Shown: one piece after another, positions 1 through 64,000 of the stretch
Layout: every line of letters starts with the position of its first letter
How positions within the stretch are numbered: the stretch's first letter is position 1
Assembly (NCBI RefSeq): GCF_011378715.1
Contig: NZ_WTKU01000007.1
Span: 1 to 64,000, forward strand
Origin: Psychromonas sp. SA13A
GTDB taxonomy: Bacteria > Pseudomonadota > Gammaproteobacteria > Enterobacterales > Psychromonadaceae
Direction of reading: 5' to 3'
Length of the DNA: 64,000 nucleotides
The notes under the pieces: model-generated
What the model was told of the DNA's origin: nothing
Databases searched by the model: none
The model's input: the letters and a program-made list of their open reading frames with translations, nothing else
Position numbers and translations under genes: made by a program

Positions 1-389
1 AGGTATTGAAATAACTGACCTCCACGTTTCTTATCAGACCAAATATAAAGATAAATCGTTTCATGGCTAATCCGCACTTTGTGTTCTTCTCGCAACCATC
101 CTGATATTTGCTCGGGACTCCATTCGAGTCGAATCTTTGAGTTAATTAATGCAATGAGGCTACTCGTCATTTTAATTGCTTTACGAGAATGTAATCGACG
201 ATGATGTGCAAACGATTGGGCTTGTTTAATGCGATATCCTCGCTTACCTGTATTACGAGAAAGCTCTCTACTGATAGTTAATTGACTGACTTTTAACTGT
301 TGCGCAATTTTATTTTGACTCAGACCTATTTTCTTTAAAGCATAAATCTGGCATCTTAGCCCATAGGTCAGTTGTTTATATGTTTTCAT
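1..389 (-). mobile_element. IS30-family transposase, N-terminal part (runs off window)
   Basis: Transposase of an IS30-type insertion sequence, which moves the element by DDE chemistry. Reading the minus strand from the ATG at 389 gives an open frame to the window edge (about 129 residues). It begins MKTYKQLTYGLRCQIYALKK and continues with an N-terminal helix-turn-helix (QNKIAQQLKVSQLTISREL, then RNTGKRGYR) and the family-typical WSPEQISGWL and ISHETIYLYIW motifs. The catalytic DDE core lies beyond the window, so intactness cannot be judged. A hairpin lies between the start codon and the putative element end near 480. Family call is firm. Confidence 0.9.
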
Positions 390-407
390 TGTTGCATCTC
401 TTGCCGG

Positions 408-448
408 AGAAAAAGCGATAAGCATATATTCAGCTGGCCGCTTTTTCT
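408..448. promoter_or_regulatory. Hairpin upstream of the IS30 transposase start
   Basis: Perfect 10-bp inverted repeat AGAAAAAGCG (408-417) and CGCTTTTTCT (439-448) with a 21-nt loop, placed just 5' of the transposase start. Read on the minus strand it sits in the leader of the transposase message. It could damp outside transcription into the gene, as in other insertion sequences; this is inference. Confidence 0.45.
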
Positions 449-452
449 ACCA

Positions 453-480
453 ATTCAAATTATGCACTTATAATCTGAAT
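453..480. repeat. Putative terminal inverted repeat of the IS30 element
   Basis: An imperfectly palindromic AT-rich stretch starts ATTCAAATTATGCAC and ends CTTATAATCTGAAT. It marks the likely right end of the insertion sequence, since recognisable transposon sequence stops here. The other end is outside the window, so the repeat pair and any target duplication cannot be confirmed. Confidence 0.35.
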
Positions 481-1055
481 CCAAGGATGATTCTTCAAGC
501 GGTCTTCAAACTCTATTATAAACCAGCTCATCGTAGCTCTCCGCTGTTGAACAGTTTTGACCATTTATTTGATGCCGCTCTAATTACTAAACAAAGGCAC
601 TTGTTGTGACAAAAGGAACGTTTGCTGAGTTATATAGTGTCCAACAGGTTGATTATATCGTTCATTGGAAGGTGTCTAAGTATTACCTACCAACAATGCC
701 CTACACCATCATTTCAAGTGGTAGCTTGTCTTTATCAAGGTAATAGCATCTTGTTCTTTAAGGCATTGGGCAATTCAAACAGGAGAAAGGACTTCAGATA
801 ATGAATTGTAATGTTCAGGAGTGAAGGCTTCAATAGGGTGAAAGTCGTAATCTAAAGTCACAAAAATACCGACGTTGTTTGAACATCGGATTTTGATTAC
901 ATATACCTAAAAATCAATACTTTTTATTAACTGATCAGCATTACATCTTAGGTTGCTATTTTTGTTGATTTTAGATCGCCACAATCGATTTATGGAGTGT
1001 CTTTTACAAATTAAGCAAGCCATGTAAGGATCAACTTCGTCTATACTTTGTAACA
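481..1055. other. Intergenic stretch, no intact gene
   Basis: About 575 bases between the insertion sequence and the EIIB gene. All six frames are broken by stops. A short minus-strand reading (about 475-560) gives a run containing MSWFIIEFEDRLKNHP, which could be the start of a gene cut by the insertion sequence, but I do not recognise it. Nothing else stands out. Confidence 0.4.
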
Positions 1056-1583
1056 TCAGATATTAGTTTTACCTGCTTTGTTGGAAATCCATTCTTGCAT
1101 GTCGTTTTTTAGTTGCTCAGCTTTTTTGCCAAAAATAGCTTGTATTTCATTCTTGACGATAATTACTTTTAAAGCGCCAAGTTTTTCTATTGTTTTTTGG
1201 TCAACAATTTTTACTTTATCTACTTTTACACGTAGACGAGTAAAACAGGCGTCAATGTTGGAGATATTTTCTTTGCCACCCAAAGCCATAACAAGATCAC
1301 TAGCTAGTTTTGCATCTGCTTTGTTAGAAATCCATTCTTGCATGTCGTTTTTTAGTTGCTCTGCTTTATTGCCAAAAATAGCTTGTACTTCATTCTTGAC
1401 GATAATTACTTTTAAAGCGCCAAGTTTTTTTATTGTTTTTTGGTCAACAATTTTTACTTTATCTACTTTTACACGTAGACGAGTAAAACAGGCGTCAATG
1501 TCAGTGATATTGTCTTTGCTGCCAAAGGCTAAAACAAGTCTTTCAGCAGTATCTTCATAATTCGTTAATGGGGTGTTTGACAT
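1056..1583 (-). CDS. Tandem PTS EIIB-domain protein (no EIIC or EIIA)
   Basis: This 175-residue protein consists of two near-identical copies of the glucose-family PTS EIIB domain, about residues 12-87 and 93-168, joined by a short linker. Each copy has the phospho-accepting cysteine in the motif DACFTRLR, followed by KLGALKVIIVKNE and QAIFG, typical of PtsG/NagE-type EIIB. In known systems EIIB passes phosphate from EIIA to sugar bound by a membrane EIIC domain; none is encoded nearby. The two halves are also near-identical as DNA, offset by 243 bases (81 codons), so the duplication is recent or kept homogenised. The start is supported by TAGGAG upstream. A regulatory or decoy role is possible but unproven. 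Confidence 0.85.
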   Translation of the reverse strand: MSNTPLTNYEDTAERLVLAFGSKDNITDIDACFTRLRVKVDKVKIVDQKTIKKLGALKVIIVKNEVQAIFGNKAEQLKNDMQEWISNKADAKLASDLVMALGGKENISNIDACFTRLRVKVDKVKIVDQKTIEKLGALKVIIVKNEIQAIFGKKAEQLKNDMQEWISNKAGKTNI

Positions 1584-1828
1584 ATTTACTACTCCTAAAA
1601 CACAATTAAAGTATTGACTATTAACTGTGCATTTAAATTAAATGAGTTGTGTTGATTGATGTAAGTACGAGCATTCACTTAAAAGAAGTTAAAATTTATA
1701 TTACACCAGTCTGACTATTTTTGACCTAATATTAGATAGGGCAAACAAGTTAATTCAAAATAGATTTTCATATAAATATCTGTTTATATTGAATAAATTC
1801 TCGCTAGGCAACAGGTTTTTTCGTGAAA

Positions 1829-2809
1829 TTATATACCACCACGAATATGTTGTTTTACTTGAGATTGATAAAACATTTTTAATTTTTTATCAAGTTCTTC
1901 ATCAAGGGGAGCCAAGTTACTTACCTGTGCATTTTTTATTACCTGTTGCGGGCTACTTGCTCCAGCAATAATGGTGCTGACCTGTGGTTGATCTAATAAC
2001 CAACGTAACGAGGTCTCTAATAAGTTTAAATGGCTAGGCAGCATTGCTTTAAGCTGATCGACCAATTCAACCCCTTTATTAAACGGTAATCCATTAAACG
2101 TTTCGCCGACGTGAAATGCTGCACCGTCTTTATTATAATTACGATGGTCTTGCTCTGAAAACTTCTGATCTTTAGCCATTTTCCCGCTCAACAACCCACT
2201 CGCTAATGGTAAACGAACAATAACGCCGATATTATTTTCCGCCGCCTTTGGTAATAATGTTTCGATCGCCTTTTGTCTAAAAATATTGAAAATAATTTGT
2301 ACCGTGGCAAGTTTGGGTACTTGGCAGCAAAATATGGCATCGTCAATCATTTCAACACTGGCACCAAAGTTTTTAATTAGTCCTTGTTGTTGAAAGTCTT
2401 CTAACCAATTAAATATTTCACCATTTCGTAATACTTCAGGCGGAATACAATGTAACTGCACTAAATCTAAAGCCTCAAGGCCTAAGCGCGTTATCGACCC
2501 TTGTATATTTTCTCTTACTTTATTTTTTGTGTAACTCGCAGGGAACAACGTTTCCCCTCGGCCCACCTTAGTGATAATAAAAGGCTTTTCTTTACTTTTT
2601 TTCAGCCAGCTTCCGATACGTTCTTCGCTGATTCCGCCACCATATACATCAGCGGTATCTAATAAATTGATACCTTCATCTGATGCTACCGATAATATTT
2701 CTTGTGCTTGTTTGTCTTCAAGAGGGCCAAAATCATTTCCCAATTGCCAGCAACCAAGGCCAATTTCAGAAACGTCAAAGCCCGTACTACCTAATATTCT
2801 TTTTTTCAT
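1829..2809 (-). CDS. Aldo/keto reductase family oxidoreductase
   Basis: NAD(P)H-dependent reductase of the AKR superfamily, acting in the cytoplasm on an unknown carbonyl substrate. The 326-residue length is normal. The N-terminus holds GFDVSEIGLGCWQLG, then LLDTADVYGGG supplying the catalytic Asp51 and Tyr56. A lysine in ITKVGRG and a histidine in LDLVQLHCIP complete the usual tetrad. The C-terminal TIIAGASSPQQV segment matches the cofactor-binding end. It lies 90 bases downstream of the Gfo/Idh/MocA dehydrogenase gene on the same strand, so the two are probably co-transcribed and act on a common sugar or polyol. The start has AAGG about ten bases upstream. Confidence 0.88.
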   Translation of the reverse strand: MKKRILGSTGFDVSEIGLGCWQLGNDFGPLEDKQAQEILSVASDEGINLLDTADVYGGGISEERIGSWLKKSKEKPFIITKVGRGETLFPASYTKNKVRENIQGSITRLGLEALDLVQLHCIPPEVLRNGEIFNWLEDFQQQGLIKNFGASVEMIDDAIFCCQVPKLATVQIIFNIFRQKAIETLLPKAAENNIGVIVRLPLASGLLSGKMAKDQKFSEQDHRNYNKDGAAFHVGETFNGLPFNKGVELVDQLKAMLPSHLNLLETSLRWLLDQPQVSTIIAGASSPQQVIKNAQVSNLAPLDEELDKKLKMFYQSQVKQHIRGGI

Positions 2810-2899
2810 TATTATTTACCTTGTAAATGGGAGGTATCTAATCATTGCTGAACGATTATTCATCGAACATAAATTAATTATTCAGCGTACTCAAATTGA

Positions 2900-3880
2900 T
2901 TATTCGAAATGGTATTTTTGCCCAACTTGTTGTCGAATAGTATCCATGACCGTCATAGTGCCGAGCGTATCTTGGTGAGTGATGCCTGGGCTTTCTAATA
3001 GACCCCCACGAATGCAGGACATTGCTTCTTCAATTTCGTATTCAAAACCTGTCGAACGGAAAGGTTTATCTATTGTTAATGTTTCACTTTCGGTCACTAA
3101 TGTGGCTTTATTTGTACACCAAAACATATCATGTATTTTGATTTGGCCTTTAGTACCATAAATACAAAAATCGTTACGGTGTTTTGCCATAAAACTACAA
3201 GTAAACTGTGAAAATCGACCATCGCTGTACTGCATATTTACAGAGGTATGCTCATCAACCTCTGTTTCAGTTAATAATGACGTCGCTTGAATAGATTCAG
3301 GGTTTTCCCCGTAAACCCACTGTGAGACAGTTATGTTATATATACCCATGTCTAACAAGGTACCTCCCGCCAAATCATGGTTATATAGTCGGTCGTCTAG
3401 ATCTTTTGGTATACAAAAACCAAAGTTTGACTGTAACGATTTCACTTCACCGATAACACCTGCATCTAACCAATTTTTAACTTGCTTATAAATAGGCAGA
3501 AAGCGTGTCCAAACCGCTTCCATTAAAAACAGACCTTTAGATTTTGCCAGTAACATTAGCTCTTGCGATTGCGCGGCATTCACTGTTAATGGCTTCTCAC
3601 AAAGCACCGCTTTACCGGCTTCTAAACATAATTTAATTTGTTCATAATGAAAACGATGTGGTGTGGCAATATAAACCGCATCAATTTTTCCATCGTTCAC
3701 TAGTTCATTGTAATCTAAATAGATATTTTCAATTTTATATTTATTAGCAAAGTTTGACGCTCTTTGTTCATTGCGACTAGCAATCGCATAAAGTTCGGCA
3801 TCATCTATCACGGTTAATGCTTGAGCAAAGTTTTCAGCAATGCGCCCAGGTCCAATAAGACCCCATCGAAAGTGTTCCAT
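2900..3880 (-). CDS. Gfo/Idh/MocA family dehydrogenase
   Basis: NAD(P)-dependent oxidoreductase of the glucose-fructose oxidoreductase/inositol dehydrogenase family, usually acting on sugars, inositols or dihydrodiols. The N-terminal Rossmann fold shows WGLIGPGRIAENFAQAL, followed by the family hallmark AGKAVLCEKPLTVN, whose EKP lysine is catalytic. The C-terminal half contains GGTLLDMGIYNI, typical of the dimeric dihydrodiol-dehydrogenase-like group. I place the start at 3880 (326 residues) because GGGAG lies seven bases upstream; a longer frame from 3940 would add an unlikely hydrophobic leader. It is divergent from the LysR gene at 4052 and precedes the aldo/keto reductase. Substrate unknown. 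Confidence 0.88.
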   Translation of the reverse strand: MEHFRWGLIGPGRIAENFAQALTVIDDAELYAIASRNEQRASNFANKYKIENIYLDYNELVNDGKIDAVYIATPHRFHYEQIKLCLEAGKAVLCEKPLTVNAAQSQELMLLAKSKGLFLMEAVWTRFLPIYKQVKNWLDAGVIGEVKSLQSNFGFCIPKDLDDRLYNHDLAGGTLLDMGIYNITVSQWVYGENPESIQATSLLTETEVDEHTSVNMQYSDGRFSQFTCSFMAKHRNDFCIYGTKGQIKIHDMFWCTNKATLVTESETLTIDKPFRSTGFEYEIEEAMSCIRGGLLESPGITHQDTLGTMTVMDTIRQQVGQKYHFE

Positions 3881-4051
3881 CTTTTTTCTCCCTATGGTCG
3901 ATAGTAGTATTAGCAAATTCATCAATAAAAACATGAGCAATAATATTAGTTTACCTAATAAAATATTGTTTACATATACCTATGCTTTAAACTCATTGTT
4001 TAATAATGTTAAACAATCTATTCAAAAGTTAGCTCTATAAGGATATGAAAG

Positions 4052-4963
4052 ATGATCGATAAAAAAAATCTGCAAGGTATACCTGAATTTCTTAGGGTAG
4101 TTGATGATGGAAGTTTTAGTGCAGCGGCCAACATGTTAAACAGTTCGCGTTCAAGAGTGTCACAACTAATTACCCAACTAGAAAAAAACTTAGGCGTACA
4201 GTTATTACATCGCTCAACACGATCTATTATGCTAACCGATATTGGAGAACAGTTTTATCGTCAATGCACACAGGGCTTATCCTATATAGAGCAAGCAATA
4301 GACCAAGCACAAGAAGATCAACAAACATTGGCAGGGGAAATAAGAATCAATGCGGTAGGTGGTATTTTTGGTGAGCAAATTTTAACACCGTTACTTTTTC
4401 TATTTATGGATCAACATCCTGATGTAATTATCACCTTAGATTTTAGCAGCGTGCATGTCGATTTAATTGCCCAACACTACGATATTGTAGTGCGTATGGG
4501 GCCTTTACCTGATTCAAATTTGATTGCTCGGCCGCTAACAAGTTTTAAAACACATGTTTGCGCTTCACCAGAATATTTACATAAACACAAAAAAATTAGT
4601 CATCCTAAAGATTTACTCAAACATAACATCATTTTAGGATCAGTTCATAAATGGCCATTTACTAAGCTGAATTTGTTAGGGAATAATGAAAAAGAGCGTG
4701 ACCATTATGAGTTAACCCTAAAAGGAAAATTTCACTGTGCGAATGGACATGTCAGCCGCCTTGCCGTATTAAATCATCAAGGTATCGCGCGTTTAACCGA
4801 TTACCATATTAAAGATGACCTAGCGCAAGGACGTTTAGTAACGGTATTTGACGATTGGCAATTAAACGACAGTATAGTGTCGCTAGTTTACCCACAGGCG
4901 CGTTATAAAATTCTCCGCGTTCAAGCACTGATCGATTTTTTGCTACATAGCTTTGGAAGATAG
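4052..4963 (+). CDS. LysR-family transcriptional regulator
   Basis: DNA-binding regulator of 303 residues. The N-terminal winged helix contains FSAAANMLNSSRSRVSQLIT and the recognition-helix continuation LLHRSTRSIMLTDIGE, resembling the DhaR/AaeR-like clade in which SRS replaces the usual SQPAVS. The C-terminal substrate-binding domain follows (PDVIITLDFSS, DIVVRMGPLPDS, CASPEYL). It is transcribed away from the Gfo/Idh dehydrogenase gene across 171 bases, the classic arrangement for a LysR regulator of the divergent operon. The start at 4052 follows AAGGA about eight bases upstream. Effector unknown. Confidence 0.9.
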   Translation: MIDKKNLQGIPEFLRVVDDGSFSAAANMLNSSRSRVSQLITQLEKNLGVQLLHRSTRSIMLTDIGEQFYRQCTQGLSYIEQAIDQAQEDQQTLAGEIRINAVGGIFGEQILTPLLFLFMDQHPDVIITLDFSSVHVDLIAQHYDIVVRMGPLPDSNLIARPLTSFKTHVCASPEYLHKHKKISHPKDLLKHNIILGSVHKWPFTKLNLLGNNEKERDHYELTLKGKFHCANGHVSRLAVLNHQGIARLTDYHIKDDLAQGRLVTVFDDWQLNDSIVSLVYPQARYKILRVQALIDFLLHSFGR

Positions 4964-5750
4964 TTATGAAGGGTAATATCTAGCTAACTGGGAAATTAAA
5001 CTTTTTAACCTTAACTCTGGTAAATAAAAACGAAATTTATTTAATAATCAAATGGTTAAAATTTATCACTGTACAGTATTGATAGTTTTGTGTAGTTCCA
5101 GAAAAATCATCGTAGCAATAACTTGTTATTGGTAGCTAATTTAACGCAGAAACACACGAAAATGGCTGTGCAGTATCGATTGGCTTATTGAACTGAGATT
5201 ATTTATAAAAAAGTAAATGACAAGCCTTGGAGTGTTTAGATGAATCTCAAAATATCGAAGATCAATTCCTACCTTAGAAATGGATGATCACCTTCGCTAA
5301 GTATTTTCCGAGACTAGTATGCTAATGCAATGTACGTTATTGGGGGTATGCTTTTGAAGCTAAGATTTACACTTAATGGTGCAGGTAATGCGAATAATAA
5401 AATTAAACTTGTAGTAGAACTGCTAGAGCATTCGGTTTCCGCATTGGCAACAATCAGTAATATATAAATACAAAAACCATATATTACAATTGTTTTTTTT
5501 CTTATTACTGATACTTTTAGGCAAACTGAAAGTATGAGCATTCACAATTTTTAAGATAAAAAATTTTACTTATAATTTAAAGCGTTGAATCTAGTTTTAT
5601 GAGCGAAATTTACACAAGTTGTTTTAACAATAGTTAGAAAGAAGAAAATGTTAAATTTTTTGATTGAAATGCTTTTCCTATAAATATGGGAAGAGAGATA
5701 AGTCGTGATAAATTTAATTATTACAAATTTATTATTTCGGAATATAGATT
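4964..5750. other. Long intergenic stretch, nothing recognised
   Basis: About 790 AT-rich bases between the LysR gene and the FKBP-like gene. Only short open frames without ribosome sites occur; the longest, on the minus strand at 5314-5541, has no family resemblance. I see no clear hairpin terminator, repeat array or RNA gene. Confidence 0.5.
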
Positions 5751-6182
5751 ATGGCACGTAAAAAAGATAAACAAAGTGGAAAGGGCTCTGCTGGTCAAAA
5801 TCGCAAAAAAAGTGAAGATTTTTTACTGAAATACCAACAAAAAGATAGCGTCATATTTTCTCATTCAGGGTTAATGTACCGAGTTATTGAACAATCAGAA
5901 GGTCGCTATCCAACCATTGATGACAGTGTTGAAATTCACCAGCGAATTTTATTAACTGATGGTTCAGTTATCGCTGATACTTACCAAGTTAATAGCCCAG
6001 AAAAATTTAGCCTTGAAGAAGCCATTGACGGGTTGACTGAAGGTTTACAACATATGCCATTGGGATCGAGATACGAATTTGTAATACCTTCTGATTTAGC
6101 TTGGGGTAAAAAAGGCAATGGCGGTAAAATAGGTGCCCATGCAGTACTAGTTATTGATGTACGCTTAATAGATATATATTAA
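5751..6182 (+). CDS. FKBP-type peptidyl-prolyl isomerase-like protein, probably catalytically altered
   Basis: A 143-residue cytoplasmic protein with a lysine-rich N-terminus (MARKKDKQSGKGSAG) and no signal peptide. From about residue 45 it follows the FKBP domain: SGLMYRVIEQ, a DGSV turn, then SLEEAIDGLTEGLQHMPLGS, the IPSDLAWG element and the final strand LVIDVRLIDI. Key pocket residues differ from the consensus: the usual VFDSSY reads VIADTY and the pocket tryptophan after VI-G reads leucine (IDGLTEGL). It may therefore act as a chaperone or binding domain rather than a fast isomerase. It appears to be a single-gene unit. Start chosen at the ATG; only a weak GGA lies upstream. Confidence 0.8.
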   Translation: MARKKDKQSGKGSAGQNRKKSEDFLLKYQQKDSVIFSHSGLMYRVIEQSEGRYPTIDDSVEIHQRILLTDGSVIADTYQVNSPEKFSLEEAIDGLTEGLQHMPLGSRYEFVIPSDLAWGKKGNGGKIGAHAVLVIDVRLIDIY

Positions 6183-6552
6183 TGATAAGGGTACTAAAAA
6201 AGTGACCGTTTTGCTGGTTAAGATAATCACTAACTTCGTGATGTGTTTGAACATGAGAAAACCTTCTTCAGAAAATCATGCCTTGTTATAAATAATTTAC
6301 TCTGCGCAGTCTCAGATCACTATATTAATTTTATTGGTATTCGATAAAAGTTGTATCGACTTTTAATCGTTAGTATCAAGGAAAGTGTAATGTCATTTTA
6401 ATTAACAAATTTATCTGATTTTAGGGAGCGTTACACAGTAACTTACACTACATTTTTTTATAAGAAGCCCCAAATTACTGGTTATTATTGAAAATAAAAG
6501 TTCAAGTAATTTGAAACCGTACTTAATTAATTTTTTACCAAGGTCTTTAAGC
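6183..6552. other. Intergenic stretch, promoter region of the membrane-protein gene
   Basis: About 370 AT-rich bases. No intact gene, hairpin terminator or repeat that I can support. It must contain the promoter for the downstream membrane protein. Confidence 0.4.
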
Positions 6553-7215
6553 ATGCAAACACTGAGTAAAAATGTTAAATCTGCATTGAAACAAAATTTA
6601 GTGCCAGGGGTGGTATTGCAATTGTTTGCGGTGCTCACTGCCTTGTGCTACTTCTATTATGAGCCAGCGGCTGTAGTCTTTACCTATTTGAGTGATTTAA
6701 AGAGTCAATATGGTTGGAAATATGCGATGTTATCAACTTCTCTTTTTGGTGGGCTCATCCCCTTTATTTACCTGGTTTTAACCAAGCAAATTCGTGAAAA
6801 AATTGTCGCTATCGGCTTTTTTTATGTTCTATTTTGGGCTTATAAAGGTGTTGAGGTAGATTTTTTATATCAACTTCAAGAGAGTTGGTTTGGGACTGGT
6901 AATGATGTAGGCACGCTAGCGAAAAAGACGATTGTTGATCAATTTGTTTATGGCACATTATGGGCAGCACCTAGCATGGCCATTGCATACCTATGGAAGG
7001 ATAAACTTCTTAATTTTCGTCAAACATTTGCAAATGTTGATAAGTCGTTTGTATTCGTACAAATCCCAACAACATTGGTTACCAACTGGATAATTTGGAT
7101 CCCGTCGGTGTTGATTATTTATTCAATGCCTTCTGATTTGCAAATTCCATTATTTAATTTTGTGTTGTGTTTCTTTGTATTGCTTCTTTCCAGTATTAGC
7201 AAAAAGAAGACATAA
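6553..7215 (+). CDS. Polytopic membrane protein, possibly distantly Mpv17/PMP22-like
   Basis: A 220-residue inner-membrane protein with about five or six hydrophobic segments (for example VVLQLFAVLTALCYFYY, LFGGLIPFIYLVLT, IGFFYVLFWAY, WIPSVLIIYSMP and LFNFVLCFFVLLLSS). The spacing of KKTIVDQFVYGTLWAAP and VTNWIIWIPSVLIIY recalls the DQ...P and W..WP signatures of the Mpv17/PMP22 family, but the match is weak. I choose the ATG at 6553 over a TTG at 6511 because AAGG lies ten bases before it. No operon partner is visible. Function unknown. Confidence 0.7.
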   Translation: MQTLSKNVKSALKQNLVPGVVLQLFAVLTALCYFYYEPAAVVFTYLSDLKSQYGWKYAMLSTSLFGGLIPFIYLVLTKQIREKIVAIGFFYVLFWAYKGVEVDFLYQLQESWFGTGNDVGTLAKKTIVDQFVYGTLWAAPSMAIAYLWKDKLLNFRQTFANVDKSFVFVQIPTTLVTNWIIWIPSVLIIYSMPSDLQIPLFNFVLCFFVLLLSSISKKKT

Positions 7216-7373
7216 AAAATCTTGAGTATCCATATTGCCCAGCCTTATAAATTTACCTTAAATACATTTAGAAAGTTATGAGTGATTCGTTAAAAAGGTC
7301 ACTCTTGGACTTCCAAGGTGCACAATAAAATATCGTCTAAAAACAACTTATTTTTTATTAATCGGTGGATAGT

Positions 7374-8987
7374 ATGATTAACAATCCAATATTAAAAGGC
7401 TTTCATCCTGACCCTTCTGTTTGTCGCAATGGTGAAGATTATTATATTGCAACGTCTACTTTTGAATGGTTTCCTGGTGTTAGAATATTCCATTCAAAAG
7501 ATCTTAAGAATTGGCGCCTTGCTGCTACACCGTTAGATTCAGTTGATATGTTAGATATGAAAGGAAACCCAGACTCAGGTGGAATTTGGGCGCCTGCTTT
7601 GAGCTATTCTGATGGTTTATTTTGGTTGTTATTTACGGATGTGAAAGTCATTGATGCCCCTTGGAAAAATGGGCGAAATTTCTTAGTCACTTCATCAAGT
7701 ATCGAAGGGCCATGGAGTAAACCTATCCCGATGGGGAACGGCGGTTTTGATCCGTCATTGTTTCATAGCGATGATGGTCAAAAGTATTATGTGTATCGCC
7801 CTTGGGGGCCAAGAAATCATAGTGATCCATACAATAAAATAGTGATGCAAGCATTTGATGCTAAAACAAATAGATTGGATAAAAAACGAATTACCATATT
7901 TGAAGGGACTGACCTCAAATATACGGAAGCACCTAACATTTATAAGAAAGACGGTTATTATTATTTATTAACTGCTGAAGGTGGTACAAGCTTTGAGCAC
8001 TCAGTAACGGTGGCTCGTTCGCAAGATCTCTTCGGTCCTTACGAACTAAGCCCTCATGGCGCATTAGTTACAACGTGGCATACACCTAGCAACGAGATAC
8101 AAAAAGCAGGACACGGCGCACTTGTCGAAACCCAAAACGGTGAATGGTTTATTACCTATTTAGCGAGTCGTCCACTGCGCTTTCCTGATAAACCGCTGCT
8201 TGCAAAGCATGGTCGTGGAATGTGTCCTTTGGGTCGTGAAACTGCAATTGATAGAATCGAATGGCAACAAGGTTGGCCAATCGCCGTTGGTGGGCCACAT
8301 GCTAAACTGCAAATTCCAGAAGCAAATTTACCCGCCTGTGATTGGGGGATCTCTGAACATTTTACTGATAACTTTGATAACTCTAAACTAGATAATAACT
8401 GGCAAACATTACGTATTCCCTTTACCGATAAACTAGGCAGTTTAACTGAAAAATCAGGCGTGTTAAGGCTTTATGGAAATGACAGTTTAGTCTCACTCTT
8501 TGAGCAATCAACGATTGCTACACGCTGGCGTCACCACCATTTTAGCGCACAAACTAAAATGACATTTTCACCTGAAAATTTCCAGCAATCAGCAGGAATT
8601 TGTTGTTATTACAACACGAGTAATTGGACTTACTGCCTTATTGATTTTGATGAAGAGTTAGGTAAACGTTGCTTGCGTCTGATTCAGATTGACCAACAGA
8701 TTGCAACTTTTCACCATTATGATGGTAATGAAATTATTGTGCCTGATAATATTGCACATGTCTGGATGAAAGTTGATGTTGAAGGTCTCGATTATTACTA
8801 TAGTTACTCCTTTGATGGTGATAACTGGATACAGTTTGAGAAAAATTTCGAATCTTGGAAGCTATCAGATGACTATATTAATGGCCGTGGTTTCTTTACC
8901 GGTGCATTTGTAGGTTTACACTGTGAGGACATAAGTGGTGATGGTTGTTTTGCTGACTTTGAATCATTTACTTATCAAGCCAAATAA
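7374..8987 (+). CDS. GH43 beta-xylosidase / alpha-L-arabinofuranosidase (first copy)
   Basis: Cytoplasmic glycoside hydrolase of 537 residues that trims xylose or arabinose from xylo-oligosaccharides. The five-bladed propeller carries the general base Asp13 in ILKGFHPDPS, Asp126 in GFDPSLF and the acid Glu185 in TEAPNIYK. A C-terminal beta-sandwich (from about residue 330) is that of the XynB-type subfamily. There is no signal peptide. The ATG at 7374 is preferred to a GTG at 7365 because GGTGG at 7364-7368 forms its ribosome site. It is paralogous to the gene at 16627. Xylosidase against arabinosidase activity cannot be settled by eye. Confidence 0.92.
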   Translation: MINNPILKGFHPDPSVCRNGEDYYIATSTFEWFPGVRIFHSKDLKNWRLAATPLDSVDMLDMKGNPDSGGIWAPALSYSDGLFWLLFTDVKVIDAPWKNGRNFLVTSSSIEGPWSKPIPMGNGGFDPSLFHSDDGQKYYVYRPWGPRNHSDPYNKIVMQAFDAKTNRLDKKRITIFEGTDLKYTEAPNIYKKDGYYYLLTAEGGTSFEHSVTVARSQDLFGPYELSPHGALVTTWHTPSNEIQKAGHGALVETQNGEWFITYLASRPLRFPDKPLLAKHGRGMCPLGRETAIDRIEWQQGWPIAVGGPHAKLQIPEANLPACDWGISEHFTDNFDNSKLDNNWQTLRIPFTDKLGSLTEKSGVLRLYGNDSLVSLFEQSTIATRWRHHHFSAQTKMTFSPENFQQSAGICCYYNTSNWTYCLIDFDEELGKRCLRLIQIDQQIATFHHYDGNEIIVPDNIAHVWMKVDVEGLDYYYSYSFDGDNWIQFEKNFESWKLSDDYINGRGFFTGAFVGLHCEDISGDGCFADFESFTYQAK

Positions 8988-9059
8988 GATGAACGATTTA
9001 TACTCGTTACCAATCAAAATAGTGTGTTTTCACCTATTTAAATTAAGGAAAGTGTATTG

Positions 9060-9920
9060 ATGAAAAAATTTGGATTTATAGGCTTAGGTATTATGGGTAA
9101 TGCAATGGCATTAAACTTAGTTAAAGCAGGATTAGATGTAACGGTTTGGAATCGAAATAGTGATAAATGTGATGAGCTAGTTGCACTTGGTGCTCATCAA
9201 GGAAAATCACCAAAGCAAGTTGCTGAAACATGCGATATTACTTTTACTATCGTTTCTGACCCTGCCGCTGCGTTAGCTATTTGCGATGGACCTGATGGTG
9301 TATTAGCAGGCATTGGAGAAGGTCGCAGTTACATTGATATGTCTACTGTTGACGATGCGACTTCACAAACTATTTCAGCAGCAATCATAAAAGCGGGAGG
9401 GCGCTTTTTAGAAGCACCTGTTTCTGGGACGAAAAAGCCAGCGGAAGATGGCACCTTAATTATTTTAGCTGCAGGTGACAAGTCTCTTTATGATGATGCT
9501 TTACCTGCCTTTGAAATAATGGGGAAAATGTCGCCTTACCTCGGTGAGATTGGTCAGGGTGCTAAAATGAAACTTGTCGTTAATATGATTATGGGGGGGA
9601 TGTTAAGTATTTTCAGTGAAGGAATGTCACTTGGCCTTAAAGCAAACCTTGATGGTCAACAGTTGTTAGATATTATTGATGCAGGTGCAATGGCAAACCC
9701 TATGTTTAAAGTGAAAGGACCCATGTTGTTAGATGAAAATTACACAACAAGCTTCCCACTTAAACATATGCAAAAAGATATGAGGTTAGCTGTCGACTTA
9801 GGTGATAAATTAAATTTAACGTTGCCTACAGCAGCGATTACAAACGAATCTTATAAACAGGCCCGCAAAGCCGGTTATGCAGAAGAAGATATAGCTGCGA
9901 TTTATAAAACAGTGAAATAA
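9060..9920 (+). CDS. 3-hydroxyisobutyrate dehydrogenase / tartronate-semialdehyde reductase family protein
   Basis: NAD(P)-dependent beta-hydroxyacid dehydrogenase of 286 residues. The Rossmann motif FGFIGLGIMGNAM occupies residues 4-16. Further signatures are FLEAPVSGTKKPAEDGTL and the catalytic lysine Lys171 within GQGAKMKLVVNM. The second half is the all-helical domain of the family. Relatives reduce tartronate semialdehyde, glyoxylate or succinic semialdehyde; the exact substrate is not evident. It follows the GH43 gene by 72 bases and may share its transcript. Start at 9060 (not the TTG at 9057) with AAGGAAAG upstream. Confidence 0.88.
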   Translation: MKKFGFIGLGIMGNAMALNLVKAGLDVTVWNRNSDKCDELVALGAHQGKSPKQVAETCDITFTIVSDPAAALAICDGPDGVLAGIGEGRSYIDMSTVDDATSQTISAAIIKAGGRFLEAPVSGTKKPAEDGTLIILAAGDKSLYDDALPAFEIMGKMSPYLGEIGQGAKMKLVVNMIMGGMLSIFSEGMSLGLKANLDGQQLLDIIDAGAMANPMFKVKGPMLLDENYTTSFPLKHMQKDMRLAVDLGDKLNLTLPTAAITNESYKQARKAGYAEEDIAAIYKTVK

Positions 9921-9969
9921 AGTTTAATCATTAAATTATATCGATTATATATTCTTGTCTTGGAACATT

Positions 9970-10535
9970 ATGAGTTTAGCTATGTTATTCGTACCATTAA
10001 TCGCATGGCCTTTATTTAAGCTAGCACCACCTTGCATATTTTTGTTTTCGTTGCGATTGCAGTAGCAGGGTTGATGTTATTGTCTATCAGTAATGGCTGC
10101 CAATAATCAAGCAGTCAAATCTGGTTTATTTGCTCCGCTCTTGTACTCGCAGTATATTTTAATTTTAACAGTCTTTATGCACAATGCATTTCGCCGTTTT
10201 CTTTTAACTGATATTCAGTTAATCGTAACGGGATCATCGAGGTTTTTATTTCAGCTTATATGGAGCTTTACTTCGAACTGTCGGTGTTGATATTTGGCTA
10301 TAGCTTGGAATGAGTCTATTAATCGCGACAAGTTTACATTACCTAATACAAGCCATCCGCCATTGGAAATTAAATATGTCGTAACGGCAAATGCTTCCAT
10401 TATTATTGTATTAGAACCTATTTGGAGGGGCAAACTGAGTATTTGATAGAACGAAAAACTGATACATTCAATAAAAATATTGTTTTGTTTACTGATTTTT
10501 TTCGTTATTAATTTGACGTCGAGGTGCATCAACAG
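9970..10535 (+). pseudogene. Decayed DMT/EamA-family transporter
   Basis: No intact frame exists, but translating the plus strand across stops and frameshifts gives pieces in the correct order for an EamA permease. They are HIFVFVAIAVAGLMLLSISNG, then QIWFICSALVLAVYFNF, then LLIATSLHYLIQAI, then VVTANASIIIVLEPIW. The last matches the conserved ASLI..LEP segment before the final helices. At least two in-frame stops and one frameshift interrupt it. An intact EamA gene occurs at 51917, but the two do not look like recent copies. Assigned by pattern only, so moderate confidence. Confidence 0.6.
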
Positions 10536-10662
10536 GCTCTTTAATAATAATAAGTAAAAACATCATTGTTGGCAACCGGTGAGCAATCGCATGAAATACG
10601 TTATCAATTACTAAGTAATAATTTATACGAATACAGTCCCTAATTTGTATAAAGATTTACAC

Positions 10663-10700
10663 AAAAAATCCCTCAACCTTAAAAGAATTGAGGGATTTTT
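10663..10700 (-). terminator. Intrinsic terminator of the SMP-30-like gene
   Basis: Inverted repeat AAAAATCCCTCAA and TTGAGGGATTTTT flanking a 11-nt loop, six bases past the stop of the minus-strand gene, with T-runs on both strands. Confidence 0.85.
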
Positions 10701-10705
10701 ATCTT

Positions 10706-11602
10706 TTAGTTCGCTGATGGTTTGTAAGTATTTAGCTTAAAAGGAAGTGCACCTTTTTTACTAATATCTAATAGCAATACGCTACCCGCAAGAGGTTCTT
10801 TTTCTAAACTTTCTTTATTTAAGCCCTGTGCAGCACTTGTGACAATTAATTGATTAAGGTTTATTCCACCAAATGCAATCATCGTCGGTTGGCTAATAGG
10901 TAAATATATTTCATCAATTTTTTCTCCTTCAGGAGAAATAACACAAATTTTACCCGTGCCATACATTGCAATCCAATAGTTACCTTCAGCGTCTACAGCG
11001 GCACCATCAGGGTATTCATCTTCTTGGGTAAATTTATAAAAAAGTTGTGCTTTTCCTAGCTTTTTTGTTGTTGAATTATAAGGGTACTTTAAAATTTTTT
11101 GTTTCGGCGTATCAGTAATATATAACCATTTACCATCGGGAGAGAATGCTTGTCCATTTATAATTGTATAGCCTTCCATTATCGTTTCGCAGATAACACT
11201 ATTTTTAGTAATGTCAAAATAATACAAGTTTCCAGTCGCAGTCGTTGCATCTCCAATTGTTCCAGCGAGTAGATTCCCATCCGGAGTCGGTACGCCATCA
11301 TTAAACCTTTGCGTAGGTTGATCACTTTCAGGGTCCATTATAAATTGAACAGCAGAGGAGAAATTTTCAAGAAGAAATAGACCAGATGATGCAGTCAAAA
11401 TAATCTGATTCGTTTTGGTAAAAGCAAAACAAGCAGGGTTGAAATCGAATATGCGTGAGAATAATTTTTTATTTAAAGTGTCATAGCGATAAAGTGCTTT
11501 ACCTAAAATATCGACCCAATACCATGATTCCTCTTGTTCATTCCAACGAGGACATTCCCCTAATTGCATCTCTAATTGTGCAAGTGTTTTTATGGTTGAC
11601 AT
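10706..11602 (-). CDS. SMP-30/gluconolactonase/LRE family sugar lactonase
   Basis: Predicted metal-dependent lactonase of 298 residues with a six-bladed propeller. Metal ligands expected for the family are visible: Glu16 in LGECPRWN, the asparagine of RFNDGVPTPDG and the aspartate of YPDGAAVDAEGN. Relatives open gluconolactone, xylonolactone or arabinonolactone rings. Here the surrounding genes favour a pentose lactone, but no xylose dehydrogenase or xylonate dehydratase is nearby, so an oxidative pentose route is not supported. The start at 11602 is preferred to 11683 because the family begins here and AGAGAG lies upstream. It ends at a strong terminator. Confidence 0.85.
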   Translation of the reverse strand: MSTIKTLAQLEMQLGECPRWNEQEESWYWVDILGKALYRYDTLNKKLFSRIFDFNPACFAFTKTNQIILTASSGLFLLENFSSAVQFIMDPESDQPTQRFNDGVPTPDGNLLAGTIGDATTATGNLYYFDITKNSVICETIMEGYTIINGQAFSPDGKWLYITDTPKQKILKYPYNSTTKKLGKAQLFYKFTQEDEYPDGAAVDAEGNYWIAMYGTGKICVISPEGEKIDEIYLPISQPTMIAFGGINLNQLIVTSAAQGLNKESLEKEPLAGSVLLLDISKKGALPFKLNTYKPSAN

Positions 11603-11914
11603 ATTAATTGGCTCTCTTGAATCATGTTCGTTATATTTTTTAGTATAGTGGAACGTAGTTTTATTATTCAGGGTGATAATCAATCTGTTATTAATACTTT
11701 ATTAAGGCTACCTGTTTTATAATGATATAAGTCGCTGTCGGTTTGTGTAAAAAGTATTCTTTATATTGGATTTTTTAACAGTACTTATTTCAGAGCTTGC
11801 CGTGATTGTTATACTATTTGGCTAAACTCTTTCAACTACTCGTTTTAAATTTATATTTAGGTCTGCATTTAAAGTGTCCTATTGAGTTTTGTTTAAAAGT
11901 AATGATATATACCA
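11603..11914. other. Intergenic stretch between MATE and lactonase genes
   Basis: About 310 AT-rich bases, holding the promoter for the lactonase-like gene and the terminator of the MATE gene. No gene or repeat seen. Confidence 0.4.
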
Positions 11915-11922
11915 TTACTTTT
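11895..11922 (-). terminator. Hairpin at the end of the MATE gene
   Basis: Perfect inverted repeat AAAAGTAATG (11895-11904) and CATTACTTTT (11913-11922) overlapping the stop codon of the minus-strand MATE gene. The downstream T-run is short, so termination strength is uncertain. Confidence 0.55.
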
Positions 11923-13264
11923 GTATCAATGAAAAACGTACCCACGTTTTTGAACGCCAGCGTTTAAACATCACAATGCCTCGAATCCATTCATCCATTC
12001 CGATAGCTAAACATGCGCCTAAAACACCATATCCCCAATATATGCCGAGCATATAACTTGAAAGAACTGCGATACCCCACATACTCAGGATCCCTATTTG
12101 AACTGGAAACTTAATGTCACCAGCCCCTTTGAGCGCAGAGATGAAGATTAGATTAAATACACGACCTGATTCAATGAAAATTGATGCAGCTATCAGTATT
12201 GCGACGAGTGCAACAATTTCTTTGTCTTGTGTAAATAAATCTATAATCGGATATCTAAAAGTAAAGATTAATAATATTGCTGAAGTAGATACAATTAAAC
12301 CTACTAAAAAATATTTTTGTACTCGTATTAAAATATCATCGTGCCAGCCTTTACCAATAAAATAGCTTGTTTGTATTTGTGCTGCTTGTCCTAATGCGAG
12401 AGAAAAGGCAAATGATAGTCGCGTAATGTTTTGCATATAAGTTAAAGCGGCTAAGGATGATGTTCCCATTTGAACGACAAAATATACAATCGTCATTTGA
12501 GCCATATTGTAAGAAAGTATCTCACCAGCATTCATTGCTCCAATCTTTATTATTCTTTGGAAGATTGCATTAGGAATGTTTCTAAAGTCTTTAAATGGTA
12601 GCTCAATATCTTTGGAACGAATTAATTGGCACATTAGAAGGGTTGCGACAATCTGGCTTGAGACTGTCGCAATGGCCACACCGGCTACGCCATATACAGG
12701 CAATCCAAAAGGTTGATATAGTGCAATATAATTACCTACAATATTAACAATACCTGCGACAAGATTGATAAACATAGGTGATCTAGAATATCCGTGACTT
12801 CGCAATATCGTTGTCAATACGATACCAATGGTTATGTTGAAAGTGAATGAACCACTAATGATCAGGTAATCATAGCCAAATTGAGCTACTTGATCCTCTA
12901 AGCCAAAAAGTGAAATAAACGATTTAGCGCCTAAAAATACAGTAATGCTAAGCGCTCCTCCAACAACAACTGCTAACAAAATACTGGCAACACCTACTTG
13001 AGCGGATTCTAATGTACGTGATGCTCCATTGTATTGTGCTATAAGAATGCCTGTACCACTGCTGACCATCATAGAAATTATGATTAGAAAAAACGAAATT
13101 TGGGCTATAACGCCAACTGCTGAAACAGCAAGATCAGAGTAGCCACTGAGCATGAAAACATCGGTAGTATTCAGTGCTGTGCGTAATAACACTTCTATAA
13201 AAATGGGCCAAGTTAACGCTACAATATTCATGCGTTTATTGAGTGTTGAAGATGAACTAAGCAT
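11915..13264 (-). CDS. MATE-family multidrug/cation exporter
   Basis: Inner-membrane antiporter of 449 residues with about twelve transmembrane helices in two homologous halves. Diagnostic features are the early WPIFIEVLLRTALNTTDVFM segment, SAVGVIAQISFF in helix 2 and a matching second-half start AMNAGEILSYN. Members use sodium or proton gradients to export drugs or metabolites; the substrate here is unknown. It sits alone on the minus strand between the lactonase and the xylanase genes. AAGG precedes the start by about six bases. Confidence 0.88.
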   Translation of the reverse strand: MLSSSSTLNKRMNIVALTWPIFIEVLLRTALNTTDVFMLSGYSDLAVSAVGVIAQISFFLIIISMMVSSGTGILIAQYNGASRTLESAQVGVASILLAVVVGGALSITVFLGAKSFISLFGLEDQVAQFGYDYLIISGSFTFNITIGIVLTTILRSHGYSRSPMFINLVAGIVNIVGNYIALYQPFGLPVYGVAGVAIATVSSQIVATLLMCQLIRSKDIELPFKDFRNIPNAIFQRIIKIGAMNAGEILSYNMAQMTIVYFVVQMGTSSLAALTYMQNITRLSFAFSLALGQAAQIQTSYFIGKGWHDDILIRVQKYFLVGLIVSTSAILLIFTFRYPIIDLFTQDKEIVALVAILIAASIFIESGRVFNLIFISALKGAGDIKFPVQIGILSMWGIAVLSSYMLGIYWGYGVLGACLAIGMDEWIRGIVMFKRWRSKTWVRFSLIQK

Positions 13265-13634
13265 AAAAACCTTGATTGAGTTTTAATTGAGTAGGGTAGT
13301 TGCTGGCATAGGCTTATGAAGAAGCCACTATTGCTCAGAAAAGAATATATAGCTCATTATGCTATATTATCTCTTTGACCTAAAATAGTACGAAATATGG
13401 TTTATGAATTGTTATTTTTGTAACTTACTTCTGCTTATATGAAATGGTCTTCGTATAGTGTCCTTAATGACTGATTTTTATGAACATTTTACTGTATTTT
13501 TTATTTTTTGATCTGGCTAAACAAATATTCAATGTTTTGATTCTTCATAATTAACAATATATACATTGTATTAGGAGTCTAGGTTATTCAGTGATAAAAA
13601 TGGTTATATTTGTGAGTAACAAATAAGCCATTGA

Positions 13635-13663
13635 TAAAGCTACCTCCTGAGAAGGTAGCTTTA
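13635..13663. terminator. Hairpin downstream of the GH10 gene
   Basis: Inverted repeat TAAAGCTACC (13635-13644) and GGTAGCTTTA (13654-13663), about 60 bases beyond the xylanase stop. Stable stem, little T-run; it may be a second terminator or an RNA 3' end. Confidence 0.5.
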
Positions 13664-13673
13664 TAACTAGATT

Positions 13674-13705
13674 AAAAACCAATGCTATTAAAAACAATAT
13701 TGGTT
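13674..13705 (-). terminator. Candidate terminator of the GH10 xylanase gene
   Basis: Inverted repeat AACCAAT (13677-13683) and ATTGGTT (13699-13705), followed on the minus strand by a T-run. It lies 16 bases past the stop. Confidence 0.55.
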
Positions 13706-13720
13706 ACAGATGACTTAACT

Positions 13721-15463
13721 TTATTGAACTAATGTTAAGTCATCTATGTAGTAAGTAGAACCTTCATGAGGGAAAGCAAATACAATATTAATATTGCCTG
13801 TTAGTGCTTTTGTTACCTCCGTTAATGAGCTGTCTACTGAAGTGTCTAAATCTTCTACATTACCATCGGATAAGTTAAATATATAAGTTTGAAAAGCAGT
13901 TGATTCAGTCGTATCGGCTTTAGCATTATCCATCACACCTAAGTGTGCCTCTGTCGCATCTGCCCAAGTACCATTATACTGAATAAGAGGGACTGAATCA
14001 GGTAAATCGCCTGATAACGCGAGTAACTGTATTCTTTTATTTGCAATATCAGCTTCGCCTTCGGCAGTATAATAAACTTTAAATGTAACCGCAGAGTAAT
14101 CTGCTAATGTTTTTCCTGTAGGAATATTTACTGGTATTGCTACGCCGGCAGCATATCCTTTATCATCTGAAACAATTGTTACTTTTAATGCTTCTTTTGC
14201 AGCATCACTTGGATCTACAGATACAACAGCAGAGCCTGAAGGGTTGCCTACCAATGTATAAGCAGTAGTATCATTTTCAAAATCAACAACAATATTATTG
14301 GTATTAGAATCAGTATCGGTTTTAGCATTTAATGCTTCAGCAAAACCTTTTAACGCAGGTTTTTGGTTTAGGTCAGCATCAAACATTAATGGCCAGTCAA
14401 TATTGCCGTAAAGGCTGATAATCCAACTGTCTGGATCAGATATACCCCATACCGTAATACCACCACGCTGTGCAGCAGGAACGACGTCTAAATAAGCTGC
14501 GACGATTGATTTGTAGCGTTGTTTTTGCGTCTCAGCAATTGCTGCTGTTAATGAAGTTGCATTCGCATCTTTATTCATACGAACGTCTAGTTCAGTGATC
14601 TTAACCTGTAGACCCGTATTCGCGGCTTTTTTTAATGCAGCAGTAATATTTTCGATGGTTGGGAAGGTATCTGTTACATGCATTTGGAAGCCAATACCAT
14701 CAATGAGATTGTCTTCTTGTAGTCCATCGATCATGGTAAGCGCAGCGGTAAGCTTCGTATCATTCATCTCAAGATTGTAATCGTTGTAGTAAAGCTTCGC
14801 GGCAGAGTCTGATGTATCTGCTGCACGTGCAGTTGTATAGGCAATATTAATGTAATCTTCACCTATTTTCTCAGCCCAAGATATGCCGCCAAAAGTCTCG
14901 TTACTACCGCGATATGATCCATCTTTATCATTGAAAGCTTCATTGACTACATCCCAACTAGCAATATTTTTTCCTGCAAAGTGCTGCACAACCTCGGTGA
15001 TGTGTGTGTTCATCACGTCAGTACAATCTGCTACATCGGTACAATCTTTCATCCAAGCTGGAGATTGGCTATGCCACACAAGAGTGTGCGCATGTACGGC
15101 CATACCATTATCATCAGCATAATCTACCAATGCATCCGCTTTATCAAAAGTAAAATCACCTTCATTACGCTGTAGACCTTCTGGTTTCATGATGTTTTCG
15201 GCGGTGACCTGATTAAAGTGCTGTATTACAATCGCACTAATATTAGTATCTGTGATATTGGATTCAGATACTGCTGCACCGATTGGAAAACCGTCTCCAA
15301 TTCTACTTGCAATTTCAGATAGGTTGCTTATCGCTGAGGTTTCAATCTCTGTTTGATTGTCTGTTTGAGCATTTTTTTGATCATCACTTAATTCGCCGGA
15401 AAGGCAACCTGTTAATGTTATTGTTGTGCCGAGCACTAATATTATATTTTTAACGTTATTCAT
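13721..15463 (-). CDS. GH10 endo-1,4-beta-xylanase lipoprotein with C-terminal beta-sandwich domain
   Basis: Surface xylanase of 580 residues that cuts the xylan backbone. The N-terminus is a lipoprotein signal with lipobox LTGC (Cys20); the residue after Cys is not Asp, which favours outer-membrane sorting. The GH10 barrel spans about 45-375, with HTLVWHSQSPAW, acid/base Glu175 in WDVVNEAFND and nucleophile Glu291 in KITELDVRM. Residues from about 389 form a separate domain (NNIVVDFEND to STYYIDDLTLVQ) that reads like a carbohydrate-binding jelly roll but matches no CBM family I can name. The start at 15463 has AGAGG upstream; a frame from 15508 lacks one. A distant paralogue is at 44915. 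Confidence 0.93.
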   Translation of the reverse strand: MNNVKNIILVLGTTITLTGCLSGELSDDQKNAQTDNQTEIETSAISNLSEIASRIGDGFPIGAAVSESNITDTNISAIVIQHFNQVTAENIMKPEGLQRNEGDFTFDKADALVDYADDNGMAVHAHTLVWHSQSPAWMKDCTDVADCTDVMNTHITEVVQHFAGKNIASWDVVNEAFNDKDGSYRGSNETFGGISWAEKIGEDYINIAYTTARAADTSDSAAKLYYNDYNLEMNDTKLTAALTMIDGLQEDNLIDGIGFQMHVTDTFPTIENITAALKKAANTGLQVKITELDVRMNKDANATSLTAAIAETQKQRYKSIVAAYLDVVPAAQRGGITVWGISDPDSWIISLYGNIDWPLMFDADLNQKPALKGFAEALNAKTDTDSNTNNIVVDFENDTTAYTLVGNPSGSAVVSVDPSDAAKEALKVTIVSDDKGYAAGVAIPVNIPTGKTLADYSAVTFKVYYTAEGEADIANKRIQLLALSGDLPDSVPLIQYNGTWADATEAHLGVMDNAKADTTESTAFQTYIFNLSDGNVEDLDTSVDSSLTEVTKALTGNINIVFAFPHEGSTYYIDDLTLVQ

Positions 15464-16626
15464 TGTTAACCTCTTGTAATTATTGAGTATAGATGAGCTT
15501 GATTTCATTTATCTCAAATTAATGGCTGAACAGTGTCGAGGTATTTTTAATCGGAAACAGTATAAAATATGGTTAATTTGTTGTTGTTTTTTCCCCAATG
15601 TTTGATTGTGTGAATTGACACACGTATTTGCTTTGGCCCATATATAAATATCTTATCATTAAATAATATGGTCATTAATATATCTATTTTACCTCTTCCA
15701 GGAAGTAATGATGGTTATGCTCTTTATGCGGTTATTATTACACAGGTAATTAAGCCATTATTGTTGCAAAAGAAAAATGTTTAAATTTTCACTTGTTACG
15801 CTATAACCCGATGCACTCAAATACTTCATGTTCTGTATGCTGTGATCCTGATCATGAATAGATCATTAGGTGTCAAGCCGATGATTGACGAGTAGCATGC
15901 CCTAGATAAACAGGCTGCCTAACATATAATTATTTATTTATTCTTGATGATAAAACTTCAATATTTTTGTGATGTAGAGCACGTTAAACAAATAGGTGAG
16001 TTTTCATATCAAATTTCATAATTGAATGAATCTACTAAAAAGCCAAATATTATCCTGAACTATATGCACAATTAATTAAACTGGAAAATCATAGGCATGA
16101 CGGGATTATTTAAAAAAGTAGGTAGAATCAATGACGAAGAAAAAGACTCAATTCGTCCTCTTTTATTTGAACGCCACAGTGCAGAATACCTTGGCAAGAA
16201 GATCCTTGCTGATTACTGCGGTCATGATGATTTACTCAAAGATATTGTTGATGATGAACCAATAGCAGTGAAATAATCAGTTTCCTAAGGGAATAAGGAA
16301 AATGTTGTGTTGATAAGTAATTATTATTTAAAACATTATTCCAAACTAGTGGTTATTAACCTTTTTCATTCAAATTTTGTTCAATCAAAAGCATTCTGAG
16401 CAAGGCCTTCGATTGAAAACAATGATGTTACCAGCAAGATTGATTAGGTACTTGACTAGGTTACTATTAGTTCCAATCTGAGTATGTTCGATGAGAGACC
16501 TGATCGTTTTTTTAATTTAATACCAGTATTCGTTTATTATCAGATAGTTAGCGAATATTGTGTTTGCATGTTATCTATTAAACAACCAGTTCAGTGATAC
16601 TGGTATAAGTATAATCGAGACTAATT
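15464..16626. other. Long divergent intergenic region with one small open frame
   Basis: About 1.16 kb between the divergent GH10 and GH43 genes, so both promoters lie here. Apart from the small open frame at 16097-16276 nothing coding is recognised, and no clear repeat was found. Confidence 0.45.
16097..16276 (+). CDS. Small unrecognised ORF or gene remnant (59 aa)
   Basis: Encodes 59 residues beginning MTGLFKKVGRINDEEKDSIR, a soluble charged sequence that reads like real protein rather than random AT-rich translation. The ribosome site is poor (AGG only two bases before the ATG). The adjacent upstream sequence in another frame also reads protein-like (KAKYYPELYAQLIKLENHRH), so this may be the 3' remnant of a larger gene broken by a frameshift. 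I cannot assign a family. Confidence 0.3.
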   Translation: MTGLFKKVGRINDEEKDSIRPLLFERHSAEYLGKKILADYCGHDDLLKDIVDDEPIAVK

Positions 16627-18237
16627 ATGACGCATAATATTTTAAATCCAATATTAAAAGGCTTCAATCCTGATCCATCTATTATTCGTGTCGGGGATGA
16701 CTACTACATTGCAACTTCAACTTTTGAGTGGTTTCCTGGTATTCAGATTCATCATTCAAAGGATCTTGTTAATTGGCGACTAATTAGTCATGCCTTAACT
16801 AGAACATCTCAACTTGATATGAAAGGGATGGACAATTCTGAAGGCGTTTATGCTCCAGCACTTACATACTCTGATGGGAAATTTTGGCTGTGCTTTTCTA
16901 ATGTGCATGCTTGTAGAGGCGGGAACTGGATGGCAACACCGAGCTTTGTCATCACAGCGGAGAATGTAGAAGGCCCATGGAGTGATCCGGTTTCAATTGG
17001 TAATTATGGGTTTGATCCTTCTTTATTCCATGATGAAGATGGCAAAAAATATATGTTGAACATGGTCTGGGATGGCAGAGCAAATAGAAACTTCTTCGGG
17101 GGGATCGTATTGCAAGAGTTTGACCCCATTGCTGGCAAACTGGTTGGTAATGCACATAAGATTTTTGAAGGAACGGTATTAGGCTGCACCGAAGGGCCAC
17201 AAATGCTGAAAAAAGATGGTTTTTACTACTTGATAACTGCAGAAGGTGGAACAGCACAGGACCACGCGGTTACTGTTTGCCGTTCTAAAAATATCTTGGG
17301 TCCCTATCAAGTTCACCCTGACAACCCTATTTTAACCAGTCGTTTTCAGGAAGAAGCCGAGCTTTCTCGTGCGGGTCACGGTTTCCTTGTCGAAACACAA
17401 AAGGGCGAATGGTATCTAAGTCACCTGTGTGGTCGTCAAATTCGTAATCCTGAAGGTTACCAATTTATGCCTAAATATAACGATGGATTTTCCATTTTAG
17501 GGCGTGAAACTGCACTACAAAAAGCACATTGGCAAGACGGTTGGCCATATGTCACCTCAGGAAAAACCCCCGTTGTTGAGGTGGATGCACCAGATCTGGC
17601 TTTATGCCCATGGCCAACCGTCGCTGCACGTGATGATTTTGACAGCAATATACTGCGCCTTGATTATCAAACACTGCGTGAACCTATAAATGAAGAGTGG
17701 GTTTCATTAACTGAGCGTCCAGGTTACCTGCGCTTAAAAGGGCGTCACTATCTTTCTTCGCGTTACGAGCAAAGTATGATTGCACGTCGCTTTCAGTCTC
17801 ATCATGCGAGTGCCGAAACTAAAATGGAGTTTAGTCCAAATACACCTTATCAAATGGCGGGGTTATGTGCGTATTACGCTAGAAATGGACACTATTTTCT
17901 CAAGATGACCGCAACAGATGAAGGCAAGCGTGTTCTGCAAGTGGTGGGTAACATTAATGAAAACTACGGGGAATATTCAGGAGAGGTCGCCATTGGTGAT
18001 GTCAGCGCTGTATATATGCGCTTAGTACTTGATAAACAATGGTATAAATTCAGTTACTCTCTCGATGGAGAAACTTGGCAGACCATTGGTCCTGCATTAA
18101 ATAGTACACCTTTATCTGATGAAGGTGGCCCTGATATTTTCCGCTTTACAGGTAGTTTTGTGGCGTTATTTGCTGCAGATATTACCGGACTGAAAGCATC
18201 TGCTGATTTCGACTATCTTGAATACTTAGAGTCTTAA
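16627..18237 (+). CDS. GH43 beta-xylosidase / alpha-L-arabinofuranosidase (second copy)
   Basis: Cytoplasmic GH43 enzyme of 536 residues, closely similar in plan to the product at 7374. Catalytic residues are Asp16 in ILKGFNPDPS, Asp130 in GFDPSLF and Glu189 in CTEGPQML. The C-terminal beta-sandwich starts near residue 335. It differs from the first copy around the active-site rim (SEGVYAPALTYSD against SGGIWAPALSYSD, and an inserted ACRGGNWMATPS), suggesting different side-chain specificity. No signal peptide. Strong terminator 42 bases downstream. Only a weak GAG precedes the ATG. Confidence 0.92.
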   Translation: MTHNILNPILKGFNPDPSIIRVGDDYYIATSTFEWFPGIQIHHSKDLVNWRLISHALTRTSQLDMKGMDNSEGVYAPALTYSDGKFWLCFSNVHACRGGNWMATPSFVITAENVEGPWSDPVSIGNYGFDPSLFHDEDGKKYMLNMVWDGRANRNFFGGIVLQEFDPIAGKLVGNAHKIFEGTVLGCTEGPQMLKKDGFYYLITAEGGTAQDHAVTVCRSKNILGPYQVHPDNPILTSRFQEEAELSRAGHGFLVETQKGEWYLSHLCGRQIRNPEGYQFMPKYNDGFSILGRETALQKAHWQDGWPYVTSGKTPVVEVDAPDLALCPWPTVAARDDFDSNILRLDYQTLREPINEEWVSLTERPGYLRLKGRHYLSSRYEQSMIARRFQSHHASAETKMEFSPNTPYQMAGLCAYYARNGHYFLKMTATDEGKRVLQVVGNINENYGEYSGEVAIGDVSAVYMRLVLDKQWYKFSYSLDGETWQTIGPALNSTPLSDEGGPDIFRFTGSFVALFAADITGLKASADFDYLEYLES

Positions 18238-18576
18238 CGCCATCAACCTCATTTTTAAATAGAGGCGTAAATTTTCAATAAGGGGGGATAATAAGAATGT
18301 TTATTTTCCCCCCTTTTTTACGAGTCAATCTAAATCAAAGAGACTAAATAATATAATAGTAGTAAAAATCATAGGAATTTTAATCTTTCTTACCCTTTGG
18401 TTTATTTCTTTACCGTAATTTCAACCCAATCAAGCTAGCTTCGTCGATAAATTCAAATATAAGTCACAGAAACTAAAAAACATAAAAGAAGTGAAAGTTA
18501 TCGGAAATTTAACCTTAGCTAGCCTTGGATATACTCCGTTATAAATCAATTTCAATAACTTTATGAGTAAAATGCA
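18238..18576. other. Intergenic stretch between the two GH43 genes
   Basis: About 340 bases containing the terminator at 18280-18319 and the promoter of the next GH43 gene. Two segments repeat loosely (AAGTCACAGAAACTAAA-like and CAAAGAGACTAAATAA), too imperfect to call a repeat. Confidence 0.4.
18280..18319 (+). terminator. Strong intrinsic terminator after GH43
   Basis: Fifteen-base stem AAGGGGGGATAATAA (18280-18294) with TTATTTTCCCCCCTT (18301-18315), one mismatch, 6-nt loop, then a T-run. Confidence 0.92.
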
Positions 18577-19641
18577 ATGAATAAACAAGATATTAAAGAA
18601 CAAAATCTAAGCGATGCAGAAGTCGTGACTAAACGAGATCTTGACCGTGCAAATTCGTTAAAACCGATCTCCTCGCCACTTGTTACACATATTTACACCG
18701 CGGATCCTTCTGCACATGTATTTAATGGCAAGATTTATATTTATCCATCTCATGACGTTGAAACAGGTAAACCATTAAATGATAACGGTGATCATTTCGA
18801 TATGAAAGATTATCACGTGATTTCACTCGATCGTCCGTTTGGTAAGTCGACTGATCATGGTAATGCACTTGACGTAAAAGATGTGAAATGGGCTGAACGT
18901 CAAATGTGGGCGCCAGATGCAGCTGAAAAAAATGGTAAATACTACCTATACTTTCCGGCTAAAAATTATGATGGTGTATTTCATGTAGGTGTTGCTGTCG
19001 GTGATGCGCCAGAAGGGCCTTTTGTTGCACAAGACACACATATCGAAGGAACATTTAGTATTGATCCTGCAGTATTTCAAGATGATGACCAACAATACTA
19101 TATTTATTTTGGCGGGCTATGGGGCGGTCAACTACAAAACTGGCGTGACGTAGAATTTGGTGAAGAAAAATATCCTGCAGATAATGAACCTGCTCTATTA
19201 CCTCAAGTTGCTAAATTATCTGAGAATATGCTTGATCTTACTGAATCTGCTCGTAGTATCGAGATTTTGGATGAAAATGGCGAGTTAATTTTGACAGGTG
19301 ATACGGATCGTCGCTATTTCGAAGGCCCTTGGCTACATAAACATAATGATACCTATTACTTCTCTTACTCAACGGGGGATACTCACAAAATTGTTTATGC
19401 TACTAGCAAGTCACCATATGGTCCATTTACTTATCAAGGCGTCATTTTAGCGCCTGTTTTAGGTTGGACAACCCACCACTCGGTTGCTCAGTTCGAAGGG
19501 AAATGGTATCTGTTCTACCATGACTGTTCGTTATCTGGTGGCCAAACACACCTGAGAAACATAAAAATGACAGAGTTAGTACATAATGAAGATGGTTCTA
19601 TTCAAACTATTCTACCATATGATAACGAAGCTCAAATATAG
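18577..19641 (+). CDS. GH43 family glycosidase of the short, single-domain type
   Basis: A 354-residue enzyme limited to the GH43 propeller. Catalytic residues expected for the family are Asp43 in YTADPSAHVF, Asp163 in FSIDPAVF and Glu249 in YFEGPWLH. The opening ADPSAHVFNGKIYIYPSHD is typical of the subfamily (GH43_1-like) that includes xylosidases and arabinofuranosidases acting on short oligomers. There is no signal peptide, so it should act on imported sugars. It stands alone between two strong terminators, so it has its own promoter. Only a weak ribosome site precedes the ATG. Confidence 0.9.
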   Translation: MNKQDIKEQNLSDAEVVTKRDLDRANSLKPISSPLVTHIYTADPSAHVFNGKIYIYPSHDVETGKPLNDNGDHFDMKDYHVISLDRPFGKSTDHGNALDVKDVKWAERQMWAPDAAEKNGKYYLYFPAKNYDGVFHVGVAVGDAPEGPFVAQDTHIEGTFSIDPAVFQDDDQQYYIYFGGLWGGQLQNWRDVEFGEEKYPADNEPALLPQVAKLSENMLDLTESARSIEILDENGELILTGDTDRRYFEGPWLHKHNDTYYFSYSTGDTHKIVYATSKSPYGPFTYQGVILAPVLGWTTHHSVAQFEGKWYLFYHDCSLSGGQTHLRNIKMTELVHNEDGSIQTILPYDNEAQI

Positions 19642-19648
19642 CATTGTT

Positions 19649-19680
19649 AAAAACTCAGGTTCATTTTAACCTGAGTTTTT
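19649..19680 (+). terminator. Strong intrinsic terminator after GH43
   Basis: Perfect 13-bp stem AAAAACTCAGGTT and AACCTGAGTTTTT with a short loop, eight bases past the stop codon. Confidence 0.95.
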
Positions 19681-19932
19681 AAACTGGATTAGATGTATAA
19701 ATTTTTTTGTTTTATCAAATATTAATTTCCGATAGATAAAACTTAATTATTCCATAAAACCCTGATCAATATCATCTTTGTGTTCGTTTGCAGTGAACTC
19801 TTTATTGATGCCTGTGTGATTTTAAGTTGTTGAAGTATAAGGTATTTCTTCTTGTTCTGGCGCTTTTTATTTTATTTTTAAAAGCAATTTTATTTATATA
19901 ATAAGTGTTTTTGTGATCTTGTTTGTTAAAAC

Positions 19933-19959
19933 AAAATAACAGAATTAACTTGTTATTTT
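19933..19959. promoter_or_regulatory. Candidate operator upstream of the isomerase-like gene
   Basis: Perfect inverted repeat AAAATAACA and TGTTATTTT separated by nine bases, about 75 bases before the isomerase-like start. Geometry suits a dimeric regulator. TGTTATTT words also occur upstream of the GPH symporter (31151-31160 and 31209-31217). Confidence 0.4.
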
Positions 19960-20033
19960 TCACAATTTTTTTTCTATTTTAAATCGTCATAGTGTCCTTA
20001 TATTAATTAATCACAATTATTCGGAGCAACATT

Positions 20034-21524
20034 ATGATCAATATTCCACAAGTAAAACTAGGTATCGTGGCTGTAAGCCGTGACTGTTTTCCTATCACTC
20101 TTTCTGAGCAACGTCGTAAAGCAGTTGTTAAATCATGTGCTGAAAAAGAAATTAGCGTTATTGAGTTAAATACGATTATCGAAAATGAAAATGACATGCT
20201 AAAAGCATTAGCTGAAGCAAAAGAAGCTGGCATTAACTCATTAGTTATTTATCTTGGTAACTTTGGACCTGAAGGCCCTTTAACACAAATGGCGCAACGT
20301 TTTGATGGCCCTGTTATGTTTGTTTCTGCAGCAGAAGAGTCAACTGCATGCCTTGCTGATGAGCGAGGCGATGCGTATTGCGGTATGTTAAATGCCTCAT
20401 ATAGCGCAGGTTTGCGTAATATTCGCCCACATATTCCTGAGTATCCAGTGGGTACACCAACAGAAGTTGCCACAATGATTGGTGAGTTTGTACCTGTAGT
20501 GCGTACTATATTAGGCCTTAAAGGTCTGAAGATCTTTAGTTTTGGTCCACGTCCACAGGATTTCGTTGCTTGTAACGCACCTATCAAGGCGTTATTTGAC
20601 CTTGGTGTTGAAATCATGGAAAACAGTGAACTTGACCTTTACGACCTATACCTTGAGGCTGCGGGTCATAAAGATATTCCTGCAATTATCGCCTCTATGG
20701 AAGCAGAACTTGGTGATAACAACCCATATCCTGATCTACTGCCTAAGCTTGCACAATATGAAGCCGCATTACTTGATTTCCATAAAGCGAATCTTGGAGC
20801 CTCAACGTTTGGTGTATTTGCTAATAAGTGTTGGCCTTCATTTGAAAAATTCTTCGGCTTTGTTCCATGCTTTGTAAATGCACGATTAGCTGAACGTGGT
20901 ATTCCTGTTGCTTGTGAAGTGGATATTTATGGTGCGCTTTCTGAGTACATGATCACCTGTGCAACAAATTTGCCAGCAACGTTACTAGATATCAACAACT
21001 CAGTGCCAACGGATATGGTTGAAGCAAATGCTGAAGTGATGGGTAACTACACTGCAAAAGACCTATTCATGGGGTTCCATTGTGGTAACACTGCATCTAG
21101 CTGTATGAAAAATTCTCAATTGCGTTTCCAAAAAATCATGCACAGCCTGATGGAGCCAGGTAAAGCACCAGATATCACACGTGGGACACTTGAAGGTCAA
21201 ATCAAGCCTGGAGAAGTAACATTGTTCCGTTTGCAGTCAACTGCAGATACCAAGCTCCGCGCTTATGTTGCTCAAGGTGACATTCTGGATATCGACCCAC
21301 AATCATTTGGTTCTATCGCAGTCTTTGCTATTCCTGAAATGCAGCGTTTTTACCGCCATGTATTGATTCAAAAGCGTTATCCGCATCATGCCGGCGTTGC
21401 CTTCGCTAATGTTGGTAAAACAATGTACCAAGTACTGAATCTGCTGGGAGTAACAGATATTGATTACAATCAACCAGCAACAGAGCGTTACCCAAATGAA
21501 ATTCCTTGTATGTTCTTAAACTAA
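20034..21524 (+). CDS. L-fucose/L-arabinose isomerase-like protein
   Basis: A 496-residue sugar isomerase-like protein related to the FucI/AraA fold. It has the N-terminal LGIVAVSRDCFP, LVIYLGNFGPEGPLTQ, a central KCWPSFEKFFGFVPCFVNAR segment and the metal-site region CEVDIYGALSEYM, followed by FMGFHCGNTASSC. Members interconvert aldoses and ketoses, such as L-arabinose with L-ribulose or L-fucose with L-fuculose, using Mn2+. No ribulokinase, fuculokinase, epimerase or aldolase is in the window, so its product would need enzymes encoded elsewhere. Arabinose released by the GH43 enzymes is the most plausible substrate, by inference. GGAG lies eight bases upstream. Confidence 0.82.
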   Translation: MINIPQVKLGIVAVSRDCFPITLSEQRRKAVVKSCAEKEISVIELNTIIENENDMLKALAEAKEAGINSLVIYLGNFGPEGPLTQMAQRFDGPVMFVSAAEESTACLADERGDAYCGMLNASYSAGLRNIRPHIPEYPVGTPTEVATMIGEFVPVVRTILGLKGLKIFSFGPRPQDFVACNAPIKALFDLGVEIMENSELDLYDLYLEAAGHKDIPAIIASMEAELGDNNPYPDLLPKLAQYEAALLDFHKANLGASTFGVFANKCWPSFEKFFGFVPCFVNARLAERGIPVACEVDIYGALSEYMITCATNLPATLLDINNSVPTDMVEANAEVMGNYTAKDLFMGFHCGNTASSCMKNSQLRFQKIMHSLMEPGKAPDITRGTLEGQIKPGEVTLFRLQSTADTKLRAYVAQGDILDIDPQSFGSIAVFAIPEMQRFYRHVLIQKRYPHHAGVAFANVGKTMYQVLNLLGVTDIDYNQPATERYPNEIPCMFLN

Positions 21525-21551
21525 GACCACAGTACTAAAAAATAATAAACC

Positions 21552-21586
21552 AAAGTGCATGGTATTAACCTCATGCACTTTTTTTA
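21552..21586 (+). terminator. Terminator/attenuator between isomerase-like gene and galM
   Basis: Perfect 10-bp stem AAAGTGCATG (21552-21561) and CATGCACTTT followed by a long T-run. The galM ribosome site starts only a few bases after, so galM may depend on read-through. Confidence 0.88.
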
Positions 21587-21602
21587 TGAAAAGGATCAAG
21601 TC

Positions 21603-22625
21603 ATGACGCAAACAGTTAAAAAAGCATGGGGGGATTTTCATCTATACTCCCTAAAAAACACGCAAGGTACTCAAGTTGATATTTCACAGCTTGGTGCCAC
21701 CATTGTTAATTTTTTTGTCAATGATAAAAACAACCAGCGACAGAATATTGTTTTGGGGTTTAAGCAACCTCAAGATTACTTGGCTACCAAAGCTTATATT
21801 GGTAGCGTTGTCGGGCCATGGGCAAACCGAATTGCTAACGGTAAGTTTCCACTAAATGGTAAAACAATTGAGCTTGAATTAAATGAAGGTAACAATCATC
21901 TGCACGGCGCTTCAATCCAGCTAGACAAACAGCGCTGGACAGTTGAATCTTTTAACCAACAAGAGATTTGCCTAGCAATCAAAACGAAAGAGGGTGACGC
22001 GGGTTATCCTGCAAATATCAACTTTACCGTTAAGTATGCATTAAATGATGACAATGAGCTTTCTGTTGAATATGGCGCAACCACTGATAAAGGTGTACCG
22101 ATTAATGTAACGCAACATACTTATTTTAATTTATCAGGTTGTCATGGGAAAATTGTCGACCACTCTGTCGTGATTGTTGCAGATCATTATTTGAAAATTA
22201 ATGAACAATCTATTCCAATTAGCAAAGAATCTGTTAGCGAAACGGCAATGGATTTACGCACCAAAAAAGTCATCCAAGAAGGCATCACTGCGAATGAGCA
22301 ACAAATAAAATTAGTGAATGGTTACGATCATTGTTGGTGTTTAAATCAAGAAGAATTTGCTTTAGCTGCTCAAGTTAATTGTGAATTTACAGGGTTACAA
22401 TTGGAGGTCTACACCGATCAAAATGCCATTCAGTTTTATACCGGTAATTGGTTATCGGGAGAAATTGGGCGGGAAGGTAAAGCTTATGATGCTTATTATG
22501 GATTATGCCTTGAAACACAACACTACCCTGATCAAGTGAATATGCCGGAGATTGCACAAGCTTGTATTTATTCCCCACATCGTCCTTATTCGCACAAAAC
22601 CGTTTTTAAAATAACACGAAGTTAA
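21603..22625 (+). CDS. galM: Aldose 1-epimerase (mutarotase)
   Basis: Interconverts alpha and beta anomers of aldoses such as xylose, arabinose or galactose in the cytoplasm. The 340-residue length is normal. Family motifs are SQLGATIVNFFV, GSVVGPWANRIANG with the substrate-binding arginine, GNNHLHG, the catalytic histidine in NVTQHTYFNLSG and the catalytic glutamate in GLCLETQHYPDQ. The start at 21603 has AAAGGA eight bases upstream and fits the family; a frame from 21555 would run through the terminator hairpin. It follows the isomerase-like gene by 78 bases and supports pentose catabolism. Confidence 0.92.
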   Translation: MTQTVKKAWGDFHLYSLKNTQGTQVDISQLGATIVNFFVNDKNNQRQNIVLGFKQPQDYLATKAYIGSVVGPWANRIANGKFPLNGKTIELELNEGNNHLHGASIQLDKQRWTVESFNQQEICLAIKTKEGDAGYPANINFTVKYALNDDNELSVEYGATTDKGVPINVTQHTYFNLSGCHGKIVDHSVVIVADHYLKINEQSIPISKESVSETAMDLRTKKVIQEGITANEQQIKLVNGYDHCWCLNQEEFALAAQVNCEFTGLQLEVYTDQNAIQFYTGNWLSGEIGREGKAYDAYYGLCLETQHYPDQVNMPEIAQACIYSPHRPYSHKTVFKITRS

Positions 22626-22960
22626 TTGGTTCTAAATGGAGCAATGGTTTTTTCATCGCTTGGTTATAGATAAATACAATATCGATATTAAATTTCTTAG
22701 AGTAGGGAGGTATATCAAAAATGAAAATAGGCGGCTAAAAAACCGTTGAGTGATACTTTTTTAGATAAAAATATCATATCAATTGCTATCTCAACACACT
22801 AGCCCAAAGGAATGTGCAGAGTCTGATATTTTTAATGCAAAGGCTCAAATAATAATATGTAGAGAGTTTGGAAAATAGTTAAACCGTCAAGTTTCGAATT
22901 CAGAATAATTAAGCTTCTTAGTCTGATTAGAAATTAAAATTACTTTAACAGGAATATATT
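22626..22960. other. Intergenic stretch before pyruvate kinase
   Basis: About 335 bases that must hold the pyruvate kinase promoter. It contains a perfect 12-bp palindrome AATATCGATATT (22678-22689). No coding sequence or clear terminator was found. Confidence 0.4.
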
Positions 22961-24391
22961 ATGTTACGACGTACCAAAATTGTTACGACTTTAGGACCTT
23001 CTACAGACCGTGATAATAACCTTGAAAAAATTATCGTTGCGGGAGCAGATATGGTTCGCATGAATTTTTCACATGGTGAACCTGCAGATCATATAAAACG
23101 TGCTAAACAGGTACGAGAAATTGCTGCTCGTTTAGGAAAACAAGTGGCTATTATGGGGGATTTACAAGGCCCTAAAATTCGTATATCCACATTTAAAGAT
23201 AAAAAAATTCAATTAGTTATTGGTGACCAATTTATTCTAGATAGTGACATCCAAAAAGGTCAGGGTGATCAGCAAGCTGTTGGTCTTGATTACAAAACAT
23301 TACCGCAAGAGGTGACCTCAGGTGATGTTTTATTACTTGATGATGGCCGAGTTCAATTAGTTGTTGAAAAGGTTATCGGTAACCAAGTCCACACGACGGT
23401 ATCGATTGGTGGATTCTTATCTAATAATAAAGGTATTAATAAAAAAGGGGGGGGATTATCAGCCGCCGCATTAACACCTAAAGATAAAAAAGACATCATC
23501 ACTGCTGCTGAAATTGGTTGTGATTACCTTGCCGTGTCTTTCCCTCGTAATGGTGAAGATATTCATTATGCACGCCGGCTTGCAAAAGAGGCTGGCTGCC
23601 ATGCCAAAATAGTCGCTAAAGTAGAACGTGCTGAAGCAGTAGAAACTCAGGAAGCGTTAGAAGATATTATCCTCGCTTCTGATGTTGTTATGGTCGCTCG
23701 TGGTGATTTGGGTGTAGAAATTGGTGATGCACGTTTGGTAGGCGTACAAAAAAATATGATCCGAACAGCACGTCGGTTAAATCGAGTCGTTATAACCGCA
23801 ACACAGATGATGGAGTCGATGATCTCTGCTCCAATGCCAACAAGAGCAGAGGTAATGGATGTCGCAAATGCAGTATTAGATGGCACTGATGCAGTAATGT
23901 TATCAGGTGAAACAGCCGCAGGTGATTATCCTGTTGAAACGGTTAAAGCGATGAGTGAAGTTTGCCTCGGTGCAGAAAAGCATCCAAGTATTAATATTTC
24001 AAAGAACCGTATGAATTATATGTTTAATGATCCAACTGAAGCATTGGCGATGACTACAATGTTTACAGCTAATCATACAATGGGTATCAAAGCGATTATT
24101 TCCTTAACAGCTTCGGGGACGACACCTTTATTAATGTCACGTCTTAGCTCTGGTTTGCCTATTTTTGCACTTTCAAGTAATACTCAAACGTTGAATTATT
24201 GTGCATTATACCGTGGAGTAATACCGATTAATTTTAATTCGACGACCACTAATAATGATGTGTTTACACGCAATGCAATTGAAATATTACAAGAAACGGG
24301 ATACTTAAATAAAGGAGAGCTTGTATTAATTACTCATGGTAATGAACACTATGCAGGCTCAACCAATACCTGCAAAATAGTTGAAGTATAA
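22961..24391 (+). CDS. pykA: Pyruvate kinase
   Basis: Catalyses phosphoenolpyruvate plus ADP to pyruvate plus ATP. The 476-residue protein has the full set of motifs: [22 protein letters not shown], the lysine-rich [12 protein letters not shown], the signature [35 protein letters not shown] and [16 protein letters not shown]. It resembles type II PykA rather than the fructose-1,6-bisphosphate-activated PykF, judged by the opening MLRRTKIV and the [10 protein letters not shown] region. It is unusual to find it among xylan genes; it may be an extra copy. ACAGGA lies about eight bases before the ATG. A terminator follows. Confidence 0.95.
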
Positions 24392-24414
24392 GTTTCAACT
24401 GCCCTTAATAATAT

Positions 24415-24444
24415 AAAAATGCTTCTAAGTAAGAAGCATTTTTT
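24415..24444. terminator. Bidirectional terminator between pykA and xylR
   Basis: Perfect stem AAAATGCTTCT and AGAAGCATTTT with a short loop; A- and T-runs flank it on both sides, so it can serve both convergent genes. Confidence 0.9.
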
Positions 24445-24496
24445 AAAATCATTCAGGAAATTTGGCTGCTTATTTTAATCATTATTCTCAATACTG

Positions 24497-25708
24497 TTAG
24501 ATTGAATAACTAACATGCTTAATTCGATAATCCTTTGGCGTAATACCGATATCTTTTTTAAAGACAGTATACATGTACTGTAATGATGGATAGCCACATA
24601 AAACTGGGACATCTGCAATCGAAATATCAGTAGAAGCTAGTAATTCACAAGCGCGTTTTAGTTTTGAGTTATGTATTTCTTGATGTACTGAATGTCCTCT
24701 TTCTTCTTTAAAACGTATTTCCAGATTAGATCTGGAAATTCTCAACGAATCTAAAACTTGATCAACTTTAATTCCGTTATAAGCATTATTACGAATATAG
24801 TGCATCGCTTTAATCACATAAGGGTCTTTAATAGCTTGAAAATCACTGCTTTGTCGTTCAAATACCTCCACTGCAGGAACCAGAATTCGAGGATACTTAA
24901 CATCTTTTGTTTGGCCGGCTTCATTTACATCAGGTGACTCTAACTCGACCAAGTGTTTATGTAATAATTGCGCTGCAGAATACCCCATTGACTTACAGGC
25001 TTGTCCTACAGAACTTAATGAAACCCTTGTCAAATAACGTGTTAACTCCTCATTATCAATACCAATAATTGCGATTTGATCGGGTACCATCAGGTTAAGA
25101 TGATCACACAATTGAAGTAAATGGCGAGCTCGCGCATCCGTCACCGCTATAATGCCGATAGGTGTTGGCAAACTTTGTAACCAGTCGGCTAATCGGTTCA
25201 TATCATACTGCCATGTTTGTGGTGCAGTTCGGTGCCCCCGATATACTGAACTATAATACCCTTCACGATTTACAATATGGTTAAAAGCTTTTTCTCTTTC
25301 ACTCGCCCAACGGGTTTTATTATCTTCAGGTAGTCCGTAGAAAGCAAAGTGCTCTAATCCTTTGTCCTTTAAATGATGAAATGCGGTATTAACCAAATTA
25401 ACATTATCTGTCGCAATATAAGGCACGTCGGGATAGTTTTTTTCATTTTCATAAGAGCCTCCAATCCCAATAACCGGAATCGATAAATGAGATAATAGTG
25501 ATTCAATTTCTGGGTTATCCAAATCTGCAATAATACCATCCCCAATCCAGTCATGAATATTTTCAAGGTTAGTACAAAAATCTTCTTCAAAGAAAATATC
25601 CCAATCACATTGAGTTGCTTGTAAGTATTCGCCAATCCCTTTAATTATTTGACGATCATATGCTTTATTAGCATTAAACAATAAAGTAATACGGTAATTA
25701 TTTTTCAT
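24497..25708 (-). CDS. xylR: Xylose operon regulator XylR (AraC family)
   Basis: Xylose-responsive activator of 403 residues. The N-terminal 280 residues form a LacI/periplasmic-binding-type sensor (RITLLFNANKAYDRQIIKGI, GIIADLDNPEIE, AIIGIDNEELTRYL, LSSVGQACKSMGY). The C-terminal 110 residues hold two AraC helix-turn-helix motifs (LDSLRISRSNLEIRFKEERG and ISIADVPVLCGYPSLQYMYT). This two-part plan is that of E. coli XylR, which binds D-xylose and activates xyl promoters. It faces away from xylB across about 560 bases. A second XylR-like gene is at 34189. Start is an ATG with GGAAG/AGGG-like bases upstream. Confidence 0.93.
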   Translation of the reverse strand: MKNNYRITLLFNANKAYDRQIIKGIGEYLQATQCDWDIFFEEDFCTNLENIHDWIGDGIIADLDNPEIESLLSHLSIPVIGIGGSYENEKNYPDVPYIATDNVNLVNTAFHHLKDKGLEHFAFYGLPEDNKTRWASEREKAFNHIVNREGYYSSVYRGHRTAPQTWQYDMNRLADWLQSLPTPIGIIAVTDARARHLLQLCDHLNLMVPDQIAIIGIDNEELTRYLTRVSLSSVGQACKSMGYSAAQLLHKHLVELESPDVNEAGQTKDVKYPRILVPAVEVFERQSSDFQAIKDPYVIKAMHYIRNNAYNGIKVDQVLDSLRISRSNLEIRFKEERGHSVHQEIHNSKLKRACELLASTDISIADVPVLCGYPSLQYMYTVFKKDIGITPKDYRIKHVSYSI

Positions 25709-26265
25709 CAGGAAGACCCTTAATTAAATTGATTACAGCCACAGCATTTAAAAAACATGTGGAGGATAAAATACAAAGGTCTAGTCTTTAATTTACTAAA
25801 AATATAGTGACCTTTATTTTGTCAGCCTAGGTATTGTGAAAATATTTAGATAATAGGAAGTTAAGAATAAAATTAATAACGAAGCTGGCATTAATTTGAT
25901 TAAATACAAACGATCATGAAGTCAATGGATTAGTTCATCGTTTGAACGAAAAATCTTACTACACTAAAATATGAAATTAACCCTTATTTAAAATCTAAAG
26001 GGGTGGTGTTGAGTAATATCGCTGCCCCCATCCTCTTGTTGGCAATATTAATGTTTTTAATATAGCAATACGAAGCCTAACTGATTATCGCCTGCTATCT
26101 TTGTGATCAAGGGCTCAATCATTAAATCAGTGAAAGACGGTATCAAAAAACGTAATTGTAGATATGTAAGGCATACGAGTATCTTTTCTAAAGAAAAGCG
26201 TATTTCACATTGGGAGACTTGCTCTCTCTATTATGAAACATTTAATTAAAGAAAAGGAACGTTGT
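25709..26265. other. Divergent xylR / xylB promoter region
   Basis: About 560 bases without a gene. It includes an inverted repeat GTTCA-TCGTT-TGAAC (25933-25947), a CRP-like half-site TGTGATC (26102-26108) and the word CGTAATTG (26151-26158), also found before xylA. These are candidate XylR and CRP contacts. Confidence 0.45.
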
Positions 26266-27717
26266 ATGTTTATTGGTATTGACCTTGGAACCTCTGGAGT
26301 TAAGGCCATTCTACTTGATAAAAGTGGGCTTATTTTAGGAACAAAAACTGTTCCATTATCTGTTTCTCGACCTGCAGCATTATGGTCAGAGCAGGATCCT
26401 CAAGAATGGTGGAGTGCAACAGACCAAGCAGTTAAAGAGTTAGCTAAAGATATCGACCTATCTCATGTAATTGCAATTGGTTTGGCGGGGCAAATGCATG
26501 GTGCTACGCTATTAAATGATAACGGTGAAGTACTTCGTCCCGCTATTTTATGGAATGATGGCCGTTGTGCTGCCGAATGTCTTGAAATTGAACAGTTAGT
26601 GCCAAATAGTAGAGAGATTACCGGCAATATTATGATGCCGGGATTTACTGCTCCAAAGCTTAAATGGGTGCAAAAAAATGAGCCAGAGTGCTTTGCTAAG
26701 ATAGCTAAGGTATTGTTACCAAAAGATTATATACGTTACCGCATGACCGGTGATTTTGCATCAGATATGTCAGACTCCGCCGGAACAATGTGGTTAGACG
26801 TAGCAAAACGTGATTGGAATGATGAGTTACTAGCTGCTACAGGACTAACTCGTGAACAGATGCCTAAATTGTATGAAGGTAGTGACGTTACTGGCGTTTT
26901 ATCAAAAGAGATTGCTAAAGCATGGGGTATGGCTTGTGTGCCTGTTATTGCAGGTGCAGGTGATAATGCTGCTGGTGCAATTGGTGTTGGTATTACCCAA
27001 CCAGGTCAAGCAATGCTTTCATTGGGTACATCGGGTGTCTATTTTGCAGTCACAGACGGCTTTGCTGCTAATCCTGAGTCAGCATTACACACTTTCTGTC
27101 ATGCACTACCAGCTTCTTGGCACTCTATGTCAGTAATCTTAAGTGCGGCTTCTTGTTTAGATTGGGTGGCAAAACTAACAGGGGCAGCAAGTGTTCCTGA
27201 GATGCTTGCTGAAGTTGAAGCCGAAGCTGCTGCAGATTCAGATGTTATTTTCCTTCCATACTTATCGGGTGAGCGTACTCCACACAATAACCCGCACGCT
27301 AAAGGCGTGTTTTTTGGCATGACACATGAAACAAAGCGCCCAGAGTTAGCGAAAGCGGTATTAGAAGGTGTTGCATTTGCCTTTGCTGATGGTTTAGATG
27401 CGTTACATGCAACGGGTAATGAACCAGATGAGATTTCGTTGATTGGTGGTGGCGCACGTAGCCCTTATTGGCGTCAAATGCTCGCAGACGTGTTCAATAA
27501 AAAACTTGTTTACCGTGCTGGTGGGGATGTCGGTCCTGCACTAGGTGCTGCACGTCTTGCGCATTTAGGTGCAACGGAAAATGCAAAAATTGAAGAAGTA
27601 TGTCCAGTACCAGGATTAATTCAAACGCATAGTCCTAACAGCGAAAGCCATGCTAGCTATTCAGTTAAGCGAGAAACATTCCAAAAACTTTATGTTCAAG
27701 TAAAAGATCTTTTTTAA
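26266..27717 (+). CDS. xylB: Xylulokinase
   Basis: Phosphorylates D-xylulose to D-xylulose-5-phosphate with ATP. The 483-residue protein is almost the length of E. coli XylB (484). FGGY-kinase motifs are FIGIDLGTSGVKAIL, the catalytic-site LAGQMHGATLL, PAILWNDGRC, PVIAGAGDNAAGAIG, SLGTSGVYF, LPYLSGERTPHNNP and SLIGGGARSPYWRQML. I choose ATG 26266 because AAGGA (26254-26258) lies seven bases ahead and the family begins at MFIGIDLG; an ATG at 26233 lacks a site. It heads the xylB-tal-tkt operon. Confidence 0.96.
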   Translation: MFIGIDLGTSGVKAILLDKSGLILGTKTVPLSVSRPAALWSEQDPQEWWSATDQAVKELAKDIDLSHVIAIGLAGQMHGATLLNDNGEVLRPAILWNDGRCAAECLEIEQLVPNSREITGNIMMPGFTAPKLKWVQKNEPECFAKIAKVLLPKDYIRYRMTGDFASDMSDSAGTMWLDVAKRDWNDELLAATGLTREQMPKLYEGSDVTGVLSKEIAKAWGMACVPVIAGAGDNAAGAIGVGITQPGQAMLSLGTSGVYFAVTDGFAANPESALHTFCHALPASWHSMSVILSAASCLDWVAKLTGAASVPEMLAEVEAEAAADSDVIFLPYLSGERTPHNNPHAKGVFFGMTHETKRPELAKAVLEGVAFAFADGLDALHATGNEPDEISLIGGGARSPYWRQMLADVFNKKLVYRAGGDVGPALGAARLAHLGATENAKIEEVCPVPGLIQTHSPNSESHASYSVKRETFQKLYVQVKDLF

Positions 27718-27794
27718 ATCCATATTCCTACTAATATTTGGCATTACTTTGTAATGACAAATTCGTAATATAAAAACTATAGAGAGCGAATAAA

Positions 27795-28748
27795 ATGAGT
27801 AATCAATTAGAACAACTGCAAAAATTAACCACAGTCGTAGCAGATACTGGTGATATTGAAGATATTAGAAAGTATCAGCCAGAAGATGCAACAACTAATC
27901 CTTCTCTAATTCTTAAAGCCGCTCAGCTTAAAAGCTATGCACCGCTTATTGAGTCTTCAGTTGCTTATGCAAAAATGCAAAGTGAAGATCAAGCTCAACA
28001 AGTCATCGATACTAGTGACATGCTTGCCGTTAATATAGGTAAAGAAATTCTAAAAGCAGTGCCTGGACGCATTTCAACTGAAGTTGATGTTCGTCTTTCA
28101 TACGATACAGAAAAAACAGTATTAAAAGCGCGAAAACTTATACAAATGTACAATGATGCCGGCGTTACTAACGATCGTATTTTGATTAAAATAGCATCGA
28201 CTTGGCAAGGTATTCGAGCTGCTGAAATTTTAGAAAAAGAAGGTATCAACTGTAATTTAACACTTTTATTCTCATTTGCTCAAGCGCGTGCATGTGCTGA
28301 AGCAGGGGTTTACCTTATCTCGCCTTTTGTTGGTCGAATTATGGATTGGTATAAAGCAAAAGAAGGTCGTACTTTTGAAGCCGTAGAAGATCCAGGTGTT
28401 ATTTCTGTAACTAATATTTTCAACTATTACAAAGACCATGGCTATAAAACCGTTGTGATGGGAGCAAGTTTCCGTAACCTTGGTGAAATTACTGAGCTAG
28501 CTGGATGTGATCGTCTAACAATTAGCCCTGCTTTATTACAAGATTTAAGCGAATGTAACGAGCCACTAGTTGCAAAACTTCTAGATAATGGCGCAACTAA
28601 AGCACAACCTCAAAAAATAACTCAATCAGAGTTCCTATGGGAACATCAACAAGATCAGATGGCATTTGATAAGTTAGCTGAAGGTATTCGTGGCTTTGCT
28701 GTCGACCAAGTGAAATTAGAAGATATGATTTTAGGCTATCTCGCCTAG
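27795..28748 (+). CDS. tal: Transaldolase
   Basis: Transfers a dihydroxyacetone unit between sedoheptulose-7-phosphate and glyceraldehyde-3-phosphate in the non-oxidative pentose phosphate pathway. Length (317) equals E. coli TalB. Motifs include [23 protein letters not shown], the Schiff-base lysine in [12 protein letters not shown] and [14 protein letters not shown]. It lies 77 bases after xylB, and a CGTAAT word sits at 27764-27769 in that gap, so it may have an extra promoter. GAGAG lies upstream of the ATG. It channels xylulose-5-phosphate towards glycolysis together with tkt. Confidence 0.97.
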
Positions 28749-28816
28749 ACACTACAGCAATATAACGATTAAAAATAAATAGTATAAATAATTAAAATTT
28801 TTAAAATAGGAATATT

Positions 28817-30811
28817 ATGAATCGCAAACCGTTAGCAAATGCCATCCGCGCATTAAGCATGGACAGTGTACAAAAAGCCAATTCAGGTCACCCTGGTGCA
28901 CCGATGGGCATGGCAGATATTGCAGAAGTTTTATGGAGAGATCACTTAAACCATAATCCAACTAATCCAGATTGGTTAGACAGAGATAGATTTGTTTTGT
29001 CTAATGGTCACGGGTCTGTACTACTTTATTCATTATTACATCTAAGTGGTTATGACTTATCTATTGAAGATATGAAAAGTTTCCGTCAATTACATTCTAA
29101 AACGCCAGGTCATCCTGAATATGGTTATGCACCAGGTATTGAAACAACAACGGGTCCACTAGGACAAGGTATTGCTAATGCTGTTGGTATGGCAATGGCA
29201 GAACGTTCACTTGGTGAGCAGTTCAATAAAGAAGGTCACGAGATTGTAGATCATAACACTTACGCATTTATGGGTGACGGTTGTATGATGGAAGGTATCT
29301 CTCATGAAGTATGTTCACTAGCCGGTACATTAGGTCTTGGTAAACTAACGGCATTTTGGGATGACAACGGTATATCAATTGACGGTGAAGTTGAAGGTTG
29401 GTTCTCAGACGATACACCTAAACGTTTTGAATCATACGGTTGGCATGTTATTCCAGCTGTAGATGGTCACGATCCTGAAGCTATTAATGCAGCTATTGAA
29501 GCAGCTAAAGCAGAAACAGGTAAACCAACACTTATTTGTACTAAAACAATTATTGGTTTTGGTTCTCCAAATAAAGCTGGGACGCACGATTGTCACGGCG
29601 CACCTCTTGGTGCTGAAGAAATTGCAGTAACTCGTGAAAAACTTGGTTGGGAGCATGGTCCTTTTGAAATTCCGTCGGAAATCTACGCTCAGTGGGATGC
29701 GAAACAAGCAGGCAAAATTAAGGAAGCAGCGTGGGATAAGAAATTTGCAGCTTATGAAGCGCAATATCCTGAGCTGGCAGCTGAATTCAAACGTCGCGTA
29801 AGTGGTGAACTTCCTGCTCAATGGGAAGAAAAATCAAGCGCTATTATCGCTGATCTTCAAGCAAAACCTGCAAATATTGCCTCACGAAAAGCATCTCAAA
29901 ATGCACTTGAAGCATTTGGCGCAATGTTACCAGAATTCATGGGTGGGTCTGCAGATCTTGCTCCCTCAAATCTAACTATGTGGTCTGGTTCTAAATCATT
30001 AACGCAAGAAGATTTCTCAGGTAACTACATCCATTATGGTGTGCGTGAGTTTGGTATGACTGCCATTATGAACGGTATCGCGTTACATGGTGGTTTTGTT
30101 GCTTACGGCGCGACATTCTTAATGTTTATGGAATATGCGCGTAACGCAATGCGTATGGCCGCACTAATGAAGATCCAAAACATTCAAGTGTATACACATG
30201 ATTCAATCGGTTTAGGTGAAGACGGTCCAACGCATCAACCCGTTGAGCAAGTTGCATCACTTCGTCTAACACCTAACATGAGCACATGGCGCCCATGTGA
30301 CCAAGTTGAGTCTGCAGTTGCTTGGAAATATGCGATTGAACGTAAAGATGGTCCTACATCACTTATCTTCTCTCGTCAAAACCTTGAACAGCAGCCACGT
30401 GATACTGCACAGGTAGCAAACATTGCTAAAGGTGGTTATATCCTTTTAGATTGTGCTGGTAAACCTGACATTATCTTTATTGCAACGGGTTCTGAAATTG
30501 AGTTAGCTGTTGCTTCTGCTGCAAAATTAACGGCTGAAGGCAAAAAAGTACGTGTTGTTTCTATGCCTGCAACAGATCTGTTTGACAAGCAAGATGCTGC
30601 ATACCGTGAATCTGTTTTACCTGCTGACGTAACTGCACGTGTTGCAATTGAAGCTGGTATTGCTGATTTTTGGTATAAATATGTTGGTTTGAATGGTCGT
30701 ATCATTGGTATGACAACATTTGGTGAATCTGCACCTGCAGATGAACTATTCAAAATGTTTGGTTTCACCATTGAAAATGTTGTAAACAACGCAAAAGAGC
30801 TTTTAGTTTAA
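28817..30811 (+). CDS. tkt: Transketolase
   Basis: Thiamine-diphosphate enzyme moving two-carbon ketol units in the pentose phosphate pathway. The 664-residue length and motifs match the bacterial Tkt family: [42 protein letters not shown], the ThDP motif starting [13 protein letters not shown] and ending in NN-type ligands, and in the second half [16 protein letters not shown] and [21 protein letters not shown] lies about six bases upstream. It ends the xylB-tal-tkt group, 68 bases after tal, and is followed by a strong terminator. Confidence 0.97.
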
Positions 30812-31296
30812 ATTAGTTAATATTGATAGCTAAAATCGCTAATAAATAACCTTTTGTGAAATAAACTATTTTGCAGAAGGTATTTTTTTAACTACCCACA
30901 ATAAAACATATCAATGAATAACTCACTCCGATGGGGCCTTTTTGTTTTCTTTCATTATCTTTTGATAAGAAAAAACTGATAATTCTTTTCTAATTTTCTA
31001 TCATTTTAAATATGGTAACCGCAGTTATATCTCCATTTAACTCATGAATTGCTATTACGAAATATCGTATTAATGTTTATATTTTTATTGTTCCCCCTAC
31101 CTTTTTAAATAACTTTGAAATACATCACGCTTATATAACTTATTGATTTTAAATTATTATCTTGTTATTTGTGTACTTAGATCTCATATAATAAATATCG
31201 TAACGCTATTGTTATTTATCGCAAATTTATTATGTTAATTAATAAGACAGAATGGATTCAGTAAATAGAATTAGTCAAATTATCTTGGAGAATGAA
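30812..31296. other. Promoter region of the GPH symporter
   Basis: About 485 very AT-rich bases. After the tkt terminator it contains a near-palindrome ATTACGAAATATCGTAT (31054-31070), another ATCGTAA (31198-31203) and TGTTATTT words, candidate XylR-type contacts. Confidence 0.4.
30849..30889 (+). terminator. Intrinsic terminator of xylB-tal-tkt
   Basis: Fifteen-bp stem ACCTTTTGTGAAATA (30849-30863) with TATTTTGCAGAAGGT (30867-30881), all pairs Watson-Crick or G-U, a 3-nt loop and a run of seven T. Confidence 0.88.
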
Positions 31297-32688
31297 ATGA
31301 ATATAATTCGGTTGTCAGTGAAAGAAAAGATTGCTTATGGTCTTGGTGATATGGGATGTAACTTTGTTTGGCAGACAGTTATGCTTTTTTTAGCCTACTT
31401 TTATACGGATATATATGGGTTATCACCTGCACACATGGGAACGATGTTCCTATTAGTTCGTTTTATAGATGCGGTCACGGATCCCATTATGGGTTCTATC
31501 GTTGATAGAACTAAATCAAAACACGGTCGCTATCGCCCTTATCTACTATGGATAGCTATCCCATTTGGCTTTGCTTGCATGCTTGCATTTTATACTCCTG
31601 ATGTCGGAGAAACAGGAAAGATTTTTTATGCGTATGCTTCTTATATATTCTTAACGCTAATGTATACCGCGATTAATGTACCTTATTGTGCAATGGCTAA
31701 TGCATTAACCAATGATTCACAAGAGCGTACTTCCTTACAATCATACCGCTTTGCATTGAGTACTGCAGGGGGATTAGTGGTTGCGATGGTAGCACTTCCT
31801 CTGGTTGATCTTATTGGAGAAGGTGATGTTCAGAAAGGTTATTTAGGTGCAATGGCAATAATGGGCGCTGGTGCAATTGCTCTCTTTTTTTACAGTTTCG
31901 CTAATGTAAAAGAACGTTTTGTCGCAGAGAATGAAGAACAATCATCGGTATTTAGTGATTTGAAATTGTTATTCAAAAATAATCAATGGCGCGTATTATT
32001 CATCCTGAATGTACTATTGTTGGCGGGCGTTGTCTTAAAAGGCGCCTCAACTATGTACTACGTCAACACTGTAATGGGACGCGCTGATCTTGCAACTACA
32101 TTCATGGTTGCTGGGATGATTGCTAATATTATTGGTGCTATAGGTTCTGCTCCTTTATTGGGACGTTTTGAGAAAGCTGCTGTATATAAAGTACTTATAA
32201 TTATTTCTGGCATATTATCTGCCGCTTTATACTTCGTTGAACCGACCAGTGTTTATATAATATTCATGCTTGTCATTGTGTTAGGCATTGTACAGATGAG
32301 TACTACTCCTATTTTATGGAGCATGATGTCAGATATCGTAGATTACGAGAAAACACGTAGTAACCGGTCTTTGAGTGGCATGGTATTTTCAACTAACCTA
32401 TTCGCCATTAAGTTGGGTATTGCTCTAGGTGGTGCATCTGTTGGGTGGATCTTGGCGGGTGCTGGTTACGTTGGGGGAGCAGAGACTCAGTCATCAGCTG
32501 CAATTACTGCAATCAATTTACTCTATACCATTATTCCTGGGATTATTTTTGTGTCTCTTGCCGTCGTTATATCATTTTATAAGCTTGATAATAAAAAGTT
32601 AGCTCAGATTAAAGCTTTATTAAAGCTGGCTAAAGAAAAAAGTAGTGATGAATATGAGGGTGCCCGTGTCAGAGGACAAAGTTATTAA
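31297..32688 (+). CDS. GPH-family (glycoside-pentoside-hexuronide) sugar:cation symporter
   Basis: Inner-membrane symporter of 463 residues with twelve predicted helices, related to MelB, XylP and XynT. Diagnostic features are the start KEKIAYGLGDMGCNFVWQ, FIDAVTDPIMGSIVDRTKSK with its aspartates, HGRYRPYLLW, INVPYCAMA and LTNDSQERTSLQSYR. Such proteins import xylosides or xylo-oligosaccharides with Na+ or H+. ATG 31297 is chosen because GGAG (31287-31290) lies six bases upstream; an ATG at 31252 has no such site. It lies between tkt and the first MsmK-type ATPase, so it gives a second uptake route beside the ABC system. Confidence 0.93.
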   Translation: MNIIRLSVKEKIAYGLGDMGCNFVWQTVMLFLAYFYTDIYGLSPAHMGTMFLLVRFIDAVTDPIMGSIVDRTKSKHGRYRPYLLWIAIPFGFACMLAFYTPDVGETGKIFYAYASYIFLTLMYTAINVPYCAMANALTNDSQERTSLQSYRFALSTAGGLVVAMVALPLVDLIGEGDVQKGYLGAMAIMGAGAIALFFYSFANVKERFVAENEEQSSVFSDLKLLFKNNQWRVLFILNVLLLAGVVLKGASTMYYVNTVMGRADLATTFMVAGMIANIIGAIGSAPLLGRFEKAAVYKVLIIISGILSAALYFVEPTSVYIIFMLVIVLGIVQMSTTPILWSMMSDIVDYEKTRSNRSLSGMVFSTNLFAIKLGIALGGASVGWILAGAGYVGGAETQSSAAITAINLLYTIIPGIIFVSLAVVISFYKLDNKKLAQIKALLKLAKEKSSDEYEGARVRGQSY

Positions 32689-32728
32689 GCTTGTCAGTTA
32701 AACAAAATGTGAGCTGATTTATCCAATT

Positions 32729-32783
32729 GATTTATCGTTATTTGTCTACTAAAAACATAATCTAGTGGATAAAACGATAAATC
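32729..32783. promoter_or_regulatory. Long-range inverted repeat before the ATPase gene
   Basis: Perfect 10-bp repeat GATTTATCGT (32729-32738) and ACGATAAATC (32774-32783) with a 35-nt loop, directly followed by a strong Shine-Dalgarno-like AGGAGG. It may control the following small frame or the ATPase gene. Confidence 0.4.
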
Positions 32784-32803
32784 AGGAGGAGCGAATACTG
32801 GTG

Positions 32804-32893
32804 ATGTTAATCAGATATTTAAACGACAAGTTGGTCAGAAATACGCTTTTTAAAGCATTAAATATCAATGTATTAATCATAGAAATAAGGTAG
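32804..32893 (+). CDS. Possible leader peptide before the ATPase gene (29 aa)
   Basis: Short frame starting MLIRYLNDKLVRNTL and ending nine bases before the ATPase ribosome site region, with its TAG overlapping AAGGTAG. A consensus AGGAGG stands 14 bases before its ATG (11 before an in-frame GTG), a little long but striking because no other gene uses it. It could be translated to couple ribosomes to the ATPase gene. Evidence is positional only. Confidence 0.25.
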   Translation: MLIRYLNDKLVRNTLFKALNINVLIIEIR

Positions 32894-32901
32894 AAATAAT
32901 A

Positions 32902-33990
32902 ATGGCTGCAGTAGAATTTAAAAATATAGACAAAATTTATTCAGGCAATACGCAAGTAGTTAAAAACTTTAATCTAAAAATAGAAGATGGTGAATTTATT
33001 GTATTTCTTGGTCCTTCAGGCTGTGGTAAATCTACTACATTACGTATGCTTGCAGGATTAGAGGAAATTTCTGCTGGTGAAATTATTATCGGCGATGATG
33101 TGATTAATAATATTGAGCCTAAGGATAGAAATATTGCGATGGTCTTTCAGAGCTATGCTTTATATCCACACATGACTGTATATGAAAATATTGCTTTTAC
33201 ATTAAAATTATCTGGATTAAGTAAACAACAGATTAGAGATAAGATAAGACCTATAACGGATATGTTACAACTCACGCCATTATTGGATCGTAAACCACGC
33301 GCATTGTCTGGTGGACAGAGACAGCGTGTTGCTATGGGAAGAGCGATGGTGCGTACTCCGGAAGTATTCTTATTTGATGAGCCTCTTTCAAATCTTGATG
33401 CAAAATTGCGTAATTCAATGCGTCGTGAAATTAAACGACTACATAACAAGTTACAAAAGACCACCATTTATGTTACGCATGATCAGGTTGAGGCGATGAC
33501 ATTAGCTGATCGAATTGTTATTTTACGCGATGGTTTCATTGAGCAAGTTGGTACCCCAGAAGAGATTTATCAAACGCCTGCAAATGAATTTGTTGCTGGT
33601 TTTATTGGCAGTCCAACGATGAATCTGATTCAAGGTAAAATCAAAAAATCTGGTGAAGGGTATATCGAACTTGAAGGGCAACGCCTTCCATTACCAGTGA
33701 AAGATATTACAGTATTAGAAGATCAAAATGTTTTAGTCGGCATTAGACCGTGTGATATACATTTAACCGCTGAACTACTTGAGTATCCCTTTACGATTAA
33801 AGTCAAAGTACAAACATGTGAATTATTGGGATCTAGCATACATATAGAAACAAAATTAGGTGAATATACTTTAACCGTAGAAACACCATCATCTGATTTA
33901 ATAGAAGAAGGCCAAGTCATTGACCTTTATATTGATAAGTCAAAAATACACATTTTCGACTCAAAATCGGGTGATGCAATCGTGGCATAA
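32902..33990 (+). CDS. ABC transporter ATP-binding protein, MsmK/UgpC/MalK type (first copy)
   Basis: Cytoplasmic ATPase of a CUT1 sugar importer, 362 residues. Walker [10 protein letters not shown] is at 37-45, the Q-loop in [15 protein letters not shown], signature LSGGQRQR, Walker [13 protein letters not shown] and the switch histidine in [10 protein letters not shown]. The C-terminal OB-like regulatory domain (from about 240) resembles MalK. It is not next to permeases: neighbours are the GPH symporter and a XylR-like regulator. It could energise the importer at 39.4-42.6 kb, which has its own closely similar ATPase, or serve several importers as MsmX does. AAGG lies ahead of the start. 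Confidence 0.93.
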   Translation: MAAVEFKNIDKIYSGNTQVVKNFNLKIEDGEFIVFLGPSGCGKSTTLRMLAGLEEISAGEIIIGDDVINNIEPKDRNIAMVFQSYALYPHMTVYENIAFTLKLSGLSKQQIRDKIRPITDMLQLTPLLDRKPRALSGGQRQRVAMGRAMVRTPEVFLFDEPLSNLDAKLRNSMRREIKRLHNKLQKTTIYVTHDQVEAMTLADRIVILRDGFIEQVGTPEEIYQTPANEFVAGFIGSPTMNLIQGKIKKSGEGYIELEGQRLPLPVKDITVLEDQNVLVGIRPCDIHLTAELLEYPFTIKVKVQTCELLGSSIHIETKLGEYTLTVETPSSDLIEEGQVIDLYIDKSKIHIFDSKSGDAIVA

Positions 33991-34188
33991 CTAAGATTAT
34001 TATATCACTCTGATAAAGTGTGGTGTTGTAACCTTGTTATAAGCACTTAATTTTAAATGAATAGAGAAAAGAAAAGTAAGGTAATGTTTTATTAGATTGC
34101 TTTATTAATTCTGGTTGAATTATTGAATATCATATCAATTCATTTTCTAGTTACTATTAAACGCTCTAAACTTATGGATGAGATCTTT

Positions 34189-35286
34189 ATGGCTAAATTG
34201 TTATTGTTAATTGATACGATGTTTTATTACGACAGAGAAGTATTGAAAGGTATTAAAGCTAAAGTAGATGAATGTCAGTTAAAATTATCTATTCATTTAG
34301 AGTCGATTGATAATGTGGCTGATATACTTTCTCAGCATTGGGACTATGTGATTGCAGATTTCGATAAACCGGATGTTCATCGAGTCATTCCTCGTTTAAA
34401 GAGTAATGTGCTTATTTACTCTAGTTATTCAATCGCACTCGCTCCTGAATCAGTGTCAACATTAGTGAACGATAATGAACAGTTCGCTAACTTGGCGTTG
34501 GGGCAATTTATCCAAAATGATATTTCGAATGTCACATTTTATATGGCCCCTAATGAAGTTAATGCAGGTTGGGCAAACGAAAGGCAACAATGCTTTGAAA
34601 AAAATGCAGCGTTATTGGAATTAAATTACTTCAATGACGTAAAAGAAGCTGTGTCCTTGCAACAATTTCCGTTAGGCGTTTATTGCTCTTCTGATCGTTC
34701 AGCAAGGAAGTTAGTTAACTTTTGTATGGGAAAAAATATTACAGTGCCCAATCAAGTATCAATTATCGGTACAGACTATGATGATGCAGAGCGAGCTATT
34801 TCCCCTTTACCTTTGAGCTCTGTAAATATTGATCCTTACCAACTTGGTCAACGTTGTGTTGAGGTTCTACTTAAAGCGAAGCGATTCAATAAGATAGTAC
34901 ATGAAAAGTATCAACCGATAAATTTAATTAATGAAAAGTCTACTGCGGTAGAAAAGAACCAAGATGACATTGTTAATAAGGCTCTTTACTACTTATATAA
35001 TAATTTCCACCTTAATATAAAGGTACAGCAAGTTATTGATTTTTGTAGGGTTTCTAGAAAGACATTAGATAATCGATTTATTGCTTGTAAAGGGGTAACT
35101 GTTCATTACTATCTATCTAGTTTACGCCTCAAAAAGTCAAAAAAATTACTTATAAATAGTAAAGATTCAATTGAATCTATTGCTTTGCAATGTGGTTACC
35201 CTAACCAAAGTTACCTATATCAAGTCTATAAAAAACAATTTGGCTACACGCCTTGTGAATATCGTAAAAGCTTTGGCCTCATTTAA
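34189..35286 (+). CDS. XylR-like AraC-family regulator (second copy)
   Basis: A 365-residue regulator with the same plan as XylR: a sensor domain (AKLLLLIDTMFYYDREVLKG, WDYVIADFDKPDV, VSIIGTDYDDAERAISPLPL) and a C-terminal AraC DNA-binding domain (FCRVSRKTLDNRFIACKG and SIESIALQCGYPNQSYLYQV). It is clearly diverged from the protein at 24497, shorter in the sensor part, so it probably answers a different sugar such as xylobiose, or arabinose. It sits between the first ATPase gene and the GH3 gene on the same strand. ATG 34189 has GAG seven bases ahead; ATGs at 34174 and 34123 are alternatives. Confidence 0.88.
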   Translation: MAKLLLLIDTMFYYDREVLKGIKAKVDECQLKLSIHLESIDNVADILSQHWDYVIADFDKPDVHRVIPRLKSNVLIYSSYSIALAPESVSTLVNDNEQFANLALGQFIQNDISNVTFYMAPNEVNAGWANERQQCFEKNAALLELNYFNDVKEAVSLQQFPLGVYCSSDRSARKLVNFCMGKNITVPNQVSIIGTDYDDAERAISPLPLSSVNIDPYQLGQRCVEVLLKAKRFNKIVHEKYQPINLINEKSTAVEKNQDDIVNKALYYLYNNFHLNIKVQQVIDFCRVSRKTLDNRFIACKGVTVHYYLSSLRLKKSKKLLINSKDSIESIALQCGYPNQSYLYQVYKKQFGYTPCEYRKSFGLI

Positions 35287-35456
35287 TGTAGTTGAATGGT
35301 TTTTAGTTAACCGATGATGAGTACCACCATATTATTGTGATATTTGGTTAGTGTATTTACTAATTTGGCAATTGTGCCGAAGGTCTACATTTAATTTTTT
35401 AAAATAATTCATATTAGCCTCTTTTATTGTAACTGTTTATTAATAAGAGGCATTAT

Positions 35457-37823
35457 ATGAGTATTTATAAAAACCCGAATTGTACGATTCAAGAAAGAGT
35501 TAATGATTTAATTAGCCAAATGACTCTAGCAGAAAAGATAGCGCAGTTAGGTGCACAGTGGTTAATCTTAGATCCCAATGGCGAACATCATGATCGCGAA
35601 CTAGAAATGGCAGAAGCTGGTAATCGTAAATCAATTGATGAGCGACTAAAGCATGGCTTAGGACAAATCACTCGACCTCTTGGTACTCACCCTGTTTCTG
35701 CTGAAAAGGGAATTAAAGCGCTCAATCAACTTCAGAAATATTTATTAGAAAAAACACGTCTTGGTATTCCAGCAATGTCTCATGAAGAATGTTTAGTGGG
35801 ATTGATGGTAAAAGGGGCAACGCTATTCCCTTCCTCACTAAATTATGGTCATACTTGGAACCCAGAACTTATTGAAAAAATGGCAGGGGTTATTGGTCAG
35901 GAACTTCGTCAAGTGGGGGCTCATCATGGGCTTGCACCTGTGCTGGATGTCTCTCGCGATGTACGCTGGGGAAGAACAGAGGAAACATTAGGCGAAGACC
36001 CATATCATGTGGGGGTTCTTGCCACTAGTTTTGTCAAAGGGCTACAGAGTGAAAAACGTGATGTATTGGCTACATTAAAACATTATGTGGGGCATTCATT
36101 TAGTGAAGGTGCTCGAAACCATGCACCGGTTCACCTCGGTTTTAAAGAACTAAACGATACATTTATGTTGCCCTTTGAAATGGCGGTTAAGTTAGGTAAC
36201 GCAGGTTCAGTGATGCCGGCATACCATGATATTGATAATGAACCTTGCCACTCATCTGAATATTTACTGACTACTGTTTTACGAGATAAATGGGGTTTTG
36301 ACGGTTTGATTGTCGCTGATTACGGTGGTCTGGAACTATTAGTTTCTCACCATGGAGTAGCTGCAGATCGAGCGGAAGCAGCAGCACTCGCTTTTAATGC
36401 AGGGTTAGATATCGAACTTCCAGATGATGCTTGTGGTAGTCATCTACAAGATGCTATTGAGCGAGGACTTATTTCAGTTAAAAAAATTGATGAAATTGTT
36501 GAACGTATATTAAAGGTTAAATTTGAGCTGGGTTTATTCGAAAACCCTTATTGTTCAGAAGAAAAATTTCAACTTAAAACACAAAAATCCAAAGAAATTG
36601 CTTACCAAGTTGCTTCCCAATCTCTCGTTTTATTGGAAAATGACGGAACACTTCCACTTACTACAGATAAAAAAATAGCGGTTGTGGGTCCGACTGCTGA
36701 TGATCAACTTGCGTTGCTTGGTGGCTATAGTTTTCCTATTCATCTTATTATTAGCAATATGGAAGAAGATTCAAAAGTCTCAAAAACAATTCTAGAAGCT
36801 ATTCAAGAGCAGTTTGCAAACGTTTCATATCATAAAGGATGTGACATATTGACAGAGCGTCATGCAAACGCCCCTGTTTTTCCTGGTGATGTTGACCTAG
36901 CTATGGGGCAAAAATCAGAATCGTCAGTATCGAAAGATACTAGTCAAATTTCTGCTGCAGCAGCTGTTATAGCGGATGCCGATATTGCATTAGTTTGTGT
37001 CGGAGACTTAGCTGGTTTATTCCAAACTGGCACAGTAGGAGAAGGTTCTGATACAGATAGTCTTGACTTGCCTGGTGTACAACAAGCATTAATTGATGCA
37101 GCCATTGCGACAGGAAAACCGGTTATCATTCTAGTGACAGGTGGGCGTCCCTATAATCTAAATGGGGCAGAAGAGAAAGCAGCAGCTGTTATTTTTGCTT
37201 GGGCTCCAGGGCAAGAAGGTGCTGATGCTATTGTTGATATTGTGACAGGTAAACAGTCACCCTCAGGTCGTTTGACATTATCTATTCCAAAAAATGTAGG
37301 CGCAGTTCCTTATTATTACAACCATAAATTAAAGAGTAGTGGTACTCCGATAGCCTACCATTTTGGTGCTAAATATAATTTTGGTTATGGTTTGACCTAT
37401 ACAAAATTTGACTATCAAAAAATCTCTATAAAAAAACACTCTGTAGATATCGATGGAGCGATCAACGTGGCGGCTTTGATAAAAAATACTGGATTGGTAG
37501 ATGGCTGTGAAATAGTACAGTTGTACGTCAAAGATAAACAATGCTCTTTGGTGAGACCTATTCGTGAATTAAAAGGTTTTAAAAGAGTAGATATAAAAGC
37601 AGGTGAATCTAAATTTATTAATATCACATTACCAGTTGACATGCTTAATTTTACTGACAATCTGCATCGTCGCATTGTAGAACCAGGTGAATTTGAAATT
37701 ATGATCGGTCGTTCTGCAACTGACATCATCTTTAATGAAACCGTCAGAGTAACAGGAAATATCAAAGTGTTACCCAAATATTGGACAATGCTGTGTGACG
37801 TTGAAGTTAACACTCCCTCATAA
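35457..37823 (+). CDS. GH3 beta-xylosidase / beta-glucosidase
   Basis: Cytoplasmic exo-acting glycosidase of 788 residues, no signal peptide. The N-terminal barrel contains LAPVLDVSRDVRWGRTEE, TLKHYVGHSFSEGARNHAP and the nucleophile Asp288 in GFDGLIVADYGG. The second alpha/beta domain (about 395-610) includes VALVCVGDLAGLFQTG and GEGSDTDSLDLPGVQQAL. A C-terminal fibronectin-III-like domain (about 660-775) ends with EPGEFEIMIGRSA. In this setting xylobiose or related oligomers are the likely substrates; beta-glucosidase activity cannot be excluded. AGAGG is nine bases before the ATG, and a strong terminator follows. Confidence 0.93.
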   Translation: MSIYKNPNCTIQERVNDLISQMTLAEKIAQLGAQWLILDPNGEHHDRELEMAEAGNRKSIDERLKHGLGQITRPLGTHPVSAEKGIKALNQLQKYLLEKTRLGIPAMSHEECLVGLMVKGATLFPSSLNYGHTWNPELIEKMAGVIGQELRQVGAHHGLAPVLDVSRDVRWGRTEETLGEDPYHVGVLATSFVKGLQSEKRDVLATLKHYVGHSFSEGARNHAPVHLGFKELNDTFMLPFEMAVKLGNAGSVMPAYHDIDNEPCHSSEYLLTTVLRDKWGFDGLIVADYGGLELLVSHHGVAADRAEAAALAFNAGLDIELPDDACGSHLQDAIERGLISVKKIDEIVERILKVKFELGLFENPYCSEEKFQLKTQKSKEIAYQVASQSLVLLENDGTLPLTTDKKIAVVGPTADDQLALLGGYSFPIHLIISNMEEDSKVSKTILEAIQEQFANVSYHKGCDILTERHANAPVFPGDVDLAMGQKSESSVSKDTSQISAAAAVIADADIALVCVGDLAGLFQTGTVGEGSDTDSLDLPGVQQALIDAAIATGKPVIILVTGGRPYNLNGAEEKAAAVIFAWAPGQEGADAIVDIVTGKQSPSGRLTLSIPKNVGAVPYYYNHKLKSSGTPIAYHFGAKYNFGYGLTYTKFDYQKISIKKHSVDIDGAINVAALIKNTGLVDGCEIVQLYVKDKQCSLVRPIRELKGFKRVDIKAGESKFINITLPVDMLNFTDNLHRRIVEPGEFEIMIGRSATDIIFNETVRVTGNIKVLPKYWTMLCDVEVNTPS

Positions 37824-37901
37824 ATCATAAACTCAAAAATGTTGACGGCAATACATTAGAAAAAGCATTTTAGTCAATATCTTCTATTAAATCCTTCCTA
37901 C

Positions 37902-37933
37902 AAAAACCGAATAAAGGCTTATTCGGTTTTTTT
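37902..37933 (+). terminator. Intrinsic terminator of the GH3 gene
   Basis: Perfect 13-bp stem AAAAACCGAATAA and TTATTCGGTTTTT with a 4-nt loop and trailing T-run. Confidence 0.94.
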
Positions 37934-38158
37934 AAATACTAAGTTAATCAACCTATAAATTAATAACCGCTTATGCTATTTGTAAAATTATAGGGAGCGT
38001 TACTTGGCTGTAAAACTAGTTTTCGGGGAGTGATTCGTCATTTTTCTCTAGCCATAACTAGTTACTTATTTAATGCTTTGCTTACATAACATTTTATGAA
38101 TATAAGTAATCAGCCATATTTACCTTAAGAGAATTCTCACCACTGTTTCAGAGCCTAG

Positions 38159-38207
38159 GTAGACGTAGATCACATGTCAGTTTAGGGGACTCAAGACTTA
38201 GATCACA
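38159..38207. promoter_or_regulatory. Pair of CRP-like sites upstream of the ABC importer
   Basis: Two 16-mers, GTAGACGTAGATCACA (38159-38174) and CAAGACTTAGATCACA (38192-38207), share a perfect CRP right half AGATCACA with weak left halves. They are 33 bases apart, about three helix turns, so on the same DNA face. Confidence 0.4.
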
Positions 38208-38334
38208 AATCAATATTCGACAGTAAAATTACACAATTAACATACCAATTATAACAAAGCTATCTACCATTTTTCTATAGATAATGCCTCCAATGCTTAT
38301 TTTGGGCAACTTAAGACTACTAAAGGTAATTGGT

Positions 38335-39381
38335 ATGGCATCTGTACAATTTAGTAATTTAGAAAAAAATTATGGCACTACACCAGTAGTGAAAAAAATT
38401 AACCTGGAAATTGAACATGGAGAATTTATTGTTTTACTCGGGCCATCAGGTTGCGGTAAATCAACGACATTAAGAATGCTCGCGGGCTTGGAAAGTATTT
38501 CTGGAGGAGATATTTATATTGGTGATGAATTGGTCAATGACCTTCATCCAATAGAAAGAAATATTGCGATGGTATTCCAAAGTTATGCACTATATCCACA
38601 TATGACCGTGGCACAAAATATCGGTTTTAGTCTTGAAAATTTAAAAGTAGAGAAAAGCCTAAGAGAGACAATGGTACGTGATGTTGCTGAAGTGCTTGAG
38701 CTAACCCCTTTGTTAGACAGAAAACCGAAAGATCTCTCTGGTGGTCAAAGACAGCGTGTTGCGATGGGCCGAGCGATGGTTCGTACTCCTGAAGTCTTTT
38801 TGTTTGATGAGCCGTTATCAAATCTCGATGCTAAATTGCGTGGTCAAATGCGTAAAGAAATTAAAGCATTACATCAAAAAGTTCAGACCACTGTTATTTA
38901 TGTAACCCATGATCAGGTTGAAGCAATGACTTTAGCCGATAGAATTGTGATCCTTAACCAAGGAAAAATAGAACAAGTAGGCCGTCCTAAAGAGATCTTT
39001 GATGCGCCCAAAAATGTATTTGTTGCAAAATTTATCGGTGCACCTGAAATGAATATATTCGCTTTGTCTAATGAACAAATGTTTAGCGATTTCGAGCTAT
39101 CCAATATTAATCACAGCGGAATGTCGATAGGTATAAGACCACAAAATCTCTTTTTAAATAAAAAAGAAGTAAAAGGCGATCAAATATCATTTATTGATGC
39201 CGAGGTAACTGGTACTGAACTACTTGGATCAAGTTTGCACATTGAGTGTAAATATCAAGATAAGAAACTTGTTGTAGAGACTGCAACTATCGATACATCC
39301 ATTAAAGGCGATATTCGGTTGTACTTTAACAAAACACAAACCCATCTATTTGACCAAAATAGTAACACTATCCCACGCTAA
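38335..39381 (+). CDS. ABC transporter ATP-binding protein, MsmK/UgpC/MalK type (second copy)
   Basis: ATPase of the adjacent CUT1 importer, 348 residues. Walker [10 protein letters not shown] lies at 36-44, signature LSGGQRQR, Walker [13 protein letters not shown] and the H-loop in [10 protein letters not shown]. The core is very like the copy at 32902; the C-terminal regulatory domain is more divergent ([20 protein letters not shown], then [12 protein letters not shown]). It starts the operon ATPase-receptor-permease-permease, only nine bases before the receptor gene. ATG 38335 is chosen because AAAGG (38322-38326) lies eight bases upstream; a frame from 38284 is unlikely. Confidence 0.93.
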
Positions 39382-39390
39382 GGAATAAAT

Positions 39391-40647
39391 ATGATTACTT
39401 TTAAAAAAACGGTTGTTTTTTCCACATTATGTGCCGCTTTAATATCTAACGCTGCTAATGCAGAACAAGTAGAAATTACAGTAGCAAGTTTTCCAAACTT
39501 TAATCAGGTTGCTGAAGCTGCAGTTCCTTTGTTTGAAAAAATACATCCAGAGATTAAAGTGAAAATCGTTTCAACCGCTTACATGGATCACCATAATGCT
39601 ATGACTACCGCATTGGCAACTGGGGCAAACCTTCCTGATGTGATGTCTATTGAAGCCAATTACATTGGTCGCTTGGCTCAGTCTGGTGGCTTAGAACCTT
39701 TAAATGTTGCCCCATATAACGCTAACGAATTTTATCAAAAAATCACGCCATTTACATTAGCTCAAGGTTCTGATTCAGACGGTAACCTAAGAGCAATGCC
39801 CGCAGATATTGGTCCTGGTTCATTATTTTATCGGAAAGATATCTTAGATAAATCTGGAGTTACTCAAGAAGAACTGATCAAAAATTGGGACTCATTTATC
39901 GATGCAGGGATTAAAGTTAAAGAGAAAACTGGAGATTATTTACTAGCAAATGCCGTTGATATTAAAGATATTTATATCCGTGCTAACTTAAAAGATGGGG
40001 AGGGTGTTTACTTCGATAAAGATCACAATATTTTAGTTAATAGCCCAAGATTCAAAGAAGCGTTTCGTTTATCAAAGAAAGCGCGTATGGCTGGTATTGA
40101 TGCAAAGGTTTCACCATGGACAAACGAATGGACTGAAGGTTTAAAACGAGGAACTATTTCAGTGCAGATGATGGGAGCGTGGTTAGGTGGTCATTTACAG
40201 GATTGGATTGCACCTGATGCAACTGGATTGTGGCGTTCTACGCAATTGCCAAACGGTGCGTTAGCAAGTTGGGGGGGCTCATTTTATGCCATTCCAGTTA
40301 AAGCTAAACATAAGCCTGAAGCTTGGGAGTTTATTAAATTCATGTCGACTACTAAAGAAATACAGTTATTAGGAATGAAAGAGATCAATGCATTTCCAGC
40401 ATTGATTGAAGCACAAGACGATCCGTTCTTTGAAGAAAAATTACCTTATTTAGGTAATCAACAAGCACGTCTTGCATGGAAAGAAACAGCGATGAAAATT
40501 CCATCTGTTTCGATGGACCGTTATGACGAAGTTGCTCGTCAAATTGTCAGTGATGCATTAGAAAAAGTATTAGAGCATGATGCTGACATTGATACCGTAT
40601 TAGCGGATGCAGTGAAACAGATCAAACGTAAAGCACGTCGTCGTTAA
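39391..40647 (+). CDS. ABC transporter periplasmic sugar-binding protein
   Basis: Extracellular solute-binding protein of family 1 (418 residues), delivering oligosaccharides to the permeases. A Sec signal peptide occupies residues 1-24 (cleavage after SNAANA). The mature part shows VEITVASFPNFNQVAEAAVP, ATGANLPDVMSIEANYIG, ALASWGGSFYAIPVKAKH and KPEAWEFIKFMSTTKE, typical of CUT1 receptors. AAGGA lies seven bases before the ATG. In the xylan setting the ligand is probably a xylo-oligosaccharide; this is inference. A hairpin between this gene and the permeases may allow higher receptor expression. Confidence 0.92.
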   Translation: MITFKKTVVFSTLCAALISNAANAEQVEITVASFPNFNQVAEAAVPLFEKIHPEIKVKIVSTAYMDHHNAMTTALATGANLPDVMSIEANYIGRLAQSGGLEPLNVAPYNANEFYQKITPFTLAQGSDSDGNLRAMPADIGPGSLFYRKDILDKSGVTQEELIKNWDSFIDAGIKVKEKTGDYLLANAVDIKDIYIRANLKDGEGVYFDKDHNILVNSPRFKEAFRLSKKARMAGIDAKVSPWTNEWTEGLKRGTISVQMMGAWLGGHLQDWIAPDATGLWRSTQLPNGALASWGGSFYAIPVKAKHKPEAWEFIKFMSTTKEIQLLGMKEINAFPALIEAQDDPFFEEKLPYLGNQQARLAWKETAMKIPSVSMDRYDEVARQIVSDALEKVLEHDADIDTVLADAVKQIKRKARRR

Positions 40648-40680
40648 TTAACAGCGTTCTCATTTGATTATTTTTAGTTA

Positions 40681-40703
40681 AGAGGCGGACACCGTTTGCC
40701 TCT
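40681..40703 (+). promoter_or_regulatory. Hairpin between receptor and permease genes
   Basis: Imperfect stem AGAGGC (40681-40686) and GCCTCT with G-U pairs inside, 33 bases after the receptor stop and without a strong T-run. This is a typical place for an RNA-stabilising or partial-terminating hairpin that favours receptor expression. Confidence 0.4.
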
Positions 40704-40730
40704 ATTAAAGGGTTTTACTAGGCGAAAATT

Positions 40731-41729
40731 ATGAATACTACTACTTCACATAAAGTATCCTCTACTCTACATAAGGTACCCCCGAAAAAAGGTAGTTTAT
40801 GGTTACGCAAGGGTAATAAAATAGCGCCATATTTTTTTATTAGTCCATTTTTTATTATTTTTGGTGTGTTTGGGTTATTTCCGCTCCTTTTTTCATTGTA
40901 CCTTTCATTTCATTATTGGGAGCCAGCCGCTGGATTAAGTGCTATGGAATGGGTCGGGCTAGAAAATTACGTATTTGCGTTACAAGATGAATGGTTTCAA
41001 AAATCAATCTACAACACGGTTGTGATCGCTTTAAAGTCAGGCATTCCACAGCATGTAGTGGCAATTCCGTTAGCCTTTTTTATCCATACTAGTTTTACAA
41101 GGTGGCGCAATACTGTTATCGGTGTGTATTTCGTTCCTTATATTACTTCTACCGTTGCGATTTCTCTGGTATTTACGACACTTTTTTCACGTGACTTTGG
41201 CATGGTTAATCAAGTATTGACATCTCTTGGTAACTTCACCGTAGCGGACATACACGTACTTAGTTGGATATTCCCCGTTAATAACGTGGATTGGGCTCGT
41301 CCTGAATATACTAAAGACATGATTTCATTCGTTGTGTTTTGGCGTTATGTTGGTTGGAATACTGTTCTGTATTTATCTGCCTTACAAACTATTCCTAAAG
41401 ATTTATATGAAGCTGCCATTATTGATGGGGCGAACCGCTATCAACAGTTTTGGTATGTAACCTTACCATTGCTTAAACCAATGGCATTTTTTGCGGTGAC
41501 TTTGACCATTATCGGTAACCTACAGTTATTTGAAGAACCTTTTATTATAACCGGTGGAACAGGTGGTATTGACCAAGCAGGTAAAACAGCAGCAATGCAT
41601 ATGTATTTAACCGCATTCGTAGAAAGTGATTTTGGAACAGCATCAGCGATATCTTGGATATTATTTATGATGATAGCAGGGCTAACTTGGATGAATCATA
41701 AACTATTAGGTGGGAGTAACGAGGAATGA
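40731..41729 (+). CDS. ABC sugar importer permease (MalF/UgpA type)
   Basis: Inner-membrane permease of 332 residues with six predicted helices, starting at APYFFISPFFIIFGVFGLFP after a basic N-terminal tail. The EAA loop, which contacts the ATPase, is visible as LYEAAIIDGANRYQQFWYVT followed by LPLLKP. It pairs with the next gene, whose ATG overlaps its TGA by four bases (ATGA), so the two are translationally coupled. Family CUT1. Confidence 0.93.
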   Translation: MNTTTSHKVSSTLHKVPPKKGSLWLRKGNKIAPYFFISPFFIIFGVFGLFPLLFSLYLSFHYWEPAAGLSAMEWVGLENYVFALQDEWFQKSIYNTVVIALKSGIPQHVVAIPLAFFIHTSFTRWRNTVIGVYFVPYITSTVAISLVFTTLFSRDFGMVNQVLTSLGNFTVADIHVLSWIFPVNNVDWARPEYTKDMISFVVFWRYVGWNTVLYLSALQTIPKDLYEAAIIDGANRYQQFWYVTLPLLKPMAFFAVTLTIIGNLQLFEEPFIITGGTGGIDQAGKTAAMHMYLTAFVESDFGTASAISWILFMMIAGLTWMNHKLLGGSNEE

Positions 41730-42559
41730 GTAATCTAATCAAAAAAGACAAAGTTATCGCTTATGTTGTCGTTTCTTTAGGGGCGGTAATAATGCTAGCG
41801 CCATTTTATTTCATGTTTGTTTTTGCTTCTCACTCAAACTCTGGAATATTATCGGTTCCCCCGCCAATATTTTTTGGTGATTATATTGTAGAAAACTTTA
41901 ATACACTGATCGATTTTCTACCTTATTTTTGGCACAACATTGGTTTAAGTTTATTCGTTGCGGTCGTAACAACAATACTTAATTTGTTATTTTGTTCTCT
42001 GGCAGGTTATGCGTTTGCCATGTTCGATTTTAAATTTAAAAACTTTTTATTCGTTGGCATCATGGCCACTATGTTGTTACCTCCTTTCTTAGGAATGATC
42101 CCAACGGCAATGATCATGTCACAAATAGGATGGATGAATGATCCTAAGGCTTTGATCATTCCTGCAGCTTGCGGGGCAATGGGTATATTCATGATGCGTC
42201 AGTTTATCGCAAGTGCTATTCCAAAGGAGTTGGTTGAAGCTGCTCGTATGGATGGCTGCCGTGAATTTAAAATCTATTATCGTGTAGTGATACCGCTTAT
42301 TACGCCTGCTTTTGGAACATTAGGGTTAATCACCTTTATAGGGTCATGGAATAATTTCATGGGCCCATTGGTTGTGATGAACGATATGAAGATGTTCACT
42401 ATTCCATTGGCGTTGCGAGCCTTACAGGGGACAGGACAAATACCGTGGGGAGCCGTTGCAATAGGGGCTGCCATTGCTGTTTTACCGCTTCTATTCTTAT
42501 TTGTCATTGCCTCAAGACGGTTGATCGATGGCTTAACAGCAGGAGCAGTGAAAGGGTAG
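41726..42559 (+). CDS. ABC sugar importer permease (MalG/UgpE type)
   Basis: Second permease subunit, 277 residues with six helices. The first helix is VIAYVVVSLGAVIMLAPFYF. The EAA motif reads LVEAARMDGCREFKIYYRVV followed by IPLITPAFGTL, and GSWNNFMGPLVV is characteristic of MalG-like subunits. It overlaps the preceding permease gene by four bases and ends the importer operon. It forms the transmembrane channel with the first permease, energised by the ATPase at 38335 or possibly 32902. Confidence 0.93.
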   Translation: MSNLIKKDKVIAYVVVSLGAVIMLAPFYFMFVFASHSNSGILSVPPPIFFGDYIVENFNTLIDFLPYFWHNIGLSLFVAVVTTILNLLFCSLAGYAFAMFDFKFKNFLFVGIMATMLLPPFLGMIPTAMIMSQIGWMNDPKALIIPAACGAMGIFMMRQFIASAIPKELVEAARMDGCREFKIYYRVVIPLITPAFGTLGLITFIGSWNNFMGPLVVMNDMKMFTIPLALRALQGTGQIPWGAVAIGAAIAVLPLLFLFVIASRRLIDGLTAGAVKG

Positions 42560-42953
42560 TGTTAATCATCAATAGTTACTAAGCCATCATTTTCGTTAAA
42601 GGCATATTAACTAGAAATGGATGATATTTGAGGTTTACTTTTAAAATCTACGTATGTTCTCAAATAAAAAACAAGACTTTTAAGAGGAGGTTTTTATAAA
42701 AATCTCCCTTTTTAAAAGCGCTATTACTTAGATATGTTAATAACCTTACTTAACCGCAATATGAACATTTAGCTTTGCGGTAGATTTTTGCGTTCAAAAT
42801 TCGATGTTTTGACGTAATTTGGCCTTTTTGTTGTTTTTATGAGCATCTTAGGCCAGCACTTGGGGAACTATTACAAGATGTTTTATGACCCAAAATAATT
42901 TTTAAATAGCAACTTAATCAACTTTCTAATTCATGTTTAATAAAGGAATAAAA
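42560..42953. other. Intergenic stretch before the porin gene
   Basis: About 395 bases. It contains a long imperfect hairpin (42677-42718) and a CGTAATT word (42813-42819), and must carry the porin promoter. Confidence 0.4.
42677..42718 (+). terminator. Candidate terminator of the ABC importer operon
   Basis: Imperfect long hairpin: CTTTTAAGAGGAGGTTTTTA faces TAAAAATCTCCCTTTTTAAA with a few mismatches or wobble pairs. It lies 117 bases past the last permease gene; it could also be a regulatory RNA element. Confidence 0.45.
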
Positions 42954-44204
42954 ATGAACTTATCGAAATTTAAGCTACTACCGTTAACCGTTTCGGTTGC
43001 CGCCATTTTATCACCGATGACTGCCGCGGCAGTTGATGCGCCCGAAGACTTTAAGTTTTCTGGTTATGCTCGCTATGGTTTGCATGCTTCTGATGATGCG
43101 TATACGCATGATTATGGTAATTATACTGGATCAGATAGTCTTATCAAATTAGATAGAGCACTGACTGGTAACTCGGCAGGACGTCTAGGCAATGAAGGAA
43201 ATGGAGGAGAGATTCAATTTACTAAAGGCTTGCTAGGTCCTAATGATACAGTTTGGAAGATTGGTTTCATGGTCGATCACTGGAGTGATAACGTTCATTT
43301 TAAAAAGATATTTGCCAGTGTAACAAATGTATTTGAATCGCAACCCAATGCCACATTATGGGCCGGCCGTGATTTCCATCAACGCCCGCAAACACAACTT
43401 GCTGATTTTTTCATTATGACACATGACGGACAAGGTGCTGGTGTAAAAGACCTGGACTTAGGTTGGGCTAAATTAGATCTAGGTGCAGTAGGAGCAGTTG
43501 CAGATGGCGTAACAGGTGCTACTGATGACACCTATCTGTATGGTAATTCAACAAATGACAGCGGTAATTATGCAATTACTTCGAAGTTACATGATATTGC
43601 CCTGGGTGACTCTATTTCACTGAGTGTTCTTGCAAACTATGGTTTTAGTACTGATGACAAAACCGATCCTGGTTCAGCGCGTAATGATGGAACCAAAGCT
43701 TATCAAATAGCTACTATCTTTGATAGCAATTGGTCAAAAGGCTCAAATCAACTCGCTATTCGTTATTCTGATAATGCTTATAATTCAGTATTTACTAAGA
43801 CAGAAGATATGACGGATCTTTATGCTGGTTTAGAGGGAAGTTATTATGCGACTCAGAATTTTGGTTTAATGTATGCTATTGCTTATGCTGATCATACTGA
43901 AGCGAATGATAGTGAAGATCGTAGTGAATATAGTGCAATTATTCGACCTATGTATAGCTGGAATGATATTCATTCAACATGGTTTGAGTTTGGTACTTCA
44001 CTTGCTGATTATGATAATGGTGGTAAGAATACAGCTTGGAAAGCAACTATATCACAAAATATAAGTATTGATGCATTTGGGTTTGGACGACCAATGCTAC
44101 GTTTTTATGCCAATATAGGCCAGTCAGATAATAAAGCAACTCAACCAACTCAAGGTGAGGTTGATGTATTTGCGGTGGGGGCAATGTTTGAAGCTTGGTG
44201 GTAA
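42954..44204 (+). CDS. LamB-type maltoporin family outer-membrane porin
   Basis: Eighteen-strand sugar porin, 416 residues. A signal peptide ends near residue 26 (PMTAAA). Family marks are FKFSGYARYGLHAS, GRLGNEGNGGEIQF, the segment TLWAGRDFHQRPQTQLADFF, which matches the LamB WAGKRFYQR...DFYY region, and the C-terminal strand ending FAVGAMFEAWW with a terminal aromatic. It probably passes xylo-oligosaccharides from the surface xylanases to the ABC receptor. ATG 42954 has AAAGGA seven bases upstream. It forms its own unit between two hairpins. Confidence 0.92.
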   Translation: MNLSKFKLLPLTVSVAAILSPMTAAAVDAPEDFKFSGYARYGLHASDDAYTHDYGNYTGSDSLIKLDRALTGNSAGRLGNEGNGGEIQFTKGLLGPNDTVWKIGFMVDHWSDNVHFKKIFASVTNVFESQPNATLWAGRDFHQRPQTQLADFFIMTHDGQGAGVKDLDLGWAKLDLGAVGAVADGVTGATDDTYLYGNSTNDSGNYAITSKLHDIALGDSISLSVLANYGFSTDDKTDPGSARNDGTKAYQIATIFDSNWSKGSNQLAIRYSDNAYNSVFTKTEDMTDLYAGLEGSYYATQNFGLMYAIAYADHTEANDSEDRSEYSAIIRPMYSWNDIHSTWFEFGTSLADYDNGGKNTAWKATISQNISIDAFGFGRPMLRFYANIGQSDNKATQPTQGEVDVFAVGAMFEAWW

Positions 44205-44206
44205 AA

Positions 44207-44241
44207 AAGCCTATTTATAAATCTTAATCATAAATAGGCTT
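44207..44241 (+). terminator. Hairpin after the porin gene
   Basis: Perfect 12-bp stem AAGCCTATTTAT and ATAAATAGGCTT, 11-nt loop, three bases past the stop. It lacks a long T-run, so it may mark an RNA 3' end rather than a strong terminator. Confidence 0.65.
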
Positions 44242-44656
44242 GTACCAGAAAGCTGATGGGTTTCGTTTGGCGACAGAACCATCAGCAGTCAACTATACTT
44301 TAAGTTAAAAATTAACATACTTAAATAAAAATATACTGATATTCAATCTAACTAACATTTTATGCCAAGTTAGATTGAATATTTTGACTTAGATGTTTTG
44401 TCACTTTATTCAGAGCATCTGTATATCGATGACTACAGTGTAAACAATCGACATATTATCAATTTCATTTACCTCTTTGACTATTCATCTCATATAAACA
44501 TTTCAATGTAACTTCAACTTAAATACTTGATAGTTATTTAGATTATTTATTCTTCTATTTAGCTGCTTCTTATATTAAATAACCTTAATTTTTTTATTAA
44601 AAATTTATTTTCCTATAAAAATCAGCGTTATAGATTATTAATATGGTGCTCTTTTA

Positions 44657-44672
44657 TTTGCGATTAATCACA
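44657..44672. promoter_or_regulatory. CRP-like site upstream of the GH10-CBM9 gene
   Basis: TTTGCGATTAATCACA has a perfect right half (TCACA, continuing ATTT) and a partial left half. It lies about 245 bases before the gene. Confidence 0.3.
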
Positions 44673-44914
44673 TTTATTCGTTATGAGGCTAAATTCATAA
44701 CCTAGTTTATTAAATATAGTAAAGATGAAAATAAAGCATTCCTTCATAGTCAGTTACTAATCAAGGTAAGGAAAGTGAAAAAGAGTAGTTAGCAACACAA
44801 ATTGCTGACGTCTGTCATTTCCCATTTTATCGATAAGTGTACTTAACAGAATAATTTGTACTGAAGTAAACACTACTTTGTCTATATCACTACTCATGAG
44901 AAGAAGGAATAATA

Positions 44915-47149
44915 ATGAAAAAAGTACTAATACCAACGTTGCTCGCGGTTACATTACTTGGCTGTACTAATGGTCAAAATGGAAAGTTATCAAACCAAGA
45001 AATGAGTCCAGAAAATGCGGGAATGCCATTAAAATATTTAGCATCTCAAATTAATTTGGGCATTGGTGCTGCAGTTGAAACCGGACATTTAAAGGACCCA
45101 CAGTTTAGAGCTAAACTTATTAGTGAATTTTCACAGATAACGCCAGAAAATGAAATGAAGTTCCAGTACGTACATCCAGAAAAAGATCGGTTTGATTTCA
45201 GCAAGGGCGATGAACTGGTAGCTTTTGCGCTTGAAAATAATATGGTTGTAAAAGGTCACGCACTTGTTTGGCATATTCAGAATCCATCGTGGTTGGAAGA
45301 TGGTAATTGGTCTAAAGCTGAGTTGATGGCTATTCTTGAAAATCATATAAAAACAGTTGTCTCACATTACCGTGGTAAAGTCACTTATTGGGATGTCGTT
45401 AATGAAGCATTTGATGATAATGGTGGTTTCAGAGATACAATTTGGTACCGCACAATAGGTGAAGAGTATATCGAATTAGCATTCCGCTGGGCGCATGAAG
45501 CTGATCCTGATGCTGTTCTGTTTTATAACGATTACTCGACAGAGGGAATGACGTCAAAATCTAATGCTGTTTACCGCTACATTAAAACATTAATTGAAAA
45601 AGGAGTGCCAGTGCAAGGTGTGGGCACTCAATTACATTTAACAGCTGAAAACCCGGTAAGTGACTCATCGGTTGCGCGTAATATAGAACGACTAGATGAT
45701 TTGGGTTTAAGAATCCATTTTACAGAAGTTGATGTGAGAGTTCGGGATCAAGATGGAGCTGCAGGCTTAGATAATCAAGCTAAGCGTTATGAATCATTAG
45801 CAAAATTAGCAGCGTACTATCCTGAAGTCGATTTGTTTACTACTTGGGGGCTAAGTGATAAATATTCTTGGATACCTGGTTGGTTTGAAGGTTATGGTAG
45901 AGCATTAATGTTTGATAAAAACTACCAACAAAAGCCTGCTTACAAGGCTGTACAACGTGTATTAACTGATGCCGTAAAGGGCGCTTCTACTTATAAACCG
46001 GTTACTGATTTAAGTAACGCTAAACGGTTTATACAACCATTCAATGCGAAAGAGTTAACATCAGACAAATTTGATTCAGCTAAAGTTGTGTATTATCCAT
46101 TTGCTTTTAACCAGTTAAATCAAAAAAATCAAACTTTGTCGCCAGAACAACGCACCTCAATAGATGGTAAATGGGGTGTCGCCTATCATAAGAACAAATT
46201 GATTGGACAGGTGATACGTAAAGATGACGTAACGGTGACCAACAATGCTCAAGCACATGAAAACGATAATGTTGAAATATTTGTTCGTCTTGGGGATAAA
46301 TTTTGGCAATTTAGATCGATTGTAGGTCAAGATTTTGAACCTATTGACTTTCCAGGTAAAGCGACAGGTAAGTGGAACAAAGACGGGAGTACTTTTGATT
46401 TCACCGTTGAGTTTAACGATTACCAAGACTTAGTTGGTGAAACGTTTGGTTTTAATATTGCTTTGGCTGATAACGACGGTGCCGGCCGTGACACGCAACT
46501 TTATCCTTTAACGGGTAATAATATCGGTTGGCAAGGTGAGGAGTTTGGTGAACTCTTTATGAATGGTCAAAATGCCGTTGTTTCTTCAGAGCCTGTTTCT
46601 ATACCTCCAGCCTTCAAAGCGATCAAATTACCGACGGCTATTAAGTCTGCTGAAGAAATGACGACTGGTGGCTACCAATATCCATTTGCATTTAATCAGC
46701 TTAATCAGAATGATATGACAGTCAAAAATGGGGATGATATCTTAGGAAACTGGAAGGTTGGCTATTACGATAATTGGTTGTACGGCGTTGTCAATCGAGT
46801 TGATGATGTAACCGTTACCTCTAGGGAAGCACCTTATGAAAATGATAATATTGAGGTCTTTGTTCAGCAGGGAGATAAACCGATGAATCAGTTCCGTAGT
46901 GTAGTTGGGCAAGACTTTGAACAAACCGGGTATTCTGGTCGTTATGAAGCACATTGGAATAAAGAAGGCACACAATTATTCTTTGCAATCGAATTAGACT
47001 CTTCTATTAAATCTGGAGAAAGCATATCTTGGAATATTGCACTGGCTGATAATGATGATGGTAAACAGAGAAAGTATCAACTTTACCCTGTAGCGGGTAG
47101 TAATATTTCTTACTTAGGTGAGGAATTAACTAAGCTAATAGCTGAATAA
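44915..47149 (+). CDS. GH10 xylanase lipoprotein with two C-terminal CBM9-like modules
   Basis: A 744-residue surface xylanase. Lipobox LLGC gives Cys17, followed by Thr, which favours outer-membrane sorting. The GH10 barrel spans about 45-355, with KGHALVWHIQNPSWL, acid/base Glu164 in WDVVNEAFDD and nucleophile Glu271 in HFTEVDVRV. Two tandem modules follow, at about 388-548 and 587-744. Both contain YPFAFNQLNQ, ENDN(V/I)E(I/V)FV, VGQDFE and NIALADNDG, characteristic of family 9 carbohydrate-binding modules, which hold chain ends of xylan or cellulose. AAGGA lies seven bases upstream. It is more modular than the GH10 at 15463 and likely anchors insoluble xylan. Confidence 0.93.
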   Translation: MKKVLIPTLLAVTLLGCTNGQNGKLSNQEMSPENAGMPLKYLASQINLGIGAAVETGHLKDPQFRAKLISEFSQITPENEMKFQYVHPEKDRFDFSKGDELVAFALENNMVVKGHALVWHIQNPSWLEDGNWSKAELMAILENHIKTVVSHYRGKVTYWDVVNEAFDDNGGFRDTIWYRTIGEEYIELAFRWAHEADPDAVLFYNDYSTEGMTSKSNAVYRYIKTLIEKGVPVQGVGTQLHLTAENPVSDSSVARNIERLDDLGLRIHFTEVDVRVRDQDGAAGLDNQAKRYESLAKLAAYYPEVDLFTTWGLSDKYSWIPGWFEGYGRALMFDKNYQQKPAYKAVQRVLTDAVKGASTYKPVTDLSNAKRFIQPFNAKELTSDKFDSAKVVYYPFAFNQLNQKNQTLSPEQRTSIDGKWGVAYHKNKLIGQVIRKDDVTVTNNAQAHENDNVEIFVRLGDKFWQFRSIVGQDFEPIDFPGKATGKWNKDGSTFDFTVEFNDYQDLVGETFGFNIALADNDGAGRDTQLYPLTGNNIGWQGEEFGELFMNGQNAVVSSEPVSIPPAFKAIKLPTAIKSAEEMTTGGYQYPFAFNQLNQNDMTVKNGDDILGNWKVGYYDNWLYGVVNRVDDVTVTSREAPYENDNIEVFVQQGDKPMNQFRSVVGQDFEQTGYSGRYEAHWNKEGTQLFFAIELDSSIKSGESISWNIALADNDDGKQRKYQLYPVAGSNISYLGEELTKLIAE

Positions 47150-47745
47150 TTTTTATAATAAGAGGGTAGTTCTAGGGCTACCTTTTACTTTGTTAGTTCA
47201 TTGTATTTTACAAACGCAAGCTTCATCGTTGCCTACAATGAAGTCACAATATTTATTGATTTTTACAATAATTTTCTCATCGAATTTATACATTGAAATT
47301 GCTTAGGTAAGAATATTTTTGCCTAATTCAGTGATACCAGAGGTCCTCAGTACTAAAGTATGAATGCCATTAAGTGAAAAGTACTTCTACTTCTATACTT
47401 CTTCTATTTCACCGCGTAAAACTATTTCTTAATTTATATGTTAATGAAGTGGAGTATTTGTTTTGAGTATCTCGATTTAACTTCCCATCGTTGTATTGCA
47501 TAGTTTCTTACACTATCAAAATTTGAATGAACTTTATTCGGTTTGATTTTTGTTCTTTTAGAGTCAATTCAGTAAAAATATGAGAAAAAACATTAAATAT
47601 AAATTTAAAAAATGATAACTAGAGAGGATTAATTAAATCCATTAATAGCACTGTTAAATTTCGTAATTGAATACTTTGTCAAAAAAGAAAATGATGTAAC
47701 CCGGCTGATAAATAAACTTTTACCAACAACTATTGGATATTAATT
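47150..47745. other. Promoter region of xylA
   Basis: About 595 bases. A weak hairpin (GGTAG...CTACC then TTTT, 47165-47186) follows the xylanase stop, and CGTAATTG occurs at 47662-47669, as upstream of xylB. No gene found. Confidence 0.45.
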
Positions 47746-49065
47746 ATGACTGAATTTTTTAAAGATGTAGCGCCGATTAAATTTGAAGGCACTGAATCAA
47801 CAAACCCTTTAGCATTTCATCATTACGATGCAGATCGCATGATTTTAGGTAAATCAATGAAAGATCATCTTCGTTTTGCAGCCTGTTATTGGCATAACTT
47901 TTGTTGGCAGGGATCTGATGTCTTTGGTGGAGGTACATTCGACCGTCCTTGGCAAAAACCAGGAAATGCGATGGACATGGCAAAAATGAAAGCGGATGCT
48001 GCATTTGAATTTTTTAAAAAATTGAATGTGCCTTATTATTGCTTCCACGATACTGATGTCGCACCAGAAGGTAATTCAATCAAAGAATATCAAAATAACT
48101 TTGCTGAAATGGTTGATGTACTTGAAGCGAAACAGGCTGAAACAGGGCTTAAGCTTCTTTGGGGGACTGCAAATGCATTTTCTAACCCTCGTTATATGAA
48201 TGGTGCCGCAACTAACCCTAATCCAGAAGTGTTTTCTTATGCTGCAACTCAAATTTTTAATGCCATGGGAGCAACAAAACGTTTAGGTGGCGATAACTAT
48301 GTATTATGGGGAGGTCGTGAAGGTTATGAAACACTACTTAATACTGATCTGCGCCAAGAACGAGAGCAACTTGGACGTATGATGCAAATGGTTGTTGAAC
48401 ATAAACACAAAATTGGCTTTAAAGGGGCTATTTTAATAGAGCCAAAACCTCAAGAACCTACCAAGCACCAATATGATTACGATACTGCAACTGTTTATGG
48501 ATTCTTGAAACAGTACGGTTTAGAAAATGAAATAAAAGTGAATATCGAAGCCAACCATGCAACGTTAGCTGGACATAGTTTCCAACATGAGATTGCGACT
48601 GCAACTTCATTAGGTTTATTTGGTTCAGTTGATGCTAACCGAGGTGACCCACAACTAGGATGGGATACAGACCAATTCCCAAATAGCGTTGAAGAAAATA
48701 CATTAGTTATGTATGAAATTCTTAAAGCGGGTGGTTTTACAACGGGCGGTTTTAATTTTGACTCTCGTGTTCGTCGTCCTTCAATCGATGGTGCAGACCT
48801 TTTCCACGGACACATCGGTGGTATGGATGTGATGGCTAAGTCGCTAGAGCGTGCAGCAGCTATGATTGAAAATGATGTGCTTGGTAAAAATATTTCTGAT
48901 CGTTATGCTGGTTGGAATAGTAAACTTGGCAAGAATATTTTAAGTGGTGAAATTTCTCTTGAATCACTAGCTAAACAAGCACTAGAAAATAATATTCAGC
49001 CAGTACCTGCTTCTGGACGTCAAGAATACTTAGAAAATGTTGTTAATAGCTTTATTTTTAAGTAA
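47746..49065 (+). CDS. xylA: Xylose isomerase
   Basis: Converts D-xylose to D-xylulose, using two divalent metals. The 439-residue length equals the class II enzymes (E. coli 440). Motifs include [14 protein letters not shown], the catalytic histidine in [28 protein letters not shown], the metal-binding glutamate in [35 protein letters not shown] and [13 protein letters not shown]. Unlike in E. coli, it is far from xylB and is its own unit, about 20 kb away in the same region. A terminator follows. The ribosome site is weak. Confidence 0.97.
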
Positions 49066-49093
49066 TTTGATATTCATTAAACATAACTAATAT

Positions 49094-49142
49094 AAAACCG
49101 ATAGTTGGATTGATTGTAATATCTTCCAATTATCGGTTTTTT
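49094..49142 (+). terminator. Intrinsic terminator of xylA
   Basis: Stem AAAACCGATA-GTTGGA pairs with TCCAAT-TATCGGTTTT, with a 15-nt loop and six T at the end. Confidence 0.85.
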
Positions 49143-49258
49143 ATTGCTTAGATTAAAATAATAAGTGCATAACGTAGCATCTGAGCAAACTAGTACTTTC
49201 AGCTTATTGTGTCCCCTTTAAATAACATCACGCGCTACACCGTACATGATATTTAAGT

Positions 49259-49951
49259 TCAATCTTCAGGGATTGATATATAAGACTTACCGTTTTTAAC
49301 ATATTTAATAAATTCATTAATAGATTTTAATCTTTCGGGGAAATATGTACCTTGCCCTGCTAAATTTTCTACATTATGGGTATCAGAGCCTGCGGTTTGG
49401 GGTAAACCGAACTCTTGGGCGTAAGCCAACGCTCTTTCATTAAAGATCTGCTTATCGTTTCCAGAATTGAATACTTCAATTGCATCAATCTTTTTACCGA
49501 ATAATCTTATTTTCTTAATATAAGAGCGCTCTCTAAAGGGATGTGCATGTGTTAAAAATCCATTCGCTTCATGTACTTTATCAAAATAGAGTTCAAGCGG
49601 CCATTCTAGTAAATCAGGATTATCTAGTAGAAATTTTTTATCTAGACCATAAGTTAGAAACTCTGTTCCTTTATAGTTGTACTCCCAGCCGAAAAAAATG
49701 TCTATATTTAATCTATCTCCTACTTTTTTGGCATTTTCATATCCTATGCAGAATAAATCTACTTTATCTTTCCAAGGTAAAGCAGCATCAATGTTGCAGT
49801 TTCCATTAAAAAAATGATCTGTGATGATTACTCCACTATAACCGGCTTTAGCGTAGCTCTTTACAATCTCCTCAGCTGTATTGGAGGCGCATGCACTTAC
49901 TTCCGATGTATGACAGTGAGTTTCATATTTATATGGGAAAGCAGAGTACAT
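49259..49951 (-). CDS. PHP-domain metal-dependent phosphoesterase
   Basis: A 230-residue protein of the polymerase-and-histidinol-phosphatase family, predicted to hydrolyse phosphate esters with a trinuclear metal centre. Metal ligands are visible: ETHCHTSEVSACAS (His12, His14), IITDHFF (Asp45, His46), GWEYN, FLTHAHPFRE and AGSDTHN. The physiological substrate is unknown. The start at 49951 is preferred because GGAG lies eight bases upstream; in-frame ATGs at 49978 and 49996 are alternatives. It is convergent with xylA and shows no operon partner. Confidence 0.85.
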   Translation of the reverse strand: MYSAFPYKYETHCHTSEVSACASNTAEEIVKSYAKAGYSGVIITDHFFNGNCNIDAALPWKDKVDLFCIGYENAKKVGDRLNIDIFFGWEYNYKGTEFLTYGLDKKFLLDNPDLLEWPLELYFDKVHEANGFLTHAHPFRERSYIKKIRLFGKKIDAIEVFNSGNDKQIFNERALAYAQEFGLPQTAGSDTHNVENLAGQGTYFPERLKSINEFIKYVKNGKSYISIPED

Positions 49952-50941
49952 TATGGTTTCTCCAAGTATTTCAGGCATTATGCAGTGAGTTTTCATTTTA
50001 AATTTATTTTATTTTAGTGATTTATACACCTACGCATTGATAAATTATTAGATATAAATCAATTTCTTTCTTATATTTGAATCCGATTAGTTAAATAGTG
50101 GGTAGAATAGAATAATATTTATTAGTTAAGCGATCATTGGAAATTTTTTTAATCACATAATATTGCAAGGTGTTGTCAATTTCTAAATTTATTTACGTTA
50201 ACAGTATTGTTGTGACTTATGAAAATATTCGACAGTAGAGTGAAAAATAACAGGAATATTTAATATAGTCAGATCAAAAAAATTGCGACCGACTCGATGA
50301 TACTTGGTATCACGATGTGGTCTTTATAAAAGTTAAAACTGTATTTAAATTATGTCTGACGAACGGTAGATTAAATTGAAGATGAAATAGATATTTTAGT
50401 TCAGAAACGAAAAGACAAATAAGCGACTATGAGGCTCTTTAAGCTATTTTTAAAGGGACAAGGAATAAAAGTGTTACAGAACTGACAGTGAAATTGACAA
50501 GTTATTCAGCAGCTAAAATGTATTAATACCAAGTGTTAAACACTCAACTAGTGAGTATAAAAGTAACGGATGTGAGCTTTAACATCGAACTACTGGTGGC
50601 AAGAAAAGTAGATGAGCGAATTGAAATAACTGGTCAACCTGAACGGCTTTTAAGTTGCAACAGTTTCTCACGTAATCTGTTTCATTTTGGTCGTCATTTA
50701 ATGCAAGCTAAACATTATCCAGCACTCAGTTATCGTTCTTTCTATTAATCGATTCAGTTAGTAGCATCCGAAATTCACTTTAAACCTGAAATTACTGACT
50801 TTATTCATCTCTAGTCGATAAGTTAACAACATCCCTCAAATAGCTGGATGAAAACAATTGTCCAGTTTCTGAGCCTCCAATCTCAAAGTAACCGTCTTGC
50901 AATTAGTAGCTTATAAAACAGGCAGTCGTCCTATTCCTCTT
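49952..50941. other. Long intergenic stretch, no recognised gene
   Basis: Nearly 1 kb, very AT-rich. A 71-codon frame from a GTG at 50533 has no ribosome site and no family resemblance. It may hold decayed genes, but I recover no alignable fragment. Confidence 0.45.
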
Positions 50942-51832
50942 TTAATTCGACCGGTTTCTCTTTTTTAATATTTGTACTGCCATTTTGATAAATGCCTGTG
51001 TGGCAGGAGAGGCTTGTCGGGTACTGTGCAGTGCTAAACCAATTGTTCGCTTGTACTGCGGCGATAGGTGTCGAACCACATAGCCATCGGTTTGCAAAGC
51101 TTGTGGGAGTGCTAATTCAGCAACGAGGGCAACGCCTTCGCCTTTTGCAACCAATGCAATTGTAGTCATCAGTTGTGTAGTTCTATAGCGAATGTCAGGG
51201 ATAAGATCCTCGGCTGCAAATAGCTTGGAAATGAGTTGCGCTGATCCGGCTTCCGTAAGAATAAAAGGAACACGGGATAAATCCTTAAGTAGAATTTTAT
51301 CTTTATCCGCCAATGAATGTGATTTAGGAATAAGGGCAACCATTTGATCTTCAATCAATGCAAAGGTATCAAAACGCTCATCAGGAAGCACCACAAAGCC
51401 AACATCGACACGGCGCTCTTGTAACCATTGTACGACCTGTTGGTCATTTCCTTCATCAATTCGCACCTCAATATTGGGAAATTGCTTACGGTAACCATCT
51501 AGGATCATAGGGAGTAAGCGCAAGGAGGAAGTTGGACCGAAAGAGCCAATACGAAGGCTCCCTAGTTGCAATCCCTTAATATCTGCCGACTCTTGGCGTA
51601 TGGTCTCAGACAATCCCAGTATTTCTCGAGCGCGGGGAAGTAATCGAACGCCAGCAACAGTCAGTTCTGCTTGTGACTTATTACGCTCGATAAGGCTTAC
51701 CCCTAAATCCTCTTCGAGTTTTTTCAGCGCGTGCGAAACAGCTGACTGACTGATACCTAACTGTTGGGCTGCCAAGGTAAATCCACACAGCTCTGCAACG
51801 ACTACAAATATTTCAAGTTGGCTAAACGTCAT
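50942..51832 (-). CDS. LysR-family transcriptional regulator
   Basis: Regulator of 296 residues with the standard N-terminal helix-turn-helix (CGFTLAAQQLGISQSAVSHA, then LKKLEEDLGVSLIERNK) and a C-terminal effector domain (LRIGSFGPTSSLRLLPMIL, RRVDVGFVVLPDE). It is divergent from the EamA transporter gene across 84 bases that include a LysR-type inverted repeat, so it probably controls that exporter. The effector is not evident. Its base composition looks somewhat less AT-rich than the xylan genes, judged by eye only. Confidence 0.92.
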   Translation of the reverse strand: MTFSQLEIFVVVAELCGFTLAAQQLGISQSAVSHALKKLEEDLGVSLIERNKSQAELTVAGVRLLPRAREILGLSETIRQESADIKGLQLGSLRIGSFGPTSSLRLLPMILDGYRKQFPNIEVRIDEGNDQQVVQWLQERRVDVGFVVLPDERFDTFALIEDQMVALIPKSHSLADKDKILLKDLSRVPFILTEAGSAQLISKLFAAEDLIPDIRYRTTQLMTTIALVAKGEGVALVAELALPQALQTDGYVVRHLSPQYKRTIGLALHSTRQASPATQAFIKMAVQILKKRNRSN

Positions 51833-51866
51833 GATCTATTGCTCATTTTACTATGATTTAACATTA

Positions 51867-51883
51867 GTGAAATACTATATCAC
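51867..51883. promoter_or_regulatory. Candidate LysR operator between lysR and eamA genes
   Basis: Dyad GTGA-AATACTATA-TCAC in the short divergent spacer, with the interrupted-dyad spacing expected of a LysR contact. It lies 34 bases before the EamA start. Confidence 0.5.
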
Positions 51884-51916
51884 ATATCAAGTTACCTTTT
51901 TATATCGAGCGACATC

Positions 51917-52843
51917 ATGCAACCAATTAACAATACATCTAACGACTTGGCTTTATCCTCCATCTGGCCAACCTATTTCAAACTTATCTTAGTCGCCTTA
52001 CTGTGGGGGGGGACTTTTATCGCCGGACGCTTACTTGCGGAGTCGCTTTCACCGTTAATGTCGGCGATAGGCCGTTTTGGGCTGGCGGTATTTATACTCA
52101 TTTTACTCACTATAAAATTTGAAGGTCGGCTACCAACACTATCACTCAGACAGGTTGCTATCACTTTCGCTCTCGGTCTTACTGGCATATTTACCTATAA
52201 TTTATGTTTTTTTACTGCGCTCTCTGAAATGCCTGCTTCCCGTACGGCTCTATTTGTTGCGTTTAATCCTATCGCTACTGCGTTACTGGTTTCCCTCTTA
52301 TACCGAGAAAAATTTTCATTTCAGAAGTTACTTGGGATTTTTGTGGCAGTATTAGGTGCACTGACCGTGATCAGTAATGGTCATCTACTGACCGTGATCC
52401 AAAATATTAGTCAGACTTTTGGACGTGGAGAATTGTCAATGCTGTGCGCAGTACTCAGTTGGGCTATCTATACCGTTGTGGGGCGAAAAGCACTGCTTGG
52501 TTTATCACCATTAGCATCAACGACTTATGCTGCTATTTGGGGATTGATATTGTTGTTAATGGTATGGTTTTTCAACCCAAACGTGCAGGTACTGCCTGAG
52601 TTAAATTGGCAAATTGGTGCCGCTATTGGTTATTTGGCGGTATTTGGGACCGTCATTCCTTTTATTTGGTATTACCAAGGAATAAAAACAATTGGTGCCG
52701 CGCAAACCTCAGTTTTTACTAACTTTGTCCCTTTATTTGGTGTGTTGCTCGGGGCTTTAATATTAAATGAGCAGATTTCCTCTTCGATGTTACTCGGTGG
52801 TGCGCTGGTGATCATGGGAGTTATTTTGACAAATCGACGTTAA
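51917..52843 (+). CDS. EamA/DMT-family transporter
   Basis: Inner-membrane exporter of 308 residues with ten predicted helices in two EamA repeats. Family marks are LILVALLWGGTFIAGRLLAE at the first helix, ALSEMPASRTALFVAFNPIA, the second repeat start GELSMLCAVLSWAIYTVVGR, and GAAQTSVFTNFVPLFGVLLG near the end. Members export amino acids or metabolites; the substrate is unknown. It pairs with the divergent LysR gene. A decayed member of the same superfamily lies at 9970. Confidence 0.92.
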   Translation: MQPINNTSNDLALSSIWPTYFKLILVALLWGGTFIAGRLLAESLSPLMSAIGRFGLAVFILILLTIKFEGRLPTLSLRQVAITFALGLTGIFTYNLCFFTALSEMPASRTALFVAFNPIATALLVSLLYREKFSFQKLLGIFVAVLGALTVISNGHLLTVIQNISQTFGRGELSMLCAVLSWAIYTVVGRKALLGLSPLASTTYAAIWGLILLLMVWFFNPNVQVLPELNWQIGAAIGYLAVFGTVIPFIWYYQGIKTIGAAQTSVFTNFVPLFGVLLGALILNEQISSSMLLGGALVIMGVILTNRR

Positions 52844-53080
52844 TAGTGAACTAAGAAAAACTCTAAAAGTTGAGATATCCAGCTTTAGCTAAATAATATT
52901 GACTGCTTATTTTAGTTTCTGAGGCGTATATGAAACATTTTATCCTTAGCATTTCTAGCCCAATTATGCGCACATCACAAGATAATAAATGTTGTTAACC
53001 GTTAATGTATTTTAAAGTGGACCGCCATTGCCCGAAATCAATTATCCACAACACTTCAATGATGAGTTTATAATTTTTTA

Positions 53081-53108
53081 TTGAAGTGTCCGGGTAACTC
53101 AACTACAA
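53081..53108. repeat. Dispersed 28-base repeat, copy 1
   Basis: Begins TTGAAGTGTC and shares 23 of 28 bases with 61175-61202. Possibly the end of a dead insertion sequence. Confidence 0.35.
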
Positions 53109-53419
53109 AGACTAAACTGAGCAATCTTACTCATAAATAGTTGCTAATACCTCTGGTCTTAATTCATTGTCACCCTAATATAATATGAGTTGCCTATAAA
53201 TATAGTTAATACTGTTACCCAGACATGCACTTATTTTGTACGAATACTCTTGATAAAGTATTAACTTTATAAAATGCCTTATTTTCTGATTTTTTATGCA
53301 TACTTACGTCACTAGGTAACTATCTAACTAACTCGAATGACTTAATTAATGGCCTATTTTTATGGAAATTTATTTTTCCTAATAAGTTTGTCCAGATATT
53401 TTGAATAAAAATCATTTTC

Positions 53420-53439
53420 ATGGTGATCTTAATCACCAT
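53420..53439. promoter_or_regulatory. Perfect palindrome upstream of the HipB-HipA-like gene
   Basis: ATGGTGAT-CTTA-ATCACCAT, 57 bases before the start codon. It is a good operator for the dimeric HTH encoded next. It also resembles a CRP site with the outer base changed (GGTGA-N6-TCACC). Confidence 0.55.
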
Positions 53440-53495
53440 TATTGATTCTTTGTTTTATTTAGGTGACTATAGTGAACAAAAATTAGGTGCGACAT

Positions 53496-54083
53496 ATGAA
53501 TTCATTACTTAAAATATCTGAAACTATTTTATCTGAAAGAAAAAAACGAAAATGGACCCAACAGTTATTAGCCGATTATGCAGGGCTTAATAGGACAACT
53601 ATTGGCAAAATTGAGCGTGGGGATTACGATGATGTAGGATTAAGGAAAATAGAGCGTATCCTTAATCTATTTAATAAATCGTTAATGGTAACAGATTCAG
53701 GCTTACCTACTTTAGACCAATTGAAAGAGACTAATAATTCTAACGTTGATGTATACACTCATGACAAGAGAGTAGGCAGGCTGCAGAAAGAAAATGCGGT
53801 CCACCATTATTCGTATGACTTAAATGCAAAAACTGCATTATCCCTTACTATGCCTATACGATTAGAAACCTATACATACGAAGGATTACATCCATTCTTT
53901 CAGATGAATATGCCAGAAGGTGGGTTACGTTTAGCTATTGAGAAAGCAACCGCAAAACATTATGGCAGTAATGATTTAACAGTATTAGCGTTTCTATATT
54001 TCAACTTGGAAGATTGGGTTAAAATCGTTGTATTATCAACACAGTATGAATGCAGCACAAAAACTGAATTAACAGCGCACTAA
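53496..54083 (+). pseudogene. HipB-HipA fusion, truncated (HTH plus HipA N-terminal subdomain)
   Basis: A 195-residue product. Residues 6-65 are an XRE-type helix-turn-helix (KWTQQLLADYAGLNRTTIGK) like HipB; residues about 85-165 match the HipA N-terminal subdomain (VDVYTHDKRVGRLQ, SLTMPIRLETYTYEG, HPFFQMNMPEGGLR). After NDLTVLAF, where HipA normally continues into the rest of the kinase, the sequence changes to an unrelated tail and stops. No kinase follows. It is either a remnant of a HipBA fusion or a working repressor-HipS-like fusion without its HipT kinase. The ATG at 53496 has AGGTG six bases upstream. Confidence 0.75.
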
Positions 54084-54108
54084 CGGCAAAGCTTATGAAG
54101 GGAACGAT

Positions 54109-54146
54109 AAAAAAGAGCTGAGGCCTAGTGAAGGTTTCAAGCTCTT
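54109..54146 (-). terminator. Terminator of the suf operon
   Basis: Stem AAGAGCT (54113-54119) with AGCTCTT (54140-54146), extended past a one-base bulge with G-U pairs. On the minus strand it is followed by a T-run. It lies 56 bases past the sufE stop. Confidence 0.75.
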
Positions 54147-54201
54147 AACTGTTAATGATAACGACTAGAAGCTGTCGTAATATAATATTTTAGTGATTTA
54201 A

Positions 54202-54612
54202 TTAAAGTGACGCTTGAGCGATATTTTTAATACGATCAACGATAGAGCGTAAACCATTACCACGTGTAGGGCTAAGGTGTTTTTCAAGATCTAAGGCTTC
54301 AAAATAAGCGTTGATATCAAACTCAATTATTTCGCTTGCTGTTTTATTATTGAAAGCTGCAAGCACTATCCCAAGTAGACCTCTTACTATAATTGCATCG
54401 CTATCTACTGAAAAAATAAGTAATTTACCGTCAACATCGGGTTGAATCCAAACATTACTCTGGCAACCTTTTACAAGCCGCTCTGCCGTATGCCATTTAT
54501 CATCAAAAGCGGGGAGTAATTTTCCTAAATCGATAATATATTTATATTTTTCTTCCCAGTCGTCAAAGAATGATAAGTCGTCAATGATTTCTTCAGTAGT
54601 TGGTAATAACAT
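54202..54612 (-). CDS. sufE: Cysteine desulfuration protein SufE
   Basis: Accepts persulfide sulfur from the desulfurase SufS and passes it to the SufBCD scaffold. The 136-residue protein has the reactive cysteine as Cys50 in RLVKGCQSNVW (Cys51 in E. coli) and the conserved GLLGIVLAAFNNKT and LSPTRGNGL segments. ATG 54612 is chosen because AAGGGA lies six bases upstream and the family begins here; 54648 gives an unneeded extension. It is the last suf gene, separated from sufT by 127 bases, so it may have an extra promoter. Confidence 0.95.
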   Translation of the reverse strand: MLLPTTEEIIDDLSFFDDWEEKYKYIIDLGKLLPAFDDKWHTAERLVKGCQSNVWIQPDVDGKLLIFSVDSDAIIVRGLLGIVLAAFNNKTASEIIEFDINAYFEALDLEKHLSPTRGNGLRSIVDRIKNIAQASL

Positions 54613-54739
54613 TGTATCCCTTATGTGCTGTATAGATAAAAATCGCATTTAATTAACTAGTCTAACTAATGAACTAGCGAAATAGCATAGTTAAATACGA
54701 TTTTGTATTATATTTTATTATCTGAATTGACGAAAGTCA

Positions 54740-55273
54740 TTAGAAGAAAAGCCCTGATTCTAATTGTGCTTCTTCACTCATCATTTCTCTTGACCAAGGA
54801 GGATCAAACAGTAGCTCAACTTCAACTGTTTCTACATTAGGTACTTTAGCAACACGATATTTAACATCGCTGACTAGGACTGGACCCATACCACATCCTG
54901 GTGCAGTTAACGTCATGTCGATTAATACCTTTTTATTTTCTTGATCTACAGTGACTTTATAGATTAAACCTAATGATACTAAGCTGATCGGGATCTCTGG
55001 ATCATAAATACCATCTAATGCTTGCCATACTTGGCTATCATCAATGTCGCCTCTACCGTGGTCTTCAAAATCTAATACTTCTGACTTCTGGCCAATAGCG
55101 GACGCATCGGTACCATCTATACGCAACATGTTGCCCATCCATGTAACCGTATAATTACCACCAAGACTCTGATTAATTGAAATAAACTCACCTTCAGGGA
55201 TAATTGAAGGTTCGCCTGTTGGGACTCTACGTGCAGCACAAGCACGCTGTGTTACTACCATTTTTTGTTGCAT
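54740..55273 (-). CDS. sufT: Fe-S cluster assembly protein SufT (MIP18/DUF59 family)
   Basis: A 177-residue auxiliary factor for iron-sulfur cluster maturation. The C-terminal MIP18 domain (about 75-165) is clear: LDGIYDPEIPISLVSLGLIY, LTAPGCGMGPVLVSDV with the conserved cysteine, and VELLFDPPWSREMMSEEA. The N-terminal part (ACAARRVPTGEPSIIPEGE and YTVTWMGNMLRIDG) matches the longer SufT form found with suf operons. It begins three bases after the sufA stop, so it is co-transcribed and probably translationally coupled. Confidence 0.93.
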   Translation of the reverse strand: MQQKMVVTQRACAARRVPTGEPSIIPEGEFISINQSLGGNYTVTWMGNMLRIDGTDASAIGQKSEVLDFEDHGRGDIDDSQVWQALDGIYDPEIPISLVSLGLIYKVTVDQENKKVLIDMTLTAPGCGMGPVLVSDVKYRVAKVPNVETVEVELLFDPPWSREMMSEEAQLESGLFF

Positions 55274-55276
55274 TAC

Positions 55277-55627
55277 TTAACTCACATTAAAGCTTTCGCC
55301 ACAGCCACATTCAGCTGCAACATTTGGATTATTATATTTAACTACCTGATTAACACCTTCTTTGACTAAGTCAATTTCAATGCCTGAAAGCATCGCCATC
55401 GATTCAGAAGCGACTGCAAAATTGATATTATCAAAGTTAACAATAGTGTCATTTTCTAAAGGGCTATCAGTGATATCTAATACGTAGGCGAATCCAGTAC
55501 AGCCACTCACTTTAGTACTTAAGCGAATGAAGTGATCTGGTTTTTTTGCCACTTTTTCAGAAAAATATTTTTGTGCCGAATCTGTTAAAGAGACGATTGC
55601 ACTAGGGTCGAATACTGATACTGTCAT
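55277..55627 (-). CDS. sufA: A-type Fe-S carrier SufA
   Basis: Carries clusters from SufBCD to apoproteins. The 116-residue protein has the three conserved cysteines of the HesB/IscA family: one in VSGCTGFAYVL and two in the C-terminal AAECGCGESFNV. The ribosome site AGGAG lies close before the ATG. It lies between sufS (nine-base gap) and sufT in a tight operon; E. coli instead has sufA first, so the gene order differs. Confidence 0.95.
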   Translation of the reverse strand: MTVSVFDPSAIVSLTDSAQKYFSEKVAKKPDHFIRLSTKVSGCTGFAYVLDITDSPLENDTIVNFDNINFAVASESMAMLSGIEIDLVKEGVNQVVKYNNPNVAAECGCGESFNVS

Positions 55628-55636
55628 TTTAAACTC

Positions 55637-56854
55637 CTAAGATAACATTACTTTTACTTTTTTTAGTGCGGTAAATAATGCATCAATTTCGTCGAATGTA
55701 TTATAGAGAGCAAAGGAAACACGTGCTGTCCCTGGCACATTAAACCTTGCCATTAAGGGCTGTGCACAATGATCGCCAGTACGAATAGCAATCCCTTGTT
55801 TATCTAATAAAAATCCAATGTCAGCAGGGTGGCCAACATCGAGAACAAAACTTAATACCGATATTTTATGTTGGGCATTACCTATAATAGTTAACCCTTC
55901 AAACTCGTTGGCTAGTTTTGTCGCGTAGGCTAATAAAGCCATTTCATGTTCTATAACGGCTTTATGATCTAAATCAGCAAACCACTCAACCGCTTTACCA
56001 AACGCGATGGCAGCCCCTACATTGGGCGTTCCTGCTTCAAAACGATAAGGCAGTACGTTCCATGTTGATTTTTGAAGCGTTACCGTAGAAATCATCTCTC
56101 CACCGGTGCGCCATACAGGCCAGTTTTCAAGAAGAGAAGCGCGGCCCCAAAGTATGCCCGTTCCCATCGGCCCATAAACTTTATGTCCTGAAAAAACATA
56201 AAAATCACAGCCAATTTCTTGTACATCAGCCCAACCATGGGCAGCGCCTTGTGCACCGTCCACTAATACCCAAGCATTAAAACGCTTTGCTTTAGCCGTC
56301 ATAGACTTAACAGGGTTAATGGTACCTAGAGCATTTGAAACATGTGGAAAAGCAACAAACTTGGTTTTCTCTGATAGTAAACTATCGAACACATCTTGAT
56401 CTAATTCACCTGCATCTGTCACAGGAATGATCTTTAATGTTGCGCCTGATTTTCTACATGCTTCTTGCCAAGTGACTAAGTTGGCATGATGATCCATTCC
56501 AGTAGCAATCACTTCATCACCCGATGACAACAAAGAGCTTAAACCGTTGGCAACAATATTAATGCTTTCTGTTGTGCCCGTTGTCCAAATAACTTCTTCA
56601 CGCTTCGGAGCGTTAATAAACTTCTGGATAGTATCTCGAGCTTGTTCAAAGTGCTGTGTTGCTTCATCTGCAAGAAAATGAGCGCCACGATGAACATTTG
56701 AATTACTGTTGGAATAATAATCAACCAACGCATCAATCACACATTGTGGCTTTTGTGTGGTTGCTGCATTATCTAAATAGATTAAAGGCTTTCCATTTAC
56801 ACTACGGCTTAAAATTGGAAATTGTTCTCGAATCGCAACGACATCAAAACTCAT
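55637..56854 (-). CDS. sufS: Cysteine desulfurase SufS
   Basis: PLP-dependent enzyme removing sulfur from cysteine, 405 residues. Motifs: IYLDNAATTQKP, VHRGAHFLADEAT, TTGTTESINIVANGL, WVLVDGAQGAAHG, the PLP lysine in FYVFSGHKVYGPMGTG and the active-site cysteine in IAIRTGDHCAQPLM, which is the group II form that works with SufE. It starts seven bases after sufD. GGA lies upstream of the ATG. Confidence 0.97.
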   Translation of the reverse strand: MSFDVVAIREQFPILSRSVNGKPLIYLDNAATTQKPQCVIDALVDYYSNSNSNVHRGAHFLADEATQHFEQARDTIQKFINAPKREEVIWTTGTTESINIVANGLSSLLSSGDEVIATGMDHHANLVTWQEACRKSGATLKIIPVTDAGELDQDVFDSLLSEKTKFVAFPHVSNALGTINPVKSMTAKAKRFNAWVLVDGAQGAAHGWADVQEIGCDFYVFSGHKVYGPMGTGILWGRASLLENWPVWRTGGEMISTVTLQKSTWNVLPYRFEAGTPNVGAAIAFGKAVEWFADLDHKAVIEHEMALLAYATKLANEFEGLTIIGNAQHKISVLSFVLDVGHPADIGFLLDKQGIAIRTGDHCAQPLMARFNVPGTARVSFALYNTFDEIDALFTALKKVKVMLS

Positions 56855-56861
56855 TAAATCC

Positions 56862-58121
56862 TCACTTCACTTCCATTGCTGAAAATCGATTACGAATAAT
56901 AGGACGTATCCATTCTGACAATACTGTGTTTGGCATTAAATCAATCAACTCATTAATGAAACCAAAATTTAACATGACACTTGCTTTAGCACGATCAATA
57001 CCGCGAGTTTGTAAGTAATACAAAGCTTGCTTATCAACCTGAGCAGACGTTGCACCATGTGCACAACGGACATCATCCGCATAAATTTCTAATTCAGGTT
57101 TTGTGTTAATTTCAGCCGTATTAGTCATCAACAAATTACGATTATTCAATTCAGCTAATGTTTTTTGTGCATCACGGTGTATGTGAATTCGCCCATTAAA
57201 TACCGCTTTAGAACGACCAGCAACAATACAACGAACATTCTCTTCTGTTGTACCATTTGGCATCGCATGCTCAACGGTTGCGTGAAGATCAAATAATTCA
57301 TTGCCATCGAGTAGATAAATAGCATTCAATTTTGCATCAACGAACTCACCGGAATGAATAATGTCAGTATCTAAACGAGATAAATCACTACCAAAAGCAA
57401 CAATTGTACTGTGCATAGAAGAATGATCTAACAAATTGAAATGACAACCACCAACCGCGACATTACTGCCCGTTTGAAGCGCGAAACGATAATGCTCTAA
57501 ATGCGCTTTTGCAGAGACTTGATATTCAACAAATGCAGTACATAGGCTATCACCTTCAGCTTGTACGTCTTCAATAACAGCTAAGTGAGATTCTTTACCC
57601 AATGTCACTTGTACCCGTGTATGAGATTCAGCACCTAAACTCAATAGCGAACTAATGCGTAGTGGCTGCTTAATATTAAATCCATCTTCAACGTTCACAA
57701 TCACTACATCTTGCGCTAATGCATCATTTACTAAACCAAATAAGTGACGTTTAGGTTTGATGTCTGAAAAGTTAGCTAAAGCTTGCGATTGCTGCTCTTT
57801 ATTTAAATCAGATCCTAGAGAAATTGATAGACCTTTTGGTAAAACATCAGGTAATTGTTGTTTATCTAACTTACCATTTACGAATACTAATTCTATCGCT
57901 GATAAATTTGTAATATGCTCAGGTAATAAATTTGTTTTAGTTTCAATTTCATGTGCTTTTGAGTTTTGAACTGCTCTTAGCGACGTGTAACGCCATGCTT
58001 CTGTTTTACGTGTTGGCCATGGTGTTGTTGATAATAAGTCAATGGCCTGAGTCCGTTTAGGAGCCAGCCAATCATCTATTTGGTGCCCTCTACTGATGGC
58101 ACTTTCTAACCATTCGCTCAT
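56862..58121 (-). CDS. sufD: Fe-S assembly scaffold subunit SufD
   Basis: Partner of SufB in the SufBC2D scaffold, 419 residues. The N-terminal helical part holds TPWPTRKTEAWRYTSLRAVQ, typical of SufD. The right-handed beta-helix core includes GGCHFNLLDHSSMHSTIVAF, FNGRIHIHRDAQKTLAELNN and IYADDVRCAHGATSAQVD, then the helical end ALYYLQTRGIDRAKASVMLN. Three bases separate it from sufC. Confidence 0.96.
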   Translation of the reverse strand: MSEWLESAISRGHQIDDWLAPKRTQAIDLLSTTPWPTRKTEAWRYTSLRAVQNSKAHEIETKTNLLPEHITNLSAIELVFVNGKLDKQQLPDVLPKGLSISLGSDLNKEQQSQALANFSDIKPKRHLFGLVNDALAQDVVIVNVEDGFNIKQPLRISSLLSLGAESHTRVQVTLGKESHLAVIEDVQAEGDSLCTAFVEYQVSAKAHLEHYRFALQTGSNVAVGGCHFNLLDHSSMHSTIVAFGSDLSRLDTDIIHSGEFVDAKLNAIYLLDGNELFDLHATVEHAMPNGTTEENVRCIVAGRSKAVFNGRIHIHRDAQKTLAELNNRNLLMTNTAEINTKPELEIYADDVRCAHGATSAQVDKQALYYLQTRGIDRAKASVMLNFGFINELIDLMPNTVLSEWIRPIIRNRFSAMEVK

Positions 58122-58124
58122 GAG

Positions 58125-58910
58125 TTACCCCTCAATCTTAGCTTCAACATTACCATTCTCTAACCAAGCATAACCTTGAGATTCTAACTCTAGAGCAAGG
58201 GAAGCATCACCACTTTTTACTATTTTTCCATCGGCTAGAACATGTACAAAATCAGGCTTAATATAATCAAGTAAACGTTGGTAATGGGTAACAATGATAA
58301 AACTACGATCTTCTGAACGCTGGCTATTTACACCTTTAGCTACTAATTGCAAAGCATCAATATCTAATCCTGAATCGGTCTCATCAAGAATACATAGTTT
58401 TGGTTTCAGCAATAACATCTGCATTAATTCATTACGTTTCTTTTCACCACCAGAAAAACCTTCGTTTACACCACGCTTTAAAAAGGCCAATGGTAAATCA
58501 ACTTGCTTACAAGCCGCTTTTGCTTGCTTCAATAACTCAGAAGAGCTTATTGCTTCTTCTCCGTTTGCTGCACGTACTGCATCAACAGATGCTTTTAAAA
58601 ATTCTAAATTACTAACACCTGGGATTTCTACAGGGTATTGGAAAGCTAAAAATAGGCCTGCATTGGCACGTTCTTCTATTTCCATTTCAAGTAAATTTTG
58701 ACCGTTGAATGTTACACTGCCACTTTCAACTTCATAACCGTCACGACCCGATAGGACATAACCCATCGTACTTTTTCCAGCGCCGTTCGGGCCCATAATT
58801 GCGTGAACTTCACCTGGCTTAATATCTAAATTAAAACCTTTAATGATTTGTTTTTCTTCTATACCCGCATATAAATCTTTTATTGTTAATAAACTTTTAG
58901 TGTTCGACAT
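58125..58910 (-). CDS. sufC: Fe-S assembly ATPase SufC
   Basis: ABC-type ATPase that drives the SufBCD scaffold; soluble, not a transporter. The 261-residue protein has Walker A GPNGAGKST, the Q-loop in LFLAFQYPVEIPGVS, signature FSGGEKKRNE, Walker B LCILDETDSGLD and the H-loop in FIIVTHYQRLLDYIKPD. All are SufC-specific forms. It lies twelve bases after sufB. Confidence 0.97.
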   Translation of the reverse strand: MSNTKSLLTIKDLYAGIEEKQIIKGFNLDIKPGEVHAIMGPNGAGKSTMGYVLSGRDGYEVESGSVTFNGQNLLEMEIEERANAGLFLAFQYPVEIPGVSNLEFLKASVDAVRAANGEEAISSSELLKQAKAACKQVDLPLAFLKRGVNEGFSGGEKKRNELMQMLLLKPKLCILDETDSGLDIDALQLVAKGVNSQRSEDRSFIIVTHYQRLLDYIKPDFVHVLADGKIVKSGDASLALELESQGYAWLENGNVEAKIEG

Positions 58911-58922
58911 TTTAATAATTCC

Positions 58923-60365
58923 TTAACCTACAGAGCCTTCAAGGCTAATTTCTAATAATTTACTTGCTTCAACGGCAAATTCCATTGGCAGCTCTTTAAA
59001 TACTTCTTTACAGAAACCGTTCACAATCATAGAAACCGCTTTTTCAGGATCAAGTCCGCGTTGACGACATAAGAACAGTTGTTCGTCACTTACTTTTGAT
59101 GTGGTTGCTTCATGTTCAACAATGGCAGAAGGGTTGCGACTTTCTATATAAGGGAAAGTATGTGCACCACATTTGTCACCAATTAATAATGAATCACATT
59201 CAGTGAAGTTACGCGCACCATCAGCACTCGCCATCATTTTAACGAGGCCTCGATAACTATTGTTACTGCGACCAGCAGAAATACCTTTGGTAATGATCGT
59301 AGACTTGGTATTTTTGCCTATGTGAATCATTTTAGTACCGGTATCGGCTTGTTGGCGGCCACGAGTAAGTGCAACAGAGTAAAACTCTCCAACACTGTTA
59401 TCACCTTTTAAAATACAACTCGGATATTTCCAAGTAACAGCTGAACCAGTTTCAACTTGTGTCCAAGATATTTTTGCACTGGTATGGCATATACCACGTT
59501 TAGTTACGAAGTTGTAAATACCACCTTTGCCATTTTCATCACCCGGATACCAATTTTGTACTGTTGAGTATTTAATCTCAGCGTTATCCATTGCAATTAA
59601 TTCAACAACGGCTGCATGTAATTGGTTTTCATCACGTTGTGGTGCAGTACAACCTTCAAGGTAACTAACATGGCTGCCTTCATCAGCAATAATGAGAGTA
59701 CGTTCAAACTGACCTGTGTTCTGTTCATTGATACGGAAGTAAGTTGATAATTCCATTGGGCAGCGTACACCTTTAGGAATATACACAAAAGAACCATCAG
59801 TAAAAACAGCACAGTTTAATGCTGAGTAGTAGTTATCTTTACGACCAACAACACTACCAAGATATTTTTTCACAAGTTCTGGGTATTCAACAATCGCCTC
59901 TGATATAGGACAGAAAATAACGCCTGCTTCATATAACTTTTCACGAAAAGTAGTCACAACAGAAACAGAGTCGAATACAGCATCAACCGCAATACCCGCT
60001 AACATTTGTTGCTCTATAAGCGGGATACCTAGTTTTTCATAAGTACGTATTAATTCAGGATCAACCTCATCTAAAGATTTAGGTTTGTCCTTCATACTTT
60101 TAGGCGCGGAATAGTAGGCAATCGCTTGGAAATCAATTTTAGGGTAATCAACCAGTGCCCAATCTGGTTCTTCCATTTTTAACCATTCTCTAAATGCACC
60201 TAAACGCCATTCCAGCATCCATTCTGGTTCATTTTTCATTTTAGAAATACGCTCGATAACACTTTCATCCAAACCCGGTTCAAACGTTTCTGATTCAATA
60301 TCAGAAATAAAACCAGCTTCGTATTCTCTTCCTAGTGCTTCATTAATTTCTACTTGCACTGTCAT
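58923..60365 (-). CDS. sufB: Fe-S assembly scaffold subunit SufB
   Basis: Main scaffold subunit on which the cluster forms, 480 residues. Conserved pieces are [56 protein letters not shown], the segment [20 protein letters not shown], and in the C-terminal half [20 protein letters not shown], which includes the cluster-related cysteine. It opens the structural part of the operon, 71 bases after iscR. GAG lies eight bases before the ATG. Confidence 0.97.
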
Positions 60366-60436
60366 ATAAAACTCACTTTTAAATAGGGGGGAACGACACT
60401 AGTAGTCGTGTATATTGTATTTAATATGTGTATCAA

Positions 60437-60886
60437 TTAAAACTTCAATATTTTTAATAACTTTTCGTCTATATCTTGTTGCACGTTATTTTGGTCCATT
60501 AAATCACCTAAACTGATTTGACTCAAAAATTCATGGATCTGATCGCTTAAGTCACACCATAAATAATGGGTTAGGCAAGTAATACCATTTTGACAGTTTG
60601 CTGTTTTTTTACATCCAGTTGCATCAATTACTTCATTAACAGCATCCATTATTTGCGCAACAAAAATCTCTTCACTTGCTCGGCCTAATTGATAACCACC
60701 ACCAGGCCCTCTTACACTTTTCACTAAAGACTTCCTGCGAAGTTTAGAGAATAACTGCTCAAGATAAGATAAAGAGATACCTTGTCGACTCGAAATTTCG
60801 GCTAAAGACATTGGCCCTTGTTTAGGGTTTAATGCAAGATCAAGCATTGCAGTTACTGCATAACGGCCTTTTGTTGTTAAACGCAT
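60437..60886 (-). CDS. iscR: Fe-S-dependent regulator IscR (Rrf2 family)
   Basis: [2Fe-2S] regulator of 149 residues that represses iron-sulfur genes when clusters are plentiful. The start [18 protein letters not shown] and the winged helix [14 protein letters not shown] are classic. Cluster ligands fall exactly as in E. coli: Cys92, Cys98, Cys104 and His107 in [22 protein letters not shown] 60886 has GGAG five bases upstream; the 60922 start is rejected. It heads the suf operon, standing in for the isc operon leader, and its promoter carries an IscR site. Confidence 0.95.
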
Positions 60887-60930
60887 AAGAGCTCCGATAA
60901 AGTTATTCTTTAAGGAGGGCATGATATAGA

Positions 60931-60955
60931 AAGTTGACTAAATTAGTCAAGTATT
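60931..60955 (-). promoter_or_regulatory. Type 1 IscR-binding site over the iscR-suf promoter
   Basis: On the minus strand the 25-mer starts ATACTTGACTAATTT and ends AGTCAACTTT. It fits the published type 1 consensus (ATASYYGACTRWWWYAGTCRRSTAT) at 24 of 25 positions. A -35-like TTGACT (60946-60951) lies inside, and TATATC follows after 16 bases, so cluster-bound IscR should block this promoter. Confidence 0.85.
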
Positions 60956-61174
60956 TACTTGACTGTTTTCATGGGGTATTTGTTTTCATACAAAAGAGTA
61001 TTACAAATTGAATTTATGAATAATTAGTTTGCGTATCAAGTGTCACAAATGACAGAGGGAGTATTAAATTATGGTTACTAATGCACTTGATGAATAGACC
61101 TTGTAAATAATTATGAATATTTCATTTATTACAAGATTTAGGGAGGTAGTGCCCAACTAATATTAGCCACAATT

Positions 61175-61202
61175 TTGAAGTGTCTAGCTAATTCAACCAC
61201 AA
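61175..61202. repeat. Dispersed 28-base repeat, copy 2
   Basis: TTGAAGTGTCTAGCTAATTC and the following bases match 53081-53108 at 23 of 28 positions. Confidence 0.35.
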
Positions 61203-61399
61203 CACTTGCGCCTGTTGAAAGTAAAGTCTTTGACTGGCGTTGGCGTCTATAAAACGGTGAAAAGAATTTCGTACCTCATAAACATAGAACAATTGTGTTT
61301 TTCGCTAGCCGATCCCTGTTTGATCTTTTATAGTCGCTTAGTTAAATCAGAAAATCCTTTGTAATAAGCGCGTAAGCTTTAGAAAAAGAGAGAGAATAC

Positions 61400-62359
61400 A
61401 TGTTAAAACGAGCCCTAGTTGTTATTGCTACCTTAAGTCTTTCCATGGCCAATACTGCCATCGCTGAGACCCGTGTAACATATAAAAGTGCCAAATCAAC
61501 CACTTCATATTATCAAATGGCCGTTCAGGTTGCAGAGGGTGTGAAGTATGCCTCAGATAGTAATATGATCCTCACCGTTGAGGAGAGCCAAGGTTCTGTA
61601 CAAAACGTAAAAGAAGCGGGTAAAAATCGTGCAAACTATGTATTTACCACTCCTCCATCTCTTATCGTTAAAGCGCGAGGTGGTGTAAAGCCATTTAAAA
61701 AGGCTAAGCAAGCGTATCAAGATATCCGTGCTTTATATCCAATTCCATCGCTTGTAATGCACTGGGTTGTTCGAGAAGACTCTAAAATTGCAAACTTTCA
61801 AGAACTTGATGGTAAAGATTTTATTGTAGGTCGTGGTAACTTTTCGGCTCGTCAAACTATCGAACTTTTCAAAGTTCTTGGCCTTGAAGGTAAGGTTAAT
61901 GCGATTGATGTTGAAGTGAGTGGCGCTGTCTCTGCACTTAAGAATCGACAGGTTCAAGGTTTTGCGACTTCTTCATCTTTCCCCGCACCAAATGTGCTTG
62001 AGGCCGCGTCTTCTACGCCAATCCAGCTCCTTAGTCTTTCTGAAGAAGATTACGGTAAAGTTAAAGGGACTCCAATTACAATTCCTGCAGGAACCTATCC
62101 TGGCGTTGATACTGATACCCAAACAATTTCTCTTCCTGTTGGCGCTTACACCATGAAGAGTCTTGATGAAGAGACTGCATATCAGCTGACCAAGGCTTTT
62201 TGGGATGCTAAAAAACGTATGGCTAAAGTTGCTCCATGGTGGGGATCTGTAACAGTTGATCTTTTAGGTGAGCTTGCAGGACCACTTCATCCAGGCGCAA
62301 TCCGTTATTATAAAGAAGAAGGTATCACTCTCCCTGCCCACTTGGTTGCAGTTCAGTAG
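61400..62359 (+). CDS. TAXI-family TRAP transporter solute receptor
   Basis: Periplasmic binding protein of 319 residues with a Sec signal peptide ending at about residue 22 (ANTAIA). The mature protein matches the TAXI group of TRAP receptors: YYQMAVQVAEGVK, a region ANYVFTTPPSLIVKARGGV, LYPIPSLVMHWVVRED, KDFIVGRGNFSARQT in place of the usual GxxGS, and the C-terminal GAYTMKSLDEETAYQLTKAF. The ligand is unknown; TAXI receptors often take glutamate or other organic acids. It precedes the fused permease gene. AGAGAGAG lies before the ATG. Confidence 0.9.
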   Translation: MLKRALVVIATLSLSMANTAIAETRVTYKSAKSTTSYYQMAVQVAEGVKYASDSNMILTVEESQGSVQNVKEAGKNRANYVFTTPPSLIVKARGGVKPFKKAKQAYQDIRALYPIPSLVMHWVVREDSKIANFQELDGKDFIVGRGNFSARQTIELFKVLGLEGKVNAIDVEVSGAVSALKNRQVQGFATSSSFPAPNVLEAASSTPIQLLSLSEEDYGKVKGTPITIPAGTYPGVDTDTQTISLPVGAYTMKSLDEETAYQLTKAFWDAKKRMAKVAPWWGSVTVDLLGELAGPLHPGAIRYYKEEGITLPAHLVAVQ

Positions 62360-62385
62360 TTTTCTTCAGAAATAAAGTTATTTGC

Positions 62386-62416
62386 AGGGGAAGGTTGAGA
62401 AGCTTTTCCCCTTTTT
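62386..62416 (+). terminator. Partial terminator between TRAP receptor and permease
   Basis: Stem AGGGGAA (62386-62392) and TTCCCCT (62406-62412) followed by TTTT, placed between receptor and permease. It probably reduces permease expression relative to the receptor. Confidence 0.65.
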
Positions 62417-62429
62417 AGGTTGTAGTACA

Positions 62430-64000
62430 ATGTCTATGAAACAAAAAATCTCCCGTTCGATCTTACTCACTTTAGCGGTAAGCTCCGTCTTCTTTCACCT
62501 CTGGCTTGTGTTTGCTGGTCTTCTGCCAAATCTTGTTACACGTCCTATCCACTTGGCGCTTGCTTTGCCGTGGGTCTTTTTGGTTGGACAAAAAAGTACA
62601 TTTCAGAATATAACAGGCTGGATACTTGCCTCTACAGGTATTGGCATCTGTATGTGGGTTGCTTTTAATCGTGTTGATTTAATGGATCAATATGGCTCAC
62701 TTGAAACAACCGGTCAGTATATTTGGAGTGTTGCTCTTGTTCTTATTGTTCTTGAAATGGCTCGTCGCCACGTAAAGCTATCGCTTCCGCTAGTCGCGCT
62801 CATTGCTCTTAGTTACGGTGTTTTCGGGCAATATTTACCCGGTGAATTTGGTCACCCTGGTATTCCTGCAGATGCCTTTTGGGGAACATTAGTACTTACC
62901 GAAGGTGGAGTTTGGGGACCACTTACTGGTATATCGCTTAATGTGATTGCTGTATTTATTATTCTTGGTGCGTTTGTCAGTGCTGGAGAAGGGGGTAATG
63001 CTTTTATGAGCCTTGCAACTCGTATTGCAGGTAAACATAGAGCAGGACCAGCAAAGGTTTCTGTTTTAGCTTCGGCATTTTTTGGTTCAATTTCGGGTTC
63101 AGCTTCAGCAAATGTTGCATCAACTGGCGCGTTTACTATGCCAACGATGAAACGACTTGGGTACCCCGCATCTTTTGCAGGAGCAGTTGAGGCCGTGGCA
63201 TCTACGGGTGGGCAAATTATGCCTCCTCTTATGGGCGCCGGCGCTTTCATGATGGTAGAGCTACTTCGTATTAATTATAGCGAGGTTATGGCCGCTGCGA
63301 TTTTGCCAGCACTGCTCTTTTTCTTTTGTGTTTGGGTAAGTGTTGATCACTTTGCAAAGCGTAATAATCTAAAAGGTCTTTCTGAAGAAGAGTTGCCACG
63401 TTGGGGTGAGGTAGGGCGCCTAGCTATATTCTTCATTTTGCCTTTTGGTGTGCTCTTACTCATGCTTTTTTGTACTGACTATACCGCTCAGTATGGCGCG
63501 GCTGTTGCGACTATAATGACTGCGATTATGCTTATCGCAGATCGAAAAGGTGTTTCGAAGCTTCCTGCGATTCTTGCTCGTTTAGAACAGGCATTTCTTG
63601 GTGCTGCTAAGCAGATGAGTACAGTAGCTGCTATTGTGATTTGTGCTGGTGTTATTATTGGTGTACTTAATATGACAGGCCTTGGAATAAAAGTTACTTC
63701 TGCTATTTTAGGGTTTTCTGGTGGTAACCTTTATATTGCTCTTTGTCTTACCGCTATTGCCTGTTTGATACTTGGAATGGAAGTACCTACAACAGCCGCC
63801 TATGCTATTTGTATATCTGTTGCAGGGCCTGCTCTTGAGCAACTTGGTCTTCCCGCTCTATATGCCCACCTTTTTGTTTTTTGGTATGCTTTACTTTCAA
63901 CAATAACTCCGCCAGTGTGTGGAACTGTGTTTATTGCAGCAGGTATGTGTGGTGCTCCGTGGCTCTCTGTTGCCAACAGAGCGATGCGTATTGGGGTTGG
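62430..64000 (+). CDS. TRAP transporter fused permease (DctQM type), partial
   Basis: Inner-membrane permease that joins the small 4-helix and large 12-helix TRAP subunits in one chain. The frame is open from ATG 62430 (alternative ATG 62436) to the window end, about 523 codons, with no stop. Many hydrophobic helices are present, and the large-subunit signature is clear: ASAFFGSISGSASANVASTG, then FTMPTMKRLGYPASFAGAVE, then ASTGGQIMPPLMGAGAF. A later LGMEVPTTAAYAICISVAGP repeats the pattern in the second half. It works with the TAXI receptor at 61400 as a Na+-driven importer. The C-terminus lies outside the window. Confidence 0.92.
   Translation, partial: MSMKQKISRSILLTLAVSSVFFHLWLVFAGLLPNLVTRPIHLALALPWVFLVGQKSTFQNITGWILASTGIGICMWVAFNRVDLMDQYGSLETTGQYIWSVALVLIVLEMARRHVKLSLPLVALIALSYGVFGQYLPGEFGHPGIPADAFWGTLVLTEGGVWGPLTGISLNVIAVFIILGAFVSAGEGGNAFMSLATRIAGKHRAGPAKVSVLASAFFGSISGSASANVASTGAFTMPTMKRLGYPASFAGAVEAVASTGGQIMPPLMGAGAFMMVELLRINYSEVMAAAILPALLFFFCVWVSVDHFAKRNNLKGLSEEELPRWGEVGRLAIFFILPFGVLLLMLFCTDYTAQYGAAVATIMTAIMLIADRKGVSKLPAILARLEQAFLGAAKQMSTVAAIVICAGVIIGVLNMTGLGIKVTSAILGFSGGNLYIALCLTAIACLILGMEVPTTAAYAICISVAGPALEQLGLPALYAHLFVFWYALLSTITPPVCGTVFIAAGMCGAPWLSVANRAMRIGV

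Follow-up and report, generated by a model that had tools for sequence, protein, structure and literature searches.

A free-standing tandem protein of two glucose-type EIIB domains in Psychromonas

Introduction

EIIA-Glc is the best-known switch by which the phosphotransferase system (PTS) vetoes sugar transporters outside it, and these transporters themselves are usually regarded as the partners of EIIA-Glc. According to part of a review, it is the inducer-exclusion switch for non-PTS sugar uptake (PMC10305011). The question raised by the present locus is what a gene that encodes two EIIB domains, and no EIIC, could do in such a system. The window analyzed here is a stretch of 64,000 nucleotides (G000:C49:1-64000) at the start of a contig of 204 kb, which belongs to a 51-contig draft genome of 4.57 Mb. 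An original prediction made from its letters alone described a doubled, orphan EIIB that could act as a phosphate sink or report the PTS state beside a xylan locus.

A literature search on free-standing tandem EIIBs found no title on the subject; titles alone were judged, and a printed description may exist. PMC2405797 and PMC6872149 are, by title, papers concerning the PTS, and part of the paper on Psychromonas ingrahamii 37 gives a genome of 4.56 Mb and mentions 4 fused PTS components (PMC2405808).

Results

Domain content and internal repeat

The tandem gene lies at 1056..1583 on the reverse strand of the window and, according to the ORF list, starts with ATG and encodes 175 amino acids. 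Pfam and NCBIfam find two glucose-type EIIB domains in the product and no other part. The protein belongs to PF00367 (78.4 bits, cut-off 27) and to TIGR00826, EIIB_glc (102.5 bits, cut-off 45.75), with two stretches matched in each case. Placed from the residue numbers, the N-terminal domain (residues 9-87) occupies 1323..1559 (-) with its active Cys32 at codon 1488-1490, and the C-terminal domain (residues 90-168) occupies 1080..1316 (-) with its active Cys113 at codon 1245-1247. The predicted content, two glucose-type EIIB domains each with its cysteine and nothing else, was thus borne out. The best PDB match is 1iba, a glucose permease EIIB domain; a structure predicted from the window sequence alone reached a mean pLDDT of only 38. 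We consider a mirror ORF on the other strand (1078-1560) to be fortuitous.

Direct-repeat comparison places the N-terminal copy at 1316..1538 (-) and the C-terminal copy at 1073..1295 (-). The repeat is 223 bp long with a spacing of 243, and 208 of the 223 bases are equal (93%), as expected from the earlier description of near-identical copies offset by 243 bases, whose limits (1075-1290 and 1318-1533) were correct to within 5 bp. The 15 mismatches are not evenly spread: 10 fall in the first 38 bases in the coding direction (1501-1538 in copy 1, 1258-1295 in copy 2) and 5 in the other 185 (permutation p for clustering, 5e-5). At the protein level, the two domains are 81% identical. Two points make an assembly artefact unlikely: the double architecture recurs in two other genomes of the genus, each assembled as a single contig, and the 15 mismatches over 223 sites show a clustered pattern.

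Distribution and history of the duplication

These two genomes, G022 and G006 (4,559,598 bp), encode tandems of 165 and 168 aa that are 48% and 43% identical to the window protein, respectively. The search of 24 family genomes listed five: three tandems and two single EIIBs in frames longer than 470 aa, so that the glucose-type tandem is present in 3/24 (G000, G006, and G022). Full-length matches were obtained in 3 of 394 order genomes (at most the nine best candidates scored per genome), in 1 of 369 class genomes and in 1 of 398 phylum genomes, the last two each being the window's own genome; the three samples overlap. This scarcity holds just for the glucose-type tandem at the thresholds used, a further tandem, in G021, having been seen by the PF00367 search only. 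Seven pattern stretches from viral contigs did not code for any relative. In plasmid and phage tblastn searches, the matches listed (best 15 of 382, 10 of 712, 5 of 34, and 60 of 833 records) were of single-EIIB length. L036, one locus from 32 pattern stretches on genome contigs, is a Bacillus single EIIB in a 630-aa frame and was dropped. We also noted an EIICB-sized 616-aa frame in G042 (L031) that ends in an additional EIIB-like domain of weak score (18 bits). The tandem is conserved and odd, yet made of well-known parts.

Between G022 and G006, the N-terminal domains are 59% identical and the C-terminal domains 53%, while N-to-C identity inside either protein is 49-50%. Since N resembles N and C resembles C, the doubling probably predates the split of these two lineages. 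For the window copies, the simplest account of the clustered mismatches is that about 185 bp were homogenized, in either direction, through local gene conversion or a second, partial duplication, the first 38 bp having stayed divergent. An independent recent duplication of a single EIIB is disfavored by the clustering and by the greater N-to-N than N-to-C identity of G006 and G022. In a tree of 68 EIIB domains, built on few columns and with long branches, the two window domains pair at 100/99 and 2 changes are required for the six tandem domains; many of its forks are open, including most of those that bear on the other four tandem domains.

Gene surroundings

The contig begins at window base 1, and thus only 1,055 bp are visible downstream of the tandem gene. 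This side carries an HTH_38-domain fragment (3..389, reverse strand) that runs off the contig end and that we take to be an IS30-like transposase. Upstream are an aldo/keto reductase and a GFO/IDH/MocA oxidoreductase, followed by a GH43 gene at 7 kb, a GH10 gene at 14 kb, and a second GH43 gene at 17 kb. The flanking DNA (1584-4963), compared with the 24 family genomes with the best 12 candidates scored per genome, gave one further match, 361 bp at 67% in G006, away from the tandem gene of that genome. In G006, a UgpC/MalK-type ATPase (above the UgpC cut-off, below that of MalK) lies 281 bp upstream in the same direction, and the locus also contains divergent permease and solute-binding genes, a LacI gene, and a GH36 alpha-galactosidase. 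In G022, a convergent MalM-like gene is found 731 bp off, with an ILVD/EDD dehydratase and a LacI gene farther away and an FG-GAP protein on the other side. The three glucose-type tandems therefore sit in three different contexts, and the suggested link to the xylan locus is not supported.

The sugar-type ABC ATPase profile matched once each in the G006 and G021 stretches and nowhere within about 9 kb of the G022 tandem. In the window, it matched only at 32902, at 38284, and weakly at 58125, the nearest more than 31 kb from the tandem gene. The profile search gave no MalK/UgpC-type ABC gene upstream-adjacent to the window gene, whose downstream side is visible for 1,055 bp. Upstream of the three glucose-type genes, the best CRP-like sites scored 7, 7, and 8 of 10 (window, G006, and G022), values equalled in 71, 73, and 13% of shuffles and none significant; promoter and terminator scans gave nothing clear.

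EIIC partners and conservation of the phosphorylation loop

PF02378 (EIIC) matches 22 times in the three genomes (11 in G000, 7 in G006, and 4 in G022), and none of these matches is on the 204-kb contig of the window, which agrees with the description of a doubled EIIB that lacks an EIIC. An adjacent EIIC would speak against this description; the nearest match lies 155 kb from the tandem in G022 and about 890 kb in G006, the window being open to view for 1,055 bp downstream. Half of the EIICs (11/22) have a glucose-type EIIB with its cysteine in the same frame, and the others belong to different types: 2 lactose/cellobiose, 4 mannitol, and 5 fructose or fructose-like/mannosylglycerate. No glucose-type EIIC lacking its own EIIB was found among the 22 matches, G000 being a 51-contig draft. 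As all 11 glucose-superfamily EIICs found own an EIIB, an orphan EIIC elsewhere in the genome, for which the original prediction had proposed a search, is unlikely to be the partner of the tandem. As a separate observation, contig C34 of G000 encodes a 348-aa mannitol-type EIIC (L091:1303-2349, reverse strand) that stops before any EIIB or EIIA and adjoins a gene that by eye is sulfatase-like.

The D-A-C-x-T-R-L-R loop is intact in all six domains of the three glucose-type tandems. In E. coli PtsG numbering, D419, A420, C421, T423, R424, L425, and R426 are present in 6/6 domains, and so are G444, A445, V448, and G460. Conversely, I422, G454, T461, N465, and T468, each found in at least 51 of 52 PtsG-like EIIBs, occur in 0 or 1 of the six, and the residue that follows the active cysteine (I422) is F or L in every one. 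The comparison set consists of 52 distinct PtsG-like EIIBs from loci returned by the searches, rather than all matches; by our own sorting, we set aside nine other-type loci, the additional domain of L031, and short rows. Because the loop residues are kept while five positions near-invariant in PtsG-like EIIBs are lost, the pattern favors selection for phosphotransfer over mere decay, the chemistry having apparently been kept while other positions drifted.

This conservation bears on two alternatives. Firstly, the tandem could be an accessory EIIB that passes phosphate in trans to a membrane EIIC of the PtsG type, raising PTS flux and having no regulatory purpose. The equivalents of R424 and R426, which are required for EIIB-to-glucose transfer, are kept in 6/6 domains, each of the three genomes encodes a PtsG-like EIICB, and PtsG can work by complementation when its IIB and IIC domains are supplied separately. 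Yet the 11 glucose-superfamily EIICs are already served by their own EIIB, no EIIC is near any of the three genes, and five near-invariant PtsG positions are gone, including the I422 to F/L change; we regard this role as rather unlikely. Secondly, the gene could be a little-used by-product, that is, an EIIB fragment of an EIICB gene that was doubled by recombination between repeats and is kept for no strong reason. Such an origin would suit the patchy occurrence in 3/24 genomes, the absence of neighbors common to the tandems, the transposase-like fragment nearby, and the homogenization of the copies. It is hard to reconcile, unless selection acts, with the retention of every loop residue in both domains of two other genomes at 42-59% cross-genome identity, and the double architecture apparently evolved a second time, in another EIIB subfamily (see below). 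We consider the by-product reading unlikely.

Candidate partners in the cell

The phosphate donor expected for such domains is widespread: an EIIA-Glc 74-77% identical to E. coli Crr is present in 24/24 family genomes. Together with the intact loops, this fits the PTS-reporting or buffering role that had been suggested for the protein.

In E. coli, the EIIB of PtsG binds the repressor Mlc when dephosphorylated and lifts repression, and the tandem could titrate an Mlc-type repressor in the same way. PDB matches of the window protein include 3bp3 and 3bp8, which presumably come from EIIB-Mlc complexes, and an Mlc/NagC homologue is encoded in G000, G006, and G022. This homologue, the sole one per genome at E 1e-20, is just 33-34% identical to Mlc. 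Its gene is about 3 kb away from that of an EIICB whose score passes the cut-off of TIGR01998, the N-acetylglucosamine model, and the homologue therefore reads as NagC. NagC responds to GlcNAc-6-P, not to EIIB. The homologue is also present in 14 of 21 family genomes that lack the glucose-type tandem, and a soluble EIIB would miss the membrane tethering needed for Mlc inactivation. The review cited above, in the part consulted, gives the partner of Mlc as phosphorylated IICB (PMC10305011). On this evidence, repressor titration appears very unlikely.

ABC-linked tandems and other free-standing EIIBs

PF00367 found, across the 24 family genomes, a fourth two-domain frame and, in addition, 11 short frames (78-159 aa) with one EIIB each, a fragment of 30 residues being excluded. 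Free-standing EIIBs are commoner in this genus than expected. The fourth tandem, identified by PF00367 and the profiles in G021 (L132:7363-7947, reverse strand), has 194 aa and is of the sucrose/beta-glucoside type. Because of this type, and because it is only 17-28% identical to the domains of the glucose-type tandems, we read its doubling as independent of theirs. It lies 104 bp behind a MalK/UgpC-type ATPase, in a run of solute-binding protein, permease, permease, and ATPase genes beside two alpha-amylase-family genes and a glucokinase.

A homologous locus, as judged by sequence, is carried by plasmid NZ_CP017452.1 of Klebsiella sp. LTGPAF-6F. According to the annotation, it encodes a lone single EIIB (WP_063933581.1; L145:7001-7267, forward strand) together with a LamB-type porin, a LysR regulator, a solute-binding protein, two permeases, a GH4 enzyme, and a MalK/UgpC-type ATPase, and none of the 15 annotated features of the stretch is an EIIC. 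Identity to the G021 locus is 79% for the ATPase, 65% for the solute-binding protein, 47% for LysR, and 48% for EIIB (first G021 domain). The G006 solute-binding protein resembles that of Klebsiella only remotely (38% over 50 residues), so that G006 represents either an independent example or a chance association. The ATPases beside the tandems are 54% (G006) and 51% (G021) identical to E. coli MalK; two window ATPases reach 48 and 49%. A MalK/UgpC-type neighbor is thus found in 2/4 tandems, for which a rough chance figure is 0.002, calculated for a pattern noticed post hoc. The figure is based on 66 ABC ATPases among 3545 proteins, as given in part of PMC2405808.

The short single EIIBs occur in several settings. 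An 80-aa lone EIIB is found at L133:7615-7857 (forward strand) and in like places in L134, L135, L136, and L138, that is, in five genomes. Its loop reads C-T-N-C-M-T-R-L-R, its position is conserved, and no EIIC was seen nearby. On one side of it are paired genes for a sensor kinase and a sigma-54 regulator, by eye similar to FlrBC, and on the other an ABC operon, by eye of the iron type, the neighboring domains having been profiled in L133 only. A 110-aa lone EIIB with an N-terminal extension is present in three genomes in differing contexts (L139:1801-2136, L141:7228-7560, and L142:3195-3530). In G011, an EIIC gene is directly followed by an EIIB in another frame (L137:7558-8894, reverse strand), which looks like a split or broken EIICB. 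Of the remaining two short frames, one lies near a contig end and the other beside a HAD-family gene.

Discussion

EIIB and MalK share a binding face on EIIA-Glc. We tentatively propose, at somewhat below even chances, that the tandem protein is a soluble phospho-acceptor and donor partner of EIIA-Glc that shifts its availability to non-PTS sugar transporters. The gene would give rise to a soluble protein with two active EIIB-Glc domains. Phosphorylated EIIA-Glc (Crr) would hand its phosphate to Cys32 and Cys113, return transfer being possible, and since no membrane EIIC is attached, the tandem would transport no sugar by itself. By holding phosphate and competing for EIIA-Glc, it could change the amount of free EIIA-Glc and, in turn, the action of the latter on non-PTS sugar transporters (inducer exclusion). 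That the protein is phosphorylated and soluble, and that it influences EIIA-Glc and transporters, is our inference. A soluble phospho-partner of EIIA-Glc is indicated by the intact loop, the presence of EIIA-Glc in every family genome, and the lack of an EIIC partner; judging from the Klebsiella locus and the two tandems next to ABC genes, its target process may be non-PTS sugar uptake.

Several observations speak against this proposal. The window gene has no ABC gene beside it on the visible side and the G022 tandem has none near it, the G006 transporter is no close relative of that of G021 and Klebsiella, and the neighbor pattern is small and post hoc. The kept arginine pair, required for onward transfer to sugar, would suit a transport role, none of the three glucose-type genes has a significant CRP-like site upstream, and a role as a simple sink leaves the fusion of two domains unexplained.

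If the proposed partnership with EIIA-Glc is true, an EIIB encoded beside such a transporter would add an extra tunable layer to the EIIA-Glc switch. The relatives beside sugar transporters of another kind hint at a link between two sugar-uptake systems. A broader, rather doubtful idea is that free-standing EIIBs form a small recurrent class of PTS adaptors tying the EIIA-Glc state to MalK/UgpC-type ABC transporters, and that, within a single genus, separate EIIB subfamilies gave rise to tandems on two or more occasions, both sites of the chain being needed for function. If our reading is wrong, the locus is still a clear case of an ancient internal duplication with copies that have since been rehomogenized.

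Comparison with known systems

The closest known system is the EIIB of PtsG (EIICB-Glc; PF00367/TIGR00826; PDB 1iba, 1o2f, 3bp3, and 8qsr), which belongs to the same domain family, has the same intact loop, and accounts for the best-scoring NCBIfam models and PDB chains of the window protein. Unlike PtsG, the window protein has no EIIC, carries two domains per chain, and has lost five near-invariant positions; it stays far below the cut-offs of the PtsG EIICB models (172 bits against 647 for NF008301 and 166 against 592 for TIGR02002). The Klebsiella protein WP_063933581.1 is likewise a free-standing EIIB with no EIIC in its stretch, but it has a single domain, 48% identical to the G021 tandem and 22-23% to the window domains, and it lies near sugar ABC genes, whereas the window gene has no visible ABC neighbor. 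The EIIB of NF007255, which we take to be the GlvB type, is also a separate EIIB polypeptide of the glucose superfamily; the window protein scores 74 against its cut-off of 321, and GlvB works with an EIIC of its own, GlvC.
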